Source: Nitrospirota bacterium (GTDB lineage Bacteria > Nitrospirota > Nitrospiria > JACQBZ01). From it: a stretch of 56,559 bases of DNA. Shown in pieces: positions 1 to 56,559 of this stretch. The notes under the pieces are model-generated. The model was not told the origin of the DNA. It was given only the letters and a program-made list of their open reading frames with translations, and did not search any database. Positions within the stretch are counted from its first letter, which is position 1; the number at the start of each line of letters is the position of its first letter. Position numbers and translations under genes: made by a program. The stretch covers positions 1 to 56,559 of the forward strand of contig JACQCA010000065.1 in the NCBI GenBank assembly GCA_016201865.1. Reading direction: 5' to 3'.

Positions 1-141
1 GAGATGGTGATGCCGGGGGACAACGTGCGGATGGACGTGGAGTTGATCATGCCGATCGCGATGGAGAAGGAATTGCGGTTTGCGATCCGGGAAGGCGGCC
101 GGACGGTCGGCGCCGGCGTCATCAGCGAAGTCATTGCGTAA
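1..141 (+). CDS. tuf: Elongation factor Tu, C-terminal fragment cut by the window edge
   Basis: The first 46 codons read [20 protein letters not shown] and end in [15 protein letters not shown], which is the C-terminal beta-barrel (domain III) of EF-Tu, the GTPase that delivers aminoacyl-tRNA to the ribosome. The GTPase domain lies outside the window. The stop codon is at 139-141, 9 bases before rpsJ, matching the common order tuf-rpsJ at the head of the S10 operon. Identification rests on the conserved C-terminus and context. Confidence 0.93.
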
Positions 142-150
142 GGTGAATAT

Positions 151-459
151 ATGATTGATCAGAAAATTCGGATCCGATTGAAAGGGTATGATTATCGCGT
201 CTTGGATCAATCCGTCGTCGAGATCGTCGAGACGGTGAAGCGCACCGGCGCGAAGATTTCGGGGCCGATTCCGTTGCCGACGGTGATCAACAAGTTTACG
301 GTGCTGCGTTCGCCTCACGTCGATAAAAAATCGCGCGAGCAGTTTGAGATTCGGACCCACAAGCGCTTGATCGATATCCTGGAGCCGACCCAGGACACGA
401 TGGATGCCTTGATGAAATTGAACCTGTCGGCTGGCGTGGATGTTGAGATTAAAACCTAA
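151..459 (+). CDS. rpsJ: 30S ribosomal protein S10
   Basis: 102 residues, the normal length. The sequence [39 protein letters not shown] is typical S10, including the loop that also binds NusB in transcription antitermination. It is the first gene of the S10 operon, which continues without a gap through rpsQ. An AAGGTG ribosome-binding site precedes the ATG. No unusual feature was seen. Confidence 0.98.
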
Positions 460-477
460 GAGAGCATGCGGAATCCC

Positions 478-1107
478 ATGTTGGTTCAAGGATTAATCGG
501 TCAAAAGTTGGGAATGAGCCAAATCTATACCGAGAACGGCAGAGTCGTTCCGGTGACGGTGATCGCGGCCGGTCCGTGCCGTATCGCGCAAAAGAAGACG
601 CAGGACCGTGACGGATATGAGGCGGTTCAACTTTCGTTTCAGGAAATTCCCGAAAAGAAGCTGAGCAAAGCGGAGCGCGGGCATCTTAAGAAAGCCAATG
701 TCCCTTTTGCAAAACACCTGCGCGAAGTAAAGGGTGATCTTAAGACGCTGGAAGTCGGCGCGGTGGTCGGCGCGGATCAATTCCAGAAAGGCGAGCGTAT
801 CGATGTCACCGGTATTTCAAAAGGGAAGGGTTTTGCGGGCGTCGTGAAGCTTCATCACTTTGCGGGCGGGCCTGAAACGCACGGTTCCATGTTTCACCGG
901 CAGCCCGGTTCCATCGGGAGCAGTTCGTGGCCTTCTCGAGTCCGAAAGAACAAACGGCTTCCGGCGCATATGGGCAATAAACAGGTGACGGTTCTGGGTC
1001 TGGAGGTGGTCGACGTCCGGAAGGATGAAAACCTGCTTTTCATCCGGGGGGCGGTCCCCGGTTACCGGGGTTCTTTGGTGCTGATCCGAAGATCAAATCG
1101 CAAATAG
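478..1107 (+). CDS. rplC: 50S ribosomal protein L3
   Basis: Large-subunit assembly protein near the peptidyl-transferase centre. GLIGQKLGMSQIYTENG at the N-terminus and the GGPETHGSMFHRQPGSIG loop are diagnostic. The frame is open from an ATG at 466, but the ATG at 478 gives the usual length (209 residues) and the usual N-terminus, so 478 is preferred; neither has an ideally spaced ribosome-binding site. It lies 18 bases after rpsJ in the S10 operon. Confidence 0.96.
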   Translation: MLVQGLIGQKLGMSQIYTENGRVVPVTVIAAGPCRIAQKKTQDRDGYEAVQLSFQEIPEKKLSKAERGHLKKANVPFAKHLREVKGDLKTLEVGAVVGADQFQKGERIDVTGISKGKGFAGVVKLHHFAGGPETHGSMFHRQPGSIGSSSWPSRVRKNKRLPAHMGNKQVTVLGLEVVDVRKDENLLFIRGAVPGYRGSLVLIRRSNRK

Positions 1108-1108
1108 G

Positions 1109-1744
1109 ATGATGAAGAAGATGCCAACCGTTGATGTCGTAAATTTAAGCAAAGAAAAGGTCGGCACCGTGGACCTGGATAATCGCCTTTTCGCGGCCGA
1201 AGTAAACAAACCATTAATCCACGAAGCCGTGGTGATGCAGCGGGCCTGTATGCGTCAGGGCACGGCCGCGACCAAGACGCGCGGCTTGGTCAGCGGCGGC
1301 GGGAAAAAACCATGGCGGCAAAAGGGAACGGGCCGTGCGAGAGCCGGTTCCACCCGATCTCCGCTTTGGCGCGGCGGCGGGACGACCTTTGGGCCGAACC
1401 CGCGGGACTACGGATATGCCTTTCCCAGGAAAAAGTATCGCGCGGCCCTGCGAGGGGTTCTGACGGCCAAAGTAAAAGATGGGGCTGTTATAGTTGTGGA
1501 TCACTTGGATGTGGGAGAAGCCAAGACGAAACAAATGGCGCAAATTCTAAAAAAACTCGATGCGACGGAACGAACCGTGATCGTCGCGTTGGAAATGGAT
1601 GAAAAGTTGATGCGGGCGCTCCGGAATATTCCATCGGTCAAGCTGTTGTCGGTTCAGGGGTTGAATATTTACGATCTTATCTGCGCCCGGCGTGTTCTCA
1701 TCCCGCAGGAAGCGCTGTCCAAGCTTCAGGAGGTCTGGTCATGA
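1109..1744 (+). CDS. rplD: 50S ribosomal protein L4
   Basis: L4 lines the exit tunnel and, in enterobacteria, also represses the S10 operon. The central loop RQKGTGRARAGSTRSPLWRGGG is the signature extended tunnel loop. The frame opens at 1109 just after the rplC stop, but an ATG at 1121 (MPTVDVVNLSKEKVG) looks like the more usual N-terminus. The 3' end overlaps rplW by 4 bases (ATGA), suggesting translational coupling. Confidence 0.97.
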   Translation: MMKKMPTVDVVNLSKEKVGTVDLDNRLFAAEVNKPLIHEAVVMQRACMRQGTAATKTRGLVSGGGKKPWRQKGTGRARAGSTRSPLWRGGGTTFGPNPRDYGYAFPRKKYRAALRGVLTAKVKDGAVIVVDHLDVGEAKTKQMAQILKKLDATERTVIVALEMDEKLMRALRNIPSVKLLSVQGLNIYDLICARRVLIPQEALSKLQEVWS

Positions 1745-2034
1745 GCAAAGACGCTCACCGGATTCTGATTCGCCCGCTTCTGACCGAGAAGATGACTCAC
1801 CTTAAGGAGCAGCAGAACAAGGTCTGTTTTCTGGTTGATCCTCAATCGAACAAGATTGAAATCAAACAGGCGGCCGAAGAGGTCTTAAAAGTCAAGATTG
1901 ATTCGGTCAATATCATCAATACGAAGGGCAAGCGCAAGCGTTTGGGACGATATGAAGGAAAACGATCGGATCTCAAAAAAGCCATTCTCACGCTGAAAAA
2001 AGGTGAAAAGCTCGAACTGTTCGAGGGAGTTTAG
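1741..2034 (+). CDS. rplW: 50S ribosomal protein L23
   Basis: 97 residues, normal for L23, which sits at the tunnel exit and docks trigger factor and SRP. IRPLLTEKMTHLKEQQNKVCF at the N-terminus and the KIEIKQAAEEVLKVKIDSVN helix region are characteristic. It starts inside the last codons of rplD (ATGA overlap). Confidence 0.97.
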   Translation: MSKDAHRILIRPLLTEKMTHLKEQQNKVCFLVDPQSNKIEIKQAAEEVLKVKIDSVNIINTKGKRKRLGRYEGKRSDLKKAILTLKKGEKLELFEGV

Positions 2035-2057
2035 TTAGGAGTAACAGGTAAACCTCT

Positions 2058-2882
2058 ATGCCGATCAAACAGTACAAACCGACATCTCCGGGCCGGCGGG
2101 CCATGACCGGGTTTACGTTCGACGAGATTACAAAGACCGAGCCCGAGAAGAGCCTGGTGATCCGTCAGCTGCCGTCCGGCGGAAGAAACAACCGCGGGAA
2201 GATGACGGTTCGCCATCGCGGAGGGGGGCACAAGCGGGCCTATCGCATCATTGATTTCAAGCGGGACAAGTTGAACATTCCGGCGAAGGTCGTTTCGATC
2301 GAATACGATCCCAATCGGTCTTCCCGAATCGCGCTGCTTCAATATGCCGATGGGGAAAAGCGATATATCCTGGCGCCCGTCGGGCTGGGCGTGGGCGACC
2401 GCGTCATGTCGGGCGCCGATGTGGAGATCCGGCCCGGGAATGCCTTGCCCCTCGGCATTGTTCCGGTGGGCACGCAGGTGCATAATCTGGAACTGAAGGC
2501 GGGCAAGGGAGGACAACTGGCCCGAAGCGCCGGAGCCGCCGCCCAGGTCATGGGCCGAGAGGCGGATTATGTGCTGGTTCGGATGGTCTCGGGCGAGCTG
2601 CGACGGATCCATTCCCGATGTTTTGCGACGGTCGGACAGGTCGGGAACCTGGACCACGAGAACATCTCGATCGGGAAGGCGGGTCGGAAGCGTTGGATGG
2701 GTCGGCGGCCGATCGTGCGGGGATTGGCGATGAATCCCGTGGATCACCCGCATGGGGGCGGCGAGGGAAAATCCGGCCAAGGGAATCCGCATCCCGTATC
2801 GCCGTGGGGAATGCCCACGAAGGGATATAAAACCCGCAAACGGAAAGACACGAGCCGGTTTATTATTAAACGAATCAATTAA
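2058..2882 (+). CDS. rplB: 50S ribosomal protein L2
   Basis: 274 residues, full length for L2, which is needed for subunit joining and peptidyl transfer. The [16 protein letters not shown] start, the [19 protein letters not shown] stretch and the C-terminal [20 protein letters not shown] segment with the critical histidine are present. It precedes rpsS by 20 bases. A long antisense frame over this gene is a codon-bias shadow. Confidence 0.98.
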
Positions 2883-2902
2883 ATTCGTTAAAGGAGAGGG
2901 TT

Positions 2903-3190
2903 GTGCCGCGGTCGGTTAAAAAAGGTCCTTTTGTCGATGCAAAGCTGATGGAAAAGATCGCGCGCCTGAACGAGGCCAACGATAAAAAGATTATCAAGAC
3001 CTGGGCCCGGCGATCGACGATCGTGCCGGAGATGATCGGTCACACGCTGGCGGTCCACAACGGCAAGAAGTTTATTCCGGTTTACGTCACGGAAAACATG
3101 GTCGGGCATAAGTTGGGAGAATTCGCCCCGACCCGATTCTTTAAAGGGCACGGACAGGCCCGGACGGAAAAGACGACGGCCCTGAAATAA
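2903..3190 (+). CDS. rpsS: 30S ribosomal protein S19
   Basis: 95 residues starting with GTG after an AAAGGAGAGG ribosome-binding site. [18 protein letters not shown] and the [20 protein letters not shown] core are typical of S19 in the small-subunit head. The C-terminus is [15 protein letters not shown], a slightly divergent basic tail. Standard S10-operon position between L2 and L22. Confidence 0.97.
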
Positions 3191-3204
3191 CCCGAGAGAC
3201 GTTC

Positions 3205-3603
3205 ATGACGGAAGCAAAAGCCATATTACGATTCGTACGGGTGGCGCCGCGCAAGGCCCGGATGGTCGTCGACCTGATTCGCGGGCGTCAGGTGGCGGAC
3301 GCCTTCAATATCCTGAAATTCACGCCGAGATCCGCTTCGCGCGTGGTGGAAAAGGTTCTCAAATCGGCCGTCGCCAATGCGGAGAATCTGGAGATCGGCG
3401 ACCCGGATGATCTTTGGGTGACTCGCGTCTGCGTGGACGGCGGTCCGGTCTTGAAGCGGTTTCAGGCCCGCTCGATGGGACGGGCCAACCCGATCAAGAA
3501 AAGGACCAGTCATATTACGGTGGTCGTGGCACCCAAGGTCGCGGGCGCCGCGAAACGCAAAGCCGCTCCGCCGAAAACGGAACGGCCGGTTCCGGCACAA
3601 TAA
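3205..3603 (+). CDS. rplV: 50S ribosomal protein L22
   Basis: L22 core (about residues 1-112) with the [19 protein letters not shown] start and the hairpin ending SHITVVV. After it come about 20 residues rich in Ala, Pro and Lys ([20 protein letters not shown]), a low-complexity tail beyond the usual ~110 residues. The tail is in frame up to the stop and directly precedes rpsC. Confidence 0.97.
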
Positions 3604-3617
3604 GGAGAGGGAAGAAC

Positions 3618-4295
3618 GTGGGACAGAAGGTTCATCCGATCGGATATCGTCTCGGGTATATCAAGACGTGGAACTCGCGTTGGTATGCCGAGAAGGATTA
3701 TGCTAAACTGCTGCATGAGGACCTGAAGATCCGGAAAACGGTGAAGGAAAAGCTGGCCCATGCGGGCGTCTCGAAGATCGAGATCGAACGTTCCGGCAAC
3801 CAGGCCAAGATCAATATCCATACGGCCCGTCCCGGGATCATCATCGGCCGAAAAGGGGCGGAGGTGGACAAGCTGAAATCCGAATTGGAGGCCAAGACCG
3901 GACGCCAGATCTACATCAACATCAAGGAAATCCGGAAGCCCGAGATCGATGCCCAATTAGTGGCCGAGAACATCGCCCTTCAGTTGGAGAAACGCGTGGC
4001 CTTCCGAAGGGCCATGAAAAAAAGCGTTCAGGCGGCGCTGCGACTGGGGGCCCAAGGAATCAAGATCACCTGCGCCGGACGGCTGGGCGGATCGGAGATC
4101 GCCCGGACGGAATGGTACCGAGAGGGGCGCGTGCCGCTTCATACGCTGAGGGCCGATATTGATTTCGGGTTGGCCGAAGCCCGCACGACCTTCGGCCAGA
4201 TCGGGGTGAAGGTCTTGATCTATAAAGGCGAGATGATGCCGACGCTGCCCGAGAAACAAGAGGGCCGCCTCGATCTTCCGATGGAGCGACGATAG
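3618..4295 (+). CDS. rpsC: 30S ribosomal protein S3
   Basis: 225 residues from a GTG start ([15 protein letters not shown]), chosen because the upstream open frame runs antisense-like through rplV and because TAAGGAGAGG lies just upstream. It has an S3 N-terminal domain, a KH domain ([15 protein letters not shown]) and the C-terminal domain with [20 protein letters not shown]. The stop overlaps the rplP start by one base. Confidence 0.97.
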
Positions 4296-4708
4296 TGCTG
4301 AGTCCCAAGAAGGTCAAGTTTAGAAAAATGCACAAGGGTCGGCGTTTCGGCAAGGCCTATCGAGGATCGGATCTGTCGTTCGGAGAGTTCGGACTCAAGG
4401 TCCTCGAGCCGGCCTGGATTACGGCCCGCCAATTAGAGGCGGCGCGTATCGCCATGACCCGGTTCGTCAAGCGCGGGGGGAAGATTTGGATCCGCGTTTT
4501 TCCAGACAAGCCGATCACGAAAAAACCGGCCGAGACGCGAATGGGAAAGGGTAAAGGAAATCCTGAATTGTGGGTGGCCTCCGTGCGGCCCGGTCGCATC
4601 ATCTACGAGATGGGCGGCGTCACGAAAGAAGTGGCCCTGGAGGCCTTCCGGTTGGCCGCGTATAAACTTCCGGTGGCCACTCAATTGGTTTCACGAGGGA
4701 AATTCTGA
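4295..4708 (+). CDS. rplP: 50S ribosomal protein L16
   Basis: 137 residues, GTG start overlapping the rpsC stop. [20 protein letters not shown] at the N-terminus and the conserved [20 protein letters not shown] loop reaching the A site identify L16. Its stop overlaps the rpmC start by one base, so rpsC-rplP-rpmC are tightly coupled. Confidence 0.97.
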
Positions 4709-4920
4709 TGGAACTCCAGGAGATGCGGAATCTGACGATTGACGAGCTGGTCCTGAAGGAAAAGGAGCTCCGAAAAGAGCTTTTCAATTTGAGGTACCAG
4801 TTGCTGAGCGGCCGGATCGAGAATCCCCAGCGGATTAAAAGCGCGCGCCGTGAGATTGCGCGCATCCAGACGGTGGCGCGTGAAAAGCATTCCGCCGCGG
4901 GTCCGATCGCAACATCATGA
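4708..4920 (+). CDS. rpmC: 50S ribosomal protein L29
   Basis: 70 residues forming the two-helix L29 hairpin at the tunnel exit: LTIDELVLKEKELRKELFNL then RREIARIQTVAREK. A short Ala/Gly/Ser C-terminal tail follows. The start overlaps the rplP stop by one base. Confidence 0.95.
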   Translation: MELQEMRNLTIDELVLKEKELRKELFNLRYQLLSGRIENPQRIKSARREIARIQTVAREKHSAAGPIATS

Positions 4921-4934
4921 AAGGGCACGAATCC

Positions 4935-5246
4935 ATGTCTGCAGAAGCGGTTTATAAGAAACGGCGCAGGACGTTTATCGGGGAGGTCATCAGCCGTCGA
5001 ATGAATAAGACCGTGGTGGTGAATATCGAGCGGGTCTTCCTTCATCCGACGTATAAGAAGGTCGTTCGAAAGACCACCCGGTTGAAGGCGCACGATGAAA
5101 AGAATGAATGCCAGGTGGGCGACACCGTCAAGATTTTAGAGAGCCGGCCGATCAGCAAAGAGAAGCATTGGCGCGTCATTGAGGTTCTGAAGCGGTCTCA
5201 GGGCATCATCACTTCCGAGATGCAGAGTCCGGCGGCGCTGTCGTAA
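4935..5246 (+). CDS. rpsQ: 30S ribosomal protein S17
   Basis: S17 (OB fold, binds 16S rRNA early in assembly). Core RRTFIGEVISRRMNKTVVVNIERVFLHP through GDTVKILESRPISKEKHWRV. An in-frame ATG at 4917 overlaps the rpmC stop, but the ATG at 4935 is the one preceded by an AAAGGG ribosome-binding site at a workable distance. At 103 residues it is longer than the usual ~85 because of a C-terminal extension (QGIITSEMQSPAALS). Confidence 0.95.
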   Translation: MSAEAVYKKRRRTFIGEVISRRMNKTVVVNIERVFLHPTYKKVVRKTTRLKAHDEKNECQVGDTVKILESRPISKEKHWRVIEVLKRSQGIITSEMQSPAALS

Positions 5247-5263
5247 AACCGGGAGAACCGGAA

Positions 5264-5288
5264 GGGGACCGGTTTCAAATCCGTCCCC
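5264..5288. repeat. 25-bp near-palindromic intergenic element, variant copy A
   Basis: The rpsQ-rplN gap holds GGGGACCGGTTT, a central C, then AAATCCGTCCCC. It is an imperfect copy of the 25-bp palindrome seen at 8293-8317 and 50900-50924. It lies 22 bases before the rplN start and would form a hairpin in the mRNA. Confidence 0.7.
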
Positions 5289-5310
5289 GGCCACTAAATA
5301 AGGCGGTCGA

Positions 5311-5679
5311 ATGATTCAAGATTACACGATACTGGACGTCGCGGACAATTCCGGGGCCAAGAAGGTCATGTGTTTCCATGTGATGGGAGGCTCCGGGAGG
5401 CGGTATGCGACCGTCGGTGATGTGATCACCGTTGCCGTCAAAGAGGCGATTCCGCAGGCCTCCGTTAAAAAAGGGGATGTGGCCAAGGCCGTCGTTGTTC
5501 GAACCGCAAAGGAGATCCGACGCGAGGACGGTTCCTATATCCGTTTCGACCGGAACGCCGCGGTTCTGATCAACGCCCAGGGCGAGCCCATCGGGACACG
5601 GATCTTCGGTCCCGTCGCGCGGGAACTGCGCGGGAAGAAGTTCATGAAGATCATTTCGCTGGCCCCGGAGGTGCTTTAA
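5311..5679 (+). CDS. rplN: 50S ribosomal protein L14
   Basis: 122 residues, normal length. [20 protein letters not shown] and the C-terminal [20 protein letters not shown] motif identify L14, at the subunit interface near the bL19 bridge. It is the first gene of the spc block; the 64-base gap before it holds a palindromic element but no clear promoter. Confidence 0.98.
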
Positions 5680-5682
5680 GCC

Positions 5683-6042
5683 GTGGAAGCCGTCGTGAGC
5701 CGTCCGACCGCAACGATTCCGAAATTTAAGATCCGAAAAGGTGACACCGTCATGGTGATGACCGGGAAGGATCGCGGTAAAACCGGAAAGGTCTTGGAAG
5801 TCGACCGGTCCAAACAACGCGTCTTTGTCGAGAAGTTGAACATCATCAAACGGCACACGAAGCCGAGCCAAAAACACCGGCAGGGCGGCATCATTGAAAA
5901 AGAGGCGCCGATTCAGATTTCGAACGTGATGATCGTCTGCCGGAATTGCGGGAAGGCCGTGCGGATCGGAATGCGCCGGATGGAAGACGGCCAGAAGCTC
6001 CGTTGTTGCAAAAAATGCGGCGAGATCATCGATCACGGTTAG
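5683..6042 (+). CDS. rplX: 50S ribosomal protein L24
   Basis: GTG start 3 bases after the rplN stop. The KOW domain (KIRKGDTVMVMTGKDRGKTGKVL) is followed by a C-terminal zinc-ribbon-like region with two CxxC pairs (CRNCG and CKKCG), as in many bacterial L24 proteins. At 119 residues it is slightly long owing to about 14 residues before the KOW domain. Confidence 0.96.
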   Translation: MEAVVSRPTATIPKFKIRKGDTVMVMTGKDRGKTGKVLEVDRSKQRVFVEKLNIIKRHTKPSQKHRQGGIIEKEAPIQISNVMIVCRNCGKAVRIGMRRMEDGQKLRCCKKCGEIIDHG

Positions 6043-6074
6043 GCGAGTCGACAGACGTGGGGGAATCATAAGAT

Positions 6075-6713
6075 ATGGCACGGGCCAAAGAAAAAGCGGC
6101 GCCGGATAAAGAGAAGGAGCGAAAGCCGACGGTCAAAGACGCCAAGGTCAAGCCGGCGAAAACGGAGATCTATCGCCCTCGGTTGAGGGAACGATACCGA
6201 CAGACGGTCGTCCCCGCGTTGATCGAGCGGTTCTCTTATAAGAACCCGATGCAGGTGCCGCGCCTTGAAAAAGTGGTGATCAATATCGGAATGGGCGAAG
6301 CGATTCAGAATGCCAAGTTGTTGGAATCGGCCGTCCATGAATTGGCGATCATCACCGGCCAAAAGCCGATCGTGACGAGGGCCAAGAAATCGATTTCCGG
6401 CTTCAAGCTGAGAGAGGGGATGGCCATCGGATGCAAGGTGACCCTCCGCGGAGAACGGATGTATGAGTTTCTGGATCGGTTCTTCAATGTGGCGCTTCCC
6501 CGGATTCGCGATTTCAAGGGGGTGTCGCCGAAATCGTTCGACGGCCGAGGAAATTACAGCATGGGCCTGAAGGAGCAGCTCCTTTTTCCCGAGATCAAGT
6601 ATGATGAAGTGTCGACGACTCACGGGATGGACATTACCATCGCGACGACGGCCCGATCCAATAATGAAGGCCAGGCGCTGTTAGGGCTATTGGGAATGCC
6701 TTTTCGAACTTAA
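6075..6713 (+). CDS. rplE: 50S ribosomal protein L5 with lysine-rich N-terminal extension
   Basis: The canonical L5 core begins near residue 33 ([20 protein letters not shown]) and includes [11 protein letters not shown] and the [20 protein letters not shown] segment. The preceding 32 residues are almost all Lys, Glu, Ala and Pro ([18 protein letters not shown]) and are absent from the ~179-residue family norm. The only plausible ribosome-binding site and start are at the extended N-terminus, so the extension appears real. Confidence 0.95.
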
Positions 6714-6733
6714 ATTAAAACGGGGAGAGGGGA

Positions 6734-6919
6734 GTGGCTAAAAAAGCATTGATTCTCAAAGCACAGGCTGAACCGAAATTTTCAGTCCGGAAATACAATC
6801 GTTGTCCCGTCTGCGGCCGCTCCCGAGGTTTCTTGAGGAAATTCCGCATGTGCCGTATTTGTTTTCGCAACCTGAGCCTCCGCGGGGATATTCCCGGCGT
6901 GATCAAGTCCAGTTGGTAA
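6734..6919 (+). CDS. rpsZ: 30S ribosomal protein S14, zinc-binding (type Z)
   Basis: 61 residues from a GTG start behind GGGGAGAGGGGA. The zinc site is visible as CPVC-x12-CRIC, the short zinc-dependent S14 type rather than the ~100-residue zinc-free type. The C-terminus [11 protein letters not shown] is standard. It lies in the expected position between L5 and S8. Confidence 0.96.
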
Positions 6920-6935
6920 AAGGAGTTTTTCGTCA

Positions 6936-7328
6936 ATGATGACCGATCCCATATCCGATATGCTGAACCGAATGCGCAACGCGATCCTGCGTAAATATGA
7001 TTATGTTGATATTCCCGCATCAAAAATCAAGCAAGCCATTGTGCGAATCTTCAAGGAAGAAGGTTTTATCCGGAGCGTCGAGACAGTGACGGAGGGCGGT
7101 CATCCCGTGATTCGGGTCAAGTTGAAATACAGCAACGACGCGTCTCTCATTAACGGCATGCGGAGGGTCAGCCGCCCGGGGAGACGCGTGTATGTCGGCA
7201 AGGATGAAATCCCGCGGGTGCGGGGCGGTTTGGGAATGGCCGTCCTTTCGACCACGAAAGGCATGATGACCGATCGTGAATCGAGAAAGCAGCAGATGGG
7301 CGGCGAGGTGATCTGTTTTATCTGGTAG
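6936..7328 (+). CDS. rpsH: 30S ribosomal protein S8
   Basis: 130 residues. [18 protein letters not shown] and the C-terminal [27 protein letters not shown] motif identify S8, a primary 16S rRNA binder and, in E. coli, the spc operon repressor. Two consecutive ATGs open the frame; the second may be the true start. An AAAGGAG site precedes. Confidence 0.97.
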
Positions 7329-7347
7329 TTTGCAGGGAGCCGTATTG

Positions 7348-7884
7348 ATGTCGAGAGTGGGCAACAAACCGATTTTGATCCCGTCCGGCGTGCAGGTCCA
7401 GCTGGAACAAAAAGGGGTGCGCGTCAAGGGCCCCAAGGGAGAGCTTACTCGTTCGCTTGAAACCGGCATCGGCGTCAAGGTGGAGAACGGTCAGGTGATC
7501 GTCACGCGGCAAAGCGACGATCGGTTCCATCGAGCCAAGCACGGTCTTTTGCGCAGCGACCTGAACAATATGATTGCCGGCGTTACCAAGAACTATGAGA
7601 AGACCCTCGAGATCAGCGGGGTCGGGTTCCGCGCCCAGCTCCAGGGGCGAAATCTTTCGATGACCTTGGGATATTCGCATCCCGTGGTATTCGCGCTGCC
7701 TCCCGGGATCGAAGCCAGTGTTGAAAAACAGACCGTGATCACGATCAAAGGGGCGGACAAATATCGGGTGGGGCAGGTGGCCGCCCAGATTCGCGATTTG
7801 AAACCTCCGGAACCCTACAAGGGAAAGGGGATCAAATATGCGGATGAGGTGATTAAGCGGAAGGAAGGAAAGACGAGTAAGTAA
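7348..7884 (+). CDS. rplF: 50S ribosomal protein L6
   Basis: 178 residues starting MSRVGNKPILIPSGVQV. An upstream in-frame TTG at 7330 is rejected because the CAGGGAG ribosome-binding site lies between it and the ATG at 7348. The C-terminal YKGKGIKYADEVIKRKEGKTSK motif is the signature of L6 in the GTPase-centre region. Confidence 0.97.
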   Translation: MSRVGNKPILIPSGVQVQLEQKGVRVKGPKGELTRSLETGIGVKVENGQVIVTRQSDDRFHRAKHGLLRSDLNNMIAGVTKNYEKTLEISGVGFRAQLQGRNLSMTLGYSHPVVFALPPGIEASVEKQTVITIKGADKYRVGQVAAQIRDLKPPEPYKGKGIKYADEVIKRKEGKTSK

Positions 7885-7907
7885 AGCATTAACGGAGACG
7901 TCGAGCC

Positions 7908-8276
7908 ATGCTGAACGTTCAACAAAAAGTCAACGCCAGAATCCGCCGGCACCGACGGGTGCGTAAGACCGTGTTCGGCGCGGCGCGACGCCCGCGCCTC
8001 GTGGTGTTTCGCAGCAATCTTCACATCTATGCGCAGATCATCGACGATACCGTCGGCAAAACCCTGGTGTCGGCTTCGACGACGGAAAAGGCATGCCGAG
8101 AGGCGACCCCGCGCGGCAACAACAGCAAGGCGGCCGAGGCGGTGGGAGGGCTCATCGCAAAACGGGCGCTGGAGAAAAACATCAAGACTGTCGTGTTCGA
8201 TCGGGGCGGGTATCTGTTCCACGGCCGCGTGAAGGCCTTGGCCGACGCGGCGCGGCAGGGCGGCCTGATTTTTTAA
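7908..8276 (+). CDS. rplR: 50S ribosomal protein L18
   Basis: 122 residues. The family pattern is clear: [45 protein letters not shown], and the end [26 protein letters not shown]18 binds 5S rRNA together with L5. It is followed by a 67-base gap containing a palindromic repeat before rpsE. Confidence 0.97.
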
Positions 8277-8292
8277 GGACAGTATATGGGCT

Positions 8293-8317
8293 GGGGACAG
8301 ATTTGAAATCTGTCCCC
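8293..8317. repeat. 25-bp perfect palindromic intergenic element, copy B
   Basis: GGGGACAGATTT, a central G, then AAATCTGTCCCC: a perfect palindrome with 12-base arms between rplR and rpsE. It is identical to the core at 50900-50924 and related to 5264-5288. A CTTTTTAAGGAG stretch follows, so the hairpin could influence termination or translation of rpsE. Confidence 0.85.
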
Positions 8318-8343
8318 TCCCGCTTTTTAAGGAGTAAAAGCCG

Positions 8344-8862
8344 GTGAAGGTCAATCCTAATGAATTAACGCTCAAAGACAAGGTCGTCTTCATCAACCGC
8401 GTGGCGAAGGTGGTCAAGGGCGGCAAGCGGTTCAGTTTCAGCGCCTTGGTCGTCGTCGGCGACGGGCACGGCTGGGTGGGCATGGGCAAAGGGAAGGCCG
8501 CAGAGGTCCCGGATGCCATACGAAAAGCCGTTGAACGGGCCAAGAAAAGTCTGATCAAGGTGCCGCTGAAGGCCGGCACGATTCCGTATGCCGTGACGGG
8601 CCATTACGGCGCGGAGGAGGTCCTGCTGAAGCCGGCGGCGGAAGGCGCAGGGGTGATCGCTGGCGGCGCGGTCCGGGCCGTGATGGAGGTTTGCGGCATC
8701 CAGAACGTGATCAGCAAGTCCTTGGGCAGCGGCAATCCGAACAATGTCGTCAGGGCCACGCTGGCCGGTTTTAAAGAGCTTCAATCACCGGACGAGGTCC
8801 GAAAGATGCGCCGTTCGGAAGCTTCGGAAGAGGCGGGGTATGTCGGCAAACCGGCCGCGTAA
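8344..8862 (+). CDS. rpsE: 30S ribosomal protein S5
   Basis: 172 residues, GTG start after TAAGGAG. It has the double-stranded-RNA-binding-like N-terminal domain ([23 protein letters not shown]) and C-terminal [18 protein letters not shown]5 acts in decoding accuracy. The end overlaps the rpmD start by 23 bases. Confidence 0.97.
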
Positions 8863-9034
8863 GTTGGCGATCACCTTGCGTCGAAGCGTCATCGGATACC
8901 CTCCGAAGCAACGAGCGGTGGTTTGTTCCCTTGGGCTTCGGCGCATTCGTCATACCGTGGTTCGTCCGGATACGCCGCAGACCCGCGGCATGATCGCAAA
9001 GATCAGCCACTTAATCGATGTGAAAGAGGTGTAA
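8840..9034 (+). CDS. rpmD: 50S ribosomal protein L30
   Basis: 64 residues, [28 protein letters not shown]. The start at 8840 is set by homology and by GAGGCGGGG just upstream; it overlaps rpsE by 23 bases in another frame. The [22 protein letters not shown] segment is typical of the bacterial L30 fold. Confidence 0.95.
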
Positions 9035-9037
9035 GGC

Positions 9038-9523
9038 ATGAGACTGAACGAATTACAGCCGCAACCGGGATCCCGAAAAAAAGAGAAACGAATCGGGCGG
9101 GGAATCGGATCGGGGCACGGCAAGACATCGACCAAGGGACACAAGGGTGGTCTTGCGAGAAGCGGCGGAGGAGGAAAAGGGCCGGGGTTTGAAGGCGGCC
9201 AGATGCCCTTGATCCGACGCATCCCGAAGCGCGGTTTCACCCCTCTTTTCAGGGAGCCTGCCGCCGTGGTCAACCTCGAGAACCTAAACCGGTTCGACGG
9301 AAAATCCGCCGTCACGCCGGAACAATTGAAAAACGCCGGATTGGTTCGCCGGTCCGCCGCCGCCGTGAAAATCCTGGGTCAGGGGGAACTGAGCAAGCCC
9401 CTGACGATCCAGGCGCATCAATTCAGTCGATCCGCCATCGAGAAGATCCGGAAAGCGGGCGGAAAGGCCGATGTGATCCGGACGGCTGCCGGGAAAAAAG
9501 ATGCCGCGGCTCAAGCCGAGTAG
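9038..9523 (+). CDS. rplO: 50S ribosomal protein L15
   Basis: 161 residues. The glycine-rich basic N-terminus ([20 protein letters not shown]) that threads into 23S rRNA is evident, followed by the C-terminal globular domain. It starts 3 bases after rpmD, the normal order L30-L15-SecY. Confidence 0.97.
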
Positions 9524-9542
9524 CGGATAGGGAGCGGATCAG

Positions 9543-10856
9543 GTGTTTGAACGTTTTATCGCCAATCTCCAGAACATCTTTCACATTCCGGAGCTGCGGC
9601 ATCGAATTTTATTCACGTTGGGGATGCTGGCCGTTTATCGGATCGGCGCCCATATTCCGACTCCCGGCATCAACAATGAAGCCCTCGGCGAGTTTCTGAC
9701 GGCGCAGGGCGGGGCGCTGCTCGGTTTTCTGGATATTTTCTCGGGCGGCGCCTTGTCGCGGCTGACGATCTTCGCGCTGGGCATTATGCCGTACATCAGC
9801 GCCTCCATTATCCTCCAGCTGCTGACGGTCGTCGTGCCGGCTCTTTCCAAACTGGCGAAGGAGGGCGAGCGCGGGCGAAAGAAAATCATCCAGTATACCC
9901 GCTACGGGACGGTTCTCATCACCCTGATCCAGTCGTTCGGCATCGCGGTCGGGCTGGAGGGGATGAACAACGGGGCCTTTGTTCAGCATCCGGGCGCGGG
10001 TTTCCGCGTCATGACGATGATTACGCTGACGGCCGGCACGGCGTTCTTGATGTGGCTGGGGGAACAGATTACGGAGCGGGGGATCGGAAACGGAATTTCA
10101 TTGATTATCTTCTCCGGGATCGTCGCCCGGATGCCGGCCGCCGTGATCAATACCTATCGCCTCTACGACACGGGGCAGTTGAGCCTGTTCTTCCTGATCC
10201 TGTTGGCGATGCTGATGGTGGGGGTCATTTCGGCCATCGTCTTTTTGGAGAGCGGGCGGCGGAAGATTCCGGTTCAGTATGCCAAGCGCGTCATCGGAAG
10301 GCGCGTCTACGGCGGTCAGAGCACGCACATTCCGCTCAAGATCAACACGGCGGGCGTGATTCCGCCCATCTTCGCCTCGTCGATCATCGCGTTTCCGGCG
10401 ACAATCACCGGATTTATTCAGGTCCCCTGGGTCCAGAATATCTCCCGACAGTTGGCCCCCGGGTCGTTCCTCTACACGGTGCTGTACGTGGGCTTGATCG
10501 TTTTTTTCTGTTTTTTCTACACGGCGGTGGTCTTGAACCCGGTGGATATGGCGGATAACATGAAAAAGTACGGCGGGTTTATCCCCGGAATCCGGCCGGG
10601 TCAACGGACGTCGGATTATATCTATCAGGTGCTGACCCGAATCACCTTTGTCGGCGCGCTTTATTTGGCCGTGGTCTGCGTGATTCCCGAGATCTTGATC
10701 TATAAGATGGGGGTGCCGTTCTTTTTCGGCGGGACGTCGCTTTTGATCGTCATCGGCGTCGGTTTGGATACCGCGCAACAGATCGAGTCGCACATGTTGA
10801 CGCGACATTATGAAGGTTTTCTATCGAAAGGCCGCTTGAAAGGGAGAATGGGCTGA
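9543..10856 (+). CDS. secY: Preprotein translocase subunit SecY
   Basis: Channel subunit of the Sec translocon in the inner membrane. 437 residues from a GTG start; ten predicted hydrophobic helices. Family landmarks include [12 protein letters not shown] near the N-terminus, [20 protein letters not shown] (plug region) and the cytosolic loop [21 protein letters not shown]. It is placed between rplO and adk as in the classic spc operon. Confidence 0.98.
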
Positions 10857-10867
10857 ACCGGTAAGTT

Positions 10868-11518
10868 ATGCGATTGATCTTTTTAGGCCCGCCGGGCGTG
10901 GGGAAGGGAACGCAGGCGCAAAAGCTGTCGGCTCAACTCCGGATTCCGAAGATTTCAACGGGCGACATCCTGCGCGAGGCGGTTTCAAAAAAGACGGCGT
11001 TGGGGCTCGATGCCCGATCGTTTATGGAGAGCGGCAAGCTGGTTCCGGATGAGGTCGTGATCGGAATTATTCGCGAGCGGATGATCGAGGCCGATTGCCG
11101 AAAGGGATTTATCTTGGATGGTTTCCCAAGGACGGAGCCGCAGGCCCGGGCCTTGGCCTTGATGTTGAACCGGGACCGACCCGGCCTGGATCGAGTTCTG
11201 AATTTTGAGTTATCCGAGACGGAATTGGTCCGGCGCCTGTCGGGTCGGCGGAGCTGCCCCAATTGTCAGGCGGTGTACCATGTCGAATTGAATCCGTCCC
11301 GAAATCCGGACCGATGCGACCGGTGCGATGGAAAGTTAATTCAGCGGAGCGACGATCATCCCGAAACGATTCGCAAGCGCCTGGAGGTTTATCAAGCGCA
11401 AACGCTTCCCCTGATCCGTTTCTACGAGGGCCAGGGAGTCTTAACTCGGATCGACGGGTCGGGCAGTCCGGACGGGGTCTACCAGAGGGTGATGTCTGCC
11501 GTCGGAAAATTGCCATGA
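10868..11518 (+). CDS. adk: Adenylate kinase, zinc-LID type
   Basis: Catalyses ATP + AMP = 2 ADP. 216 residues with P-loop GPPGVGKGT (7-15), the NMP-binding region, and a full-length LID domain carrying four cysteines at about 130, 133, 150 and 153 (CPNC and CDRC), the structural zinc site of many non-enterobacterial enzymes. The stop overlaps the map start by 4 bases. Confidence 0.97.
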   Translation: MRLIFLGPPGVGKGTQAQKLSAQLRIPKISTGDILREAVSKKTALGLDARSFMESGKLVPDEVVIGIIRERMIEADCRKGFILDGFPRTEPQARALALMLNRDRPGLDRVLNFELSETELVRRLSGRRSCPNCQAVYHVELNPSRNPDRCDRCDGKLIQRSDDHPETIRKRLEVYQAQTLPLIRFYEGQGVLTRIDGSGSPDGVYQRVMSAVGKLP

Positions 11519-12273
11519 TTATTCTGAAGTCGCCTGAAGAAACGGGCAAAATCAAACGAGCGGGGCGGATTGTGGCGGAGGTTTTGAAGGAGCTGAAGGA
11601 ACAGGTTAAACTCGGTGTGACCACGCTGGATCTGGACCAAATGGCTGAAGAGGGGATTCGAAAGCGGGGCGGGCAGCCGGCGTTCAAAGGATACCGGGGG
11701 TTTCCGGCGACGCTATGCGCCTCGATCAACGAAGAGGTCGTGCACGGCATTCCGTCGAAACGGGCGCTTCGGGAAGGCGACATCATCGGTCTGGATCTCG
11801 GAGCGATCGTCGACGGCTACTACGGGGATGCGGCCATTACGGTTCCAGTCGGCGCCGTTCGTCCGGAGGTTCTTCGGTTGATCCGGATCACCGAGGAATC
11901 GCTGTATCGGGGAATCGATCAGATGAGGGTGGGAAATCGGTTGTCCGATATTTCTCACGCCGTTCAATCCCACGTCGAGGCGGCCGGCTATTCGGTGGTG
12001 AAGGACTTTGTGGGTCACGGGATCGGGCAGTCGCTCCACGAGGAGCCCCAACTGCCCAATTTTGGAAAACCCGGTCAGGGACCGCGGCTCAAGGACGGAA
12101 TGGTCCTGGCGCTCGAGCCGATGGTCAACATGGGCAAGGACGGTGTTCGTCTCCTGAGCGACCGTTGGACGGCCGTGACCGAAGACGGGAGTTTTTCGGC
12201 GCATTTCGAACACACGGTTGCGATCACGGAAACGGGGCCGGTCATCTTGACCGCCGATCACGGGAGCGTCTGA
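11515..12273 (+). CDS. map: Methionine aminopeptidase, type I
   Basis: Removes the initiator methionine. 252 residues from the ATG overlapping the adk stop ([20 protein letters not shown]). The metal ligands are visible: Asp in GLDLG, Asp in YYGDAA, His in [12 protein letters not shown], Glu in LALEPMV and Glu in FEHTVAI. A longer upstream open frame runs over adk out of register and is not used. Confidence 0.97.
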
Positions 12274-12278
12274 CACGG

Positions 12279-12497
12279 ATGTCGAAAGAAGATGTGGTTG
12301 AAGTCCAAGGAACGATCGTGGAGACCCTACCCAATGCGATGTTTCGCGTGCAATTGGAAAACGGCCACCGGGTCTTGGCGCACATCTCCGGAAAAATGAG
12401 GATGCATTTTATAAAAATTCTCCCGGGGGATAAGGTGACGGTGGAGCTTTCACCGTACGACTTGACGCGGGGAAGAATTACGTATCGATTTAAATAA
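12279..12497 (+). CDS. infA: Translation initiation factor IF-1
   Basis: 72 residues, the standard OB-fold protein: [55 protein letters not shown]. It begins 6 bases after map. This short gene would be missed if only the long out-of-register frame upstream were read. Confidence 0.97.
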
Positions 12498-12516
12498 TCA
12501 ACTGGGTGAATGGAAC

Positions 12517-12630
12517 ATGAAAGTGCGATCGTCCGTCAAGGCCATTTGTGCGAAGTGCAAGGTCATCCGTCGTAAAGGGGTGGTCCGTGTCATCTGCACC
12601 AACCGGCGCCATAAACAGCGGCAGGGATAA
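12517..12630 (+). CDS. rpmJ: 50S ribosomal protein L36, zinc type
   Basis: 37 residues, [20 protein letters not shown] ending [11 protein letters not shown]. The zinc ribbon is present (CAKC, then C and H near the C-terminus), i.e. the zinc-bound paralogue. The gene is short but its position between infA and rpsM and the near-invariant sequence make it certain. Confidence 0.96.
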
Positions 12631-12641
12631 TAAAGGCTTTC

Positions 12642-12671
12642 GGTAGAGACGTGCCATGGGACGCCTCTGCC
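12642..12671 (+). promoter_or_regulatory. Stem-loop in the rpmJ-rpsM gap, candidate alpha-operon leader
   Basis: GGTAGAG (12642-12648) pairs with CTCTGCC (12665-12671), then after one mismatch CGT pairs with ACG around an 8-base loop. It lies 24 bases before the GTG start of rpsM. In E. coli the rpsM leader is the S4 autoregulatory site; that role here is inferred from position only. Confidence 0.4.
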
Positions 12672-12695
12672 TTATAAAATAAGAGGAGAAGAATT

Positions 12696-13079
12696 GTGGC
12701 GAGAATAGCGGGTGTGGATCTTCCGAGAGACAAGCGGGTTGAGGTGGGCCTGACCTATATCTACGGAATCGGTCAATCCACGTCACGAAAGATCCTGAAG
12801 ACCGCCGGAGTGAATCCGGACAAGCGGGTGAAGGATCTGAAGGAGGACGAGGTCGTCAAGCTCCGAGACATCATTGAGCGGGAGCACAAAGTGGAGGGCG
12901 ACCTCCGCAAAGAAGTCTCCATGAGCATCAAACGGCTGATGGACATCGGAAGCTACCGGGGATTTCGGCACCGGAAAGGGCTGCCGGTTCGAGGGCAGCG
13001 GACAAAGACCAATGCCCGCACCCGCAAGGGTCCGAAGCGGTCTATCGGAATCAAGCTGAAGAAAGAAGCGACGGCTTAG
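12696..13079 (+). CDS. rpsM: 30S ribosomal protein S13
   Basis: 127 residues, GTG start after [32 protein letters not shown], the helix-two-turn-helix region and the C-terminal [20 protein letters not shown]-like tail (here [20 protein letters not shown]) identify S13 in the small-subunit head. It heads the alpha operon (S13-S11-S4-RpoA-L17). Confidence 0.97.
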
Positions 13080-13119
13080 AAAGAATCAGGCGCCTGCACA
13101 GGCGGCCCCGATGCCGGGC

Positions 13120-13136
13120 GCCGCACGGGCCCCCAC
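13120..13136. repeat. 17-bp dispersed intergenic word, copy 1
   Basis: The 73-base rpsM-rpsK gap is GC-rich, contains short inverted repeats (GGCGCC at both ends of a 30-base segment) and the word GCCGCACGGGCCCCCAC. The same 17 bases occur at 30102-30118, also shortly before a ribosome-binding site. Confidence 0.6.
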
Positions 13137-13152
13137 TAATCATGAGGAGCGC

Positions 13153-13536
13153 ATGGGGAATAAAAAAGGGAAGAAGCGGGAAAAGAAAATGGTTCAGATC
13201 GGAATCGCCCATATCCAGGCGTCTTTCAACAACACGATTGTGACCGTGACCGACATGGCCGGAAACGTCATCGTCTGGTCCAGCGCCGGAAACCATGGCT
13301 TCAAAGGGTCGCGGAAAAGCACCCCGTTCGCGGCCCAACGAGCGGCCGAGGTGGCCGCCAAGAAGGCGATGGAGCATGGAATGCGCCAGATCGATGTTTA
13401 CGTCAAAGGACCGGGCTCCGGTCGGGAATCAGCCATCCGGGCTTTGCAGGTGGCCGGTCTGAAGATCAATCTCATCAAGGATGTAACGCCTGTTCCGCAT
13501 AATGGGTGTCGGCCGCCGAAACGCCGACGGGTTTGA
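13153..13536 (+). CDS. rpsK: 30S ribosomal protein S11
   Basis: 127 residues from the ATG after TGAGGAG ([20 protein letters not shown]). An upstream in-frame ATG at 13111 would add 14 residues coded by the palindromic spacer and is rejected. The core [20 protein letters not shown] and the end [12 protein letters not shown] are signature S11. Confidence 0.97.
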
Positions 13537-13571
13537 GCTAAAGCAGATATCAATTAAGGAGGAAGACGCGA

Positions 13572-14198
13572 GTGGGACGCTATATTGGATCGGTTTGTCG
13601 GTTATGCCGGCGGGAAGGGAACAAGTTGTTCCTCAAGGGAAGCCGGTGTTATACAGAGAAGTGTGCCATTGAGCGACGGAACTATTCGCCGGGGCAGCAC
13701 GGCCAGGCGCGCCCGAGAATTTCAGAGTATCAGGTCCAACTTCGCGAAAAACAAAAACTCAAGAGGATCTACGGACTGCTGGAGCGTCAATTCCGCGGCT
13801 ATTTCGAAAAAGCGGTCCGTCGAAAAGGGATCACGGGCGAAAACCTTCTCCAGCTGCTCGAGCGGAGACTGGATAACATCGTGTATCGAATGGGTTTCTG
13901 TTCATCTCGGAAAGAAGCGAGGCAGATGGTGAACCACGGGCATTTCTTGGTCAACGGGCGCAAGGTGGATGTGGCGTCGTTTCTGGTGAAAAGCAACGAC
14001 GTGATCGAGTTGAAACCGGCCAGTCGGAAGCTGGTTCAGATCCAGACCACGTTGACGTCCGCCGAGGGACGGGGAATCTCGCCGTGGCTGGAGCTGGACA
14101 AGGCGCATTTCAAAGGACGGGTCAAGGCGATTCCGACCAAAGAAGAACTGGCGATGCCGGTCAATGAGCAATTGGTGGTCGAGCTTTATTCAAGGTGA
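13572..14198 (+). CDS. rpsD: 30S ribosomal protein S4
   Basis: 208 residues, GTG start after AAGGAGGAAG. The N-terminus GRYIGSVCRLCRREGNKLFLKGSRCYTEKCAIERR retains a four-cysteine zinc cluster (CRLC, then C and C), the zinc-type S4. The S4 RNA-binding domain is at about 98-160 (RRLDNIVYRMGFCSSRKEARQ). It is the likely autoregulator of the alpha operon by analogy with E. coli. Confidence 0.97.
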   Translation: MGRYIGSVCRLCRREGNKLFLKGSRCYTEKCAIERRNYSPGQHGQARPRISEYQVQLREKQKLKRIYGLLERQFRGYFEKAVRRKGITGENLLQLLERRLDNIVYRMGFCSSRKEARQMVNHGHFLVNGRKVDVASFLVKSNDVIELKPASRKLVQIQTTLTSAEGRGISPWLELDKAHFKGRVKAIPTKEELAMPVNEQLVVELYSR

Positions 14199-14373
14199 TG
14201 GCCAGCGATGACGGATCTATATCCCGCCGATCAACGGAGGGATAAGAAGTAAATACCCCTGACTCGTGTTGCCCGTGGAGGTCTTCCCAGCGAGCAAGGC
14301 GAGCGAGAGGGGGAGGCTCCATCCGGCTTCGCCGGTGGAGGGGGCGACGCAAGCCCCTATGAATGGAGGCGTT
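14199..14373. repeat. Spacer rpsD-rpoA built of GC-rich inverted repeats
   Basis: A 175-base gap within an otherwise tight operon. It contains CCGGCTTCGCCGG (stem-loop), purine-rich GAGCGAGAGGGGGAGG, and the word GACGCAAGCCCCTA at 14346-14359, related to 19815-19828 and 53627-53640. It runs straight into the GGAGG of rpoA. No gene or clear promoter was seen in it. Confidence 0.6.
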
Positions 14374-15372
14374 ATGATTATTCGAACCAAAGATTTCCAG
14401 ATTCCCCAGAAATTGGAAGTCGAGACCGAGACGTTGACATCCACGTACGGTAAATTTTTTGCGGAACCCTTTGAGCGCGGATTCGGGACGACGATCGGTA
14501 ATTCTCTGAGGAGAATTCTGTTGTCCTCGATTGCGGGGGCGGCCGTGACCTCCCTCAAGATCGAGGGAGTCCTGCATGAATTTTCAACCCTGCCGGGCGT
14601 CAAGGAAGACGTGACGGACATCGTCTTGAACATCAAGAATCTTCGATTCAAGCTCCATACGGATCGCTCGAAGACCGTTCGCTTGAGAAAGAAGGGACCC
14701 GGCGAGGCCAGAGCCAAAGACATCATCCACGATGCGGATGTAGAGGTCTTGAATCCCGATCTCCATATCGCGACGCTGGACAAGGAAGCCAATCTGGATA
14801 TCGAAATGGTCATTCGGATCGGAAGCGGCTATGTGCCGGCCGAGCGGAATAAGGAGGAAGGAATGCCGATCGGGGTGATCCCCGTCGATTCCATTTTTTC
14901 ACCGGTGAGGAAAGTCAACTTCACGGTCGAGAATGCGCGCGTCGGACGGATTACCGATTATGACAAATTGAACATGGAGATCTGGACGGACGGCAGTGTC
15001 AAGCCTGACGACGCCTTGGCGTATGCGGCCAAGATTCTCAAAGACCACATGAACATTTTCATCAACTTTGATGAGACCATCCAGCCGATTCAGGAGCAGG
15101 TGGAGGACAAGAAAACCGAGTTCAATAAGCACCTTTTGCGGAGCGTGCATGAATTGGAGCTCTCGGTCCGCGCGGCCAACTGCCTGAAAAATGCGGACAT
15201 CAAAACCATCGCCGATCTGGTTCAGAAGACGGAATCAGAGATGCTCCGGACAAAAAATTTCGGCCGGAAATCTTTAAACGAGATTAAGGAGATCCTGTCC
15301 GAAATGGGGCTGTCATTGGGCATGAAGATCGATCACCATCCGTCCGGTGAGAGCGCGAAGAAAGGGGATTGA
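14374..15372 (+). CDS. rpoA: RNA polymerase subunit alpha
   Basis: 332 residues from ATG 14374, chosen because GGAGG lies 7 bases upstream and homology begins there; the open frame extends back into the repeat spacer. The N-terminal dimerisation domain has [22 protein letters not shown]; the C-terminal domain (about 255-325) has [21 protein letters not shown] and the helix-hairpin-helix [15 protein letters not shown]. Confidence 0.98.
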
Positions 15373-15379
15373 GGCCGAT

Positions 15380-15796
15380 ATGCGTCACAAAAAACGCGGA
15401 CGACAGCTGGGTCGGGACACGGATCATCGCCGTGCCCTTTTTCGGAATCTGGTGACATCGTTGTTGGAGTGCGAACGGATCGAGACGACGGAAGCCAAGG
15501 CCAAGGAGATCCGAGGAATCGCGGATCGGATGATCAGCTTGGGCAAGCAGGGAAGTTTGGCCGCCCGAAGGCGGGCCGCAGCCTATTTGATGCAACGGGG
15601 AACCGTCTCAAAACTGTTCGCCGAGATCGCTCCGCGGTTCCGTCAGCATCCCGGGGGCTACACCCGGCTGATTAAAACGCGCATCCGTCGCGGAGATGGC
15701 GCCCGGATGGCCGTCGTCGAATTGGTCGTGCAAGGCCAACCGAGCAAACCTGTCCAGGCCGAGAAAGCCCATGAAGGGTCAGAGAAGCGTCCTTAA
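15380..15796 (+). CDS. rplQ: 50S ribosomal protein L17
   Basis: 138 residues starting [20 protein letters not shown], with LERIETT-like segment [17 protein letters not shown] and a C-terminal tail ([20 protein letters not shown]) slightly longer than in minimal L17. Last gene of the alpha operon; 7 bases after rpoA. The following 156 bases hold no obvious rho-independent terminator but do contain the lptC promoter. Confidence 0.97.
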
Positions 15797-15916
15797 GAAG
15801 CGAAGAGTTTTTCAGCGCCCTGTCAGAGGTTCTCGACTCGAGAGATCTCCCATCAAATCGTCCTGTCCGCTTTGACCGGAAAAAATCAATTTCTGTTTCC
15901 GACGGTTTCACAGCGC

Positions 15917-15945
15917 TTTACTCAATTCCTTGCGTATGTTATAGT
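15917..15945 (+). promoter_or_regulatory. Sigma-70 type promoter of lptC, abutting the start codon
   Basis: TTTACT (15917-15922), 17-base spacer, TATAGT (15940-15945). The expected start point is about 15951-15953, which coincides with the lptC ATG at 15953. No ribosome-binding site precedes that ATG, so the mRNA could be leaderless. Confidence 0.6.
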
Positions 15946-15952
15946 ATACGCA

Positions 15953-16522
15953 ATGATGTGGCCGGGCCGGTTTTCAAGGGTGATCCTTTTGATTCTGATC
16001 GGGATGCTTCTGGCGTCGCTGGCCTGGGTCTTGTCGGTCGGAATCGAGCAGAGGGACGCGGTGCCTTCGTCGAGAGGGTTGATGACGAAAGCGGATATTG
16101 AAATGGATCGGTTTTCGATGCGGCAGATGCGTGACGGTGCCTTGGAATGGGATATTCGGGCAAACCGGGCGCAGTTGTTTGAGGATCGGCATGAGGCCTC
16201 CCTGCAGGATATGGAGGCGACCTTGCGGACGGCGGACGGTCTCCAGGTCCGTTTTTCGGGCGACCAGGCTCTTTTGAATACCGAGACCCATGATTTCGAA
16301 ATCAAAAAGAACGATGGCGATTTGACCGTGTGGATGAACAACGGTTACACGATTGAGGCCCCCTCATTGACCTGGAGGGAGCAACAACGAGAAATCGTAT
16401 CGGATCGCCCGATTCGGATTTCCGGTCAAGGGCTTCAAATGCGCGGCGGCCGACTGATTGTGAAACCCGAAAGCCAACAATTTACGATCCATGAGGATGT
16501 GCATGTCACCGTGGGGCCTTAG
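15953..16522 (+). CDS. lptC: LPS export periplasmic protein LptC
   Basis: 189 residues: a single N-terminal membrane helix (VILLILIGMLLASLAWVLSV) followed by a periplasmic LptC/OstA-like beta-jellyroll, with FSGDQALLNTETHDFEIKKN and repeated short strands. LptC bridges the LptB2FG extractor and LptA. The start is set at 15953 because the upstream part of the frame would contain the promoter. The gene leads lptA and lptB as in many diderms; the lptA start lies 20 bases inside its 3' end. Confidence 0.88.
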   Translation: MMWPGRFSRVILLILIGMLLASLAWVLSVGIEQRDAVPSSRGLMTKADIEMDRFSMRQMRDGALEWDIRANRAQLFEDRHEASLQDMEATLRTADGLQVRFSGDQALLNTETHDFEIKKNDGDLTVWMNNGYTIEAPSLTWREQQREIVSDRPIRISGQGLQMRGGRLIVKPESQQFTIHEDVHVTVGP

Positions 16523-17032
16523 AATCGTCCTGAGCGTCGTTGTTTTTTTTTAAACAGCCGACCGCTGATCGCGGCGGAGTCGGCTTCCTCCCCGAAGACA
16601 CTCTCCATCACGTCAAAAAACATGACGGTCAAAAACCTTGAGCATCAGGCCATCTTCGAGGGGGACGTGGTGATGACCAAAGAAAACATGACCATTACGG
16701 CCGATCATGCGGAAGTGACCTTTACGTCGACTCCATCTCCCGGAGAGACGACGAAATCCGATCCGGGGCTGTTATCGGCCGAGTCCCAATTCAGCCAAAA
16801 CGAGATATCGCTGATCCATGCCGAGGGCAACGTCGTGCTCCGGCAAGCCGATAAACGGGCCCAGTCCAAGGAGGCCTTCTACTATCAGAAGGAAGAGCGG
16901 GTGGTCCTGACCGGCGAGCCGACCGTCTGGGAGAAGGACTATCAAGTCACCGGTACCCAGATAACGATTTTTTTGCGGGAGAACCGGAGCCTGATCGAAG
17001 GCAGCAAAGTGGTGATCCATCCGAAAGAATAG
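16503..17032 (+). CDS. lptA: LPS transport protein LptA, with an apparent -1 frameshift in a T9 run
   Basis: Periplasmic bridge protein for lipopolysaccharide (OstA fold). The downstream frame gives about 160 residues with LptA-like repeats (LEHQAIFEGDVVMTKENMTI, IHAEGNVVLRQADKRAQSKE, LTGEPTVWEKDYQVTGTQI) but no usable start with a signal peptide. A good start, ATG 16503 with GAGG 6 bases upstream, begins a signal peptide MSPWGLRIVLSVVVFF and then meets TAA at 16551 directly after nine Ts (16543-16551). Shifting back one base continues as LNSRPLIAAESASSPK into the main frame, giving 176 residues. One missing T in the assembly, a true mutation, or programmed slippage (U UUU UUU) would each explain it. 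Confidence 0.8.
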
Positions 17033-17068
17033 CTGACCGACGTTGGAACCCGTTGAGGGTCTCCGGAG

Positions 17069-17800
17069 ATGATGATGCTGTTGAGCGCCAAACATCTTGA
17101 AAAAAACTTCCGCAAGCGGAAAGTCGTTCAGGATGTGAGCCTGGAGGTCAAGACCGGCGAGGTCGTCGGGTTATTGGGACCCAACGGGGCCGGCAAGACC
17201 ACGGTCTTTTATATGATGGTCGGTTTGATCGCTCCGGATAAAGGAGAGATCCATCTTGACGATCGGCCGATCACCGATCTCCCAATGTACCAACGGGCCC
17301 GCCGGGGCATCGGGTACCTTCCGCAGGAACCTTCCGTTTTCCGAAAGCTGTCCGTCGAGGAAAATCTTCTTGCGATCCTGGAAACGCTCCCGCTGTCCTC
17401 CGCGGAACGTCAGGAACGCCTGCAGTCCCTTCTGAAAGAACTGAACATCGCTCATCTTTCCAAAAGCAAGGCCTATGCCTTGTCCGGAGGAGAGCGTCGT
17501 CGAGTGGAAATCACGCGGTCATTGGTCACCTCGCCCCGCTTTCTTCTTTTGGATGAGCCGTTTGCCGGTATTGATCCGATCGCGATTATCGACATCCAGA
17601 AGATCGTCGGCCAATTGAAGGAGCGGGGAATCGGAATCCTGATCACCGATCACAACGTGCAGGAAACGCTTGAAATTACGGATCGCTCCTATATCATTAA
17701 TGAAGGAGAGATCCTGGAATCGGGAACGTCGCGGGACATCGCCAACAGCTCCAAGGCTCGGGCGATCTATCTGGGCGAGCGGTTCCGTTTTCTTGAATGA
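17069..17800 (+). CDS. lptB: LPS export ABC transporter ATPase LptB
   Basis: 243 residues. Walker A GPNGAGKT (about 37-44), Q-loop, signature [10 protein letters not shown] and Walker [14 protein letters not shown] are intact; the whole closely follows the LptB/YhbG family, which powers extraction of LPS from the inner membrane. Three ATGs open the frame after CTCCGGAG, so the start could be 17069, 17072 or 17075. It is 36 bases after lptA and 37 bases before rpoN. Confidence 0.96.
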
Positions 17801-17837
17801 GACGCGGTTTGAAGCAACGACGCCATTGACGGATACC

Positions 17838-19262
17838 ATGAAGACCCGACTCGATTTAAGGCTGACGCAAAAACTGATTATGACGCCGCAGTTGCAGCAG
17901 GCCATCAAGCTGTTGCAGCTTTCCCGTCTGGAACTCTCACAGATGATTACGCAGGAGTTGCTTGAAAATCCTCTGTTGGAGGAAACCGCCGAGATGACCA
18001 CGGAGGTTGAAGAGATCCTCGAGGACAAAAAGGCCGCGGACGAAGAAGAAGCGACCGATCCCGGCGCGATCGAGCTGTCTTCGCAGTGGGAAGAGTACAT
18101 CGGGGACGTCCAACGCGAAAACAAAGAGGTCGGATATGCGTCCGCGGTCGACGAGGAAACGCCTTCGTATGAGCAGACCCTGACGCGCCCCCCCTCTCTG
18201 CAGGAGCATCTCTTGTGGCAACTTCGCTTGTCGGTCGCGACCCCGCGTGAAATCGAAATCGGGAAAATCATTATCGGGAATATCGACGACGACGGCTATC
18301 TCCGGATCTCCGCGGATGAACTGGCGGCGACGGCCGGGACCGACGTCGGAGAGGTCGAGGGCGCGGTAAAACTCATCCAAAGCTTCGATCCCATGGGCGT
18401 GGGCGCGCGGGACCTGCGCGAATGCTTGTTGATTCAACTCGAACAGCTCGGGCTGAAAGGTTCGCTGGTCGAGTCGATCGTCTGCAACCACCTGAAAGAC
18501 ATCGAGACGCGACATTTTCAGAACATCGCCAAGGCATTGGGCGTCTCCGCGGACGAGGTCTTAAAGATGATCAAAGTGGTTCAGGGACTCGAGCCGAAGC
18601 CCGGAAGGCCCTTTTTCACGGACCAGGCGCAGGTCATTTTTCCGGATATCTTTGTCGTGAAGTCGGACAACGACTACATGGTCGTTTTAAACGACGACGG
18701 CCTGCCCAAGCTGCGCATCAGCCCGTACTATCGGAAGCTGTTGGCTGAAAAAACGCAGACGGCCGATGCAACCCGCAACTACATTGAAGATCGGTTCCGA
18801 TCGGCCGTCTGGCTGGTTCGCAGCATCGAACAGCGGAATCGAACGATCTGCAAAGTGGCGCAAAGCATCGTCAAATTCCAGCGGGATTTTTTCGATAAAG
18901 GGGTGGCGCATTTAAAACCCCTGGTCTTGCGCCAAGTAGCCGACGATATCGCCATGCACGAATCGACGATCAGCCGCGTGACGACCAACAAATACATGCA
19001 CACGCCGCAGGGCATTTTCGAGTTGAAGTACTTTTTCAACAGCAGCATTTCCCGGGGAAGCGAATTCGGCGGGGAACTCTCCTCCGTGACGGTTCGGGAA
19101 CTCATCCGCCAAATGGTTTCACAGGAAGATCCGAAAAATCCTCTTAAAGATCAGGAGATCGTCGAGCACTTGAAGAATCAACACATCGAAATTGCACGGA
19201 GGACGGTGGCGAAATACCGATCAGAGCTTCGAATCCCTCAGGCTGGTCGTCGTCGGTACTGA
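17838..19262 (+). CDS. rpoN: RNA polymerase sigma-54 factor RpoN
   Basis: 474 residues from ATG 17838 (MKTRLDLRLTQKLIMTPQLQ); the frame stays open upstream into lptB but homology starts here. Region I is Gln/Leu-rich, region II is acidic (about 45-110), then the core-binding domain, the HTH and the invariant RpoN box ARRTVAKYR near the C-terminus. It directs transcription from -24/-12 promoters and needs an AAA+ activator. Two very good sigma-54 promoters occur in the same window (41809 and 47830), and a NifA-like activator is at 40125. Confidence 0.98.
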   Translation: MKTRLDLRLTQKLIMTPQLQQAIKLLQLSRLELSQMITQELLENPLLEETAEMTTEVEEILEDKKAADEEEATDPGAIELSSQWEEYIGDVQRENKEVGYASAVDEETPSYEQTLTRPPSLQEHLLWQLRLSVATPREIEIGKIIIGNIDDDGYLRISADELAATAGTDVGEVEGAVKLIQSFDPMGVGARDLRECLLIQLEQLGLKGSLVESIVCNHLKDIETRHFQNIAKALGVSADEVLKMIKVVQGLEPKPGRPFFTDQAQVIFPDIFVVKSDNDYMVVLNDDGLPKLRISPYYRKLLAEKTQTADATRNYIEDRFRSAVWLVRSIEQRNRTICKVAQSIVKFQRDFFDKGVAHLKPLVLRQVADDIAMHESTISRVTTNKYMHTPQGIFELKYFFNSSISRGSEFGGELSSVTVRELIRQMVSQEDPKNPLKDQEIVEHLKNQHIEIARRTVAKYRSELRIPQAGRRRY

Positions 19263-19280
19263 TCCTAAGCGGAGGAGCGT

Positions 19281-19799
19281 ATGATGCAGATCACGATTAC
19301 GGGTCGGCATGTGGAAATTACACCGGCACTGCGCGATCATGCCATGCAGCGGTTGAAAAAAATCTCGTGTTACTCGTTTGAGCCGATGGAGGCCACCGTT
19401 CGGTTGGCGGTTGAAAAATATCGCCATCGGGCGGAGATCGTCCTTTGGGTCAACGGCGATCGGATTCTGGCCAAAGAAGAGACCGACGGGATGTACCGAT
19501 CCATCGACTTGGCCATGGAAAAGATCGAGCAACGATTGCGAAAATACAAGGAGAAACTATCCCGACATAAGCTTTCATCCAACCGGCGGATCATCTCGCC
19601 GAAGCCGTCGGAGCCTGCTCCGGTTAAGACGGGTAAACCATATATCGTGCCGACGTTTTCAACCGCCGACGCGGTATCCCGGTTGACGGTCCGGGAAATC
19701 GATCCGTTGATTTTTTTCGACGACGCGGACGAAAAACTCAAAGTGTTGAAGTTCGGCAAGAACGGCCGACTGGAAATGACGGAACTGATTATCGAGTGA
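19281..19799 (+). CDS. hpf: Ribosome hibernation promoting factor
   Basis: 172 residues. The N-terminal S30AE domain (MQITITGRHVEITPALRDHA, RHRAEIVLWVNGDRILAKEE) is clear. A linker rich in Ser and Pro leads to a short C-terminal segment (REIDPLIFFDDADEKLKVLKFGKNG) that resembles the dimerisation domain of long HPF, though divergent. It is in the usual rpoN-hpf-rapZ neighbourhood; the PTS gene ptsN often found here is absent. Confidence 0.9.
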   Translation: MMQITITGRHVEITPALRDHAMQRLKKISCYSFEPMEATVRLAVEKYRHRAEIVLWVNGDRILAKEETDGMYRSIDLAMEKIEQRLRKYKEKLSRHKLSSNRRIISPKPSEPAPVKTGKPYIVPTFSTADAVSRLTVREIDPLIFFDDADEKLKVLKFGKNGRLEMTELIIE

Positions 19800-19814
19800 T
19801 TCGAATATAGGGAC

Positions 19815-19828
19815 GACGCGAGCCCCTA
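19815..19828. repeat. Dispersed 14-bp word upstream of rapZ
   Basis: GACGCGAGCCCCTA in the 47-base hpf-rapZ gap. The same word occurs exactly at 53627-53640 before glnA and with one change at 14346-14359 before rpoA, each time within about 30 bases of a start codon. Confidence 0.6.
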
Positions 19829-19846
19829 TAAAATGGAAGCGCGCGT

Positions 19847-20713
19847 ATGGATCTGAAACTGGTGATCGTCAGCGGCCTGTCCGGGTCCGGAAAAACCACG
19901 GCCTTGAAATGTTTCGAAGATCTCGGTTTTTTCTGCGTCGATAACCTCCCGCCGACGTTGTTGCCCGTCTTCGCAAACCTGTGCATGCAATCCAGCAGCA
20001 GGATTAAGAAGGTTGCCGTTGGAATGGATATCCGCGAACGTGATTTTCTTCAGGACTTTCTGACGGTTTCGGACCGCATGAAACACGACGGCTATTCGCA
20101 TGAACTGATTTTTTTCGAGGCGAAAGACGAAGTCCTCGTTCGGCGGTTTTCCGAAACGAGACGGCCCCATCCCCTGGCGAAAAATCGGCTTGTTCTTGAG
20201 GGAATCCGTCAGGAACGGGAGGAACTGGCCGAACTGAAGAGGCGATCGGACCGGATCATCGACACCTCCGCCTTCACCATTCATCAGTTGAAGGAGGTCG
20301 TTTCCCAATATTATGCGGATCGGGGCGAATCCCGAAAACCGAGCATCACGATTATTTCATTCGGTTATAAGTACGGCATTCCTTACGAAATCGATCTGCT
20401 CTTCGATGCGCGGTTTCTTCAGAACCCGAATTTCGTGGCGGAGTTGAAACCGCTTACCGGCGAGGATCCCGCCGTTCGGAAGTATATCTTTGAAAGACCG
20501 GAGGCGAGAAAATTCATCGATCAGGTTAAGTCGTTTTTGGCGTTTCTGATTCCCTTCTATGAAAAGGAAGAGCGGCCCTATTTAACCGTCGCAATCGGCT
20601 GCACCGGGGGCCGGCATCGGTCGGTGGCTGTCGCGCATCGACTCTCGACCGATCTGAAAGCGGCCCATTATGAAGTGACGGTCCGACATCGTGATATCGA
20701 GCGGGATCGTTAA
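19847..20713 (+). CDS. rapZ: RNase adapter / P-loop protein RapZ
   Basis: 288 residues. N-terminal Walker A GLSGSGKTTAL (9-19), the ETRRPHPL motif, and the C-terminal domain with SFGYKYGIPYEIDLLFDARFLQNP and CTGGRHRSVAVAHRL. In E. coli RapZ presents the GlmZ sRNA to RNase E and senses glucosamine-6-phosphate; outside enterobacteria the function is less clear. The next gene starts immediately after its stop. Confidence 0.95.
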   Translation: MDLKLVIVSGLSGSGKTTALKCFEDLGFFCVDNLPPTLLPVFANLCMQSSSRIKKVAVGMDIRERDFLQDFLTVSDRMKHDGYSHELIFFEAKDEVLVRRFSETRRPHPLAKNRLVLEGIRQEREELAELKRRSDRIIDTSAFTIHQLKEVVSQYYADRGESRKPSITIISFGYKYGIPYEIDLLFDARFLQNPNFVAELKPLTGEDPAVRKYIFERPEARKFIDQVKSFLAFLIPFYEKEERPYLTVAIGCTGGRHRSVAVAHRLSTDLKAAHYEVTVRHRDIERDR

Positions 20714-21487
20714 ATGGGTGTTTCATCGAAAAAGCCCCTCCTGTTGTCGCTGGATTTAGAGCACAGCTCCGTCGAAACCGTGGTCCGCTTGCTGGACGAT
20801 CGCCTGACGGACGGACATGTCCTGGATCGCATTGCGAAGCTTTATCACGGGGATCAGGCCCTGATGGAGCGGCTCTTGAATCACCCCCGCGTGACGCCTC
20901 AAATCCTCCTATTCCTCTACGGCAGCGCATCGGAAGATTTCAAAAAGCGGATTCAGCGGTTGAAAAAAGACGGACCGATTGTGGAGAAGGCCTTGGTGCC
21001 GGTTCAGGATCCGGCCGGAGCGCCGACGTTGGCGCACGAGGGAATCGAGGAGGACGGCCCCGCGGCAGAAAAGCGCACGCTGTACCAGAGAATCCAGGGC
21101 ATGAAGGTGGCCGAAAAAGTGCAATTTGCTCTTCGAGCGGGTAAAGACGCGCGGAGCCTCCTGCTCAAAGATCCCAATCTACAAGTGGCGCTGGCGGTTT
21201 TGGCCAGCCCGAAAATTACGGAAGACGAGATTCTTGTGATTGCGCAATCCCGGAACGTTTCGGATGAGATCTTGCGCATGGTCGCTAAGAACAAGGATTG
21301 GCTCAAGAACTATTCGATTCTTTTCGCTTTGGTCGGCAATCCCAAAACGCCCATCGGGGCTTCCCTGCCGTTGTTGCACGCGATTAAGACAAAAGACCTC
21401 GGTCTTCTATCTAAAAATCGGAATATTCCGGAAGCGATTCGAACGGGCGCCTCACGTCTCCTGTTCGCCAAGCAGAAGCAGTCCTAA
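20714..21487 (+). CDS. Conserved protein of unknown function in the rapZ operon
   Basis: 257 residues, ATG directly abutting the rapZ stop. There is no signal peptide and no membrane helix. The N-terminal ~110 residues are helical and charged. The C-terminal half shows short helical repeats about 30-40 residues apart (LKDPNLQVALAVLASPKITEDEIL, IAQSRNVSDEILRMVAKNKD, FALVGNPKTPIGASLPLLHA) reminiscent of HEAT-like or leucine-rich-variant solenoids. I recall similar unnamed proteins in Nitrospirota and Desulfobacterota-type genomes but cannot assign a function. Confidence 0.7.
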   Translation: MGVSSKKPLLLSLDLEHSSVETVVRLLDDRLTDGHVLDRIAKLYHGDQALMERLLNHPRVTPQILLFLYGSASEDFKKRIQRLKKDGPIVEKALVPVQDPAGAPTLAHEGIEEDGPAAEKRTLYQRIQGMKVAEKVQFALRAGKDARSLLLKDPNLQVALAVLASPKITEDEILVIAQSRNVSDEILRMVAKNKDWLKNYSILFALVGNPKTPIGASLPLLHAIKTKDLGLLSKNRNIPEAIRTGASRLLFAKQKQS

Positions 21488-21586
21488 GGAGTTTCCTGCA
21501 GATTACCCCCTACCCCTGGGATGGACGTTTCCATAGCCCACAACGGGTTGATGGAACGCAAAAAACAGCGTTCACGACGAAAACAC

Positions 21587-21614
21587 TTGACAATATGAAT
21601 ATGGTAAGTATACT
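21587..21614 (+). promoter_or_regulatory. Sigma-70 type promoter for the merR-pilMNOPQ operon
   Basis: TTGACA (21587-21592), 16-base spacer, TATACT (21609-21614) in an AT-rich 216-base gap after the rapZ operon. The predicted start is near 21621, leaving an ~80-base leader that contains the 9-mer TCTCGGTAG twice (21648-21656 and 21670-21678), two helical turns apart. Confidence 0.7.
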
Positions 21615-21703
21615 TGTTATTGTAACTGCAATCATCATGAAAATGGTTCTCGGTAGTTATGGGTACAAATCTCGGTAGAAATTAGTATAAGAGGAACGGC
21701 ACG

Positions 21704-21913
21704 ATGGTTCGGAGCGCGCATACTAAAATGAAGCGATACAAAACGATGGATATCTGCAAGGCCTTCGATATCTCGAAGGCGACGCTTTTCCGTTGGGAAA
21801 AAGAAGGTCTTATCTCCAAGGCCGGCCGCGACTGGCGCAACTGGCGGCTCTACTCGGAGCAGAACATGAAAGAGATCCGCAAAATCATGCGGAGCAGAAA
21901 CAGCCGATCGTAG
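21704..21913 (+). CDS. Small MerR-type DNA-binding protein upstream of pilM
   Basis: 69 residues: MKRYKTMDICKAFDISKATLFRWEKEGLI is a MerR helix-turn-helix, followed by a short wing (DWRNWRLYSEQNMKEIRKI). There is no effector-binding or dimerisation coiled coil, so it is a minimal HTH protein. It lies 27 bases before pilM in the same orientation and is probably cotranscribed. A role as a local regulator of type IV pilus genes is inferred from position only. An AGAGGA site precedes the ATG. Confidence 0.8.
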   Translation: MVRSAHTKMKRYKTMDICKAFDISKATLFRWEKEGLISKAGRDWRNWRLYSEQNMKEIRKIMRSRNSRS

Positions 21914-21940
21914 CAGTTTGAAAAACGCAGGAGTCCGGAA

Positions 21941-23011
21941 ATGCTTTTTTCGTTTTCAAAGGCGCGCCCGTTGTTCGGGCTGGATATCGGGTCCAGCGCG
22001 ATTAAAGTTGTTCAGCTCCGGGAGACCCGGCGGGGTTATCATCTGGAGAAATTCGGCATCAAACCGCTGGCGCCCGAGATGATCGTTGACGGGACCGTGA
22101 TGGATGCCGGGCGCGTCGTGGATACCTTGAAGGAATTGTTGGCGGAGCAAAAGATCAAACTGAAAGACGCGGCTATCTCCATTTCGGGGCACTCCGTCAT
22201 CGTCAAGAAAATCAATCTGCCGGCCATGACGGAGGAGGAGCTCGAAGAGTCCATTAAGTGGGAGGCCGAACAATACATTCCATTCGATATCAACGACGTC
22301 AACATTGATTTTCATATCTTGGGGACGGCGGAGGGCCAGGATCGACAGCCCCAGATGAGCGTGCTCCTGATTGCGGCGAAGAAGGATAAACTGAACGAGT
22401 ATACATCCGTCGTGGCCGAAGCCGGCCTGACCCCCTTGGTGGTGGACGTGGATGCCTTTACCATTGAAAATATGTACGGCGTCAACTACGACATTCAGGA
22501 AAATGAGGCCGTCGCCCTCGTGAATATCGGCGCCAGCGTCATGAACATCAATATCCTCAAGGGCGGGATGTCCGCCTTTACTCGAGATATCTCGATCGGC
22601 GGGAACCGGTATACCGAAATGATTCAGAAAGAGCTGAATCTCGGTTATTCGGATGCGGAAAAGGCGAAAATGACGGAGAATCCCGAAGCGGTCAATCCGG
22701 AAGCCCTTTCGGCGGTCATTAACGCGGTTCACGCCGAAGTGGCCGGGGAAGTCGCGCGTTCGATCGATTATTTCAAGACGACGTCCATGCAGGAGAACAT
22801 CGATAAGGTCGTGCTGTGCGGCGGCGCGGCTAACATGAAGGGAATGGCGGCGTTTCTGGGCGAACGGCTGGGGGTGGCGGTCGAACTGGCGAATCCATTC
22901 AGTCGGATCGAGATCGACAAGAAAGCCTTTGATCCCGAACAGCTTCGGGAGGTCGCTCCCCAGGCGGCCGTCGGCGTCGGGCTGGCCATTCGAAAATTGG
23001 GTGATCGATGA
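21941..23011 (+). CDS. pilM: Type IV pilus assembly protein PilM
   Basis: 356 residues, actin/FtsA-like ATPase fold. LFGLDIGSSAIKVVQL is the phosphate-1 motif; VALVNIGASVMNINIL and VVLCGGAANMKGMAAFLGERLG are the later nucleotide-binding motifs. PilM sits on the cytoplasmic face and binds the N-terminal tail of PilN. ATGA overlap with pilN. Confidence 0.95.
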   Translation: MLFSFSKARPLFGLDIGSSAIKVVQLRETRRGYHLEKFGIKPLAPEMIVDGTVMDAGRVVDTLKELLAEQKIKLKDAAISISGHSVIVKKINLPAMTEEELEESIKWEAEQYIPFDINDVNIDFHILGTAEGQDRQPQMSVLLIAAKKDKLNEYTSVVAEAGLTPLVVDVDAFTIENMYGVNYDIQENEAVALVNIGASVMNINILKGGMSAFTRDISIGGNRYTEMIQKELNLGYSDAEKAKMTENPEAVNPEALSAVINAVHAEVAGEVARSIDYFKTTSMQENIDKVVLCGGAANMKGMAAFLGERLGVAVELANPFSRIEIDKKAFDPEQLREVAPQAAVGVGLAIRKLGDR

Positions 23012-23559
23012 TCAAGATCAATTTATTGCCGGTTCCGAAGGCGAAGAAAGCAAAGAAAGCGGCCGAGATCCAGTACGAGTTTGTCTTATCGGGCTTGTTA
23101 ATCGTGTTGGTCGTTTCGGCCTGCGGCTATTTCTGGTACCTGCAGGATGCGAAGATCGAGCTTTTTCAGGAACAGAAGACCAAGGCCGTTGCGGAACTGA
23201 CGGTCCTGAAGGCAAAAGTAAAGGAAGTCGAAAATTACGAGAACAACAAGAAGGTTCTGGAAGAAAAGAACAAGGTGATCGAGCAATTGAAGAAAAATCA
23301 ATCGGCGCCGGTCCATCTGTTGGACGAACTCAGCCGAAGCATGGATCCGCTCAAGATCTGGCTGGTCAATCTGTCCGCCCAGGGGACGAAAGTGGATATC
23401 GACGGCAAGGCCATCACAAACTCCGATATCGTCGAATTCATCAACACCATGAAGAAGTCGAAATTCTTCACGGACATCCAGTTGATCGAATCACGGCAGG
23501 CGATCGAATTAAATGTGCCGATCTATAATTTCAAACTGCAATGCACCCTGGTGATTTAG
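23008..23559 (+). CDS. pilN: Type IV pilus assembly protein PilN
   Basis: 183 residues: the N-terminal cytoplasmic motif MIKINLLPVPKAKKAKKAA (the INLLP element that binds PilM), one membrane helix (VLSGLLIVLVVSACGYFWYL), a periplasmic coiled coil (about 55-105) and a ferredoxin-like domain. It overlaps pilM by 4 bases and abuts pilO. Confidence 0.94.
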   Translation: MIKINLLPVPKAKKAKKAAEIQYEFVLSGLLIVLVVSACGYFWYLQDAKIELFQEQKTKAVAELTVLKAKVKEVENYENNKKVLEEKNKVIEQLKKNQSAPVHLLDELSRSMDPLKIWLVNLSAQGTKVDIDGKAITNSDIVEFINTMKKSKFFTDIQLIESRQAIELNVPIYNFKLQCTLVI

Positions 23560-24201
23560 ATGAATCTTGATTTTATCAAAAATCTTCCGCCGTACCAAAA
23601 ACTCCTGGTGTTGGGCTTGGTGAACATCCTCATCGTGGCCATGTTCTTCTGGTTTTTTTATCTTCCGAAGAACAACGAGATTGCGGCCCTGCGGAACGAT
23701 GTCGCCAAATTGGACAGCGAGATCGGGATTAATCGCGCGAAGGTCGAAAAGCTGGATCAGCTTAAAAGGGAAAATGCCGAGTTGGAGCGGCAACTGGCCG
23801 AGAAGAAAGAGCAACTTCCCCCGGAGGCGGAGGTGGCCAGCTTGCTGAAGCAGGTCTCCGATCTGGGGCTTCGGATTGGTCTTGATTTCAAATTGTGGCG
23901 CCCTTCAACGAAGAAGGAGGGCGCCGGCGGTCTCTATGCCGAGATTCCAGTCGACGTCGAGGTCGGGGGCGGGTATCACACGACCGCGTTATTCTTCGAC
24001 AGCGTGAGCAAGCTTCCGCGGATTGTGAATATCTCCAATATCCGGATGGGTAACCCGCGCGTGGAGAAAGGGCGCTTGCTCATCCAGACCACGTTCATGG
24101 CCACGGCCTTCGCGGCGATTGAGCCGAAGGCGGGCGAGGATAAGAAGAAACCGGCCAAGGGGGCGCCGGCCAAAGGCGGCAATCCGTCGGGAATTGAGTA
24201 A
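23560..24201 (+). CDS. pilO: Type IV pilus assembly protein PilO
   Basis: 213 residues: a membrane helix at 18-38 (LLVLGLVNILIVAMFFWFFY), a coiled coil (about 45-95) and a periplasmic globular domain, the PilO plan; it pairs with PilN in the alignment complex. The C-terminus is Lys/Pro/Ala-rich (KKPAKGAPAKGGNPSGIE). The stop lies in a tandem duplication of ATTGAGTAA (24193-24210), so it is doubled. Confidence 0.93.
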   Translation: MNLDFIKNLPPYQKLLVLGLVNILIVAMFFWFFYLPKNNEIAALRNDVAKLDSEIGINRAKVEKLDQLKRENAELERQLAEKKEQLPPEAEVASLLKQVSDLGLRIGLDFKLWRPSTKKEGAGGLYAEIPVDVEVGGGYHTTALFFDSVSKLPRIVNISNIRMGNPRVEKGRLLIQTTFMATAFAAIEPKAGEDKKKPAKGAPAKGGNPSGIE

Positions 24202-24231
24202 ATTGAGTAAAGGGATGAGGGATACGATTTG

Positions 24232-24813
24232 ATGAACATCAACGGACACGGGGATCCATCGGGAGTCGGCCTGAGCCGCAGGGTCCGATGGGTGCCCCTG
24301 GGGCTTTTTCTCGGATTATGGGCGACGGCCACCGGCTGCGTCGGCGGTTCGTCCCCGCCGGGGCCGTCGGCCGTCAAACAGACGGCGGCCAAGGTTCCGG
24401 CAACGCCGAGCGCGGTCGTGGAAAATAAAGCGCAAGCGCCGACCCTTCCCACACCGTCTCCGTATGCCTATAACCCGGAGGCCCGCCGAGATCCGTTTCG
24501 CTCGATTCTGGTGGCGTCGGAGATGGGGAAGACCTTGGAAAGCCTGCCTCCGCTCCTGCGCACCGAGGTGGGCGAACTCCGGTTGATCGGCATTGTCTGG
24601 GGCGGCATGGGCAATTCGGCCATGGTCCAGACACCGGACGGCAAAGGATATACCATCCGCGCGGGAACACCGGTCGGACCGAACAACGGGACGGTTCGAC
24701 GGATCACCGATCGTTATCTGGTCATCGAAGAGAAATACACCGACATTTTCGGTGAAAAGAAAGTAAGAGAGATCAAGATGGAACTTCATCCCCAAAAGGA
24801 GGGGAGCGAATGA
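24232..24813 (+). CDS. pilP: Type IV pilus lipoprotein PilP
   Basis: 193 residues from ATG 24232. A lipoprotein signal ends LWATATGC (cysteine near residue 36), followed by a Pro/Ala-rich linker and the PilP domain (RRDPFRSILV, LRLIGIVWGGMGNSAMVQTPDGKGYTI). PilP links the PilNO complex to the secretin PilQ. ATGA overlap with pilQ. Confidence 0.92.
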   Translation: MNINGHGDPSGVGLSRRVRWVPLGLFLGLWATATGCVGGSSPPGPSAVKQTAAKVPATPSAVVENKAQAPTLPTPSPYAYNPEARRDPFRSILVASEMGKTLESLPPLLRTEVGELRLIGIVWGGMGNSAMVQTPDGKGYTIRAGTPVGPNNGTVRRITDRYLVIEEKYTDIFGEKKVREIKMELHPQKEGSE

Positions 24814-27212
24814 AATTCAAAACGCTTTTCGTTGAGCGCGGATTCAACGGGCTTCTGACGCCGGCCGTGGCGCTGGTCGTTGTCCTGGGAACGGTCTCAT
24901 GCGCATCCGTTCGTCAACAGACCAAGCCGGGCGATGAGCGAAACACCATTCAGGCGATTACGGTGTCCGATCAGGCGGATAAAACGGAGATCGTCGTTGC
25001 GGGCCAGAAACCGTTGATCTACACCTCTTACCAATTGACCGAGCCCCAGCGGTTGATCGTGGACCTGGCCGGCACCTCGGTCGGGAAATTCAAGGACCGC
25101 ATGCCGATCGGCCAGGGGGCCGTCGTTGATCTTCTCCCGGTCGAGGGAGAAAAACCCGGCAATGTGGTCCGCTTGGAAATCACTCTTTCCGAAGCCGTCC
25201 TTTCTCGTGTGCGTGCCGAAGGAGAGCGATTGCTGATCGATATCGACAAGCCCTCCGCTCCGCCGGCGGGAGAAACAACGGCCCCGGCAGCTCCGCAGCC
25301 TCCGACGGAGGCGGCCCCGCAGGCCGGGACGGCTCCTCCGGAAGTTCCGGTTCCGCCGGCCCCGGTCATTGAAGAGGCGCCGCTCTCGATCGCCCCGGCG
25401 CTTTCGGCCGCGACGATCATCTCAAAACTGACGCTTGAACCGAATTCGGATCGGATCCATGTCCTGATCACGGCAGACGGCGTCTTGAAGCCGGACGCCT
25501 TCATGGTTGAAGGCAATCGGTTGGTGGTGGATCTGCCGGACGTGACGAACGGCATCCGGCCCAACGTTGTTCCGGTCAACCACGCGCTTCTCAAACGGGT
25601 CCGAATCGGCCAACATCTCAATCCGAAGAAGGTCCGCGTCGTCTTCGATCTGAATACAAAGGCCGCCTATGCGGTAGAGCCGTCCGGGAAGCAGGTGGCC
25701 GTTACGTTAACGGCAGCCGAGGCGGCCTCGGTCCCGGCGATGGCCGGGGAAAAACCTGCAGCGCCCGTTCCGGTTCCCGAGGCAAAACCGGCCGCGCCGA
25801 CGCCGCTGATGACGGCGGAGGAAAAACCGACGACATCAGCCCCGGCCGTGGTCGAAACGCGCCCCATGGAAGCTCCGGAAGAAAAAACGACGGAGAGGCT
25901 TCAAGCGCCTTCGTCGCTTCCGGAACCGGGAAAGGTCGCGAAAGAGGAGGGCGCGCCTCCAAAGAAATATACGGGGCGCAAAATCTCGCTGGATTTTCAA
26001 GACGCCGATGTCAGCAACGTCCTTCGATTGTTGGCCGACGTCAGCGGTTTGAATATTGTGATCGGCGAGGATGTCAAAGGCAGGGTCTCGCTCAAGCTCG
26101 TCAATGTGCCGTGGGATCAGTCTCTGGATATCGTCTTGAAGATGAGTAATTTGGGACAGGTTCGCGAGGGGAATATTATCCGCGTGGCGACGATGGCCAA
26201 CATCACCAAGCAGCAGGATGAAGAGGCCCATGCGAAGGAGACAAAGATTAAGGCGGAGGACCTCCTTACAAAAGTAATTTATGTCAACTATGCCAAGGCC
26301 GAAGAACTGGCCGGGTCGCTGAAAAAGAACCTCAGCGTAAGGGGGGATATCACGGTCGACGTGCGGACGAATACCTTAATCATCAAGGACATTGAAAAAG
26401 ACGTCAATGAAATTGTGGCCTTGGTTAAAACCCTCGATACGCGCACACCGCAGGTTCAGATCGAAGCCCGAATCATTCAGGCCGATACCAGCTTTGCCCA
26501 GTCCCTCGGCATTCAGTGGGGCGCCGGGTTCGCCGGCATCAGTTCAAACAACGTGTTCGGCGTCCAAGGAGTGAACGCCGCACCCGGCGTCGCTCAGCCC
26601 AAGTTCGGGAGTTTTAGTCCCGATTTTGCAGTGAATATGCCGGCCAATGTCGCGGGTCTGAATGCGGTGCCCTCGGTCGGTTTCAACTTCGGTCGGTTTA
26701 CGAACAGCCCCATCAATCTTGACCTGCGCCTTTCCGCGGGCGAGCTCAACGGATTGACCAAAACCATCTCAAGTCCGAAGGTGACGACGATTGACAACTT
26801 CAAGGCCAAGATCGAGCAGGGCGAATCGATTCCGTACCAGACGTCCTCGTCCAATACCGGACCGACCACCACCTTCATCGATGCCAATCTGACATTGGAA
26901 GTGACGCCCCATATCACCCCGGATCGGAGCATCATCATGAAGGTAAAGGCGGCCCGAAACTCCATCGGCAGTTTCAGCGGCCCCGCCGGTCCCAGCATCG
27001 CAAAGCGGGAGGCGACGACCGAGGTGCTGGTTCGGGACGGAGAGACGACCGTGATCGGGGGGATCTTCGTGGATGAGAGAAAAGACACCGAAGCAGGGAT
27101 CCCATTGCTCTCAAAAATTCCGGTCTTGGGCTGGCTGTTCAAGAATGAAGCCAAGACGGATACCAAAAATGAATTGCTGATTTTCCTGACCCCCAAGATC
27201 GTAAAAGAGTAA
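24810..27212 (+). CDS. pilQ: Type IV pilus secretin PilQ
   Basis: 800 residues. A signal sequence with a possible lipobox (GTVSC near residue 31), AMIN domain 1 (about 45-150), a Pro/Ala-rich linker, AMIN domain 2 (about 200-300), a second low-complexity linker, a secretin short domain ([20 protein letters not shown], about 390-460), an N1 domain ([20 protein letters not shown]) and the C-terminal secretin pore ending [20 protein letters not shown]. It forms the outer-membrane gate for the pilus. It is followed within 8 bases by aroC. Confidence 0.96.
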
Positions 27213-27219
27213 TCCATTG

Positions 27220-28404
27220 ATGCTCCGATATCTCAACGGCGGCGAGTCCCACGGCAAACTGCTCTTGGCGGTGGTCGAAGGAATGCCGGCCGGCGTCCCG
27301 TTGACCGAGGCGGCCGTTGATCTCGACCTCGCCCGTCGTCAGAAAGGGTACGGTCGCGGGGGGCGGATGCGGATCGAGCAGGACCGAGTGGAGTTTGTTT
27401 CCGGTGTTCGAAAAGGATTCACCTTGGGAAGCCCGATCGGTCTTTTGATCGCCAACAAAGACTGGAAAAATTGGCAGGAGATCATGGCGGTCGATCCCGG
27501 CCCGCCCGCCCGGCCCGCCGGCGATCCCGCCGCGGAACGCGTCGTCACCAAGCCGAGACCGGGGCATGCCGATCTGGTCGGTGCGATCAAATACGCCCAT
27601 ACCGATATCCGAAATGTTCTCGAAAAGGCCAGCGCGCGGGAGACCGCGATCCGGGTGGCCGTGGGGGCCGCAGCCAAGGCCCTTCTCAATGAGTTCGGGA
27701 TCGCCCTCATCAGCCATGTTCGTGAGATCGGCGGGATTCCGGCCGAGACGAGCCGGATGACCTTTCTTGAGATTCGGGACGCGACGGAACGATCCGAGGT
27801 CCGGTGCGCCGATGCGACGGCGGCCGAGAAGATGATCCAGAAAATCCGCGAGGCGAAGGAAAAGGGAGACACGTTGGGCGGCGTCTTTGAGGTGATCGTC
27901 GAGAACGTTCCGATCGGCCTGGGGAGCTACAGTCATTGGGACCGGCGGCTCTCGGCCCGACTGGCCTTTGCGCTGATGAGCATTCAGGCGATGAAAGGGG
28001 TCGAGATCGGGATGGGGTTCGAGGCCGCGCGGCGATTCGGGTCCGAGGTTCACGACGAGATTTTTTATGACGAATCGGGCCGGCATTTTTACCGAAAGAC
28101 GAACAACGCGGGCGGGTTCGAGGGCGGGATCACGAACGGGCAGCCGATCGTGATCCGGACGGCGATGAAGCCGATCTCAACCCTCTATTCCCCGCTGAAA
28201 AGCGTCGATATCAAAACCAAGGAACCTTTTGAGGCCACGGTCGAGCGTTCCGATATCTGCACCGTGCCGGCGGCCGGCGTCATCGGCGAGGCCGTCGTCG
28301 CGTGGGAGCTTGCGGCCGCAATGGTCGAGAAGTTCGGCGGGGATTCGCTGTCCGAGATGAAACGCAATTACGACGGTTACCGGGACTATGTCAAAAACTG
28401 GTGA
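27220..28404 (+). CDS. aroC: Chorismate synthase
   Basis: 394 residues. FMN-dependent conversion of EPSP to chorismate, last step of the shikimate pathway. Signatures: [35 protein letters not shown]-type motif ([15 protein letters not shown]), and [16 protein letters not shown]. Start at ATG 27220 (a TTG lies one codon upstream). Its TGA overlaps the next ATG by one base. Confidence 0.97.
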
Positions 28405-29987
28405 TGAAGAATATTGTCTTGATCGGTTTCATGGGAACCGGAAAGAGCGAGGTCGGGAAGCGGCTGGCCGGAAAACTCGGCTGGTCGTTCGAGGACACCG
28501 ATCTTCGGATCGTCGAGCGGGCAGGATCAACGATACCCGAGATTTTTAAAAGGTCCGGCGAGCGCTACTTCCGAAAATTGGAGCGGACGGTTGTGTCGGA
28601 ACTGGCCCAGAAAAAATCATGCGTGATCGCGACGGGCGGCGGAGCGGTGTTGGATCCCGTGAATCTCAAAAACCTCCGACGAAACGGCCTTCTCATCGGG
28701 CTTGAGGCCTCGCCCGATGCAATCATAATGAGGACGGCCGGATCCGACCGTCCGTTGCTCCTGCATGAAAATCGCCATGAACGAATTGAGCGGCTGCTTT
28801 CGGCCCGGCGGCCGTACTACGGCCTTTCGGATCACCGGATTGATACGACCCATCGAACGATCGATCAGGTCGTGGACATGATCAAGGAGGTTCACCGTCT
28901 ATCCGATTCGGACCCCATCCGTCTGGATCTCGGAGAACGGAGTTACGCGATCGAGATCGGGCGCGGCACGATCGGGAAGCTCGGGGAACGGCTGGTCGGA
29001 TTGGGCCTGAAAGGGAAGGCGGCCGTCGTCACGAATCCGCGCGTGAAGCGCCTTTACGGCGCGGTTCTCACCCGCGGTCTTGGAAAGGCCGGTTTCGACG
29101 TCACGACGGTCATCTTGCCGGACGGCGAGCGGTTCAAAAACTTAAAATCGGTCTCGACGGTTTACGATGCGCTTCTCCGAACGTCGTTTGAGCGAGGCTC
29201 CACGATCATTGCCCTGGGAGGCGGAGTGATCGGGGATCTGGCCGGGTTTGCGGCCGCGACCTTCATGCGCGGGATCAACTTTGTCCAGGTCCCGACCACG
29301 CTTGCGGCCCAGGTGGACGCAAGCATCGGCGGCAAGACGGGCGTGGATCATCCGAAGGGTAAAAACCTGATCGGGGCCTTTTATCAGCCGAGGCTGGTCT
29401 TCATTGATCCGGACGTCTTAAAGACGCTCGACCGGCGGGAGTTCGTTTCGGGCCTTGCGGAGGTGATCAAGTACGGCGTGATTGCGGATGAGGAATTTTT
29501 TTCCTATCTCGAAGACAACATGGACAAGATACTGAAAAAGGAGCCGGCGGCGCTGACCCATGCCACACGCAAGTCCTGCGGGGTTAAAGCGGCCGTCGTT
29601 CAAAAAGATGAGCGGGAGGGCGGGTTGCGAAAGATCCTCAACTACGGCCATACCTTCGGGCATGCGCTCGAAACAATCACGAACTATCGGACCTATCTTC
29701 ACGGCGAGGCCGTTTCGATCGGGATGGCGTTTGCCGCGAAACTCGCCGTTCGACTGGGTCTTACAGAGAATTCTGTAGCGAGGCGGCAAATCATGCTGCT
29801 GCAGAAGGCCGGACTTCCGGTCGCCTTGCCGAAAATTAAGACTGCCGATATACTCAAAAGTATGCGGCTGGACAAAAAGGTGTCCGGCGGCCGAATTCAT
29901 TTCGTCTTGGCCGACCGAATCGGACATGTCGCGGTCGAACCGGTCGAAGAAAAAGAGATTCAGGGCCTGTTGAAGGCGGGGTTTTAA
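28404..29987 (+). CDS. aroKB: Bifunctional shikimate kinase / 3-dehydroquinate synthase fusion
   Basis: 527 residues in one frame. Residues 1 to about 165 are shikimate kinase: P-loop GFMGTGKSEVGKRLA, EDTDLRIVERAG, GGGAVLD and the RPLL lid. From about 172 on is dehydroquinate synthase: VTNPRVKRLYG, LPDGERFKNLKSV, GGGVIGDLAGFAAATFMRG, the active-site SIGGKTGVDHPKGKNLIGAFYQP and GHTFGHALE. The two enzymes catalyse non-consecutive shikimate steps. The start at 28404 overlaps the aroC stop; the longer upstream frame is not supported. Confidence 0.96.
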   Translation: MKNIVLIGFMGTGKSEVGKRLAGKLGWSFEDTDLRIVERAGSTIPEIFKRSGERYFRKLERTVVSELAQKKSCVIATGGGAVLDPVNLKNLRRNGLLIGLEASPDAIIMRTAGSDRPLLLHENRHERIERLLSARRPYYGLSDHRIDTTHRTIDQVVDMIKEVHRLSDSDPIRLDLGERSYAIEIGRGTIGKLGERLVGLGLKGKAAVVTNPRVKRLYGAVLTRGLGKAGFDVTTVILPDGERFKNLKSVSTVYDALLRTSFERGSTIIALGGGVIGDLAGFAAATFMRGINFVQVPTTLAAQVDASIGGKTGVDHPKGKNLIGAFYQPRLVFIDPDVLKTLDRREFVSGLAEVIKYGVIADEEFFSYLEDNMDKILKKEPAALTHATRKSCGVKAAVVQKDEREGGLRKILNYGHTFGHALETITNYRTYLHGEAVSIGMAFAAKLAVRLGLTENSVARRQIMLLQKAGLPVALPKIKTADILKSMRLDKKVSGGRIHFVLADRIGHVAVEPVEEKEIQGLLKAGF

Positions 29988-30057
29988 ATATGATCGACCA
30001 ATGGTCATGGGTATTGAACAAAGCGAGCCTCCGGCTTTGCCGGGGCGAGCGCGGGGA

Positions 30058-30118
30058 GTGGGGGCATTTGAAATTTCAAATTTCAAATTTGAGATTTGAG
30101 AGCCGCACGGGCCCCCAC
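30058..30118. repeat. Inverted-repeat spacer element upstream of the lipoprotein pair
   Basis: GTGGGGGC (30058-30065) and GCCCCCAC (30111-30118) flank an AT-rich run of CAAATTT/GAAATTT motifs. The right end contains GCCGCACGGGCCCCCAC, identical to 13120-13136. Just upstream (30021-30060) is a GCGAGCCTCCGGCTTTGCCGG segment resembling the rpsD-rpoA spacer. The element fills the aroKB-lipoprotein gap. Confidence 0.6.
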
Positions 30119-30136
30119 ATACAAAAGGAGGGCGGG

Positions 30137-30769
30137 GTGAAGAAATCAAATAGCGCAACGTTATGGCGGGCGTGGCGGATGTTGGGAACGATGGCCGTGC
30201 TTGGACTGGCGCTGGGCTGCGGCACGGTCGGAGGAAGCGGGCAATGCAACGGCGTGGATGCGACCGGCGCCTGTATTACGATCGACTCGATCGCGCCCTT
30301 TGACTCCATTTCCGGTAAAGACACAAGCTCGGTTGATGTAATTGGAGCCGCGGATTGCGGCACGGGAAAGGCGGAACCGTTCGGCGATCATTCGGCCAAG
30401 GTGACGATCTCGGCGACCTTGATGACCGGCGCAAAGTCGCCGCCGGCGCCGGGTTTCATAGACTTCAACGGTTACACCGTCTTATACACGCCCAGTTCGA
30501 CCAACTTAGTGACGGCGCCTCCCTTGACGACCATGTCGTTTCCCGGCGCGAAGATTCATGTGAACACGGACGGCTCATCCGTTACAACGACCCTCGAGTT
30601 GATGAATACGCAAACCAAAACGCAATATGTCAGCGGCGGCGGAAGTCTGTACCCGGCCGCGACCTACACCGCAACCTATACGATCACGGGAACGACCCAG
30701 TTCAACCAAGAGGTGATCTTAATCGGTTCCACGACCATCAGCATCGGCAATTATGACAATTGTCCATAA
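30137..30769 (+). CDS. Putative lipoprotein of unknown function
   Basis: 210 residues from GTG 30137, chosen because AAGGAGG lies 6 bases upstream; the frame is open back to 29990 but that part is coded by the repeat spacer. The signal peptide ends LGLALGCG, a lipobox. The mature part is Thr/Ser/Gly-rich and beta-like (TATYTATYTITGTTQFN) without a domain I recognise. It precedes another lipoprotein by 55 bases, so the two may act together at the cell surface. Confidence 0.75.
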   Translation: MKKSNSATLWRAWRMLGTMAVLGLALGCGTVGGSGQCNGVDATGACITIDSIAPFDSISGKDTSSVDVIGAADCGTGKAEPFGDHSAKVTISATLMTGAKSPPAPGFIDFNGYTVLYTPSSTNLVTAPPLTTMSFPGAKIHVNTDGSSVTTTLELMNTQTKTQYVSGGGSLYPAATYTATYTITGTTQFNQEVILIGSTTISIGNYDNCP

Positions 30770-30824
30770 AAAAACGGCTTCACCGGGTAAAATTCGATCA
30801 TCGGTGACATATAAAGGAGGCGGT

Positions 30825-33599
30825 ATGAAACGGACGGCGGTCAGGTGGTTCGGGATCATCGCAATGCTCATTGCGGCAACGGCCTGCAGTAAGAATCCGG
30901 ATGTAAATGTCACGACTGCGCCGGCCGGAACAGGGGGAGGAGGGGGATCCGCCGTTGCAACGATCCAGGTCACCCCGGCCGGTCCCTTCACGCGCGCAAC
31001 GGGACAGACGCAGCAGCTCAGCGCAACGGCACTGGACGCCTCCGGCAATCCGATCACATCGGTCACCTTCATCTGGTCTTCAAGTAATTCGAGCGTGGCC
31101 ACGGTCAGCAGCACGGGGCTGGTGACGGCCGTCGCGCCCGGCGGGCCGGTCAATATTACGGCCTCGAGCGGGACGATCACGAGCAATGCGGTCAGCGTGA
31201 CCGTTTCGTGCGCCGGCATTCCGTCGAATACCCCAACGCCGATCTCGGTCGTATTTAATCCGGCGGGTTCGATCAATGTCAACGGCACCTCAACGGTTAC
31301 CGCAACGGTAAGGGACTGCAACGGGAACCCGGTTCCGGACAATACCACCGTGACGTTTTCGGTAAGCCCTTCATCGCTCGGCACGCTGAGCCCGTCCTCT
31401 GCTCCGACAACGGGTGGAGGCGGAGTAGCCACCATCAGCTTCATCGCCGGCGCGAATTCCGGCGCTGTAACCGTTACGGCCATCGCCGGGACCGTCTCTA
31501 ACTCGGCGAACCTTACCATCAACGCCTTGCCTTCGGGAAGCATCAAATTTGAGCAGGCCAATCCGCAGGTGATCGGCGTGAAGGGAAGCGGGCAGGTCGA
31601 AGTATCGGAAGTTTCATTCAGTGTCAAGGATACCCAGGGTAATCCGGTGAGCGACGGCAGCGTCACGGTGCACTTTCAGTTTCTGGACGGGTTTAATCCG
31701 GGCGGCGGGGCCACGATTGCCCCCCCCGCCGTTGCAACCTTGGGCGGCATCGCAAAGACCTTCGTCAAGAGCGGTTATGTGGCAGGGCCGGTCCGCATTC
31801 TGGCCTATGTGGATATGGACGGCAGTGTAACATTTACCACGGGAGATATTTACAGCACCTCGACCCCGTTATCCATCGGCGGCGGCGTGCCCTCGGCGCG
31901 ATTCTTCAGCGTCTCGGCCGACATCCATAACCTGGCCGGCCTGGCCTATGATAACGAGGTCGCGAAGATCAATGTGTTGCTGGCCGACCGATTCGGAGAT
32001 TACAATATTCTTACAGGCACGTCCGTTTCCTTCTACACCGAAGCCGGGGCGATCGACCGGCAGGGGGTTACGGATGACAAAGGCCAGACCTCGGTCGTAC
32101 TGCGAACCCAGAACCGAATGCCGATCGACACCGATCCGCGACAGGATTTAAACCCGATCGGGAACGAAGTTCTTTTGTACAACAACCTCAACGCGAATGG
32201 TCACGATGCCGGTGAGCTGTTTGAGGACTATAACGGCAACGTCAGCTATGATGTCGGTGAGCATTTCTTTGATCAAAACTCTAACCCGCTTCTGAACGGC
32301 AACGGATACAATTTTGGCGAGCCCAACCCGCGTGACGGCTGGGTCACCGTCCTTGCCGTGACGATGGGGGAGGAGACCTTCTACGATCAGAACGGGAACG
32401 GGGTATACGATTCCGGCGAGCCGTTTGACGACAACGGCGGCGAGCCGTTCATTGATGAAAACGACAACGGCATGTACGATGATAAGGAGACCTTTGTCGA
32501 CATGAACGCGAACAATTCGTATGATCCTGGAGAACCCTTCTACGACAAGGGTCGCGGGGAGCCGTTTAATGATCTCAACGACAACGGCGTGCGTGATTTG
32601 AATGAGCCGTTCACCGACATGAACGGGAACTTTGCCTATGACGGCCCGGGCGACGCGTTTTTGGTCGATCCGTTTCTCGTTGCTCCGGGCGGGACCGCTC
32701 CTTGTCGGGATAAGACGACTGGAGCTCCGAAGACGGTCGGTTGTACGCGTGGCGGCTTTTACGATTACGTGTACAACACGGGCGAGTTCTTTGTAGACAC
32801 CGACGGCGATGGAAAATGGACGCACGGCAATGGAGTTTGGGATCGCAATACCGCCATCTGGGTGGACCTCCGAAGCACGAACCAGAAGGTAAAGAAATCA
32901 CAAACAATGGTCTTCACCGGTCCTCCCGATGTCAGCCTCGAGACATCCAAAATCGTGATTGATGAATTCCATCGCGACCCGCGTCCCGGGGCGGGGTCCA
33001 ACTACTGGATTCACAACGGAGAATGCGCCGATATGGAAATCCATGTCGCGGACATCAACAACAACGCGTTGATTCCCGGAACAACCATTGATTTGAAAGT
33101 GGACCAGGGAGAGATTATAGGTTCCTCCTCCCTGGTGATTCCGGACAATAGCGGCGGCGGACCGTACGTGTTCGGTGTGGCGGTTTGTGATGAGAATGCC
33201 TCGAAGATCGAGATGAAAGCGTCCAGCCTCAATGTCGATATCGCCTGGCAGCCTCAAAATGCGACGGCTAAGCTCAACCGGACGATGGCAATAGTCGGCA
33301 CCAAGGATGCGCCCTTCTTAACGGTCGTAACGATTATATCGCCAACTCCACTGCAGAATGGTGTGGTACTCTGCCCGACTCCGAAATGTTACAACGTGAC
33401 GCTGTCCGCCAGCGGCGGCGGGCCGCCTTATACCTGGTCGTTGACCCTCGGAACACTGCCGCCTAATTTCAACATGGACAGTACCGGATTGATCACGCAG
33501 AACGGGGACTCGGGCACGGGCGCATATAACTTTACGGTTCAAGCTATAGATGTGCTCGGCACAACGGCCACCAAGGCTCTGTCCATTACCATACCATAA
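30825..33599 (+). CDS. Large lipoprotein with Ig-like domains and a calcium-loop-like repeat block
   Basis: 924 residues from ATG 30825 (AAAGGAGG upstream). The signal peptide ends LIAATACS (lipobox). Residues about 45-128 form a Big_2-type Ig domain (VTPAGPFTRATGQTQQLSA); about 135-345 hold two Big_1/invasin-like domains (TATVRDCNGNPVPDNTTVTF; SVKDTQGNPVSDGSVTVHF); about 350-430 a third. Residues about 463-673 carry eight or so Asp/Asn-rich loops of the type DxNxNGxYDxGEPFxD (e.g. FYDQNGNGVYDSGEPF). The C-terminus (about 850-924) is a putative-Ig He_PIG domain (GGGPPYTWSLTLGTLPPNF). It is likely a surface or periplasmic binding or structural protein; its ligand is unknown. Confidence 0.85.
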   Translation: MKRTAVRWFGIIAMLIAATACSKNPDVNVTTAPAGTGGGGGSAVATIQVTPAGPFTRATGQTQQLSATALDASGNPITSVTFIWSSSNSSVATVSSTGLVTAVAPGGPVNITASSGTITSNAVSVTVSCAGIPSNTPTPISVVFNPAGSINVNGTSTVTATVRDCNGNPVPDNTTVTFSVSPSSLGTLSPSSAPTTGGGGVATISFIAGANSGAVTVTAIAGTVSNSANLTINALPSGSIKFEQANPQVIGVKGSGQVEVSEVSFSVKDTQGNPVSDGSVTVHFQFLDGFNPGGGATIAPPAVATLGGIAKTFVKSGYVAGPVRILAYVDMDGSVTFTTGDIYSTSTPLSIGGGVPSARFFSVSADIHNLAGLAYDNEVAKINVLLADRFGDYNILTGTSVSFYTEAGAIDRQGVTDDKGQTSVVLRTQNRMPIDTDPRQDLNPIGNEVLLYNNLNANGHDAGELFEDYNGNVSYDVGEHFFDQNSNPLLNGNGYNFGEPNPRDGWVTVLAVTMGEETFYDQNGNGVYDSGEPFDDNGGEPFIDENDNGMYDDKETFVDMNANNSYDPGEPFYDKGRGEPFNDLNDNGVRDLNEPFTDMNGNFAYDGPGDAFLVDPFLVAPGGTAPCRDKTTGAPKTVGCTRGGFYDYVYNTGEFFVDTDGDGKWTHGNGVWDRNTAIWVDLRSTNQKVKKSQTMVFTGPPDVSLETSKIVIDEFHRDPRPGAGSNYWIHNGECADMEIHVADINNNALIPGTTIDLKVDQGEIIGSSSLVIPDNSGGGPYVFGVAVCDENASKIEMKASSLNVDIAWQPQNATAKLNRTMAIVGTKDAPFLTVVTIISPTPLQNGVVLCPTPKCYNVTLSASGGGPPYTWSLTLGTLPPNFNMDSTGLITQNGDSGTGAYNFTVQAIDVLGTTATKALSITIP

Positions 33600-33635
33600 A
33601 CTGAGGTAAAGGTTGATCTTCGCACGCGATCCAAC

Positions 33636-33672
33636 GGCGCTCCGGCCAAAACCGGAGCGCCTTGTTTTTTTA
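33636..33672 (+). terminator. Rho-independent terminator after the Ig-domain lipoprotein
   Basis: GGCGCTCCGG (33636-33645), a six-base loop CCAAAA, CCGGAGCGCC (33652-33661), then TTGTTTTTTT. The 10-bp perfect GC-rich stem and the T run make this a textbook terminator for the preceding operon. Confidence 0.93.
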
Positions 33673-33805
33673 ATTGAGTTGCTTTGGGTCGCCCTCCAGT
33701 TATTTTATCAAAGTTTTATGTAAAATATTAAGTTTAAATTGTAACTATACGATTTTATTTGTATATAAAAAATTAGTCATTCGATAAAATTACCCCTCCA
33801 CAGTC

Positions 33806-33834
33806 TTGGTTTTAATCCCGAATTGTGGTATAGT
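33806..33834 (+). promoter_or_regulatory. Promoter of the GAF-ANTAR gene, very close to the start codon
   Basis: TTGGTT (33806-33811), 17-base spacer, TATAGT (33829-33834), preceded by about 100 bases of AT-rich sequence. The predicted start point is near 33841, only about five bases before ATG 33846, and no ribosome-binding site is visible. Candidate leaderless or near-leaderless transcript. Confidence 0.6.
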
Positions 33835-33845
33835 CTCAAGCACTT

Positions 33846-35084
33846 ATGAAAACAAGCGATGATCGGATCGCCCAACTGAAACGTTCGCTGTCCGAAAAGA
33901 CACGGGAACTTTCGCTGCTTCGGCTTATCAGCGAGTCGATCAGTTGCAATCTGAATCCGGACGATGTCTTACAGCAGATCATTGATATCGTCGTGCAGGT
34001 GACGAAAGCCGATGCCTGCCTGTTGTATCTTTATGACGACCGCAACAAAGAACTAATTTTGAGAGCGACCAAGAATCCCCATCCCAAACTGATCGGACGC
34101 GTTCGCCTTGAGCTGGGGGAAGGAATCACGGGATGGGTGGCCCGGGAGCGGAAACTCGTGGCGATCGCAAAGAACGCGAGCGATGATCCCCGGTTCAAGG
34201 TTTTTCACAATCTCCCCGAAGATCGCTACCATGCCTTTCTTTCCGTTCCGGTCATCTCCAAGAATGAAGTGATCGGCGTGATCAATGTCCAGCACAAGCG
34301 GCCGCATCATCATTCGAGCAGCGAGCTTGCGCTTCTGACCACGATCGGCCATCAGGTCGGCGGGGCGATCGAAACCGCACGGCTGTACGAGGAGATGAGG
34401 AAGAAGGCGGTGCAGATCGAGACCCTCTCGCTTGTCAGCAAGACGATCGCTTCCAGCCGTTATTTGAAAGAGATCCTCCAGTTGATCGTCGCCATGACAG
34501 CCGAGATGATGAACTCGACCATCTGCTCGATCATGCTGCTGGACGAAGATGCGCAGGAGCTGGAGATCGTGGCGACACAGAGCTTGAGCGAGGAGTACCG
34601 CGGCAAGCCGAATCTGAAGGTGGGCCAGAGCATCAGCGGCCTGGCCGTAAAGGAAAAGCGGCCGATCGCGGTGCCGGATGTGACCCGGGAGCCGGGATAC
34701 ATGTACGTCGATCTTGCGCGCAAAGAGGGGCTCTGCTCGCTGCTTTCGGTCCCGATGATGATCAAAGACCGAGCCGTGGGCGTGATCAACAGCTACACAT
34801 CCCACGAGCACAAATTTTACGACGAGGAGGTCAAGATCCTTCAGGCCGTCGCCAACCAGGCGGCCGTGGCGATCGAAAACACGAAGCTCATTCGTCGGTC
34901 GAACGAGATGCAGGAGGCGTTGGAGAACCGGAAGGTCGTGGAACGCGCGAAAGGAATCCTGATGCGCGAGAAAAAGATTGCGGAGGACGCGGCCTTCCGC
35001 GTCATCCAGCGGCAGAGCATGAACACACGGAAGAGCATGAAGGAGATCGCCGAGGCGATTATATTGGCTTCCGAGATCAAGTAG
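33846..35084 (+). CDS. GAF-GAF-ANTAR domain regulator
   Basis: 412 residues: a short coiled-coil start (IAQLKRSLSEKTRELSLLRL), GAF domain 1 (about 20-175, with GEGITGWVARERKLVAI), GAF domain 2 (about 190-345, with VGQSISGLAVKEKRPIAV), and a C-terminal ANTAR domain (about 350-408: ALENRKVVERAKGILMREKK, then IAEDAAFRVIQRQSMNTRKS). ANTAR domains bind RNA hairpins and prevent transcription termination, often in nitrogen or nitrate/ethanolamine regulation. It is encoded 4.7 kb upstream of a PII gene with a terminator in its leader, a possible target. The small-molecule signal sensed by the GAF domains is unknown. Confidence 0.92.
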   Translation: MKTSDDRIAQLKRSLSEKTRELSLLRLISESISCNLNPDDVLQQIIDIVVQVTKADACLLYLYDDRNKELILRATKNPHPKLIGRVRLELGEGITGWVARERKLVAIAKNASDDPRFKVFHNLPEDRYHAFLSVPVISKNEVIGVINVQHKRPHHHSSSELALLTTIGHQVGGAIETARLYEEMRKKAVQIETLSLVSKTIASSRYLKEILQLIVAMTAEMMNSTICSIMLLDEDAQELEIVATQSLSEEYRGKPNLKVGQSISGLAVKEKRPIAVPDVTREPGYMYVDLARKEGLCSLLSVPMMIKDRAVGVINSYTSHEHKFYDEEVKILQAVANQAAVAIENTKLIRRSNEMQEALENRKVVERAKGILMREKKIAEDAAFRVIQRQSMNTRKSMKEIAEAIILASEIK

Positions 35085-35115
35085 GGGCGGTTCGCGAACC
35101 GCCCCTACAATTTTT
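35081..35115 (+). terminator. 28-bp perfect palindrome after the ANTAR gene, terminator-like
   Basis: Arms GTAGGGGCGGTTCG and CGAACCGCCCCTAC (35081-35108), followed by AATTTTT. It overlaps the stop codon of the ANTAR gene. It may be a terminator; the CCCCTAC end also resembles the dispersed CGAGCCCCTA words elsewhere in the window, so it may be one of a repeat family. Confidence 0.7.
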
Positions 35116-35135
35116 ATAACCCAAGGGGATAGAGA

Positions 35136-36884
35136 ATGCGGACGTTGCGGATTGCGTTGGCCCAGATCAATTGCACCGTCGGTGATCTGGAAGGCAATAC
35201 CGAGAAGATTTGCGAATACGTCGAAAAGGCCAAGGCGATGGAGGCCGACCTCGTGGCCTTTCCCGAAATGGCTATCCCCGGTTATCCTCCCGAAGACCTC
35301 CTCTTAAAGCCCCAGTTCGCTCAGGACAATCTTCAAGCCCTCCAAAAAGTGATCAAGCAGACGAAGGGCATTGCGGCCATCGTGGGCGTGGTGGACCGGC
35401 GGGACGATATCTATAACGGCGCGGCCCTGATCCATGACGGCGGTCTGGTCACGATCTATCACAAAATCCATCTTCCCAACTACGGCGTCTTCGATGAATA
35501 CCGGTATTTTCAGGCCGGCACGGAATGCCCCGTGATCGTGGTCCGGGACGTGGCGGTCGGCGTCAACATCTGCGAGGACCTCTGGCATCCGGAGGGGCCG
35601 GCGCTGACGCAGTCCCTGGGCGGCGACGCCGAGGTGATCGTGAGCATCAATGCCTCGCCGTATCACCGCGGGAAGACGAAATTCCGCGAGCAGATGCTGG
35701 CGACCCGGGCGCGCGACAACAGCGTGATTGTGACCTACACGAACATGGTGGGGGGGCAGGACGAGTTGGTCTTCGACGGCCAGAGCGCCGTCTTCGATCA
35801 GAACGGGCAGGCGATCATCCACGGCCGCGCGTTTGAGGAGGAATTGATCCTGGCCGATCTGAACATCGACGGGGTCTTCCGGACGCGCCTTCGCGATCCG
35901 CGGCGTCGAACAAAAAAGCTGGCCTTCATGGCCGAGCAGCCCCCCGTGAAACGGTTTGTGTTGTCGCACCGCGTGGAACCGGCAAAAAAGCGGCCGCTCC
36001 ATCCGAAGCCGATCGAGCCGCTCCATCCGCTGACGGAGGTCTACCGCGCGCTGACGCTGGGCGTGAGGGATTACGTGACCAAGAACGGTTTCTCGAAGGT
36101 CGTCATCGGCGTCAGCGGCGGGATCGATTCGGCCCTGACGGCGCTGATCGCGGCGGATGCGCTCGGAAAAGAAAACGTCGTCGGCGTCCTGATGCCGTCC
36201 CAATACACCTCGGCCGCCAGCGAAGAGGACAGCCGCCTTCTGGCGAAGGCGCTCGGCATCAAGCTGCTCGTGATCCCCATCCAGGAGGTCTTTTCGGCTT
36301 ATCTCAAGATGTTTTCGAAGGAGTTCAAGGGCCGCGCGGCCGACGCCACGGAAGAGAACCTTCAGGCCCGGATCCGCGGAAATATCCTGATGGCCTTGTC
36401 GAATAAATTCGGATGGCTGGTCTTAACGACCGGAAACAAGAGTGAGATGAGCGTCGGATATGCGACGCTGTACGGCGACATGGCCGGCGGTTTCGCCGTG
36501 ATCAAGGATGTTCCAAAGACCCTCGTGTATGAATTGGCGAATCACCGAAATTCCCAGGAGAAGCGGCCGATCATTCCGCAGCGGGTTTTCAAGCGCCCGC
36601 CGACGGCCGAACTGAGGCCGGGCCAGACGGACCAGGACACGCTTCCGCCTTATTCTGTTCTGGACCCGATCGTGGTGGCCCATGTGGAGGAGGATGTGGG
36701 GTTTGAGGAGCTGGTCTCGATGGGGTTCGACCGGCGGACGGTCGAGAAGGTGATCCGCATGGTGGACCGCAGCGAGTACAAGCGGCGCCAGGCCCCGATC
36801 GGGATTAAGATCACCCCGCGCGCCTTCGGCAAAGACCGCCGCGTGCCGATCACGAATCAGTATAAAGAGATCCAGACGAAATAA
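35136..36884 (+). CDS. nadE: Glutamine-dependent NAD+ synthetase
   Basis: 582 residues. The N-terminal glutaminase (nitrilase-type) domain has the catalytic triad: Glu in FPEMAIPGYPPEDLL, Lys in YHKIHLPNYG and Cys in VGVNICEDLW. The C-terminal synthetase domain (about 300-580) has the PP-loop GVSGGIDSAL and KSEMSVGYATLYGDM. It makes NAD+ from deamido-NAD with glutamine as nitrogen donor, a fit with the nitrogen genes nearby but also a housekeeping step. Confidence 0.96.
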   Translation: MRTLRIALAQINCTVGDLEGNTEKICEYVEKAKAMEADLVAFPEMAIPGYPPEDLLLKPQFAQDNLQALQKVIKQTKGIAAIVGVVDRRDDIYNGAALIHDGGLVTIYHKIHLPNYGVFDEYRYFQAGTECPVIVVRDVAVGVNICEDLWHPEGPALTQSLGGDAEVIVSINASPYHRGKTKFREQMLATRARDNSVIVTYTNMVGGQDELVFDGQSAVFDQNGQAIIHGRAFEEELILADLNIDGVFRTRLRDPRRRTKKLAFMAEQPPVKRFVLSHRVEPAKKRPLHPKPIEPLHPLTEVYRALTLGVRDYVTKNGFSKVVIGVSGGIDSALTALIAADALGKENVVGVLMPSQYTSAASEEDSRLLAKALGIKLLVIPIQEVFSAYLKMFSKEFKGRAADATEENLQARIRGNILMALSNKFGWLVLTTGNKSEMSVGYATLYGDMAGGFAVIKDVPKTLVYELANHRNSQEKRPIIPQRVFKRPPTAELRPGQTDQDTLPPYSVLDPIVVAHVEEDVGFEELVSMGFDRRTVEKVIRMVDRSEYKRRQAPIGIKITPRAFGKDRRVPITNQYKEIQTK

Positions 36885-36914
36885 AATCCCCCTTCAGGGG
36901 CAAGAGATTCTTCA

Positions 36915-37862
36915 ATGGCCCCTCCAGCCAATCTATACGACCAGATCCATCGTAACAAGCGCCGGTCGTGGATACTGATCACGCTTGTGGTCCTGCTGCT
37001 TGCGGCGGTCGGTTATTTGATCGGCGGCGCTTACGGCAATCCTTCTCTTGGCCTGGTCTCAGCCGTTGCCGCCTCGCTCGTCTTTGCATTGATCTCCTAC
37101 TACAGTGGTGATGGGGTCGTCTTGGGGTTAATGGGCGCGATTCCTGCCGACCCGATGGAATACCGCCTGCTTTACAACGTGGTGGAGGAGATGGCGATTG
37201 CGGCGGGATTGCCCAAGCCCAAAGTCTACGTCATTCGTTCCGGGGCTTCAAACGCCTTCGCGACGGGCCGCGAACCGGAGCGGGCTTCGATTGCCGTCAC
37301 AACCGGCCTGCTTGAGATTTTAAACCGCGAGGAGTTGCAAGGCGTCATTGGTCATGAAATGAGCCACATCCGGCAGTTTGACACGCGGTACGCGATCTTG
37401 ATGGCCGTGCTGGTCGGCGCGATCGTGATTTTGTGCGACAGTTTCTGGCGCGCGAGTCGATGGGGCGGATTCAAATCACGCAAAGGAGCGCAAGTCGCCG
37501 CGCTGATCTTCGTTCTTGCGGTTCTGCTTTCCGTCATCGCGCCGCTCTTTGCAAGGATCATCCAGTTTGCGATGTCCCGAACGCGGGAGTTTCTGGCGGA
37601 CAACGGGAGCGCGGAACTCACGCGAAATCCGCTCGGCCTTGCGCGTGCGCTTGAAAAGATATCGGCCGATCCGGACCCATTGGATATTGCGAACCGCGGC
37701 ACACAGCATCTTTTCATCGTCAATCCGCTCAACACCTACAGCGGTTCCACCTGGGCCGTCGGGCTCTTCTCGACCCATCCGCCGATCAAGGAGCGCGTGA
37801 AAATATTAAACGACCTGGCCCATGTTTATCAGCCGCAAAAGGAAAAGACGGCTGTGATATAA
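36915..37862 (+). CDS. htpX: HtpX-like M48 membrane metalloprotease
   Basis: 315 residues. Two N-terminal membrane helices, then GLPKPKVYVIRSGASNAFATGR and the zinc-binding HEMSH in LQGVIGHEMSHIRQFDTRY, another hydrophobic pair, and FLADNGSAELTRNP with the third zinc ligand region. It is followed by THPPIKERVKIL. Membrane-protein quality control by analogy with HtpX. Start ATG 36915, 30 bases after nadE; the ribosome-binding site is weak. Confidence 0.93.
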   Translation: MAPPANLYDQIHRNKRRSWILITLVVLLLAAVGYLIGGAYGNPSLGLVSAVAASLVFALISYYSGDGVVLGLMGAIPADPMEYRLLYNVVEEMAIAAGLPKPKVYVIRSGASNAFATGREPERASIAVTTGLLEILNREELQGVIGHEMSHIRQFDTRYAILMAVLVGAIVILCDSFWRASRWGGFKSRKGAQVAALIFVLAVLLSVIAPLFARIIQFAMSRTREFLADNGSAELTRNPLGLARALEKISADPDPLDIANRGTQHLFIVNPLNTYSGSTWAVGLFSTHPPIKERVKILNDLAHVYQPQKEKTAVI

Positions 37863-37885
37863 TCACCGAAGAGAAGATCTTAGAC

Positions 37886-37914
37886 TTGATCCAGCCGTTT
37901 TGTAGGCGTATAGT
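37886..37914 (+). promoter_or_regulatory. Sigma-70 type promoter of ettA
   Basis: TTGATC (37886-37891), 17-base spacer, TATAGT (37909-37914). The predicted start is near 37921, 30 bases before the TTG start codon of ettA, leaving room for the AAGGAAG ribosome-binding site. Confidence 0.65.
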
Positions 37915-37950
37915 CGACACCTTAATCTTTTTAAACCGAAAGGAAGATCA

Positions 37951-39630
37951 TTGGCGACGTATCAATACATCTACACCATGAACAAAGTCACCAAGATTGT
38001 TCCGCCGAAGCGGAAAATCCTGGAGGATATCTCGCTCTCGTTTTACCCCGGCGCGAAGATCGGAGTGCTGGGGCTGAATGGCTCCGGAAAGTCGAGCCTG
38101 CTCCGGATCATGGCGGGCGTCGACCCCGATTTTTTGGGTGAAGCGAAGCCGGCGAAGGGAGTGCGGATCGGTTTTCTGCCGCAGGAGCCGAAACTCGATC
38201 CCGCAAAAGATGTCCGCGGCAACGTGGAGGAAGGGGTCGCAGATACGAAGGCCTTGCTCGACGAGTTCAACGCGGTCAGCGCGAAATTTTCGGAGCCGAT
38301 GTCGGATGACGCCATGACGGCGCTGCTTGAAAAGCAGAGCCAGCTACAGGAAAAGATCGACGCGGTCAATGCCTGGGAACTGGACCGGCATCTGGAGATC
38401 GCGGCCGACGCCCTTCGGATTCCTCCGTGGGAGGCCGATGTGGCCACGCTCTCCGGCGGTGAGAAGCGACGTGTGGCGCTTTGCAAGCTTCTCCTCTCCG
38501 CGCCCGACATGCTCCTTTTGGATGAACCGACGAACCATCTGGATGCCGAGTCGATCGCCTGGCTGGAACGCTTTCTCAAAGACTTCCCCGGTACTGTCGT
38601 CGCCGTGACACATGACCGGTACTTTCTCGATAACGTGGCCGGTTGGATTCTGGAACTCGATCGCGGCAAGGGGATTCCGTGGGAGGGAAATTATTCGTCC
38701 TGGCTTGATCAAAAAACGCAACGCCTTGCCCAGGAGGAAAAACAGGAAAGCGCCAAGCGCCGTGCATTGCAGCATGAGTTGGAGTGGGTTCGGACCGCGC
38801 CGAAGGGGCGGCATGCCAAGAGCAAGGCGCGTCTGGCCGCCTATGAGGAGCTGGCGTCTGAAGAGTCGCAGGCTCGAAATGAGACGAAGGATATCATGAT
38901 CCCGCCGGGGCCGCGCCTGGGGGATCTCGTCATCGAAGCGGCCGATCTCAAAAAGGGATTCGGCGACCGGCTTTTGATCGACGGCTTGAATTTCAGCCTG
39001 CCGCGCGGGGGGATCGTCGGGATCATCGGGCCGAACGGCGCGGGGAAGACAACCCTCTTCAATATGATCGCGGGGCTGGAAAAGCCGGATGGGGGAGCGC
39101 TTCGGATCGGCGACTCCGTCAAGCTGGCCTATGTCAACCAGTCGCGGGACACACTCGACGATAAAAAAACGGTTTTTGAAGAAATCTCCGGAGGAAACGA
39201 TATCATCCTGGTTGGAAAGCGGGAGCTTCCGGCGCGGGCCTATGTCGGCGGTTTCAACTTTAAGAACACCGATCAGCAAAAACGGATCAAAGAGCTCTCC
39301 GGCGGAGAGCGAAACCGGGTACATCTGGCGAAGCTGTTAAGAAGCGGCGGAAACGTACTGCTGCTCGACGAGCCAAGCAACGATCTGGATGTCGAGACTC
39401 TTCGCGCCCTGGAAGAGGCGCTCCTTGATTTTGCCGGCTGCGCGCTGCTCATCAGCCATGACCGCTGGTTTTTGGATCGGATCGCCACGCACATTCTGGC
39501 GTTCGAGGGGGAAAGCAAGGTCGTTTGGTTCGAGGGGAATTATCAGGAGTACGAGGCCGACCGCCACAAGCGGCTTGGGACCGACGCCGATCAACCGCAT
39601 CGGATTAAATATAAAAAGCTGGTTCGATAG
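37951..39630 (+). CDS. ettA: Energy-dependent translational throttle protein EttA (ABC-F)
   Basis: 559 residues from a TTG start after AAAGGAAG. Tandem ABC cassettes: Walker [11 protein letters not shown] and [11 protein letters not shown] in the first, [25 protein letters not shown] and [11 protein letters not shown] in the second, joined by a charged linker. The EttA-type N-terminus [12 protein letters not shown] is present. EttA gates the ribosome according to the ATP/ADP ratio. Monocistronic, with its own promoter. Confidence 0.96.
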
Positions 39631-39652
39631 ATCCGCGACTCAGGAATATTTC

Positions 39653-39682
39653 TTGACGGCGCTTTGATCGCTGTGTTATAAA
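39653..39682 (+). promoter_or_regulatory. Promoter of the first PII gene
   Basis: TTGACG (39653-39658), 18-base spacer, TATAAA (39677-39682); start near 39689. A weak -24/-12-like GG-N10-GC overlaps (39658-39671) but deviates from TGGCAC-N5-TTGC at several places and has no activator site about 100 bp upstream, so a sigma-70 promoter is preferred. Confidence 0.6.
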
Positions 39683-39688
39683 AAGAAC

Positions 39689-39753
39689 AACACGACGATG
39701 TGTTCATGACGAGGGCGTCTTCTTTCATCCAAGAGAGGACGCCTTTTTATTTT
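39689..39753 (+). promoter_or_regulatory. Attenuator leader of the first PII gene: terminator hairpin plus competing hairpins
   Basis: The leader can form AACAC-GACGAT-GTGTT (39689-39704, five-base-pair stem, six-base loop) and a small GAC-GAGGGC-GTC hairpin (39708-39719). A strong intrinsic terminator follows: 39714-39725 pairs with 39732-39743 (12 pairs including G-U) around CATCCA, followed by TTTTTATTTT (39744-39753). The second small hairpin and the terminator share bases and exclude each other. The GGAGGA site of the PII gene starts two bases after the T run, so PII expression must pass this terminator. This is the layout of ANTAR or other antitermination leaders; the protein or signal involved is inferred. 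Confidence 0.65.
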
Positions 39754-39766
39754 CGGAGGAAAACCT

Positions 39767-40111
39767 TTGAAGAAGATCGAAGCGTATATTCGCGCGGAAA
39801 AACTCGGCGAGGTGAAGGAAGCCCTGATCCAGCTCGGTGTTCAGGGAATGACGATCATGGAGGTCCGGGGCTTCGGCCGCCAGCGAGGCCGTATTGAGGT
39901 GTACCAGGGCGCCGAGTATGTCCTGGACTTCGTCCCGAAGATGAAGATCGAGATTTTCGTTCCGGCTGAAGACGCGCCACGGGTCGTCGAGGCGTTGTCG
40001 AAGGCGGCTGCGACCGGGCGGGCGGGCGATGGAAAAATCTTCGTGCTGCCGGTCGAGGAGGCTGTCCGCATCCAAACCCGGGAACGCGGTCGGGCCGCCG
40101 TTTCGATGTGA
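39767..40111 (+). CDS. glnB: PII nitrogen regulatory protein, GlnK/GlnB type (copy 1)
   Basis: 114 residues from a TTG start after [27 protein letters not shown], the T-loop [15 protein letters not shown] with the uridylylated Tyr near 51, and the end [20 protein letters not shown] identify PII. It signals 2-oxoglutarate, ATP/ADP and glutamine status. It lies behind a terminator-bearing leader and 13 bases before a NifA-like activator, whose activity PII proteins often modulate. Confidence 0.93.
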
Positions 40112-40124
40112 GCGACGGGGTCGG

Positions 40125-41690
40125 ATGGATACGCAGAACACGCCCCGCAAGATCGCAGAGCTGACGGCTCTCTACGAGATCAGCCGCGCGCTGGCCTCGT
40201 CGTTGGACGTCAAGGAAACGTCGCGTCGGATTCTCGAGATCCTGTCGTCCGTTCTCGAGATGCGCCGCGGAACCTTGACCCTGCTCGATCCCGAGACGGG
40301 GGAGCTGGTCATCGAGACGGCCTACGGCCTGACGCCGGAGGAGATCGCCCGGGGGCGATTCAAGATCGGCGAAGGGGTGACCGGCCGCGTCTTTGAGAAA
40401 GGGGAGCCGATGATCGTGCCGGATGTGGGGCGCGAGCCGCTGTTCTTAAACCGGACGCGCTCGCGGGGCGACCTCGCGAAGGAGCGGATCGCGTTTCTCT
40501 GCATGCCGGTCAAGATCCACGGCGAGACGATCGGGGTCTTGAGCGTCGACCGCCTGTTTAAAAACGGCTCACCCGACTTCGACGACGACGTCCGCGTTCT
40601 GACCGTCGTCACTTCGTTGATCGGGCAGGCCGTCAAACTTCAACAGACCGTCTCGCGCGAAAAACGCGAGCTGGTGGCCCAAAACGTTCAACTCCAGAGC
40701 GAATTGAAGAACCGTTACCGGATCGGGAACATCGTCGGTCAAAGCAAGATCATGGATGAGGTGTTTCGAGCCGTTCTCCAGGTCTGCAAGTCGAAGGCCA
40801 CGGTGCTGCTCCGGGGGGAGTCCGGGACGGGCAAGGAATTGATCGCGCGGGCGATCCATTACAACAGTCCCCGGGCCGAGCGGCCGTTCATCAAGGTCAA
40901 TTGCGCAGCGCTGCCCGAGACGCTGCTCGAGAGCGAGCTGTTCGGGCACGAGCGCGGGGCCTTTACGGGCGCGACGCAGCTTCGGAAAGGACGCTTCGAG
41001 CTGGCCGACGGCGGGACGCTTTTCCTCGATGAAATCGGCGACATTCCCCTTGCGACGCAGGTCAAGCTTCTCCGCGTGCTCCAGGAACAGCGGTTCGAAC
41101 GCGTTGGCGGCTCTCAGGTCCTGTCGGTGGACGTCCGGTTGGTGGCCGCGACCCACCGCAACCTCGAGGCCGCGATCGAGGAGGGGACGTTTCGCGAGGA
41201 CCTGTATTACCGGCTGAATGTCGTTCCGGTCTTTCTTCCATCGCTGCGGGAGCGGAAAGAGGACATTCCGCTGTTGATCGAATATTTCCTGTCCCGTTGC
41301 AACAAAGAGCATCGCAAACAGGTCCGGATCGCGCCGGATGTCCTCAACGTCATGGTTCGGTACCATTGGCCGGGGAACGTGCGTGAATTGGAAAACTGCA
41401 TCGAGCGGATGGTCGTCCTGGCCGAATCGGACCTGATCGCTTTCCAGTCCATGCCGTCCAGCATTGTGACCTACTTTCAGGATGTCCGGGAAGTGACCGC
41501 TCCGGCCATGGACGAAAAACCGACGCTTCGGACGACGGTGGAACACCTGGAGCGGGATCGGATGATCGAGGCCTTGAAGAAATGCGGCTGGGTCCAGTCG
41601 CGCGCGGCCAAGATGCTGGGCATCACGCCGCGTCAAGTCGGATACAAGATGAAAAAGTACAAGATTGCATTACGCCCGCCGGATTTGTAG
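40125..41690 (+). CDS. nifA: NifA-like sigma-54 activator (GAF-AAA+-Fis)
   Basis: 521 residues from ATG 40125. GAF domain about 12-178; AAA+ domain about 200-430 with Walker A GESGTGKE (231-238), the sigma-54 contact loop GAFTGA (279-284) and Walker [11 protein letters not shown]-terminal [23 protein letters not shown], very close to that of NifA. The cysteine-rich interdomain linker of oxygen-sensitive proteobacterial NifA is not seen. A canonical TGT-N10-ACA site overlaps its own stop codon, about 108 bp upstream of a sigma-54 promoter for the next operon. It likely controls nitrate assimilation here rather than, or as well as, nitrogen fixation. Confidence 0.88.
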
Positions 41691-41709
41691 ACGCTTCTAC
41701 AAAATTGTC
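41686..41709 (+). promoter_or_regulatory. NifA-type upstream activator site with adjoining shared element
   Basis: TGT (41686-41688), ten bases, ACA (41699-41701), four bases, TGT (41706-41708). The first part is the classical NifA site TGT-N10-ACA, set in an inverted repeat with arms TTTGTAGA and TCTACAAA (41684-41703). The 3' part reads ACAAAATTGTC (41699-41709), shared as ACARRATTGTC with sites near 47637 and 47717. It lies about 100-110 bp upstream of the -24 element. Confidence 0.75.
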
Positions 41710-41808
41710 GTCCGGCCGAATCCTTCTTTTTCTTCCCGTTCATCGCGCCGACCTTCTAATCATCTGAAATTTAAACCCTTCCTCATCGAGTACATTTTTA
41801 AACCGTCC

Positions 41809-41824
41809 TGGCATGAAGGTTGCT
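41809..41824 (+). promoter_or_regulatory. Sigma-54 promoter of the nitrate/nitrite assimilation operon
   Basis: TGGCATGAAGGTTGCT, with GG and GC separated by exactly 10 bases; only minor deviations from TGGCAC-N5-TTGCW. Predicted start about 41835. It overlaps an ATG at 41813, which therefore cannot be the translation start of the next gene. Confidence 0.88.
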
Positions 41825-41851
41825 CAGTCCTATACTCAGCGAGTCACCCTT

Positions 41852-42481
41852 ATGCAACGAGAAGGCATCAAGCCCCCGAATTTCGCGAATCAGTTTGCCC
41901 GGATTGATTTTGAAGCCGAGCCGCTTCCGGTGCTCTGCATGTATCCCATCCCGGAACCGGTGGCGTTGGAGTCGTTAACGATCAGTGTCTGCGGGCTGGA
42001 TGCGAAGCCGAGATTCGTATCCTGGGCGTCGCTCGAAAATCTTCCGCGAGTCCGGATGCGCGTGCCGATCATCTGCCAGATCTTCAACTGGTCTGAAGAA
42101 GTGGAATGGGAAGGGATAAAATTGGCGGATTTCCTGAATCATGTCGGGCTCGAAACCGGTCCGGACGGCTACTGCTCATTCTATTCACGCGACGGCCATT
42201 ACTTCGAGACGCTTTCCTCGGATGAGGTCCGAGACGATCGGGTCTTGTTCGCCTACGGTCTCAACGGTTCGCCGTTGCCGTCGGAATATGGGGGGCCGCT
42301 CCGCTTGGTCGTGCCGTTTCTTCAGGGCTACAAGAGCGTCAAGTGGGTTCGGGCGGTCCGGGTCTTCAGGCGGGATCCCGTCGGGATTAAAAGGCTTCGC
42401 GGCCAGAGCCGTTCGGCCGAACTGAGCGAGGAATGGCGGAAGAAATACGGGATTGAGAATCCGCCGAACCATAAATCATGA
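41852..42481 (+). CDS. Cytoplasmic sulfite-oxidase-family molybdopterin protein, candidate nitrate reductase
   Basis: 209 residues from ATG 41852 (MQREGIKPPNFANQ). It consists of the oxidoreductase molybdopterin-binding domain of the SUOX/YedY superfamily. The molybdenum-ligand cysteine is in RVPIICQIFNWSEEVEWEGI (about residue 75), and GGPLRLVVPFLQGYKSVKWV is the conserved cofactor-binding segment. There is no Tat signal, unlike YedY/MsrP, and no haem or dimerisation domain, so it should be cytoplasmic. First gene of a sigma-54 operon followed by nitrite reductase and a nitrate transporter. Eukaryotic assimilatory nitrate reductase uses this Mo-domain family, so a nitrate-reducing role is a reasonable but untested inference; sulfite or another oxyanion is possible. 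Confidence 0.82.
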   Translation: MQREGIKPPNFANQFARIDFEAEPLPVLCMYPIPEPVALESLTISVCGLDAKPRFVSWASLENLPRVRMRVPIICQIFNWSEEVEWEGIKLADFLNHVGLETGPDGYCSFYSRDGHYFETLSSDEVRDDRVLFAYGLNGSPLPSEYGGPLRLVVPFLQGYKSVKWVRAVRVFRRDPVGIKRLRGQSRSAELSEEWRKKYGIENPPNHKS

Positions 42482-45400
42482 ACCGTGAACCCATGCGTCT
42501 CATCGTCATCGGCAACGGCATGGCCGGAGCGGCCGCGATCGAAGAGATCGTCAAAAAATCATCCCGACCGGCCATCACCGTCTTCGGCGGCGAACCGCAT
42601 GTCAACTATAACCGCATTTTGCTTTCGGACGTTCTGGCCTGCGCCAAGTCCTTTAATGAGATTTACCTGAACAGCCGGGCATGGTATGAAGAGCACGGGA
42701 TCCAATTACGAACGGGGACTTTTGTGACTCGAATCGATCCCGATCAAAAGAAGGTGTTCACCCAAGACGGTCGGGAGCACGGCTATGATCGGCTTCTGAT
42801 CGCCACCGGCAGCGTCCCGTTTATCCCGCCGATCAAGGGCCTGGACCGGAAGGGCGTTTTTACCTTTCGGAATATCGACGACACCGAGTCGATGATCCGG
42901 TGGGCGGCCGATCATTACCGCGCCGTTGTGGTCGGCGGCGGACTGTTGGGACTGGAGGCGGCCCGCGGACTGACCCATCGGGGAATGGCGGTGACGGTGG
43001 TCCATCTCATGAATCATTTAATGGAGCAACAGTTGGATGAGCGGGCGGGAGCGATCTTAAGAACCGAGATCGAAAAGATGGGGATCGCCGTGCGTCTCGG
43101 CTGCACGGTGGAAGAGATCCTCGGAGACAAAAAAGCGGAGTCCGTCCGTCTCACGACGGGAGAGATGATGGAGGCCGATCTCGTTCTGATCACGGCCGGA
43201 ATCCGGCCAAACGGAGGACTGGCCCGGGAGGCCGGGCTTGCCGTGAACCGAGGAATCCTTGTGGACGATTCGATGCAGACGAGCCGGCCGGATGTCTATG
43301 CCGTTGGAGAATGCATCGAGCATCGCGGAAGGACGTATGGGCTCGTCGGACCGATCTTGGAACAGGCGAAGGTCGCGGCCGATTCGATTGCGGGTGAAGG
43401 AACACAGGTTTATCGCGGATCGGTCCCCTCCACCACGCTGAAGGTCGCCGGGATCCATCTGACCTCGATGGGCGACCACCAGGGGAAGGAAAAAGAGTCC
43501 GAAGAACTGGTCTATATGGATGCGGCCATGGCGGTTTATAAGAAACTCGTCATCCGGAACAAACGCGTGGTCGGGGCGATCTTTTTGGGGGATGACGATG
43601 GAAGTCGTGAAGTCCGGGAGATGATCCAAACCAGCCGGGATATCTCGGCGGAACGCTCTCGTCTGCTTTCCGGAAAAGAGGATCCGAAAAAGGCGGATGA
43701 TCCGGCCGCCTGGCCGGACGCGGCGCTTGTTTGCAACTGTAATACCGTTACAAAGGGCGAGATCGTCGGCGCGATCCGTGAAAAGAATTGTAAAACACGC
43801 GAACAGATCGCAGGATGCACAAGAGCGACGACAGGCTGCGGCACCTGTGCGCCGCTCGTCGAGCAGATCCTTGAGTCGGTTCTGGAAGAGCCGTCCGATG
43901 GGGTTGCCGTAGCGGCTCGAAAACCCAAGGCGGTTTCCACGTCGACGAACAAGATCGAGGAATGGAAGAGGGAGAAAGACGGCCTGGATATCCAAGACGA
44001 TCTGGTTCGGTATGCAAAGGAAGGCTGGGAGAAGATCACCGAGGGAGATATACAACGGCTTAAATGGCACGGGCTGTTTCTCCGGACCCCCACGCCCGGT
44101 TATTTCATGATCCGCGTCCGGATCCCCAACGGCATTGCTCGGGCCGCGCAATTCCGCGCCTTCGCCGAGATCTCGAAGCGATTCGGCAAGGGGTTCGCCG
44201 ACATTACGACGCGCCAGCAGATTCAGTTGCGAGATATCCGAATTGAACATGTTCCGGCGATTTTTGAGATGCTGGCCTCGGCCGGCCTCACCAGTCTTCA
44301 GACCGGGATGGACAGCATCCGAAATGTCATGGGCTGCCCCGTAACGGGCCTGTCTCCGACCGAGCTGATCGACACGGCCGCGGTGGTTAAACAATTCACC
44401 GGTCTTTTTATCGGTAATCGGGAATATACCAATCTGCCTCGCAAGTTCAATGTGACCGTCACGGGGTGCCGTGAAAACTGCACCCATGCCGAAAGCCAGG
44501 ATATCGCACTGATCCCGGCCACGAAAGAGATCGACGGACAAATCAGCGCCGGTTTTAATGTCCTGGTCGGAGGCAAGACAGGCTCCGGAGGATTCCGGGC
44601 CGCGAGCCCATTGGATGTTTTTGTGCGGCCGGACGAGGCGGCCGAGATCTTAAGTCGGATCACGCTGATCTATCGTGACCATGGGCCGCGCGAGAATCGG
44701 ACCAAGGCCCGGTTGGCCTTTCTTCTCGATGAATGGGGAGCGGCGCGTTTCCGAAAAGAGTTGGAAAATCGCATGGGTCGGCCCCTCGCGCGTTCAGGAA
44801 AGGATGAACGGGATCTAAAAAAGAAAGCAGACCATATCGGAGTATACAGACAGAAACAGCCGGGGCTGAACTACGTCGGGCTGACGGTGCCGGTGGGCAG
44901 GATCACAACGGATCGGTTGGCCGAGACGGCGCGGCTTTCGGAGGAATACGGCGCGGGCGAGATCCGATTAACCGGCGGCCAGAATCTGATCCTTCCCAAC
45001 ATTCCGGATCGCGTGTTGGGAAAACTGATCCAGGAGGAGCCTCTCCTGAAAGAACTCAAGTACAACCCCTCCGAGATCATGAGGGGCTTGGTGAGCTGCA
45101 CCGGCATCGAATACTGCGGCCTGGCTCTGATCGAGACCAAGAATCGCGCGCTTGAAATCGCTCGGCGATTGGAACAACAGGTCGCAAGCACAAAACCGGT
45201 CGGGATCCATTGGTCGGGGTGCCCCGCCGGCTGCGGCAATCACCTTCTCTCGGACATCGGCCTTTTAGGAAAACGGGCCAAGCTGACAAAGGCGGACGGC
45301 TCGACGGAGGTGGTGGATGCGGTGGATATCTTTGTCGGCGGCCGCGGCGGGGTGAAAGCCCAAGCCGGGATCAAGATGTTGGAGGACGTGCCGTGCGACC

Positions 45401-45555
45401 AATTGCCGGACGTGCTGAAAGGGCTGGTCCGCTATGTGGCGCGCGACAAAGCGGTCGAGGTGATGAAGGGTGAGATGATATCCTTGACGACGTTTGCAAA
45501 CCTCAAGTCGGTTCAACAGGAGACGGATACCATCTCTAAGGGAATGAAGGAATGA
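42478..45555 (+). CDS. nirB: NirB-NirA fusion: NAD(P)H-type siroheme nitrite reductase
   Basis: 1025 residues. Residues 1 to about 400 are the FAD/NAD(P)H module of NirB/NasB (IVIGNGMAGAAAIEEI, VVVGGGLLGLEAARGL). A BFD-like [2Fe-2S] domain has C419, C421, C454 and C457. Residues about 505-1025 are a complete NirA-type reductase with two half-repeats (RLKWHGLFLRTPTPGYFMIR onward); its siroheme-[4Fe-4S] ligands are C874 and C880 (CTGIEYC) and C915 and C919 (GCPAGC). Ordinary NirB is shorter and carries a different reductase arrangement, so this looks like NirB electron input joined to a ferredoxin-type NirA. It reduces nitrite to ammonium. It overlaps its neighbours by 4 bases at both ends; the start could also be ATG 42493. 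Confidence 0.92.
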   Translation: MNREPMRLIVIGNGMAGAAAIEEIVKKSSRPAITVFGGEPHVNYNRILLSDVLACAKSFNEIYLNSRAWYEEHGIQLRTGTFVTRIDPDQKKVFTQDGREHGYDRLLIATGSVPFIPPIKGLDRKGVFTFRNIDDTESMIRWAADHYRAVVVGGGLLGLEAARGLTHRGMAVTVVHLMNHLMEQQLDERAGAILRTEIEKMGIAVRLGCTVEEILGDKKAESVRLTTGEMMEADLVLITAGIRPNGGLAREAGLAVNRGILVDDSMQTSRPDVYAVGECIEHRGRTYGLVGPILEQAKVAADSIAGEGTQVYRGSVPSTTLKVAGIHLTSMGDHQGKEKESEELVYMDAAMAVYKKLVIRNKRVVGAIFLGDDDGSREVREMIQTSRDISAERSRLLSGKEDPKKADDPAAWPDAALVCNCNTVTKGEIVGAIREKNCKTREQIAGCTRATTGCGTCAPLVEQILESVLEEPSDGVAVAARKPKAVSTSTNKIEEWKREKDGLDIQDDLVRYAKEGWEKITEGDIQRLKWHGLFLRTPTPGYFMIRVRIPNGIARAAQFRAFAEISKRFGKGFADITTRQQIQLRDIRIEHVPAIFEMLASAGLTSLQTGMDSIRNVMGCPVTGLSPTELIDTAAVVKQFTGLFIGNREYTNLPRKFNVTVTGCRENCTHAESQDIALIPATKEIDGQISAGFNVLVGGKTGSGGFRAASPLDVFVRPDEAAEILSRITLIYRDHGPRENRTKARLAFLLDEWGAARFRKELENRMGRPLARSGKDERDLKKKADHIGVYRQKQPGLNYVGLTVPVGRITTDRLAETARLSEEYGAGEIRLTGGQNLILPNIPDRVLGKLIQEEPLLKELKYNPSEIMRGLVSCTGIEYCGLALIETKNRALEIARRLEQQVASTKPVGIHWSGCPAGCGNHLLSDIGLLGKRAKLTKADGSTEVVDAVDIFVGGRGGVKAQAGIKMLEDVPCDQLPDVLKGLVRYVARDKAVEVMKGEMISLTTFANLKSVQQETDTISKGMKE

Positions 45556-45899
45556 AGGAGATTATTGCCGTCATCCGTCCCCATCAGGCACTGGCCACAC
45601 GAAAGGCGCTGGAGGAGATCGGGATCACCGCTTACACGACGTTTCGCGTACTGGGGCGCAGCCGTCAGGGCGGCCTGCGTTATCCGAGGAAATTGTTCAG
45701 GCGTTCGGCCGACATCCGATTTCTTCCCAAGCGGCTGTTCGAGGTTGTGGTGGACGATTATCAAGTCGAAGCGGCGGTGTCCGCCATTATCAAAGTCAAC
45801 CAAACCGGAAGGATCGGCGACGGCAAGCTCTTTATATTGCCTGTTTCGGAAGTTTGCGCCATTCGAACCGGTGAACGCGATAAGGAGTCATTGCGATGA
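45552..45899 (+). CDS. nifI2: PII-family protein of the NifI2 type
   Basis: 115 residues. The T-loop region is not the YRGAEY type; it reads VLGRSRQGGLRYPRKLF followed by IRFLPKRLFEVVVDD, and the end IIKVNQTGRIGDGKLFILP matches the NifI2 class. NifI1 and NifI2 act as a pair that inhibits nitrogenase in archaea and anaerobic bacteria and normally lie beside nifH. Here it lies between a nitrite reductase and a nitrate transporter with ATGA overlaps on both sides. No GlnD-type uridylylation tyrosine is present in the loop. Confidence 0.82.
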   Translation: MKEIIAVIRPHQALATRKALEEIGITAYTTFRVLGRSRQGGLRYPRKLFRRSADIRFLPKRLFEVVVDDYQVEAAVSAIIKVNQTGRIGDGKLFILPVSEVCAIRTGERDKESLR

Positions 45900-46213
45900 A
45901 GCTGATCAAAGCGATTCTCAGACCTGAACGGGAAAGCGACGTCATTCAGGCGCTCGAGAAAGAAGGTCTGTACGCGATGACTAAGGTGGATGTGCTGGGC
46001 CGGGGACGACAGAAGGGCATTCAGGTCGGTGAAGTGACCTACGATGAGCTGGCCAAGCTGATGCTGATGATCATCGTGGAAGATCAGGACTCCGACCGCG
46101 CCGTGGAGGCCGTTCGAAAAGCGGCCTATACCGGCCATTTCGGCGATGGGAAAATCTTTGTCCAGTCGGTTGAGCAGGTCTATACGATACGGACCGGGGA
46201 GACAAAGCTATGA
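45896..46213 (+). CDS. nifI1: PII-family protein of the NifI1 type
   Basis: 105 residues, [20 protein letters not shown] with the diagnostic short T-loop [20 protein letters not shown] followed by [12 protein letters not shown], and the end [20 protein letters not shown]. This is a strong NifI1 pattern. It overlaps nifI2 and narK by 4 bases each, so the stoichiometry is probably coupled. Together with NifI2 it may form a 2-oxoglutarate-responsive complex; the likely partner here is the nitrite reductase or the transporter (inference). Confidence 0.86.
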
Positions 46214-47463
46214 AATTCATAAAGGCGATCAAGAGCGGCCATCCCGGTTCCCTGTTCTCGGCCTTTCTCTATTTTGATGTCAGTTTCATGGTATGGGTCA
46301 TTCTGGGGCCGTTGGCGGTTTATATCACCCAAGACTTGGGTTTGTCATCGACGCAGAAAGGGCTGTTAGTGGCTGTCCCCATTTTAGGCGGGGCCCTTTT
46401 AAGGATCCCCATGGGAATCCTGACCGACCGGATCGGGCCGCGGAGGACGGGACTGGCCGGGCTTTTGTTGACACTGATTCCTCTAATATGGGGCTGGCTT
46501 TTTGCCGACGCATTGACCGAAGTGATCGTCACGGGCCTGCTGTTGGGTGTGGCCGGCGCAAGTTTCGCCGTGGCCCTTCCCATGGCGAGTCGGTGGTATC
46601 CTGCTGAGCACCAGGGCATCGCCATGGGCATTGCCGGCGCGGGAAATAGCGGTACGGTCTTAACGATGCTTATGGCCCCGCGTCTTGCCGAGCATACAGG
46701 CTGGCATGGGGTTTTAGGGCTGGCTATGATACCGATCCTGATCACTTTCGGGCTTTTTTTCTTGATGGCCAAGGAAAGTCCGAGCCAACCCGCGCCTCGG
46801 CCGCTGCGAGATTATCTATCCCCGTTCAAGAATGAAGATGCTTGGTGGTTTAATTTTTTCTACAGCGTGACCTTCGGCGGTTTTGTAGGTCTGGCCTCTT
46901 TTTTGGTGATCTTTTTCCATGATCAATACGGGCTGTCAAAGGTGATGGCCGGAAATTTTGCGGCGGCCTGCGTCTTTGCCGGCAGTTTCTTCCGGCCGGT
47001 CGGGGGATACCTATCGGATCGGTTCGGGGGCGTCCGTGTCCTTACGGGGCTGTATGTCTGTGTTGGAATTATGATGTTGGGTATAAGCCTTCTGCCGTCA
47101 CTGGCCGTTGTGACGGTCTTGCTTTTCCTGGGGATGATGGGGCTTGGGATGGGCAACGGTTCGGTTTTCCAGATCGTTCCGAAGCGGTTTGGAAATGAGA
47201 TCGGTGTAGTGACCGGAATGGTCGGGGCGGCCGGCGGATTTGGAGGTTTCCTCCTCCCGACGATTCTCGGGTCCTTGAAAGACTTCACCGGTTCCTTTAG
47301 AGCCGGCTTTTTACTATTTGGATTAATAGGGTTTTTATCTTCAGCGCTTCTCCAATCCATTTATCAAAAATCGTGGCGTCGTACCTGGTTGGTCACGGCG
47401 AAACCATCGGCGGGATTATCAACCAGCGGTCGGGTCGCGATGGAGGTTGTGTTCGGTGGGTAA
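46210..47463 (+). CDS. narK: NarK/NasA-family nitrate/nitrite transporter
   Basis: 417 residues, 12 hydrophobic helices, major facilitator superfamily. Nitrate-porter features: the [20 protein letters not shown] helix, the MFS motif DRIGPRRTG, and the nitrate signature [15 protein letters not shown]. It imports nitrate (or exchanges nitrate and nitrite) across the inner membrane, feeding the two reductases encoded upstream. Translationally coupled to nifI1 (ATGA). Its 3' end overlaps the next small gene by 8 bases. Confidence 0.94.
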
Positions 47464-47683
47464 AGGGTTGAGAGAACAGGTGGAGGGCCTTGAGCGGCGG
47501 CTGATCGTTGATGCCCTGCACAGGGCCCATGGTGTTCAGTCGCGCGCGGCGAAGTCATTAGGGATCAGCGAACGGGTCTTGCGCTACAAGATTAAAAAAT
47601 ATGAGCTTCAAATATCGACGAAATTGTCGGGGCGTGACAGAATTGTCGAATTTTCTATTTCTCCTAAAAAGACGAACGGTTAG
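47456..47683 (+). CDS. Orphan Fis-type DNA-binding protein, NifA C-terminal-like
   Basis: 75 residues from GTG 47456 (GGAGG nine bases upstream). [20 protein letters not shown] followed by [20 protein letters not shown] is the DNA-binding domain of a NifA/NtrC activator with no GAF or AAA+ part. It could be a stand-alone regulator competing for the same sites as the NifA-like protein, or the remnant of a duplicated activator. The recognition helix differs from that at 40125. Two copies of the shared operator word lie in its own 3' end (47617-47647). Confidence 0.78.
47617..47647 (+). promoter_or_regulatory. Paired operator-like sites upstream of the porin-amt-glnK promoter
   Basis: GACGAAATTGTC (47617-47628) and GACAGAATTGTC (47636-47647), 19 bases apart. 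The composite TGT-N9-ACA-N4-TGT (47625-47646) parallels TGT-N10-ACA-N4-TGT at 41686. They lie about 185-210 bp upstream of the -24 element, inside the end of the Fis-type gene. Confidence 0.6.
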
Positions 47684-47715
47684 CAGTGGACCGGGATTTT
47701 CGAGTCGAATATTAC

Positions 47716-47727
47716 GACAAGATTGTC
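47716..47727 (+). promoter_or_regulatory. Operator-like site 103 bp upstream of the porin-amt-glnK sigma-54 promoter
   Basis: GACAAGATTGTC, an inverted repeat GACAA-N2-TTGTC, matching ACARRATTGTC. Its distance to the -24 element is almost the same as that of the element at 41698-41709 from its promoter. The rest of the 289-base gap 47684-47972 holds the promoter and a structured leader but no gene. Confidence 0.65.
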
Positions 47728-47829
47728 AAATATACCGGGACACAGTTCGATGAAAGTTTTTTGATTTAAACAGATATAACGTGTTAAATAGAAAAGGTAT
47801 TTAAAGAACCACTTATTCTGAAGAATAAT

Positions 47830-47845
47830 GGCATTGATCTTGCTT
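47830..47845 (+). promoter_or_regulatory. Sigma-54 promoter of the porin-amt-glnK operon
   Basis: TGGCATTGATCTTGCT, with GG and GC 10 bases apart, the same TGGCAT...TTGCT pattern as at 41809. Predicted start about 47856, giving a ~117-base leader with a GGATAC-GATGTC-GTATCC hairpin at 47870-47887. Confidence 0.9.
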
Positions 47846-47972
47846 TTATATGAGCGACAAGACCTTTCGGATACGATGTCGTATCCCTACTACCTCGGCA
47901 ACGAAGCCCGCTGGATTTAAGAATCCTTAAGACTGTTCTAAGTGCGAATTAACCTTGCAGGGAGGACACGTT

Positions 47973-49109
47973 ATGAGAATGGTGTTTCGTATTTTCGGTG
48001 TTTTTCTGGCCATCAACGCGGCCGCGGCCGTCACCGCTCGCGCGGCAGACGCCCCGCCCCCGCCCCCGTTTACCATCAGCGGGTTTGTGGACACCTACTA
48101 CAGCTACAACTTTAACCATCCCTATAGCATGAAGAATGGTGTGGGCACCAATTTCGATTTCGACCACAACACCTTCGGTCTGAGTCTGGCCGAGCTCGTC
48201 GTATCTAAAACGGCCGAGCCGGTCGGATTTCGAATGGACTTTGATTACGGTCCGACGACCGATTTTGTGCATTGCGGCATCGTGAACTGTGATCCGACGA
48301 AGTCCGCCGAGGCCACATACAAAAACATCCAGCAGGCCTATGTGACCTGGGCCACTCCGGTGGGGGTGACGCTGGACATGGGGAAGTTTGTGACGCACAT
48401 GGGGGCGGAGGTGATCGAGAGCAAGGACAACTGGAACTACACCCGCTCGCTTCTCTTTTGCTGCGCGATTCCCTATTATCACTCCGGTGTGCGGGCCAAT
48501 CTGCCGCTCGGGGACATGCTTTTCGTCAACGGCTATGTCTACAACGGCTGGAACAACGTGGTCGAGAATAATAAGATGAAGACCTACGGGGCTGAAATCG
48601 GGATCACACCGATCAAGCAGCTTCCGATCGTCTTGAACTGGATCGGGCCGGAAGAATGTACGGACCCGGCCGCCTGCAGTTCCCGCTTCACCAATAAACA
48701 GGTCTACGATGCCATCGTGACCTTTAATCCGATCGACGCTCTTTCCTTCATGGTCAACTACGACTATGGAAGTCAGAAGGATCGGATGGCGCCCTCGCAG
48801 AAGACGCTTAAATATTCCGGAGTAGCGGCCTATGCGCGATGGAAGGTGGATACGTGTAACACCGTGGCGCTTCGGTATGAGATGGTCAACGACAAGGACA
48901 ACCTCATGTTCTTCGGAACGACGCCCAACGGGAATAAAGTTCGGGAGCTGACGGTCACCGGCGAACACACGATCGCAAAAAACCTTTTAACCCGTCTGGA
49001 GTTCCGAAACGATAAGTCGGACGACAAAATCTATGAAGACAAGGACGGCCTGTTCACAAAAAAAGACAGCCAGAGCCGCGCGGTGCTGGGCGTTGTCTAT
49101 ATGTTCTAA
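47973..49109 (+). CDS. Outer-membrane beta-barrel porin (BBP2/OmpL-like)
   Basis: 378 residues from ATG 47973 (GGGAGG upstream; the TTG at 47955 is not used). A signal peptide is cleaved after VTARA, followed by a Pro-rich segment and alternating aromatic strands (FTISGFVDTYYSYNFNHPYS, GFRMDFDYGP, AALRYE-type strand VALRYEMVNDKDN) ending in the C-terminal phenylalanine VVYMF, as in outer-membrane barrels. It resembles the putative porin-2 family. First gene of a sigma-54 operon with an ammonium channel, so it may admit nitrogen compounds through the outer membrane. Confidence 0.85.
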   Translation: MRMVFRIFGVFLAINAAAAVTARAADAPPPPPFTISGFVDTYYSYNFNHPYSMKNGVGTNFDFDHNTFGLSLAELVVSKTAEPVGFRMDFDYGPTTDFVHCGIVNCDPTKSAEATYKNIQQAYVTWATPVGVTLDMGKFVTHMGAEVIESKDNWNYTRSLLFCCAIPYYHSGVRANLPLGDMLFVNGYVYNGWNNVVENNKMKTYGAEIGITPIKQLPIVLNWIGPEECTDPAACSSRFTNKQVYDAIVTFNPIDALSFMVNYDYGSQKDRMAPSQKTLKYSGVAAYARWKVDTCNTVALRYEMVNDKDNLMFFGTTPNGNKVRELTVTGEHTIAKNLLTRLEFRNDKSDDKIYEDKDGLFTKKDSQSRAVLGVVYMF

Positions 49110-49135
49110 CAAAATTCCTAAAGGAGAAATGAATC

Positions 49136-50527
49136 ATGAGAATCCAATGGATTAAAAGCAGGTTATTAGGTGCCCTGCTGCTTCTGGTTGCGATCACTCT
49201 CACTCCCGGGCTCAGCCAGGCCCAGGGGGAGGCTGTTCCTCCTGCAACGACAGAAGCAGCAGGCGCCCCAACGGCGCCGCCGGCGGCTCCGGCGCCAAAA
49301 GTAGACACCGGGGATACGGCCTGGGTGCTCACCTCCTCGGCCTTGGTTCTGGCCATGACCGCTCCCGGTCTGGTGCTGTTCTACGGCGGGATGGTGCGTC
49401 GGAAAAACGCTCTCGGAACCATGATGCACAGTTTCATCATCCTCTGTCTGATCAGCGTCCAGTGGGTGCTGTATGGATATTCCCTGGCCTTCGGACCGGA
49501 CAAAGGTCATATCATCGGAGGGCTCGAATGGCTGGGTTTAAACGGGGTGGGGTTGGATCCCAACGCGGATTACGCCGGGACGATTCCGCATCAGGCCTTC
49601 ATGATTTTCCAGGCGATGTTTGCCGTGATCACGCCGGCCCTCATCGTCGGGGCTTTTGCCGAACGCATCAAGTTCAGCGCTTTTTTGGTCTTTACGCTGC
49701 TTTGGGCCACGTTTGTATATGATCCTCTGGCCCACTGGGTGTGGGGAGTGGGTGGATGGCTCCGGAATCTTGGCGCACTCGATTTTGCCGGTGGGACGGT
49801 CGTGCATATCAGTGCGGGAGTATCAGGCCTGGCCTGTGCTCTATATTTCGGCAAGCGTCTGGGGTATGGACGTGAGACCATGGCTCCTCATAATATGCCG
49901 TTGGTCGTAACAGGAGCGAGCCTGCTTTGGTTCGGCTGGTTCGGGTTCAATGCCGGCAGTGCCGTGGCCTCCGGCGCGCTGGCGACCAGTGCCTTTGTGG
50001 TGACCAATACAGCCACCGCCGCCGCCGCTCTATCCTGGATGTTTGCGGAATGGGCTCATCGGGGAAAACCGACTGTATTTGGCGCGGCCAGCGGCGCGGT
50101 GGCGGGTCTGGTAGCCATCACACCGGCCTCAGGCTTTGTGGGACCGATCTCTTCGATCTGGATCGGGATCGGCGCCGGCGTCTTCTGTTATTTTGCAGCG
50201 GTCATTCTTAAAGGGAAATTGGGATATGACGACTCGCTCGATGCTTTTGGAGTTCACGGCATTGGCGGGACCTGGGGGGCGCTTGCCACGGGTCTCTTTG
50301 CCTCGAAGGCCATCAACTCGGGCGGCAACGACGGTCTGTTCTTCGGCAACCCCGGCCAGCTCATCCCCCAGATCACGGCCGTCGCGGCCTCGTGGATTTT
50401 AGCCCTGGTCGGAACCTTTGTTATCCTAAAGGTTGTTGATATAATCATGGGCCTGAGGGTGACGGAAGAGGAAGAGCGGATGGGGCTGGATTTGAGCCAG
50501 CACAACGAAAGCGGATATGTTCTTTGA
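49136..50527 (+). CDS. amt: Ammonium transporter Amt
   Basis: 463 residues. A cleavable signal peptide (LLGALLLLVAITLTPGLSQA) precedes an Ala/Pro-rich linker and 11 membrane helices, as in many bacterial AmtB. Landmarks: APGLVLFYGGMVRRKNALG, the Amt signature DFAGGTVVHISAGVSGLACA, the twin pore histidines in AFGVHGIGGTWG and the cytoplasmic tail. 26 bases after the porin and 28 before glnK, its usual regulatory partner. Confidence 0.97.
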   Translation: MRIQWIKSRLLGALLLLVAITLTPGLSQAQGEAVPPATTEAAGAPTAPPAAPAPKVDTGDTAWVLTSSALVLAMTAPGLVLFYGGMVRRKNALGTMMHSFIILCLISVQWVLYGYSLAFGPDKGHIIGGLEWLGLNGVGLDPNADYAGTIPHQAFMIFQAMFAVITPALIVGAFAERIKFSAFLVFTLLWATFVYDPLAHWVWGVGGWLRNLGALDFAGGTVVHISAGVSGLACALYFGKRLGYGRETMAPHNMPLVVTGASLLWFGWFGFNAGSAVASGALATSAFVVTNTATAAAALSWMFAEWAHRGKPTVFGAASGAVAGLVAITPASGFVGPISSIWIGIGAGVFCYFAAVILKGKLGYDDSLDAFGVHGIGGTWGALATGLFASKAINSGGNDGLFFGNPGQLIPQITAVAASWILALVGTFVILKVVDIIMGLRVTEEEERMGLDLSQHNESGYVL

Positions 50528-50540
50528 AATTTGTCTTTAA

Positions 50541-50894
<354 letters not shown>

Positions 50895-50896
50895 CG

Positions 50897-50927
50897 GGTG
50901 GGGACAGATTTGAAATCTGTCCCCACC
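50897..50927. repeat. 31-bp perfect palindrome between glnK and glnD, copy C
   Basis: The core GGGGACAGATTT, G, AAATCTGTCCCC (50900-50924) is identical to 8293-8317 and is extended by GGT and ACC arms. It lies 3 bases after the glnK stop and would form a 15-bp hairpin in the mRNA; no T run follows. Confidence 0.85.
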
Positions 50928-50971
50928 ATTGTGTGGTATGATAAGGCCCCGGAGGGAAAGATGAAGTAACG

Positions 50972-53596
50972 ATGCTTCGAGATTATCTACAGAAGCGGCT
51001 TGACGAAATCCGCCGGCATCACGCGCAGGGGGCGACGGGAGAACAGGTGATCGCGGCCCTGACGGATCTGACCGATGAGGTGATCGAACGGATCCATAGG
51101 GACGTTTTTGAAAAGGTTCCGTCCGACCGCCGCTGGACATTCGAGGACGGGCTGGCCGTCGTGGCGCTGGGGGGATACGGGCGCGGAGAGCGCTCTCCCT
51201 ACTCCGATATCGATATCATGTTTCTCCACCGGACGTCCGTCCGGGACGAGATCGAGAAGATCGCCGGCGTCATTTTGCAGAATCTCTGGGACGCGGGATT
51301 CCAGGTCGGGCACAGCACGCGAACGGTGGATGACTGCATCGCCATCGGGCGTTCCGATCTCACGGTCCGGACCGCTTTAATGGAGGCCCGATTCTTAGCC
51401 GGAAGCCGAACGTTGTTCGATCGCTTCCGATCCCGGTACCGGCGGAAGGTGGTCGGTCATCAGCCGGATCTTTTTGTCAAGGCCAAGATTCGCAGCCGCG
51501 AGGCCGAGTGTGAACAGTACGGGACGACCATCCACCTTTTGGAGCCGCACATCAAAAAAAGCCGGGGAGGATTGAGGGACCTCCACCTCCTGCGCTGGCT
51601 GGCCCAGATCCGGCATCAAACCGCATCGCTCGAACAGCTGAAACAACAGGGCGTCCTGTCCAAACAGGATCATCGGGCCCTTTCCGAGGCGCAGGAGTTT
51701 TTATGGCGCGTCCGCAACGAGCTTCACTTCTTCGCCGGCCGGTGTCAGGATTCGCTGACGTTTGACGAACAGGTTCGCCTCGCGGCGCAGTGGGGTTATC
51801 ACGACAACCGGGGTCTTTTGGCCGTCGAGCAATTCATGCAGCGATACTATGACCATACGACGGCCATTGCCGAAATCACCGGCCGCGCCGTCGAGGGCAT
51901 GATCGCCCGAAATGCCTGGCGCCGCGCCTATCACCGGTGGACCCGTCGCACGGTCGGGCGGTACTTCCTTTTATCCGGCGATGAAATCGCCGTTCTTCCC
52001 GAATTCCGGGCCCACGTCTTCGGCCGCGGAGATCGGGTGTTGATGCTCTTCCGTTATGCTCAGGAACATCACGCCCGCTTTTCGGCCGAGACACAACGGC
52101 TGTTGATGGAAGCGATGGGACAATGGCCCAAGGATCATTTTTCGAATAGGGAATCCTGCGCGGTATTTTGGGCCATCTTGTCGGGATCCGCCGGGGTATC
52201 CGAAACCTTGCGCGATCTTCATCGGTTCAGGATCCTCGAGCAGATCCTGCCGGCCTTCAAGCGGGTGAGAGGGTTGATGCAGTTCAATCTGTATCACAAG
52301 TATACGGTGGATGAACATTGCCTTCGTGCGGTGGAAGAGGCCGAGAAGATGTCCGGCCAAGAGGGCGCTTTGGCCCACATCTTCCGTGAGATCCGGCAAA
52401 AGGGGATTCTTTTTCTTTCATTGCTGCTGCATGATCTTGGAAAAGGTCTCGGCGGCGATCACTCGGAGGAGGGGGCGGCCGTCGCCTTGGATGCCGCCCG
52501 TCGGTTGGGGCTCGATCCGGCCATCCGAGATCAGCTCGTTTTTTTGGTCAACCAACACCTCCTGATGACGCATTTGGCCTTCCGCCGGGATCTTGCGGAT
52601 GATCGAGTGCTGGTCCAGTTTGCAAAAACGGCGGCCACACCGGAGACGCTCAAGATGCTTTATGCGCTGACTCTGGCCGATATCACGGCGGTCGGGCCGG
52701 GCACCTTGACGGCCTGGAAACAAGATCTGCTGTCCGAACTCTTCACAAAGACGCTGGAGATCCTGACGGGCGAAACCCTGATCGTGGCCGAAGAAGAAAA
52801 GATCAACCGCGTCCGGCAGATGATTCGTTCCCGCCTTAAAGACCTCTATGAATCAGACTGGCTGGAAGGGCAGTTAGCGGCGATGACGACGCGGTACCTG
52901 ATTGCGACGCCGCCGGAACGGATCATTTCAGATCTGGAACGGGTTCATCACCTTGAACCCAAAAGCGTAAAGGTTTATGCCGAGAACGACGCCGAACGAA
53001 ACTTGACCGAATACAGCGTGTATACCTTCGACGGCCTCATGCCCGGAATCTTCTACAAGATGACGGCGGTTCTGGCGGCCAAGGGCCTTCAGATTCTGAG
53101 CGCGACGATTACGACGTGGTCCAATGCGATCGTGGTGGATACCTTTCGGGTACAGGACCCCGATTTTTCCGGGCCGCCCGCGTCCTATCGTCTTGAGGAT
53201 GTCCGGGAGACGATCGCCCAGGTGCTCCTGGGGCGGAAGGCTCTGGATCATCCGTCCAGCGTCGGCGTGAGGATCCGGTCGGGTTCGCCGGTTTTGCCGA
53301 GGACGGCCCCGGTCCAGATCGAACTGGACAACAGCACGTCCGAAAAATACACCATCATCGAGGTGTTCGCCCCCGACCGCACCGGACTGTTGTCGGTGAT
53401 CGCCCAATCGCTCTTCACCCTGGGCCTGTCCGTTCAGACGGCCAAAGTGGCGACCCATTTGGACCAGGTCGTGGATGTTTTTCATGTGACCGATCAGGCT
53501 GGACAAAAGATCACGGATCCTGATAGAATCCGGCATCTTAAACAGACCTTGGCCGAGGATATCGAACAGTTTTTGGAAACCACTCGGGTTCAATGA
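50972..53596 (+). CDS. glnD: PII uridylyltransferase / uridylyl-removing enzyme GlnD
   Basis: 874 residues. Nucleotidyltransferase domain with [18 protein letters not shown] (about 67-84), a GlnD-specific helical linker, an HD domain with [18 protein letters not shown] (about 482-499), then two ACT domains ([20 protein letters not shown] and [20 protein letters not shown]) that sense glutamine. It modifies PII proteins with a T-loop tyrosine (39767 and 50556). The start at 50972 is preceded by a tiny open frame ATG AAG TAA at 50961-50969 that uses the GGAGGG site. Confidence 0.97.
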
Positions 53597-53626
53597 CGAT
53601 CCCGAGAAAAGGGATAGAGTCGCAAC

Positions 53627-53640
53627 GACGCGAGCCCCTA
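53627..53640. repeat. Dispersed 14-bp word upstream of glnA
   Basis: GACGCGAGCCCCTA, identical to 19815-19828, in the 73-base glnD-glnA gap, 29 bases before the glnA start. No sigma-54 promoter is seen in this gap; TACAAT just after the word could be a -10 but lacks a clear -35. Confidence 0.6.
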
Positions 53641-53669
53641 CAATAAAATTCGCAAAGGAGGAGATGTTC

Positions 53670-55079
53670 ATGAATGTAAAAGAAGTCTTGGAATTTGCCA
53701 AAAAGAATCGCGTTGAGGTGGTGGATTTAAAGTTTGTGGATTTTCCGGGGACCTGGCAGCATTTTACAATTCCGGTGGACGAAATGACCGAGGCCCTTTT
53801 CAAAGAAGGTTCCGGATTCGACGGCTCGTCGATCCGAGGCTGGCAGGCGATCAACAACAGCGACATGCTGGTGATTCCGGATCCGAGCACGGCGATCATC
53901 GATCCGTTCTGCCAGGCGCCGACCTTGAGCATGGTCTGCGATATCCTGGATCCGATCACGCAGGAGTCGTACAGCCGTGATCCACGATATATCGCCAAAA
54001 AGGCCGAATCCTATCTCTTGAAAAGCAAGCTCGGCGATGTGTCCTACTTCGGCCCGGAGGCGGAGTTCTTTATTTTCGACGGGGCGCGTTTCGACCAGAA
54101 CACGCACAGCGGTTACTACTTTATCGAGTCAGACGAAGGGGTCTGGAATGCCGGAAAGGAAGGCGGCAATCTGGGGTACAAGCCCCGCCATAAGGAAGGC
54201 TATTTCCCGGTCGCTCCCACGGACAGCCAGCAGGACATCCGGTCCGAGATGATCCTCGAGATGAAGAAGGCCGGCGTCGTGGTTGAAAAACAGCATCACG
54301 AGGTGGCGACGGCCGGTCAGGCTGAGATCGATATGCGGTATGATTCGCTCGTCCGGATGGCGGACAAGATGATGCTGTACAAGTACATTGTGAAAAACGT
54401 GGCCAAACGCCATGGGAAGACGGTGACCTTCATGCCGAAACCGCTGTTCGGCGACAACGGAACCGGGATGCATACCCATCAATCGATCTGGAAGGACGGG
54501 AAGCCTCTCTTTGCGGGGAAGGAATATGCGGGGATCAGCAGGACCTGCCTCCATTATATCGGCGGCATCTTGAAGCATGCCCCGGCCCTTGCGGCCTTCA
54601 CCAACCCGACCACGAACTCCTACAAGCGTCTCACGCCGGGCTTTGAGGCCCCGGTCTTTTTGGCCTATTCCAGCCGGAACCGTTCGGCCTCGGTGCGGAT
54701 CCCGATGTACTCCGCCAATCCCAAGACCAAACGGATCGAGGTTCGTTTCCCGGATCCGGCCTGCAATCCATATCTGGGATTTGCGGCGATGTTGATGGCC
54801 GGCATCGACGGCATCGAAAACAAGATCGATCCGGGATTGCCCATGGACAAAGACCTGTACGATCTGGAGCCTGAAGAGGCCTCTAAGATCCCGACCATGC
54901 CGGGCAGCTTGGATGATGCCTTGGACAACTTGGAGAAGGATCATAACTTCCTGTTGAAGGGCGGCGTCTTCACGAAAGACGTGATCGAGACCTGGATCGG
55001 CTACAAGCGGGAGAAAGAGGTGGATCCGATGCGATTGAGACCGCACCCGTATGAGTTCTTCCTCTACTATGACGTTTAA
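53670..55079 (+). CDS. glnA: Glutamine synthetase, type I
   Basis: 469 residues from ATG 53670, eight bases after AAGGAGG (an ATG at 53664 is too close to that site). Landmarks: [30 protein letters not shown], the ATP-binding segment [16 protein letters not shown], and [10 protein letters not shown]. The [11 protein letters not shown] segment near residue 395 contains the tyrosine that is adenylylated in GS-I beta enzymes. It assimilates the ammonium produced or imported by the upstream operons into glutamine. Confidence 0.98.
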
Positions 55080-55119
55080 GAGAACGGAATAGGAGTAAGG
55101 GAGGTATCCGCACCCCATC

Positions 55120-55156
55120 GAAGAACCCCGCCTTTACGGGCGGGGTTCTTCATTTT
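55120..55156. terminator. Terminator between glnA and ilvA, probably bidirectional
   Basis: GAAGAACCCCGCC (55120-55132), loop TTTACG, GGCGGGGTTCTTC (55139-55151), then ATTTT. The 13-bp perfect stem lies between two convergent genes; the A-rich upstream arm flank also gives Ts on the minus strand, so it could serve both. Confidence 0.9.
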
Positions 55157-55183
55157 GGCAGTGCACATCTCCATCCCGCCGCG

Positions 55184-56368
55184 TTAAAGCAGTGGATAGC
55201 CGGTCCGCTTCAGCCGGGTAATAATCCTATGGTTGTGGTCCGGGCCTCGGGTTTCCAGCGCGAGGTCGATCCGGCTCCGGGTGATGGGGAGGCCGGGCGA
55301 GAGGCGGTCGTGAACGATATGGAGGATGTTGGCGCCGAGCCCGCCGATGACGGCGGTCAGCCCGGCCAGCGCCCCGGGCCGGTCCGGGAGAACGACCGAG
55401 AGGCGTTGAAGACGGCCGGTCCGGACCAGGCCGCGTTCGATGATCCGCTCGATCAGTGTGACGTCGATGTTGCCGCCGCTGATGACGAGGCAGACCGGGC
55501 CAAGAAGCCGACGGCCGTGATTCAGCAGCGCCGCCACGGGCGCGGCGCCGGCCCCCTCGGCGATGATCCGATTCTGCTCCATGAGAAGCAGAATCGCTTC
55601 CGCGATCTCATCCTCCGCCGCCGGAATCATCCGATCCAGATACCGTTTCAGAATCGGCCGCGTGATCCGTCCCGGCGATTTTACGGCGATTCCGTCGGCC
55701 AGGGTGGGACGGGCCGGCGCCGTGACCCCGACCACGCGGATTCTGGGATTAATCGCCTTGGCCGCGATCGCGATCCCCGAAGCGAGCCCCCCTCCTCCGA
55801 CCGGAACGAGAAGGGTCCGGATCTCCGGTCGCGCCTTTAAGATCTCCAGCGCGATCGTTCCCTGTCCGGCGATCACGGCCTCGTCGTCGAAGGCATGGAT
55901 GAGAATCCTTCCGGAGGTCCGTTCGATCTCCCGCGCCATTCTCATCGCCGCGTCGAAATCCTTTCCATGGATGACCACGCGGGCGCCGTAGGATCGGGTC
56001 GCTTCCTGCTTTGCGATCGAGGCCCCTTCGGGCATGACGATCGTGGACGGGATGTCGTGTGTTCGGGCCGCGAGGGCGACGCCCTGGGCATGGTTCCCCG
56101 CCGAGGCGGCGACCACCCCTCTCCGCCGCTCGGCGGCCGTCAGGAGGGCGATCCGGTTGAAGGCCCCCCGGATTTTGAACGATCCCGTCGTCTGAAGATT
56201 TTCAAGCTTCAAATAGACCGGAATCCCCATCCGAAGGCTGAGCGAACGGGAGGGGACGAGCGGGGTGGGATCAACCGAGGAACGGATGGTCTGATAGGCC
56301 CGGTTGATTTCGTTGAGTCCAATCGTCATCGGATGAAGATTCTTTGGATAGGGGTTGAACGCGTTCAT
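55184..56368 (-). CDS. ilvA: Threonine dehydratase with C-terminal ACT domain
   Basis: About 394 residues on the minus strand. PLP-dependent fold type II: the Schiff-base lysine is in LQTTGSFKIRGAFNRI, SAGNHAQGVALAA binds the cofactor phosphate region and VPVGGGGLASGIAIAAKAI is the glycine loop. An ACT-like domain follows from about 315 (SVVLPDRPGALAGLTAVIGG), which suggests allosteric control. It converts threonine to 2-oxobutyrate for isoleucine synthesis. The frame also opens at GTG 56374 and ATG 56371, but the -10 element overlaps those, so 56368 or a later ATG is more likely. Confidence 0.92.
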   Translation of the reverse strand: MNAFNPYPKNLHPMTIGLNEINRAYQTIRSSVDPTPLVPSRSLSLRMGIPVYLKLENLQTTGSFKIRGAFNRIALLTAAERRRGVVAASAGNHAQGVALAARTHDIPSTIVMPEGASIAKQEATRSYGARVVIHGKDFDAAMRMAREIERTSGRILIHAFDDEAVIAGQGTIALEILKARPEIRTLLVPVGGGGLASGIAIAAKAINPRIRVVGVTAPARPTLADGIAVKSPGRITRPILKRYLDRMIPAAEDEIAEAILLLMEQNRIIAEGAGAAPVAALLNHGRRLLGPVCLVISGGNIDVTLIERIIERGLVRTGRLQRLSVVLPDRPGALAGLTAVIGGLGANILHIVHDRLSPGLPITRSRIDLALETRGPDHNHRIITRLKRTGYPLL

Positions 56369-56372
56369 CATC

Positions 56373-56401
56373 ACTATAGATAATTTTTGAAGGGATTACA
56401 A
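56373..56401 (-). promoter_or_regulatory. Promoter of ilvA, overlapping its possible start codons
   Basis: On the minus strand TTGTAA (56401-56396), 17-base spacer, TATAGT (56378-56373). The predicted start point is about 56367, at the ATG of 56368-56366. No ribosome-binding site is present between, so the mRNA may be leaderless. Confidence 0.6.
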
Positions 56402-56411
56402 GAGAGCGGTT

Positions 56412-56559
56412 CTGTTGATGTCAACCCAAAATAGAAATGTCCGGTTCCTACCAATTTAGAAATGTCCGGTTTTAGAGTATGGATGCGGCCGCCTCTTTTT
56501 TCTTCCGCAGTTCGAAGGTCTTCTTCCACGGATGATCCGGTGAAGGTTTGGTTCCGGGC
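56412..56559 (-). mobile_element. Edge of an insertion sequence, cut by the window end
   Basis: The terminal region contains TAGAAATGTCCGGTT twice with a 25-base period (56432-56446 and 56457-56471), next to TGTCAACCC. Such CCGGACATTTCTA words are familiar at the ends of integrase-type (DDE) insertion sequences. A transposase 3' end lies just inside. The inverted repeat and family cannot be fixed from this one end. Confidence 0.65.
56472..56559 (-). CDS. Transposase C-terminal fragment, partial at the window edge
   Basis: The minus strand reads PGTKPSPDHPWKKTFELRKK followed by KEAAASIL and a stop at 56474-56472. The DHPWKK-type ending is common at the C-terminus of IS481-like/integrase-core transposases. 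Only 28 residues are visible, so the catalytic residues cannot be checked. Confidence 0.55.
   Translation of the reverse strand, partial: PGTKPSPDHPWKKTFELRKKKEAAASIL

What the first reader, a model, noticed from the sequence alone, without database searches (positions are those of the whole stretch)
16491..16560. lptA signal peptide broken by a T9 run: assembly error, phase variation or slippage
ATG 16503 with a good ribosome-binding site codes for MSPWGLRIVLSVVVFF and hits TAA directly after nine Ts; one extra T (or a -1 slip on U UUU UUU) restores a full 176-residue LptA. LptA is essential in most LPS-producing diderms, so silent loss is unlikely. Long T runs are prone to polymerase slippage and to sequencing error.
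Basis: partly seen in the sequence, partly recalled or inferred. Interest (0 to 1): 0.6.

Follow-up and report, generated by a model that had tools for sequence, protein, structure and literature searches.

The report
Conserved slippery run in lptA
A bacterium's gene for LptA, which carries lipopolysaccharide to the cell surface, is split by a run of nine Ts that related species also carry at the same spot, so the cell most likely makes the protein by a copying slip at the run, as a few other bacterial genes are known to do.

Summary
The lptA leader (ATG 16503) meets TAA at a T9 run (16543-16551), and the LptA body continues in the -1 frame. It is not an assembly error or an isolated mutation. 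All 7 species genomes of this Nitrospirota family (3 genera, several projects) carry exactly T9 at this place. In 5 of 7 the same break follows, with identical spacing; in 2 of 7 the frame is intact but T9 is kept. In the broken genomes the -1-frame LptA is under purifying selection (dN/dS 0.04-0.20) and models as LptA; no second copy was found. Best explanation: LptA is made by slippage on the run, most likely by RNA polymerase (as reported for Shigella mxiE); -1 ribosomal frameshifting is not excluded. Support comes from a second gene found on the way: the DUF374 (LpxJ-like) acyltransferase gene in the lipid A cluster. Across Nitrospirota, 101 of 109 loci are broken in the same direction at an A-run, always 9 or longer; the 8 unbroken loci have no run above 5. 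Nitrospirota therefore appear to live with, and probably use, slippage at 9-nt runs. Slippage itself is inferred; no RNA or protein data were available.

The parts
15953..16522 (+). lptC (start codon chosen by eye; ATG 15956 also possible); stop TAG overlaps the lptA leader and is in the frame of the LptA body
   Evidence: PF06835 47 bits, TIGR04409 68 bits
16503..16553 (+). lptA leader ORF (signal peptide start), 16 codons then TAA; upstream in-frame ATGs at 16491 and 16497
   Evidence: sequence; homologous leaders in six relatives
16493..16496 (+). GAGG, likely ribosome-binding site of lptA; GGGG or GGAG in relatives
   Evidence: sequence; inference
16543..16551 (+). T9 run, proposed slippage site
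   Evidence: T9 in 7/7 family genomes
16523..17032 (+). -1 frame holding the LptA body (open from 16523; LptA sequence from about 16550; stop TAG 17030-17032)
   Evidence: PF03968 68 bits; dN/dS 0.04-0.20; fold matches E. coli LptA
17069..17800 (+). lptB, ATPase of the LPS exporter
   Evidence: TIGR04406 374 bits

Best explanation
lptA in this Nitrospirota genome is a working gene whose coding sequence is split by a conserved T9 run. RNA polymerase slips on the run (nine A in the template, nine U in the RNA), so a share of the transcripts carry a changed number of U. Those whose length restores the frame give one protein with a complete signal peptide and the LptA body. Unslipped transcripts give only a 16-residue leader. 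LptA is thus made at a set fraction of LptC and LptB. Shown: the run, the break, their conservation, purifying selection on the downstream frame, the LptA fold, and no other LptA copy in the assembly. Inferred: that slippage happens, that RNA polymerase rather than the ribosome does it, and that it is tuned rather than only tolerated.
For: The same T9 and the same break are found in G000, G001, G002, G005 and G006, with identical 49-nt spacing from run to the conserved LSI(S/T)S motif. G003 and G004 keep T9 but are in frame, which shows that leader and body belong to one protein. dN/dS of the body between broken genomes is 0.04-0.20, including G001-G002 (dS 0.75) and G005-G006 (dS 0.74), so the break has been carried through speciation. 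There is no start codon in the body frame between 16523 and ATG 16622, which lies inside conserved LptA sequence. Only one LptA is found; the other PF03968 hit lies in a 797-residue open frame, presumably LptD. There is no conserved downstream RNA structure. A second gene in the same genomes, the DUF374 acyltransferase, is broken at A9-A11 in the same direction in 6/6 family genomes that have it. Across Nitrospirota 101 of 109 loci are broken, all with A>=9; the 8 unbroken loci have no run above 5. There the run length is kept although its position against the codons shifts (TCA AAA AAA AAC; TCT AAA AAA AAA; CGC AAA AAA AAA), which fits slippage that depends on run length better than a ribosomal heptamer. 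At that site Ser is TCA in 76/76 loci of f8 and f10, against 35/443 Ser codons in the same domains. Published precedent: mxiE of Shigella (run of U), dnaX of Thermus (A9), selection against runs of nine in many bacteria (PMC1088944).
Against: No transcript or protein data. At lptA itself the T9 also contains U UUU UUU in the right phase and is followed directly by a stop codon, so a -1 ribosomal shift would give the same protein. In-frame T9/A9 runs are common in this family's genes, so the run alone is not a signal. Two of seven relatives need no slip.
Confidence: 0.66

Rival explanations
1. Programmed -1 ribosomal frameshifting at U UUU UUU before UAA makes LptA; transcripts are uniform.
For: The slippery heptamer is in phase in all five broken genomes, and the frame-0 stop TAA follows directly in 5/5.
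Against: No conserved downstream hairpin: z -1.9 in G000 but -0.7 or higher in G001, G005 and G006. No Shine-Dalgarno-like element just upstream of the run was seen by eye. In the companion gene DUF374 the run stays at 9 or more while its phase and flanks change.
Confidence: 0.2
2. The break is a tolerated accident: an ancestral longer run lost a T, and background slippage happens to give enough LptA; nothing is tuned. (Shares the slippage mechanism with the best explanation; not exclusive with it.)
For: Event counts on the gene tree tie: three independent breaks, or one break and two restorations. G003 and G004 are also compatible with a shortened T10.
Against: Same T9 and spacing in five species, with conserved third bases.
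Confidence: 0.4
3. Phase variation by replication slippage: cells switch LptA on and off.
For: Long T runs mutate easily (general knowledge).
Against: Exactly T9 in 7/7 species, no 8 or 10. LptA is normally essential in LPS producers (general knowledge).
Confidence: 0.05
4. Assembly or sequencing error.
For: The window comes from a 97-contig genome; homopolymers are error-prone.
Against: The same state recurs in five species genomes from several projects; the same assembly holds a T10 elsewhere; single-contig genomes show the companion DUF374 break.
Confidence: 0.03
5. Readthrough of the lptC stop gives an LptC-LptA fusion, since the LptA body is in the lptC frame.
For: lptC and the LptA body share a frame in the broken genomes.
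Against: The lptC stop is TAG in four and TAA in one; this route explains neither the conserved leader nor T9, and it is absent in G003 and G004.
Confidence: 0.02

Closest known systems
Shigella flexneri mxiE (transcriptional slippage on a run of U; T9 from memory)
   Same: T run, leader ORF and body ORF out of frame, an added nucleotide fuses them, the longer product depends on slippage (PMC1088944)
   Different: Plasmid-borne regulator of a secretion system; here a chromosomal LPS transport gene, split inside its signal peptide
Thermus thermophilus dnaX (A9)
   Same: Nine-nucleotide run, chromosomal housekeeping gene (PMC1088944)
   Different: There standard decoding gives the full-length product; here it gives only the leader
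Citrobacter rodentium tssM1 (A11, about 20% frameshift, shown to be transcriptional)
   Same: Interrupted gene rescued by slippage, no ribosomal stimulators nearby (PMC4256274)
   Different: Both products are made as sizeable proteins there; here the short product is a 16-residue leader
Rescue of broken genes by slippage in Buchnera and Blochmannia
   Same: Frame breaks at homopolymers in needed genes (PMC5009743)
   Different: Endosymbionts; this is a 57% GC groundwater-type lineage with few such runs
GeneTack clusters of conserved frame transitions (Antonov 2013, PMC3711429)
   Same: Same kind of evidence; poly-A/T sites conserved over genera
   Different: No lptA, LptA or lipopolysaccharide in the main text; it names a tetraacyldisaccharide kinase/acyltransferase cluster, so overlap with the lipid A genes should be checked in its supplement

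Membership tests
Programmed transcriptional realignment (slippage) genes | A or T run of about 9 at the frame transition | tested here: met
   T9 at 16543-16551
Programmed transcriptional realignment (slippage) genes | Run and frame transition conserved among homologs | tested here: met
   T9 in 7/7, break in 5/7 family genomes
Programmed transcriptional realignment (slippage) genes | Downstream frame under purifying selection | tested here: met
   dN/dS 0.04-0.20 among broken genomes
Programmed transcriptional realignment (slippage) genes | Transcripts of mixed run length from uniform DNA | not testable with these tools
   No RNA reads available
Programmed transcriptional realignment (slippage) genes | Full-length product detected | not testable with these tools
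   No proteomics available
Programmed -1 ribosomal frameshifting | Slippery heptamer in phase | tested here: met
   U UUU UUU before UAA
Programmed -1 ribosomal frameshifting | Conserved stimulator (3' structure or upstream SD-like element) | tested here: not met
   Folds differ between relatives, z between -0.7 and +0.4 in three of four; no SD-like element by eye
LptA (PF03968) | Pfam profile match above cut-off | tested here: met
   68 bits against a cut-off of 20.4
LptA (PF03968) | LptA-type fold | tested here: met
   AlphaFold2 model, mean pLDDT 76.6; best PDB match E. coli LptA 2r1a, E 3e-8
LptA as defined by NCBIfam TIGR03002 | Equivalog cut-off 71.7 bits | tested here: not met
   62.1 bits; so LptA identity rests on Pfam, fold and the lptC-lptA-lptB order, not on this model
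Phase-variable gene by slipped-strand mispairing | Run length varies between relatives | tested here: not met
   Exactly 9 in seven species; within-population variation not testable

The most novel reading that the evidence does not exclude
In Nitrospirota, RNA polymerase slippage on 9-nt runs sets the dose of LPS-pathway proteins: the DUF374 (LpxJ-like) acyltransferase across much of the phylum and, in one family, also the LPS bridge protein LptA, giving a shared, possibly condition-dependent control of outer membrane assembly.
Probability: 0.18. Interest if true: 0.8.

Novelty: new member of a known kind. Interest (0 to 1): 0.6.

Why it matters
A normally essential outer-membrane gene that depends on a copying slip for every working molecule would be unusual outside endosymbionts and mobile elements. 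The companion DUF374 case, conserved in about a hundred Nitrospirota genomes including single-contig ones, offers a testable system, with cultured relatives likely in the same class (Nitrospira; general knowledge). It also warns that annotation pipelines may call these genes pseudogenes or truncate them, hiding LptA and a probable lipid A acyltransferase.

Tried and rejected
The first named-genome scan found nothing; a profile scan gave four named relatives. The four-letter translation code did not help because an earlier and a later TTTT were read as well. Hairpin as a ribosomal stimulator: seen in G000 only. Other frame changes at runs were inspected: L017/L056 is an ATGA stop-start overlap after a conserved A9; L108 and L120 are gene ends; L080/L118 and L130 can be read as in-frame genes. 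L010, L119 and L122 were left unresolved. Ancestral state of the lptA break: tied by event count on a weakly supported tree. No paper linking lptA or DUF374 to slippage was found in the library.

Full report
Observation. The window is contig C87 of a 2.47 Mb, 97-contig genome. At 16503 an ATG with GAGG six bases upstream opens the lptA leader, MSPWGLRIVLSVVVFF, which ends at TAA 16551-16553. The T9 run is 16543-16551. The LptA body is open in the -1 frame to TAG 17030-17032 and matches PF03968 at 68 bits. lptC lies upstream and overlaps the leader; lptB follows. One T9 or A9 in a window of this size is expected by chance.

Relatives. No other member of the genus is held; family and order hold seven species genomes in three genera. 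All seven carry exactly T9 at the same place in the lptA leader. In five (G000, G001, G002, G005, G006) the bases after the run are AA, the leader stops, and the body is in the -1 frame; the distance from run to the conserved LSI(S/T)S motif is 49 nt in all five. In G003 and G004 the distance is 50 and 53 nt and one frame runs through. Four relatives have named records from groundwater metagenomes of different projects: Nitrospirota, class Nitrospiria. In 23 loci of other families of the class no T9 was seen and the signal peptide is in frame.

The gene works. dN/dS of the LptA body between pairs of broken genomes is 0.04 to 0.20 where it could be computed. Silent sites are saturated or nearly so between genera, but the broken pairs G001-G002 and G005-G006 have dS about 0.75 and dN/dS 0.11 and 0.20. 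Codon-position counts over 35 codons of the body show its frame: 84, 89 and 278 changes at positions 1, 2 and 3. The AlphaFold2 model of the body (pLDDT 76.6, seven sequences) matches E. coli LptA best. No second LptA is found in the assembly; the other PF03968 hit lies in a 797-residue open frame, presumably LptD. There is no start codon in the body frame between the run and ATG 16622, so re-initiation would lose the signal peptide and the first conserved strand.

Is the run itself kept? Val-Phe-Phe before the break is GTT TTT TTT in all seven species. In the rest of lptA only 7 of 62 amino-acid-invariant codons keep their third base, so three of three is unlikely (about 0.0014 if independent; the species are related, so this is a rough guide). 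Phe is TTT in 48% of codons in the window. In-frame T9/A9 runs are otherwise not rare in this family: of 90 distinct runs of nine or more, many sit in open genes.

A second gene. Checking the other runs showed that the DUF374 acyltransferase gene is broken at an A9-A11 run, in the same direction, in all six family genomes that have it; the C-terminal part continues in the -1 frame with a conserved sequence. In the window's genome this gene lies between msbA and a fused waaA-lpxK gene, in the lipid A cluster. DUF374 includes LpxJ, a lipid A late acyltransferase (PMC6148475), but function was not tested here. Across the class, 86 of 89 loci are broken at A>=9; family f8 has exactly A9 in 59 of 59. 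With twenty further loci, most from outside the class, the count is 101 broken of 109; all broken loci have A>=9, and none of the eight unbroken loci has a run above five. Several are single-contig genomes, so this is not an assembly effect. The run keeps its length while its codon phase and flanking codons change between families, and at the site Ser is TCA in 76 of 76 f8 and f10 loci, against 35 of 443 Ser codons in the same domains. This favours transcriptional slippage, which depends on run length, over ribosomal frameshifting, which depends on a heptamer in phase. The argument is indirect.

Mechanism at lptA. Slippage by RNA polymerase on T9 would give transcripts with a changed number of U; those in frame encode the full signal peptide and body. 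Known cases include mxiE, dnaX of Thermus and tssM1. Ribosomal -1 slippage on U UUU UUU UAA would give the same protein; no conserved structure was found to support it, though the stop directly after the run in five of five could aid it. I put about two thirds on the transcriptional mechanism and one fifth on the ribosomal one. Whether the break is tuned or merely tolerated is open: the gene tree gives equal event counts for one break with two restorations and for three breaks. The confidence given to the 'tolerated accident' reading overlaps with that of the best explanation, because both rest on slippage.

Verdict. The kind of mechanism is known; lptA and the Nitrospirota DUF374 gene appear to be new members, as far as the searched literature shows.

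Noticed in passing
L020, L087, L235 (G000:C91:38292-38755, minus strand) and 108 further Nitrospirota loci: DUF374 (LpxJ-like) acyltransferase gene broken in the -1 direction at an A run of 9 or more in 101 of 109 loci; unbroken loci have no run above 5. Stronger and wider than the lptA case.
   Followed up: yes
L235:5876-8395 minus and L235:4380-5894 minus: Apparent fusions in the lipid A cluster: waaA with lpxK in one 839-residue frame, and an LpxL-type acyltransferase with a HAD phosphatase (GmhB-like).
   Followed up: partly
L017 and L056: Conserved A9 directly before an ATGA stop-start overlap of two genes in G000 and G001; no slip is needed, but the run is kept.
   Followed up: partly
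L021, L106, L128 (BamA-like); L077, L104, L138 (IspE-like); L062, L121 (FtsX-like): In-frame T9 runs at the same codons in several family members; gene names guessed from sequence, not tested.
   Followed up: no
L011 (G000:C55:2443-2452): T10 directly after a TTGACA-like hexamer, outside open frames: possible promoter spacer run.
   Followed up: no
window:16520-16522: The lptC stop lies in the same frame as the LptA body, so lptC and the body form one frame interrupted by a single stop.
   Followed up: partly

Follow-up and report, generated by a model that had tools for sequence, protein, structure and literature searches.

A NifI-class PII pair in a nitrate-assimilation operon of a Nitrospirota bacterium and its candidate molybdoprotein target

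The window, which is the whole stretch of DNA analysed here (56,559 nucleotides from a Nitrospirota genome, G000), carries two adjacent PII genes of the NifI class within a nitrate-assimilation operon. We lean towards the reading that a NifI1/NifI2 sensor was re-aimed from nitrogenase to nitrate assimilation, with a SUOX-fold molybdoprotein from the same operon as its first target. The observations behind this reading are the NifI class of the two proteins, the absence of nifH from the genome, the conservation of the operon, gene fusions in related genomes, sigma-54 sites and preserved ligand residues. Control of the nitrate-assimilation pathway by the NifI pair is likely; the chances that the SUOX protein is its exact target are about even.

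The operon and the class of its PII proteins

The operon consists of five coupled genes, which are linked by ATGA four-base overlaps at the SUOX/NirBA, NirBA/NifI2, NifI2/NifI1 and NifI1/NarK junctions. The first-pass annotation had placed a pair of NifI2 and NifI1 reading frames at 45552-46213, coupled by ATGA between a nitrite reductase and a nitrate transporter; the frames, the motifs quoted for them and the overlaps with NirBA and NarK are all present. It overlooked gene 1 of the operon, SUOX (41852-42481), which adds a candidate target, while NirBA and NarK stay among the possible ones. The features of the region are as follows.

39767..40111, + strand: GlnB-clade PII adjoining the NifA-like activator (GlnB/GlnK clade 100/96)
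40125..41690, + strand: NifA-like sigma-54 activator (GAF-AAA-Fis), located 5' of the operon (TIGR01817, 606 bits vs a cut-off of 529)
41809..41824, + strand: putative sigma-54 (-24/-12) promoter TGGCATGAAGGTTGCT, an exact match to TGGCAYN5TTGCW, 27 nt 5' of the SUOX start codon
41852..42481, + strand: SUOX-fold molybdopterin oxidoreductase (PF00174, 95.5 bits), operon gene 1, with Cys75 of the Mo-ligand type
42478..45555, + strand: NirBA, 1025 aa, an N-terminal NirB part (FAD/NADH, BFD 2Fe-2S) fused to a NirA-type ferredoxin-nitrite reductase (TIGR02374, PRK09566, Pfam domains)
45552..45899, + strand: NifI2-class PII, 115 aa, nitrate-operon clade (tree, PDB match, ligand columns)
45896..46213, + strand: NifI1-class PII, 105 aa, nitrate-operon clade NifI1a (tree, PDB match, ligand columns)
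46210..47463, + strand: NarK-type nitrate/nitrite MFS transporter (TIGR00886, 301.6 bits, slightly below the cut-off of 311.7)
47447..47683, + strand: stand-alone Fis-type HTH protein, 78 aa, overlapping the narK end (PF02954, 53 bits)
47829..47844, + strand: second exact sigma-54 site, 5' of porin-Amt-GlnB-GlnD-GlnA genes
49136..50894, + strand: Amt ammonium transporter (TIGR00836, 475 bits) and its GlnB/GlnK (50556-50894, GlnB/GlnK clade), the ordinary PII system of this genome

A stand-alone Fis-type HTH gene after narK is also kept in two other loci (L044, L045).

Exact sigma-54 sites occur twice in the window, where 0.04 are expected. Of 27 related operons, 16 have an upstream match to at least 10 of the 11 consensus positions, compared to 0.35% of shuffled upstream sequences. 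Because the second exact site precedes the porin-Amt-GlnB-GlnD-GlnA genes, two nitrogen operons of the window look sigma-54 driven.

Both proteins of the pair score above the Pfam cut-off for PII (77.8 and 95.0 bits). Both have their best PDB match in 9p1x, a nitrogenase-inhibitor structure, NifI1 with a clear lead (chain 9p1x_H, 119.7 bits vs 75 bits for the runner-up) and NifI2 by a small margin (chain 9p1x_G, 85.3 vs 81.6 bits). This entry comprises 12 NifI1, 6 NifI2, 6 NifD and 6 NifK chains, which gives a NifI1:NifI2 ratio of 12:6. Our main tree contains 61 PII proteins including E. coli GlnB and GlnK, the nifI pair from a Nitratidesulfovibrio plasmid and the nif-linked pairs of the phylum; a larger PII tree has 132 rows. 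The 61-protein tree resolves a NifI1 clade (100/99), a NifI2 clade (95/92) and a GlnB/GlnK clade (100/96). The window pair falls inside the two NifI clades together with nif-linked NifI proteins and outside GlnB/GlnK, and the nitrate-operon proteins form subclades of their own (97/87 within NifI1 and 99/94 within NifI2). The earlier assignment of the pair to NifI rather than GlnB is thus confirmed by the phylogeny with reference sequences and by the match to 9p1x.

According to the alignment columns the effector-site residues Q39, K58, G87, G89 and K90 are kept in both proteins, and NifI2 also keeps GDGK. Tyr51 is absent from both, so uridylylation by GlnD at this site is not expected. NifI1 has a short T-loop and carries Thr in place of Arg101 at GlnB position 101. 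A GlnB/GlnK identity of the pair is ruled out by the tree, in which the GlnB/GlnK clade (100/96) excludes both proteins, by the PDB search and by the missing Tyr51. The genome has other PII proteins as well. Two bona fide GlnB/GlnK genes (39767 and 50556, both in the GlnB/GlnK clade) lie near the operon. A fifth PII (G000:C69:3065-3421, - strand, L138) adjoins an AcrB/CusA-type RND efflux pump and sits on a long tree branch; we take it to resemble the PII-NG group.

The first-pass annotation saw no nitrogenase in the window, which holds, and the search for nifH in the whole genome, which is 95% complete, was negative too: the PF00142 matches reach only 30 bits at best and TIGR01287 gave 0 matches at E<=1e-80. 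A nitrogenase elsewhere in the genome was rejected, as no NifH was found. Since the genome lacks nifH and the operon is one of nitrate assimilation, the pair, judged from its sequence, is NifI by descent and would have no role as nitrogenase regulator here.

The NifI2-NifI1 nitrate module in other genomes

In a search of 396 genomes of the phylum and a scan of GTDB contigs we found about 27 non-redundant loci with adjacent NifI2 and NifI1. Among these, narK is present in 25, NirBA or NirA in 23 and SUOX in 22. The commonest gene order is SUOX-NifI2-NifI1a-NarK-NirBA-NifI1b, and the order in the family of the window is SUOX-NirBA-NifI2-NifI1-NarK. By record titles the module occurs in Nitrospirota, Leptospirillum, Manganitrophus, Troglogloeales, Lindowbacteria, an Acidobacteria MAG and a Euryarchaeota-labelled MAG; these taxon labels are derived from MAG names and may include binning errors. 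Many unrelated assemblies contain the block, which rules out a chance neighbourhood or an assembly artefact.

A second NifI1 paralogue (NifI1b clade, 100/94) follows NirBA in about 11 loci, e.g. L050:13816-14136 and L057:5782-6180, and the operons of many relatives contain two NifI1 genes per NifI2. These gene numbers and the 12:6 chains in 9p1x suggest that NifI1a, NifI1b and NifI2 may each occupy one place of a trimer. NifI1a lies immediately 5' of narK in most loci; in L056, NirBA follows NifI1a and narK is found further on. Two loci of the family f2, to which Nitrospira-type genomes belong (L055, L058), encode a fused SUOX-NifI2 with NifI1, NarK and NirA, and the NirB half is absent. In G273 (L047:3752-8473, - strand) one reading frame of 1574 aa within a NifI2-NifI1-NarK operon combines a NasA-type molybdopterin reductase with NirB/nitrite reductase domains.

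SUOX genes are found with NirA or NirBA but without NifI in L087, L088 and L092, in L089 (labelled Thaumarchaeota) and in the Dehalococcoidia loci L097, L103 and L104. The link between SUOX and nitrite reductase therefore reaches wider than the NifI switch, as L089, L097, L103 and L104 combine SUOX and NirA without NifI.

Only three of the 17 module-bearing genomes of the phylum contain nifH (G019, G066, G082), and these three carry an extra nif-type NifI1 besides the nitrate module. That the NifI pair is a functionless remainder of a lost nif cluster is very improbable. Such an origin would agree with the Leptospirillum-family genomes (f22), relatives which hold nif and the nitrate-type NifI operon together, and with the decaying copy in G233, a genome from the same family as the window. 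In the G233 operon NifI1 was not found, and its NifI2, located between NirBA and NarK (L132:8709-9089), has GHGK instead of GDGK and has lost RTGE. However, this sole decayed copy also lacks an adjoining NifI1, as would be expected if the two proteins function only as a pair. The ligand motifs are largely intact in the other loci, and the separate well-supported clades, the fusion to SUOX and the four-base overlaps likewise argue against a relic.

The SUOX-fold protein as candidate target and candidate enzyme

In the SUOX protein of the window one Pfam domain was found, Oxidored_molyb (PF00174, 95.5 bits), without the dimer, heme and flavin domains of eukaryotic nitrate reductase. All 28 of the 28 homologues compared share the Cys at the position of the Mo ligand. 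Profile searches match sulfite oxidases and MsrP, and weakly yeast nitrate reductase. The AF2 model (pLDDT 85.7) has sulfite oxidases, MsrP and yeast nitrate reductase as top PDB folds (Foldseek E 3e-10 to sulfite oxidase), and the pterin-binding regulator PruR was matched as well.

In 15 loci SUOX and NifI2 form a single unbroken reading frame, with NifI2 at the C terminus of SUOX; in the window NirBA separates the two genes. The AF2 model of the fusion (pLDDT 67, pTM 0.47) is too weak for domain contacts. We regard these fusions as the strongest pointer to the target of the pair, and because NifI2 is fused to SUOX in relatives, the SUOX protein would be the first choice among the candidates. 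The first-pass annotation proposed that NifI-type control had moved to nitrite reduction or nitrate uptake. The pathway is supported by the conserved module in many genomes; the named targets give way to SUOX, which is NifI2-fused in 15 relatives and leads.

Two other proteins of the operon could be bound instead. The SUOX fusion might merely anchor the sensor, while NifI1 would bind NarK at nitrogen sufficiency and the pair would gate the entry of nitrate and nitrite. We consider this unlikely. The frequent position of NifI1a directly 5' of narK and the presence of narK in more NifI loci than SUOX (25 of 27) speak for it, as does the PII control of nitrate uptake known from cyanobacteria (PMC6603209). 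On the other hand, it is NirBA that follows NifI1a in L056, the fusion partner of NifI2 is a soluble molybdoprotein and not a transporter, and the NifI1 T-loop is short. Binding of the pair to NirBA, by which nitrite reduction would be controlled, is in our judgement quite unlikely. In its favour, NirBA or NirA is found more constantly than any other enzyme of the operon, most loci with the NifI1b paralogue have it immediately behind NirBA, and the NifI switch persists without SUOX in L047, L048 and L053; yet no fusion of NifI with NirBA was seen among the loci, and the Nitrospira-family loci L055 and L058 keep the NifI pair although the NirB half is missing. It is possible that SUOX is not the sole target, as five genomes with a NifI pair have no SUOX.

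The catalytic role of the SUOX protein was addressed by the distribution of known molybdoenzymes. In the five SUOX-less NifI-pair genomes (G131, G273, G139, G241, G185) a NasA-type protein is present in every case, and in three of them it adjoins the operon or is fused within it. Of 12 SUOX genomes only one has a close NasA, and three or four others have more distant PF00384 proteins. Fisher tests of this mutual exclusion give p values of 0.001 to 0.04, uncorrected for phylogeny and weaker if the distant PF00384 proteins are counted as NasA. Several SUOX genomes, that of the window included, have no known nitrate reductase. For the genome of the window this was concluded from PF00384 and xanthine-oxidase-family searches: a DMSO-family nitrate reductase elsewhere is ruled out, as the two PF00384 proteins are of the NuoG type, and no xanthine-oxidase-family enzyme was found. 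NuoG-type in appearance are also the sole PF00384 proteins of G255 and G019 and both of those in G157. The genome of the window contains six further PF00174 proteins besides the operon SUOX. G019 has no PF00174 protein other than the SUOX-NifI2 fusion, and PF02738 gave no match there. The fusion is the sole protein found from the three Mo-enzyme families searched, and moaA adjoins the operon.

From this context and substitution pattern, the SUOX protein is a candidate assimilatory nitrate reductase, for which we see a little less than an even chance. Manganitrophus enrichments grow when 1 mM nitrate supplies their nitrogen (PMC9040806), which was observed in enrichments and not in pure cultures. 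Kin of these enrichments carry the operon (L105).

A rather unlikely alternative is an operon for the assimilation of nitrite only, in which the SUOX protein would serve as a regulatory subunit that senses pterin or Moco, or as a repair enzyme of the MsrP kind. NarK proteins also transport nitrite, and nitrite assimilation alone would therefore account for NarK and NirBA. The minimal Moco domain standing alone, the match of the fold search to PruR and the alignment of the Cys loop with that of MsrP/YedY (CVEAWSMVVPW) point in this direction. Against a protein of this kind are the invariant Cys at the Mo-ligand position, the NasA in every NifI-pair genome without SUOX, the situation in G019, where the fusion is the sole Mo-enzyme candidate found and moaA is adjacent, and the tie to NirA even in loci without NifI (L089, L097, L103, L104). 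On inspection by eye, moreover, the SUOX protein shows no apparent signal peptide and in this differs from MsrP.

Proposed switch and comparison with known systems

In Methanococcus a mixed trimer of NifI1 and NifI2 binds nitrogenase and stops it when 2-oxoglutarate is low. For the operon of the window we propose that under nitrogen shortage sigma-54, probably with the adjacent NifA-like activator, would turn on SUOX-NirBA-NifI2-NifI1-NarK. NarK would import nitrate, the SUOX protein, as candidate nitrate reductase, would yield nitrite, and NirBA would form ammonium. NifI1 and NifI2 would assemble to a mixed PII trimer reading 2-oxoglutarate and ATP/ADP; when ammonium rises and 2-oxoglutarate falls, the trimer would bind the enzyme and stop it immediately, as NifI1,2 does with nitrogenase. 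The hetero-trimer, the direction of control and the enzyme bound are what we infer from the analysis.

In its furthest form, which we put forward tentatively and hold to be somewhat short of probable, the proposal would be a new prokaryotic assimilatory nitrate reductase of the SUOX family with a single Moco domain, often fused to NifI2. NifI1, or NifI1a and NifI1b, would join it as a 2:1 PII trimer and switch it off within moments of ammonium. NifI would then be an off-switch that can be moved between costly nitrogen enzymes, and not a nitrogenase accessory.

So far NifI1 and NifI2 have been treated as nitrogenase regulators, and the nitrate module suggests that a PII switch can acquire a new target. 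Nitrogenase and the nitrate enzyme offer a natural comparison for the question which residues select the NifI target. Should nitrate reduction by the SUOX protein prove real, this would close the gap in genomes with NarK and NirBA and without a recognised nitrate reductase. These include Leptospirillum-family and groundwater Nitrospirota, in which nitrate use would then be under-annotated. In a literature search, with most subscription journals outside its coverage, we met neither NifI genes within a nitrate operon nor a fusion of SUOX with PII.

If it is a nitrate reductase, the SUOX protein would represent a new kind of enzyme among prokaryotes. It shares the fold of the Moco domain and the Cys with MsrP/YedY, SorA/SoxC and eukaryotic nitrate reductase, but differs from the sulfite oxidase family by its lone Moco domain, the lack of an apparent signal peptide, its place in a nitrate operon and its frequent fusion to NifI2. 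Eukaryotic nitrate reductase, regarded as a fusion of eukaryotic origin (PMC6400420), combines dimer, cytochrome b5 and FAD/NAD domains, whereas PF00174 was the only domain found in the SUOX protein. In f5 genomes NasA/NarB of the DMSO reductase family occurs in the same operon with NifI2-NifI1-NarK, in one case (L047) as a fusion with NirB. Its fold is unrelated to that of SUOX, and no such enzyme was found in the genome of the window.

The NifI1/NifI2 (GlnBi) proteins of methanogens, Desulfovibrio and clostridia are like the window pair in their PII classes, the short NifI1 T-loop, the missing Tyr51, their adjacency and the ligand residues. In methanogens the NifI genes always lie inside the nitrogenase operon (PMC8395244). 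The window pair differs in being ordered NifI2-NifI1, in its location in a nitrate operon without nifHDK and in its own clades; relatives of the window operon add the NifI1b paralogue and the fusion of NifI2 with a molybdoprotein.

GlnK blocks AmtB, and the GlnK-AmtB and cyanobacterial PII systems resemble the proposed one in that a PII protein controls the uptake of nitrogen in response to 2-oxoglutarate and ATP/ADP (PMC6603209). Both belong to the GlnB/GlnK clade, whereas the window pair belongs to the NifI clades and stands beside ordinary GlnB/GlnK proteins. The nearest precedent is the cyanobacterial PII control of nitrate uptake (PMC6603209), which relies on a different PII class.
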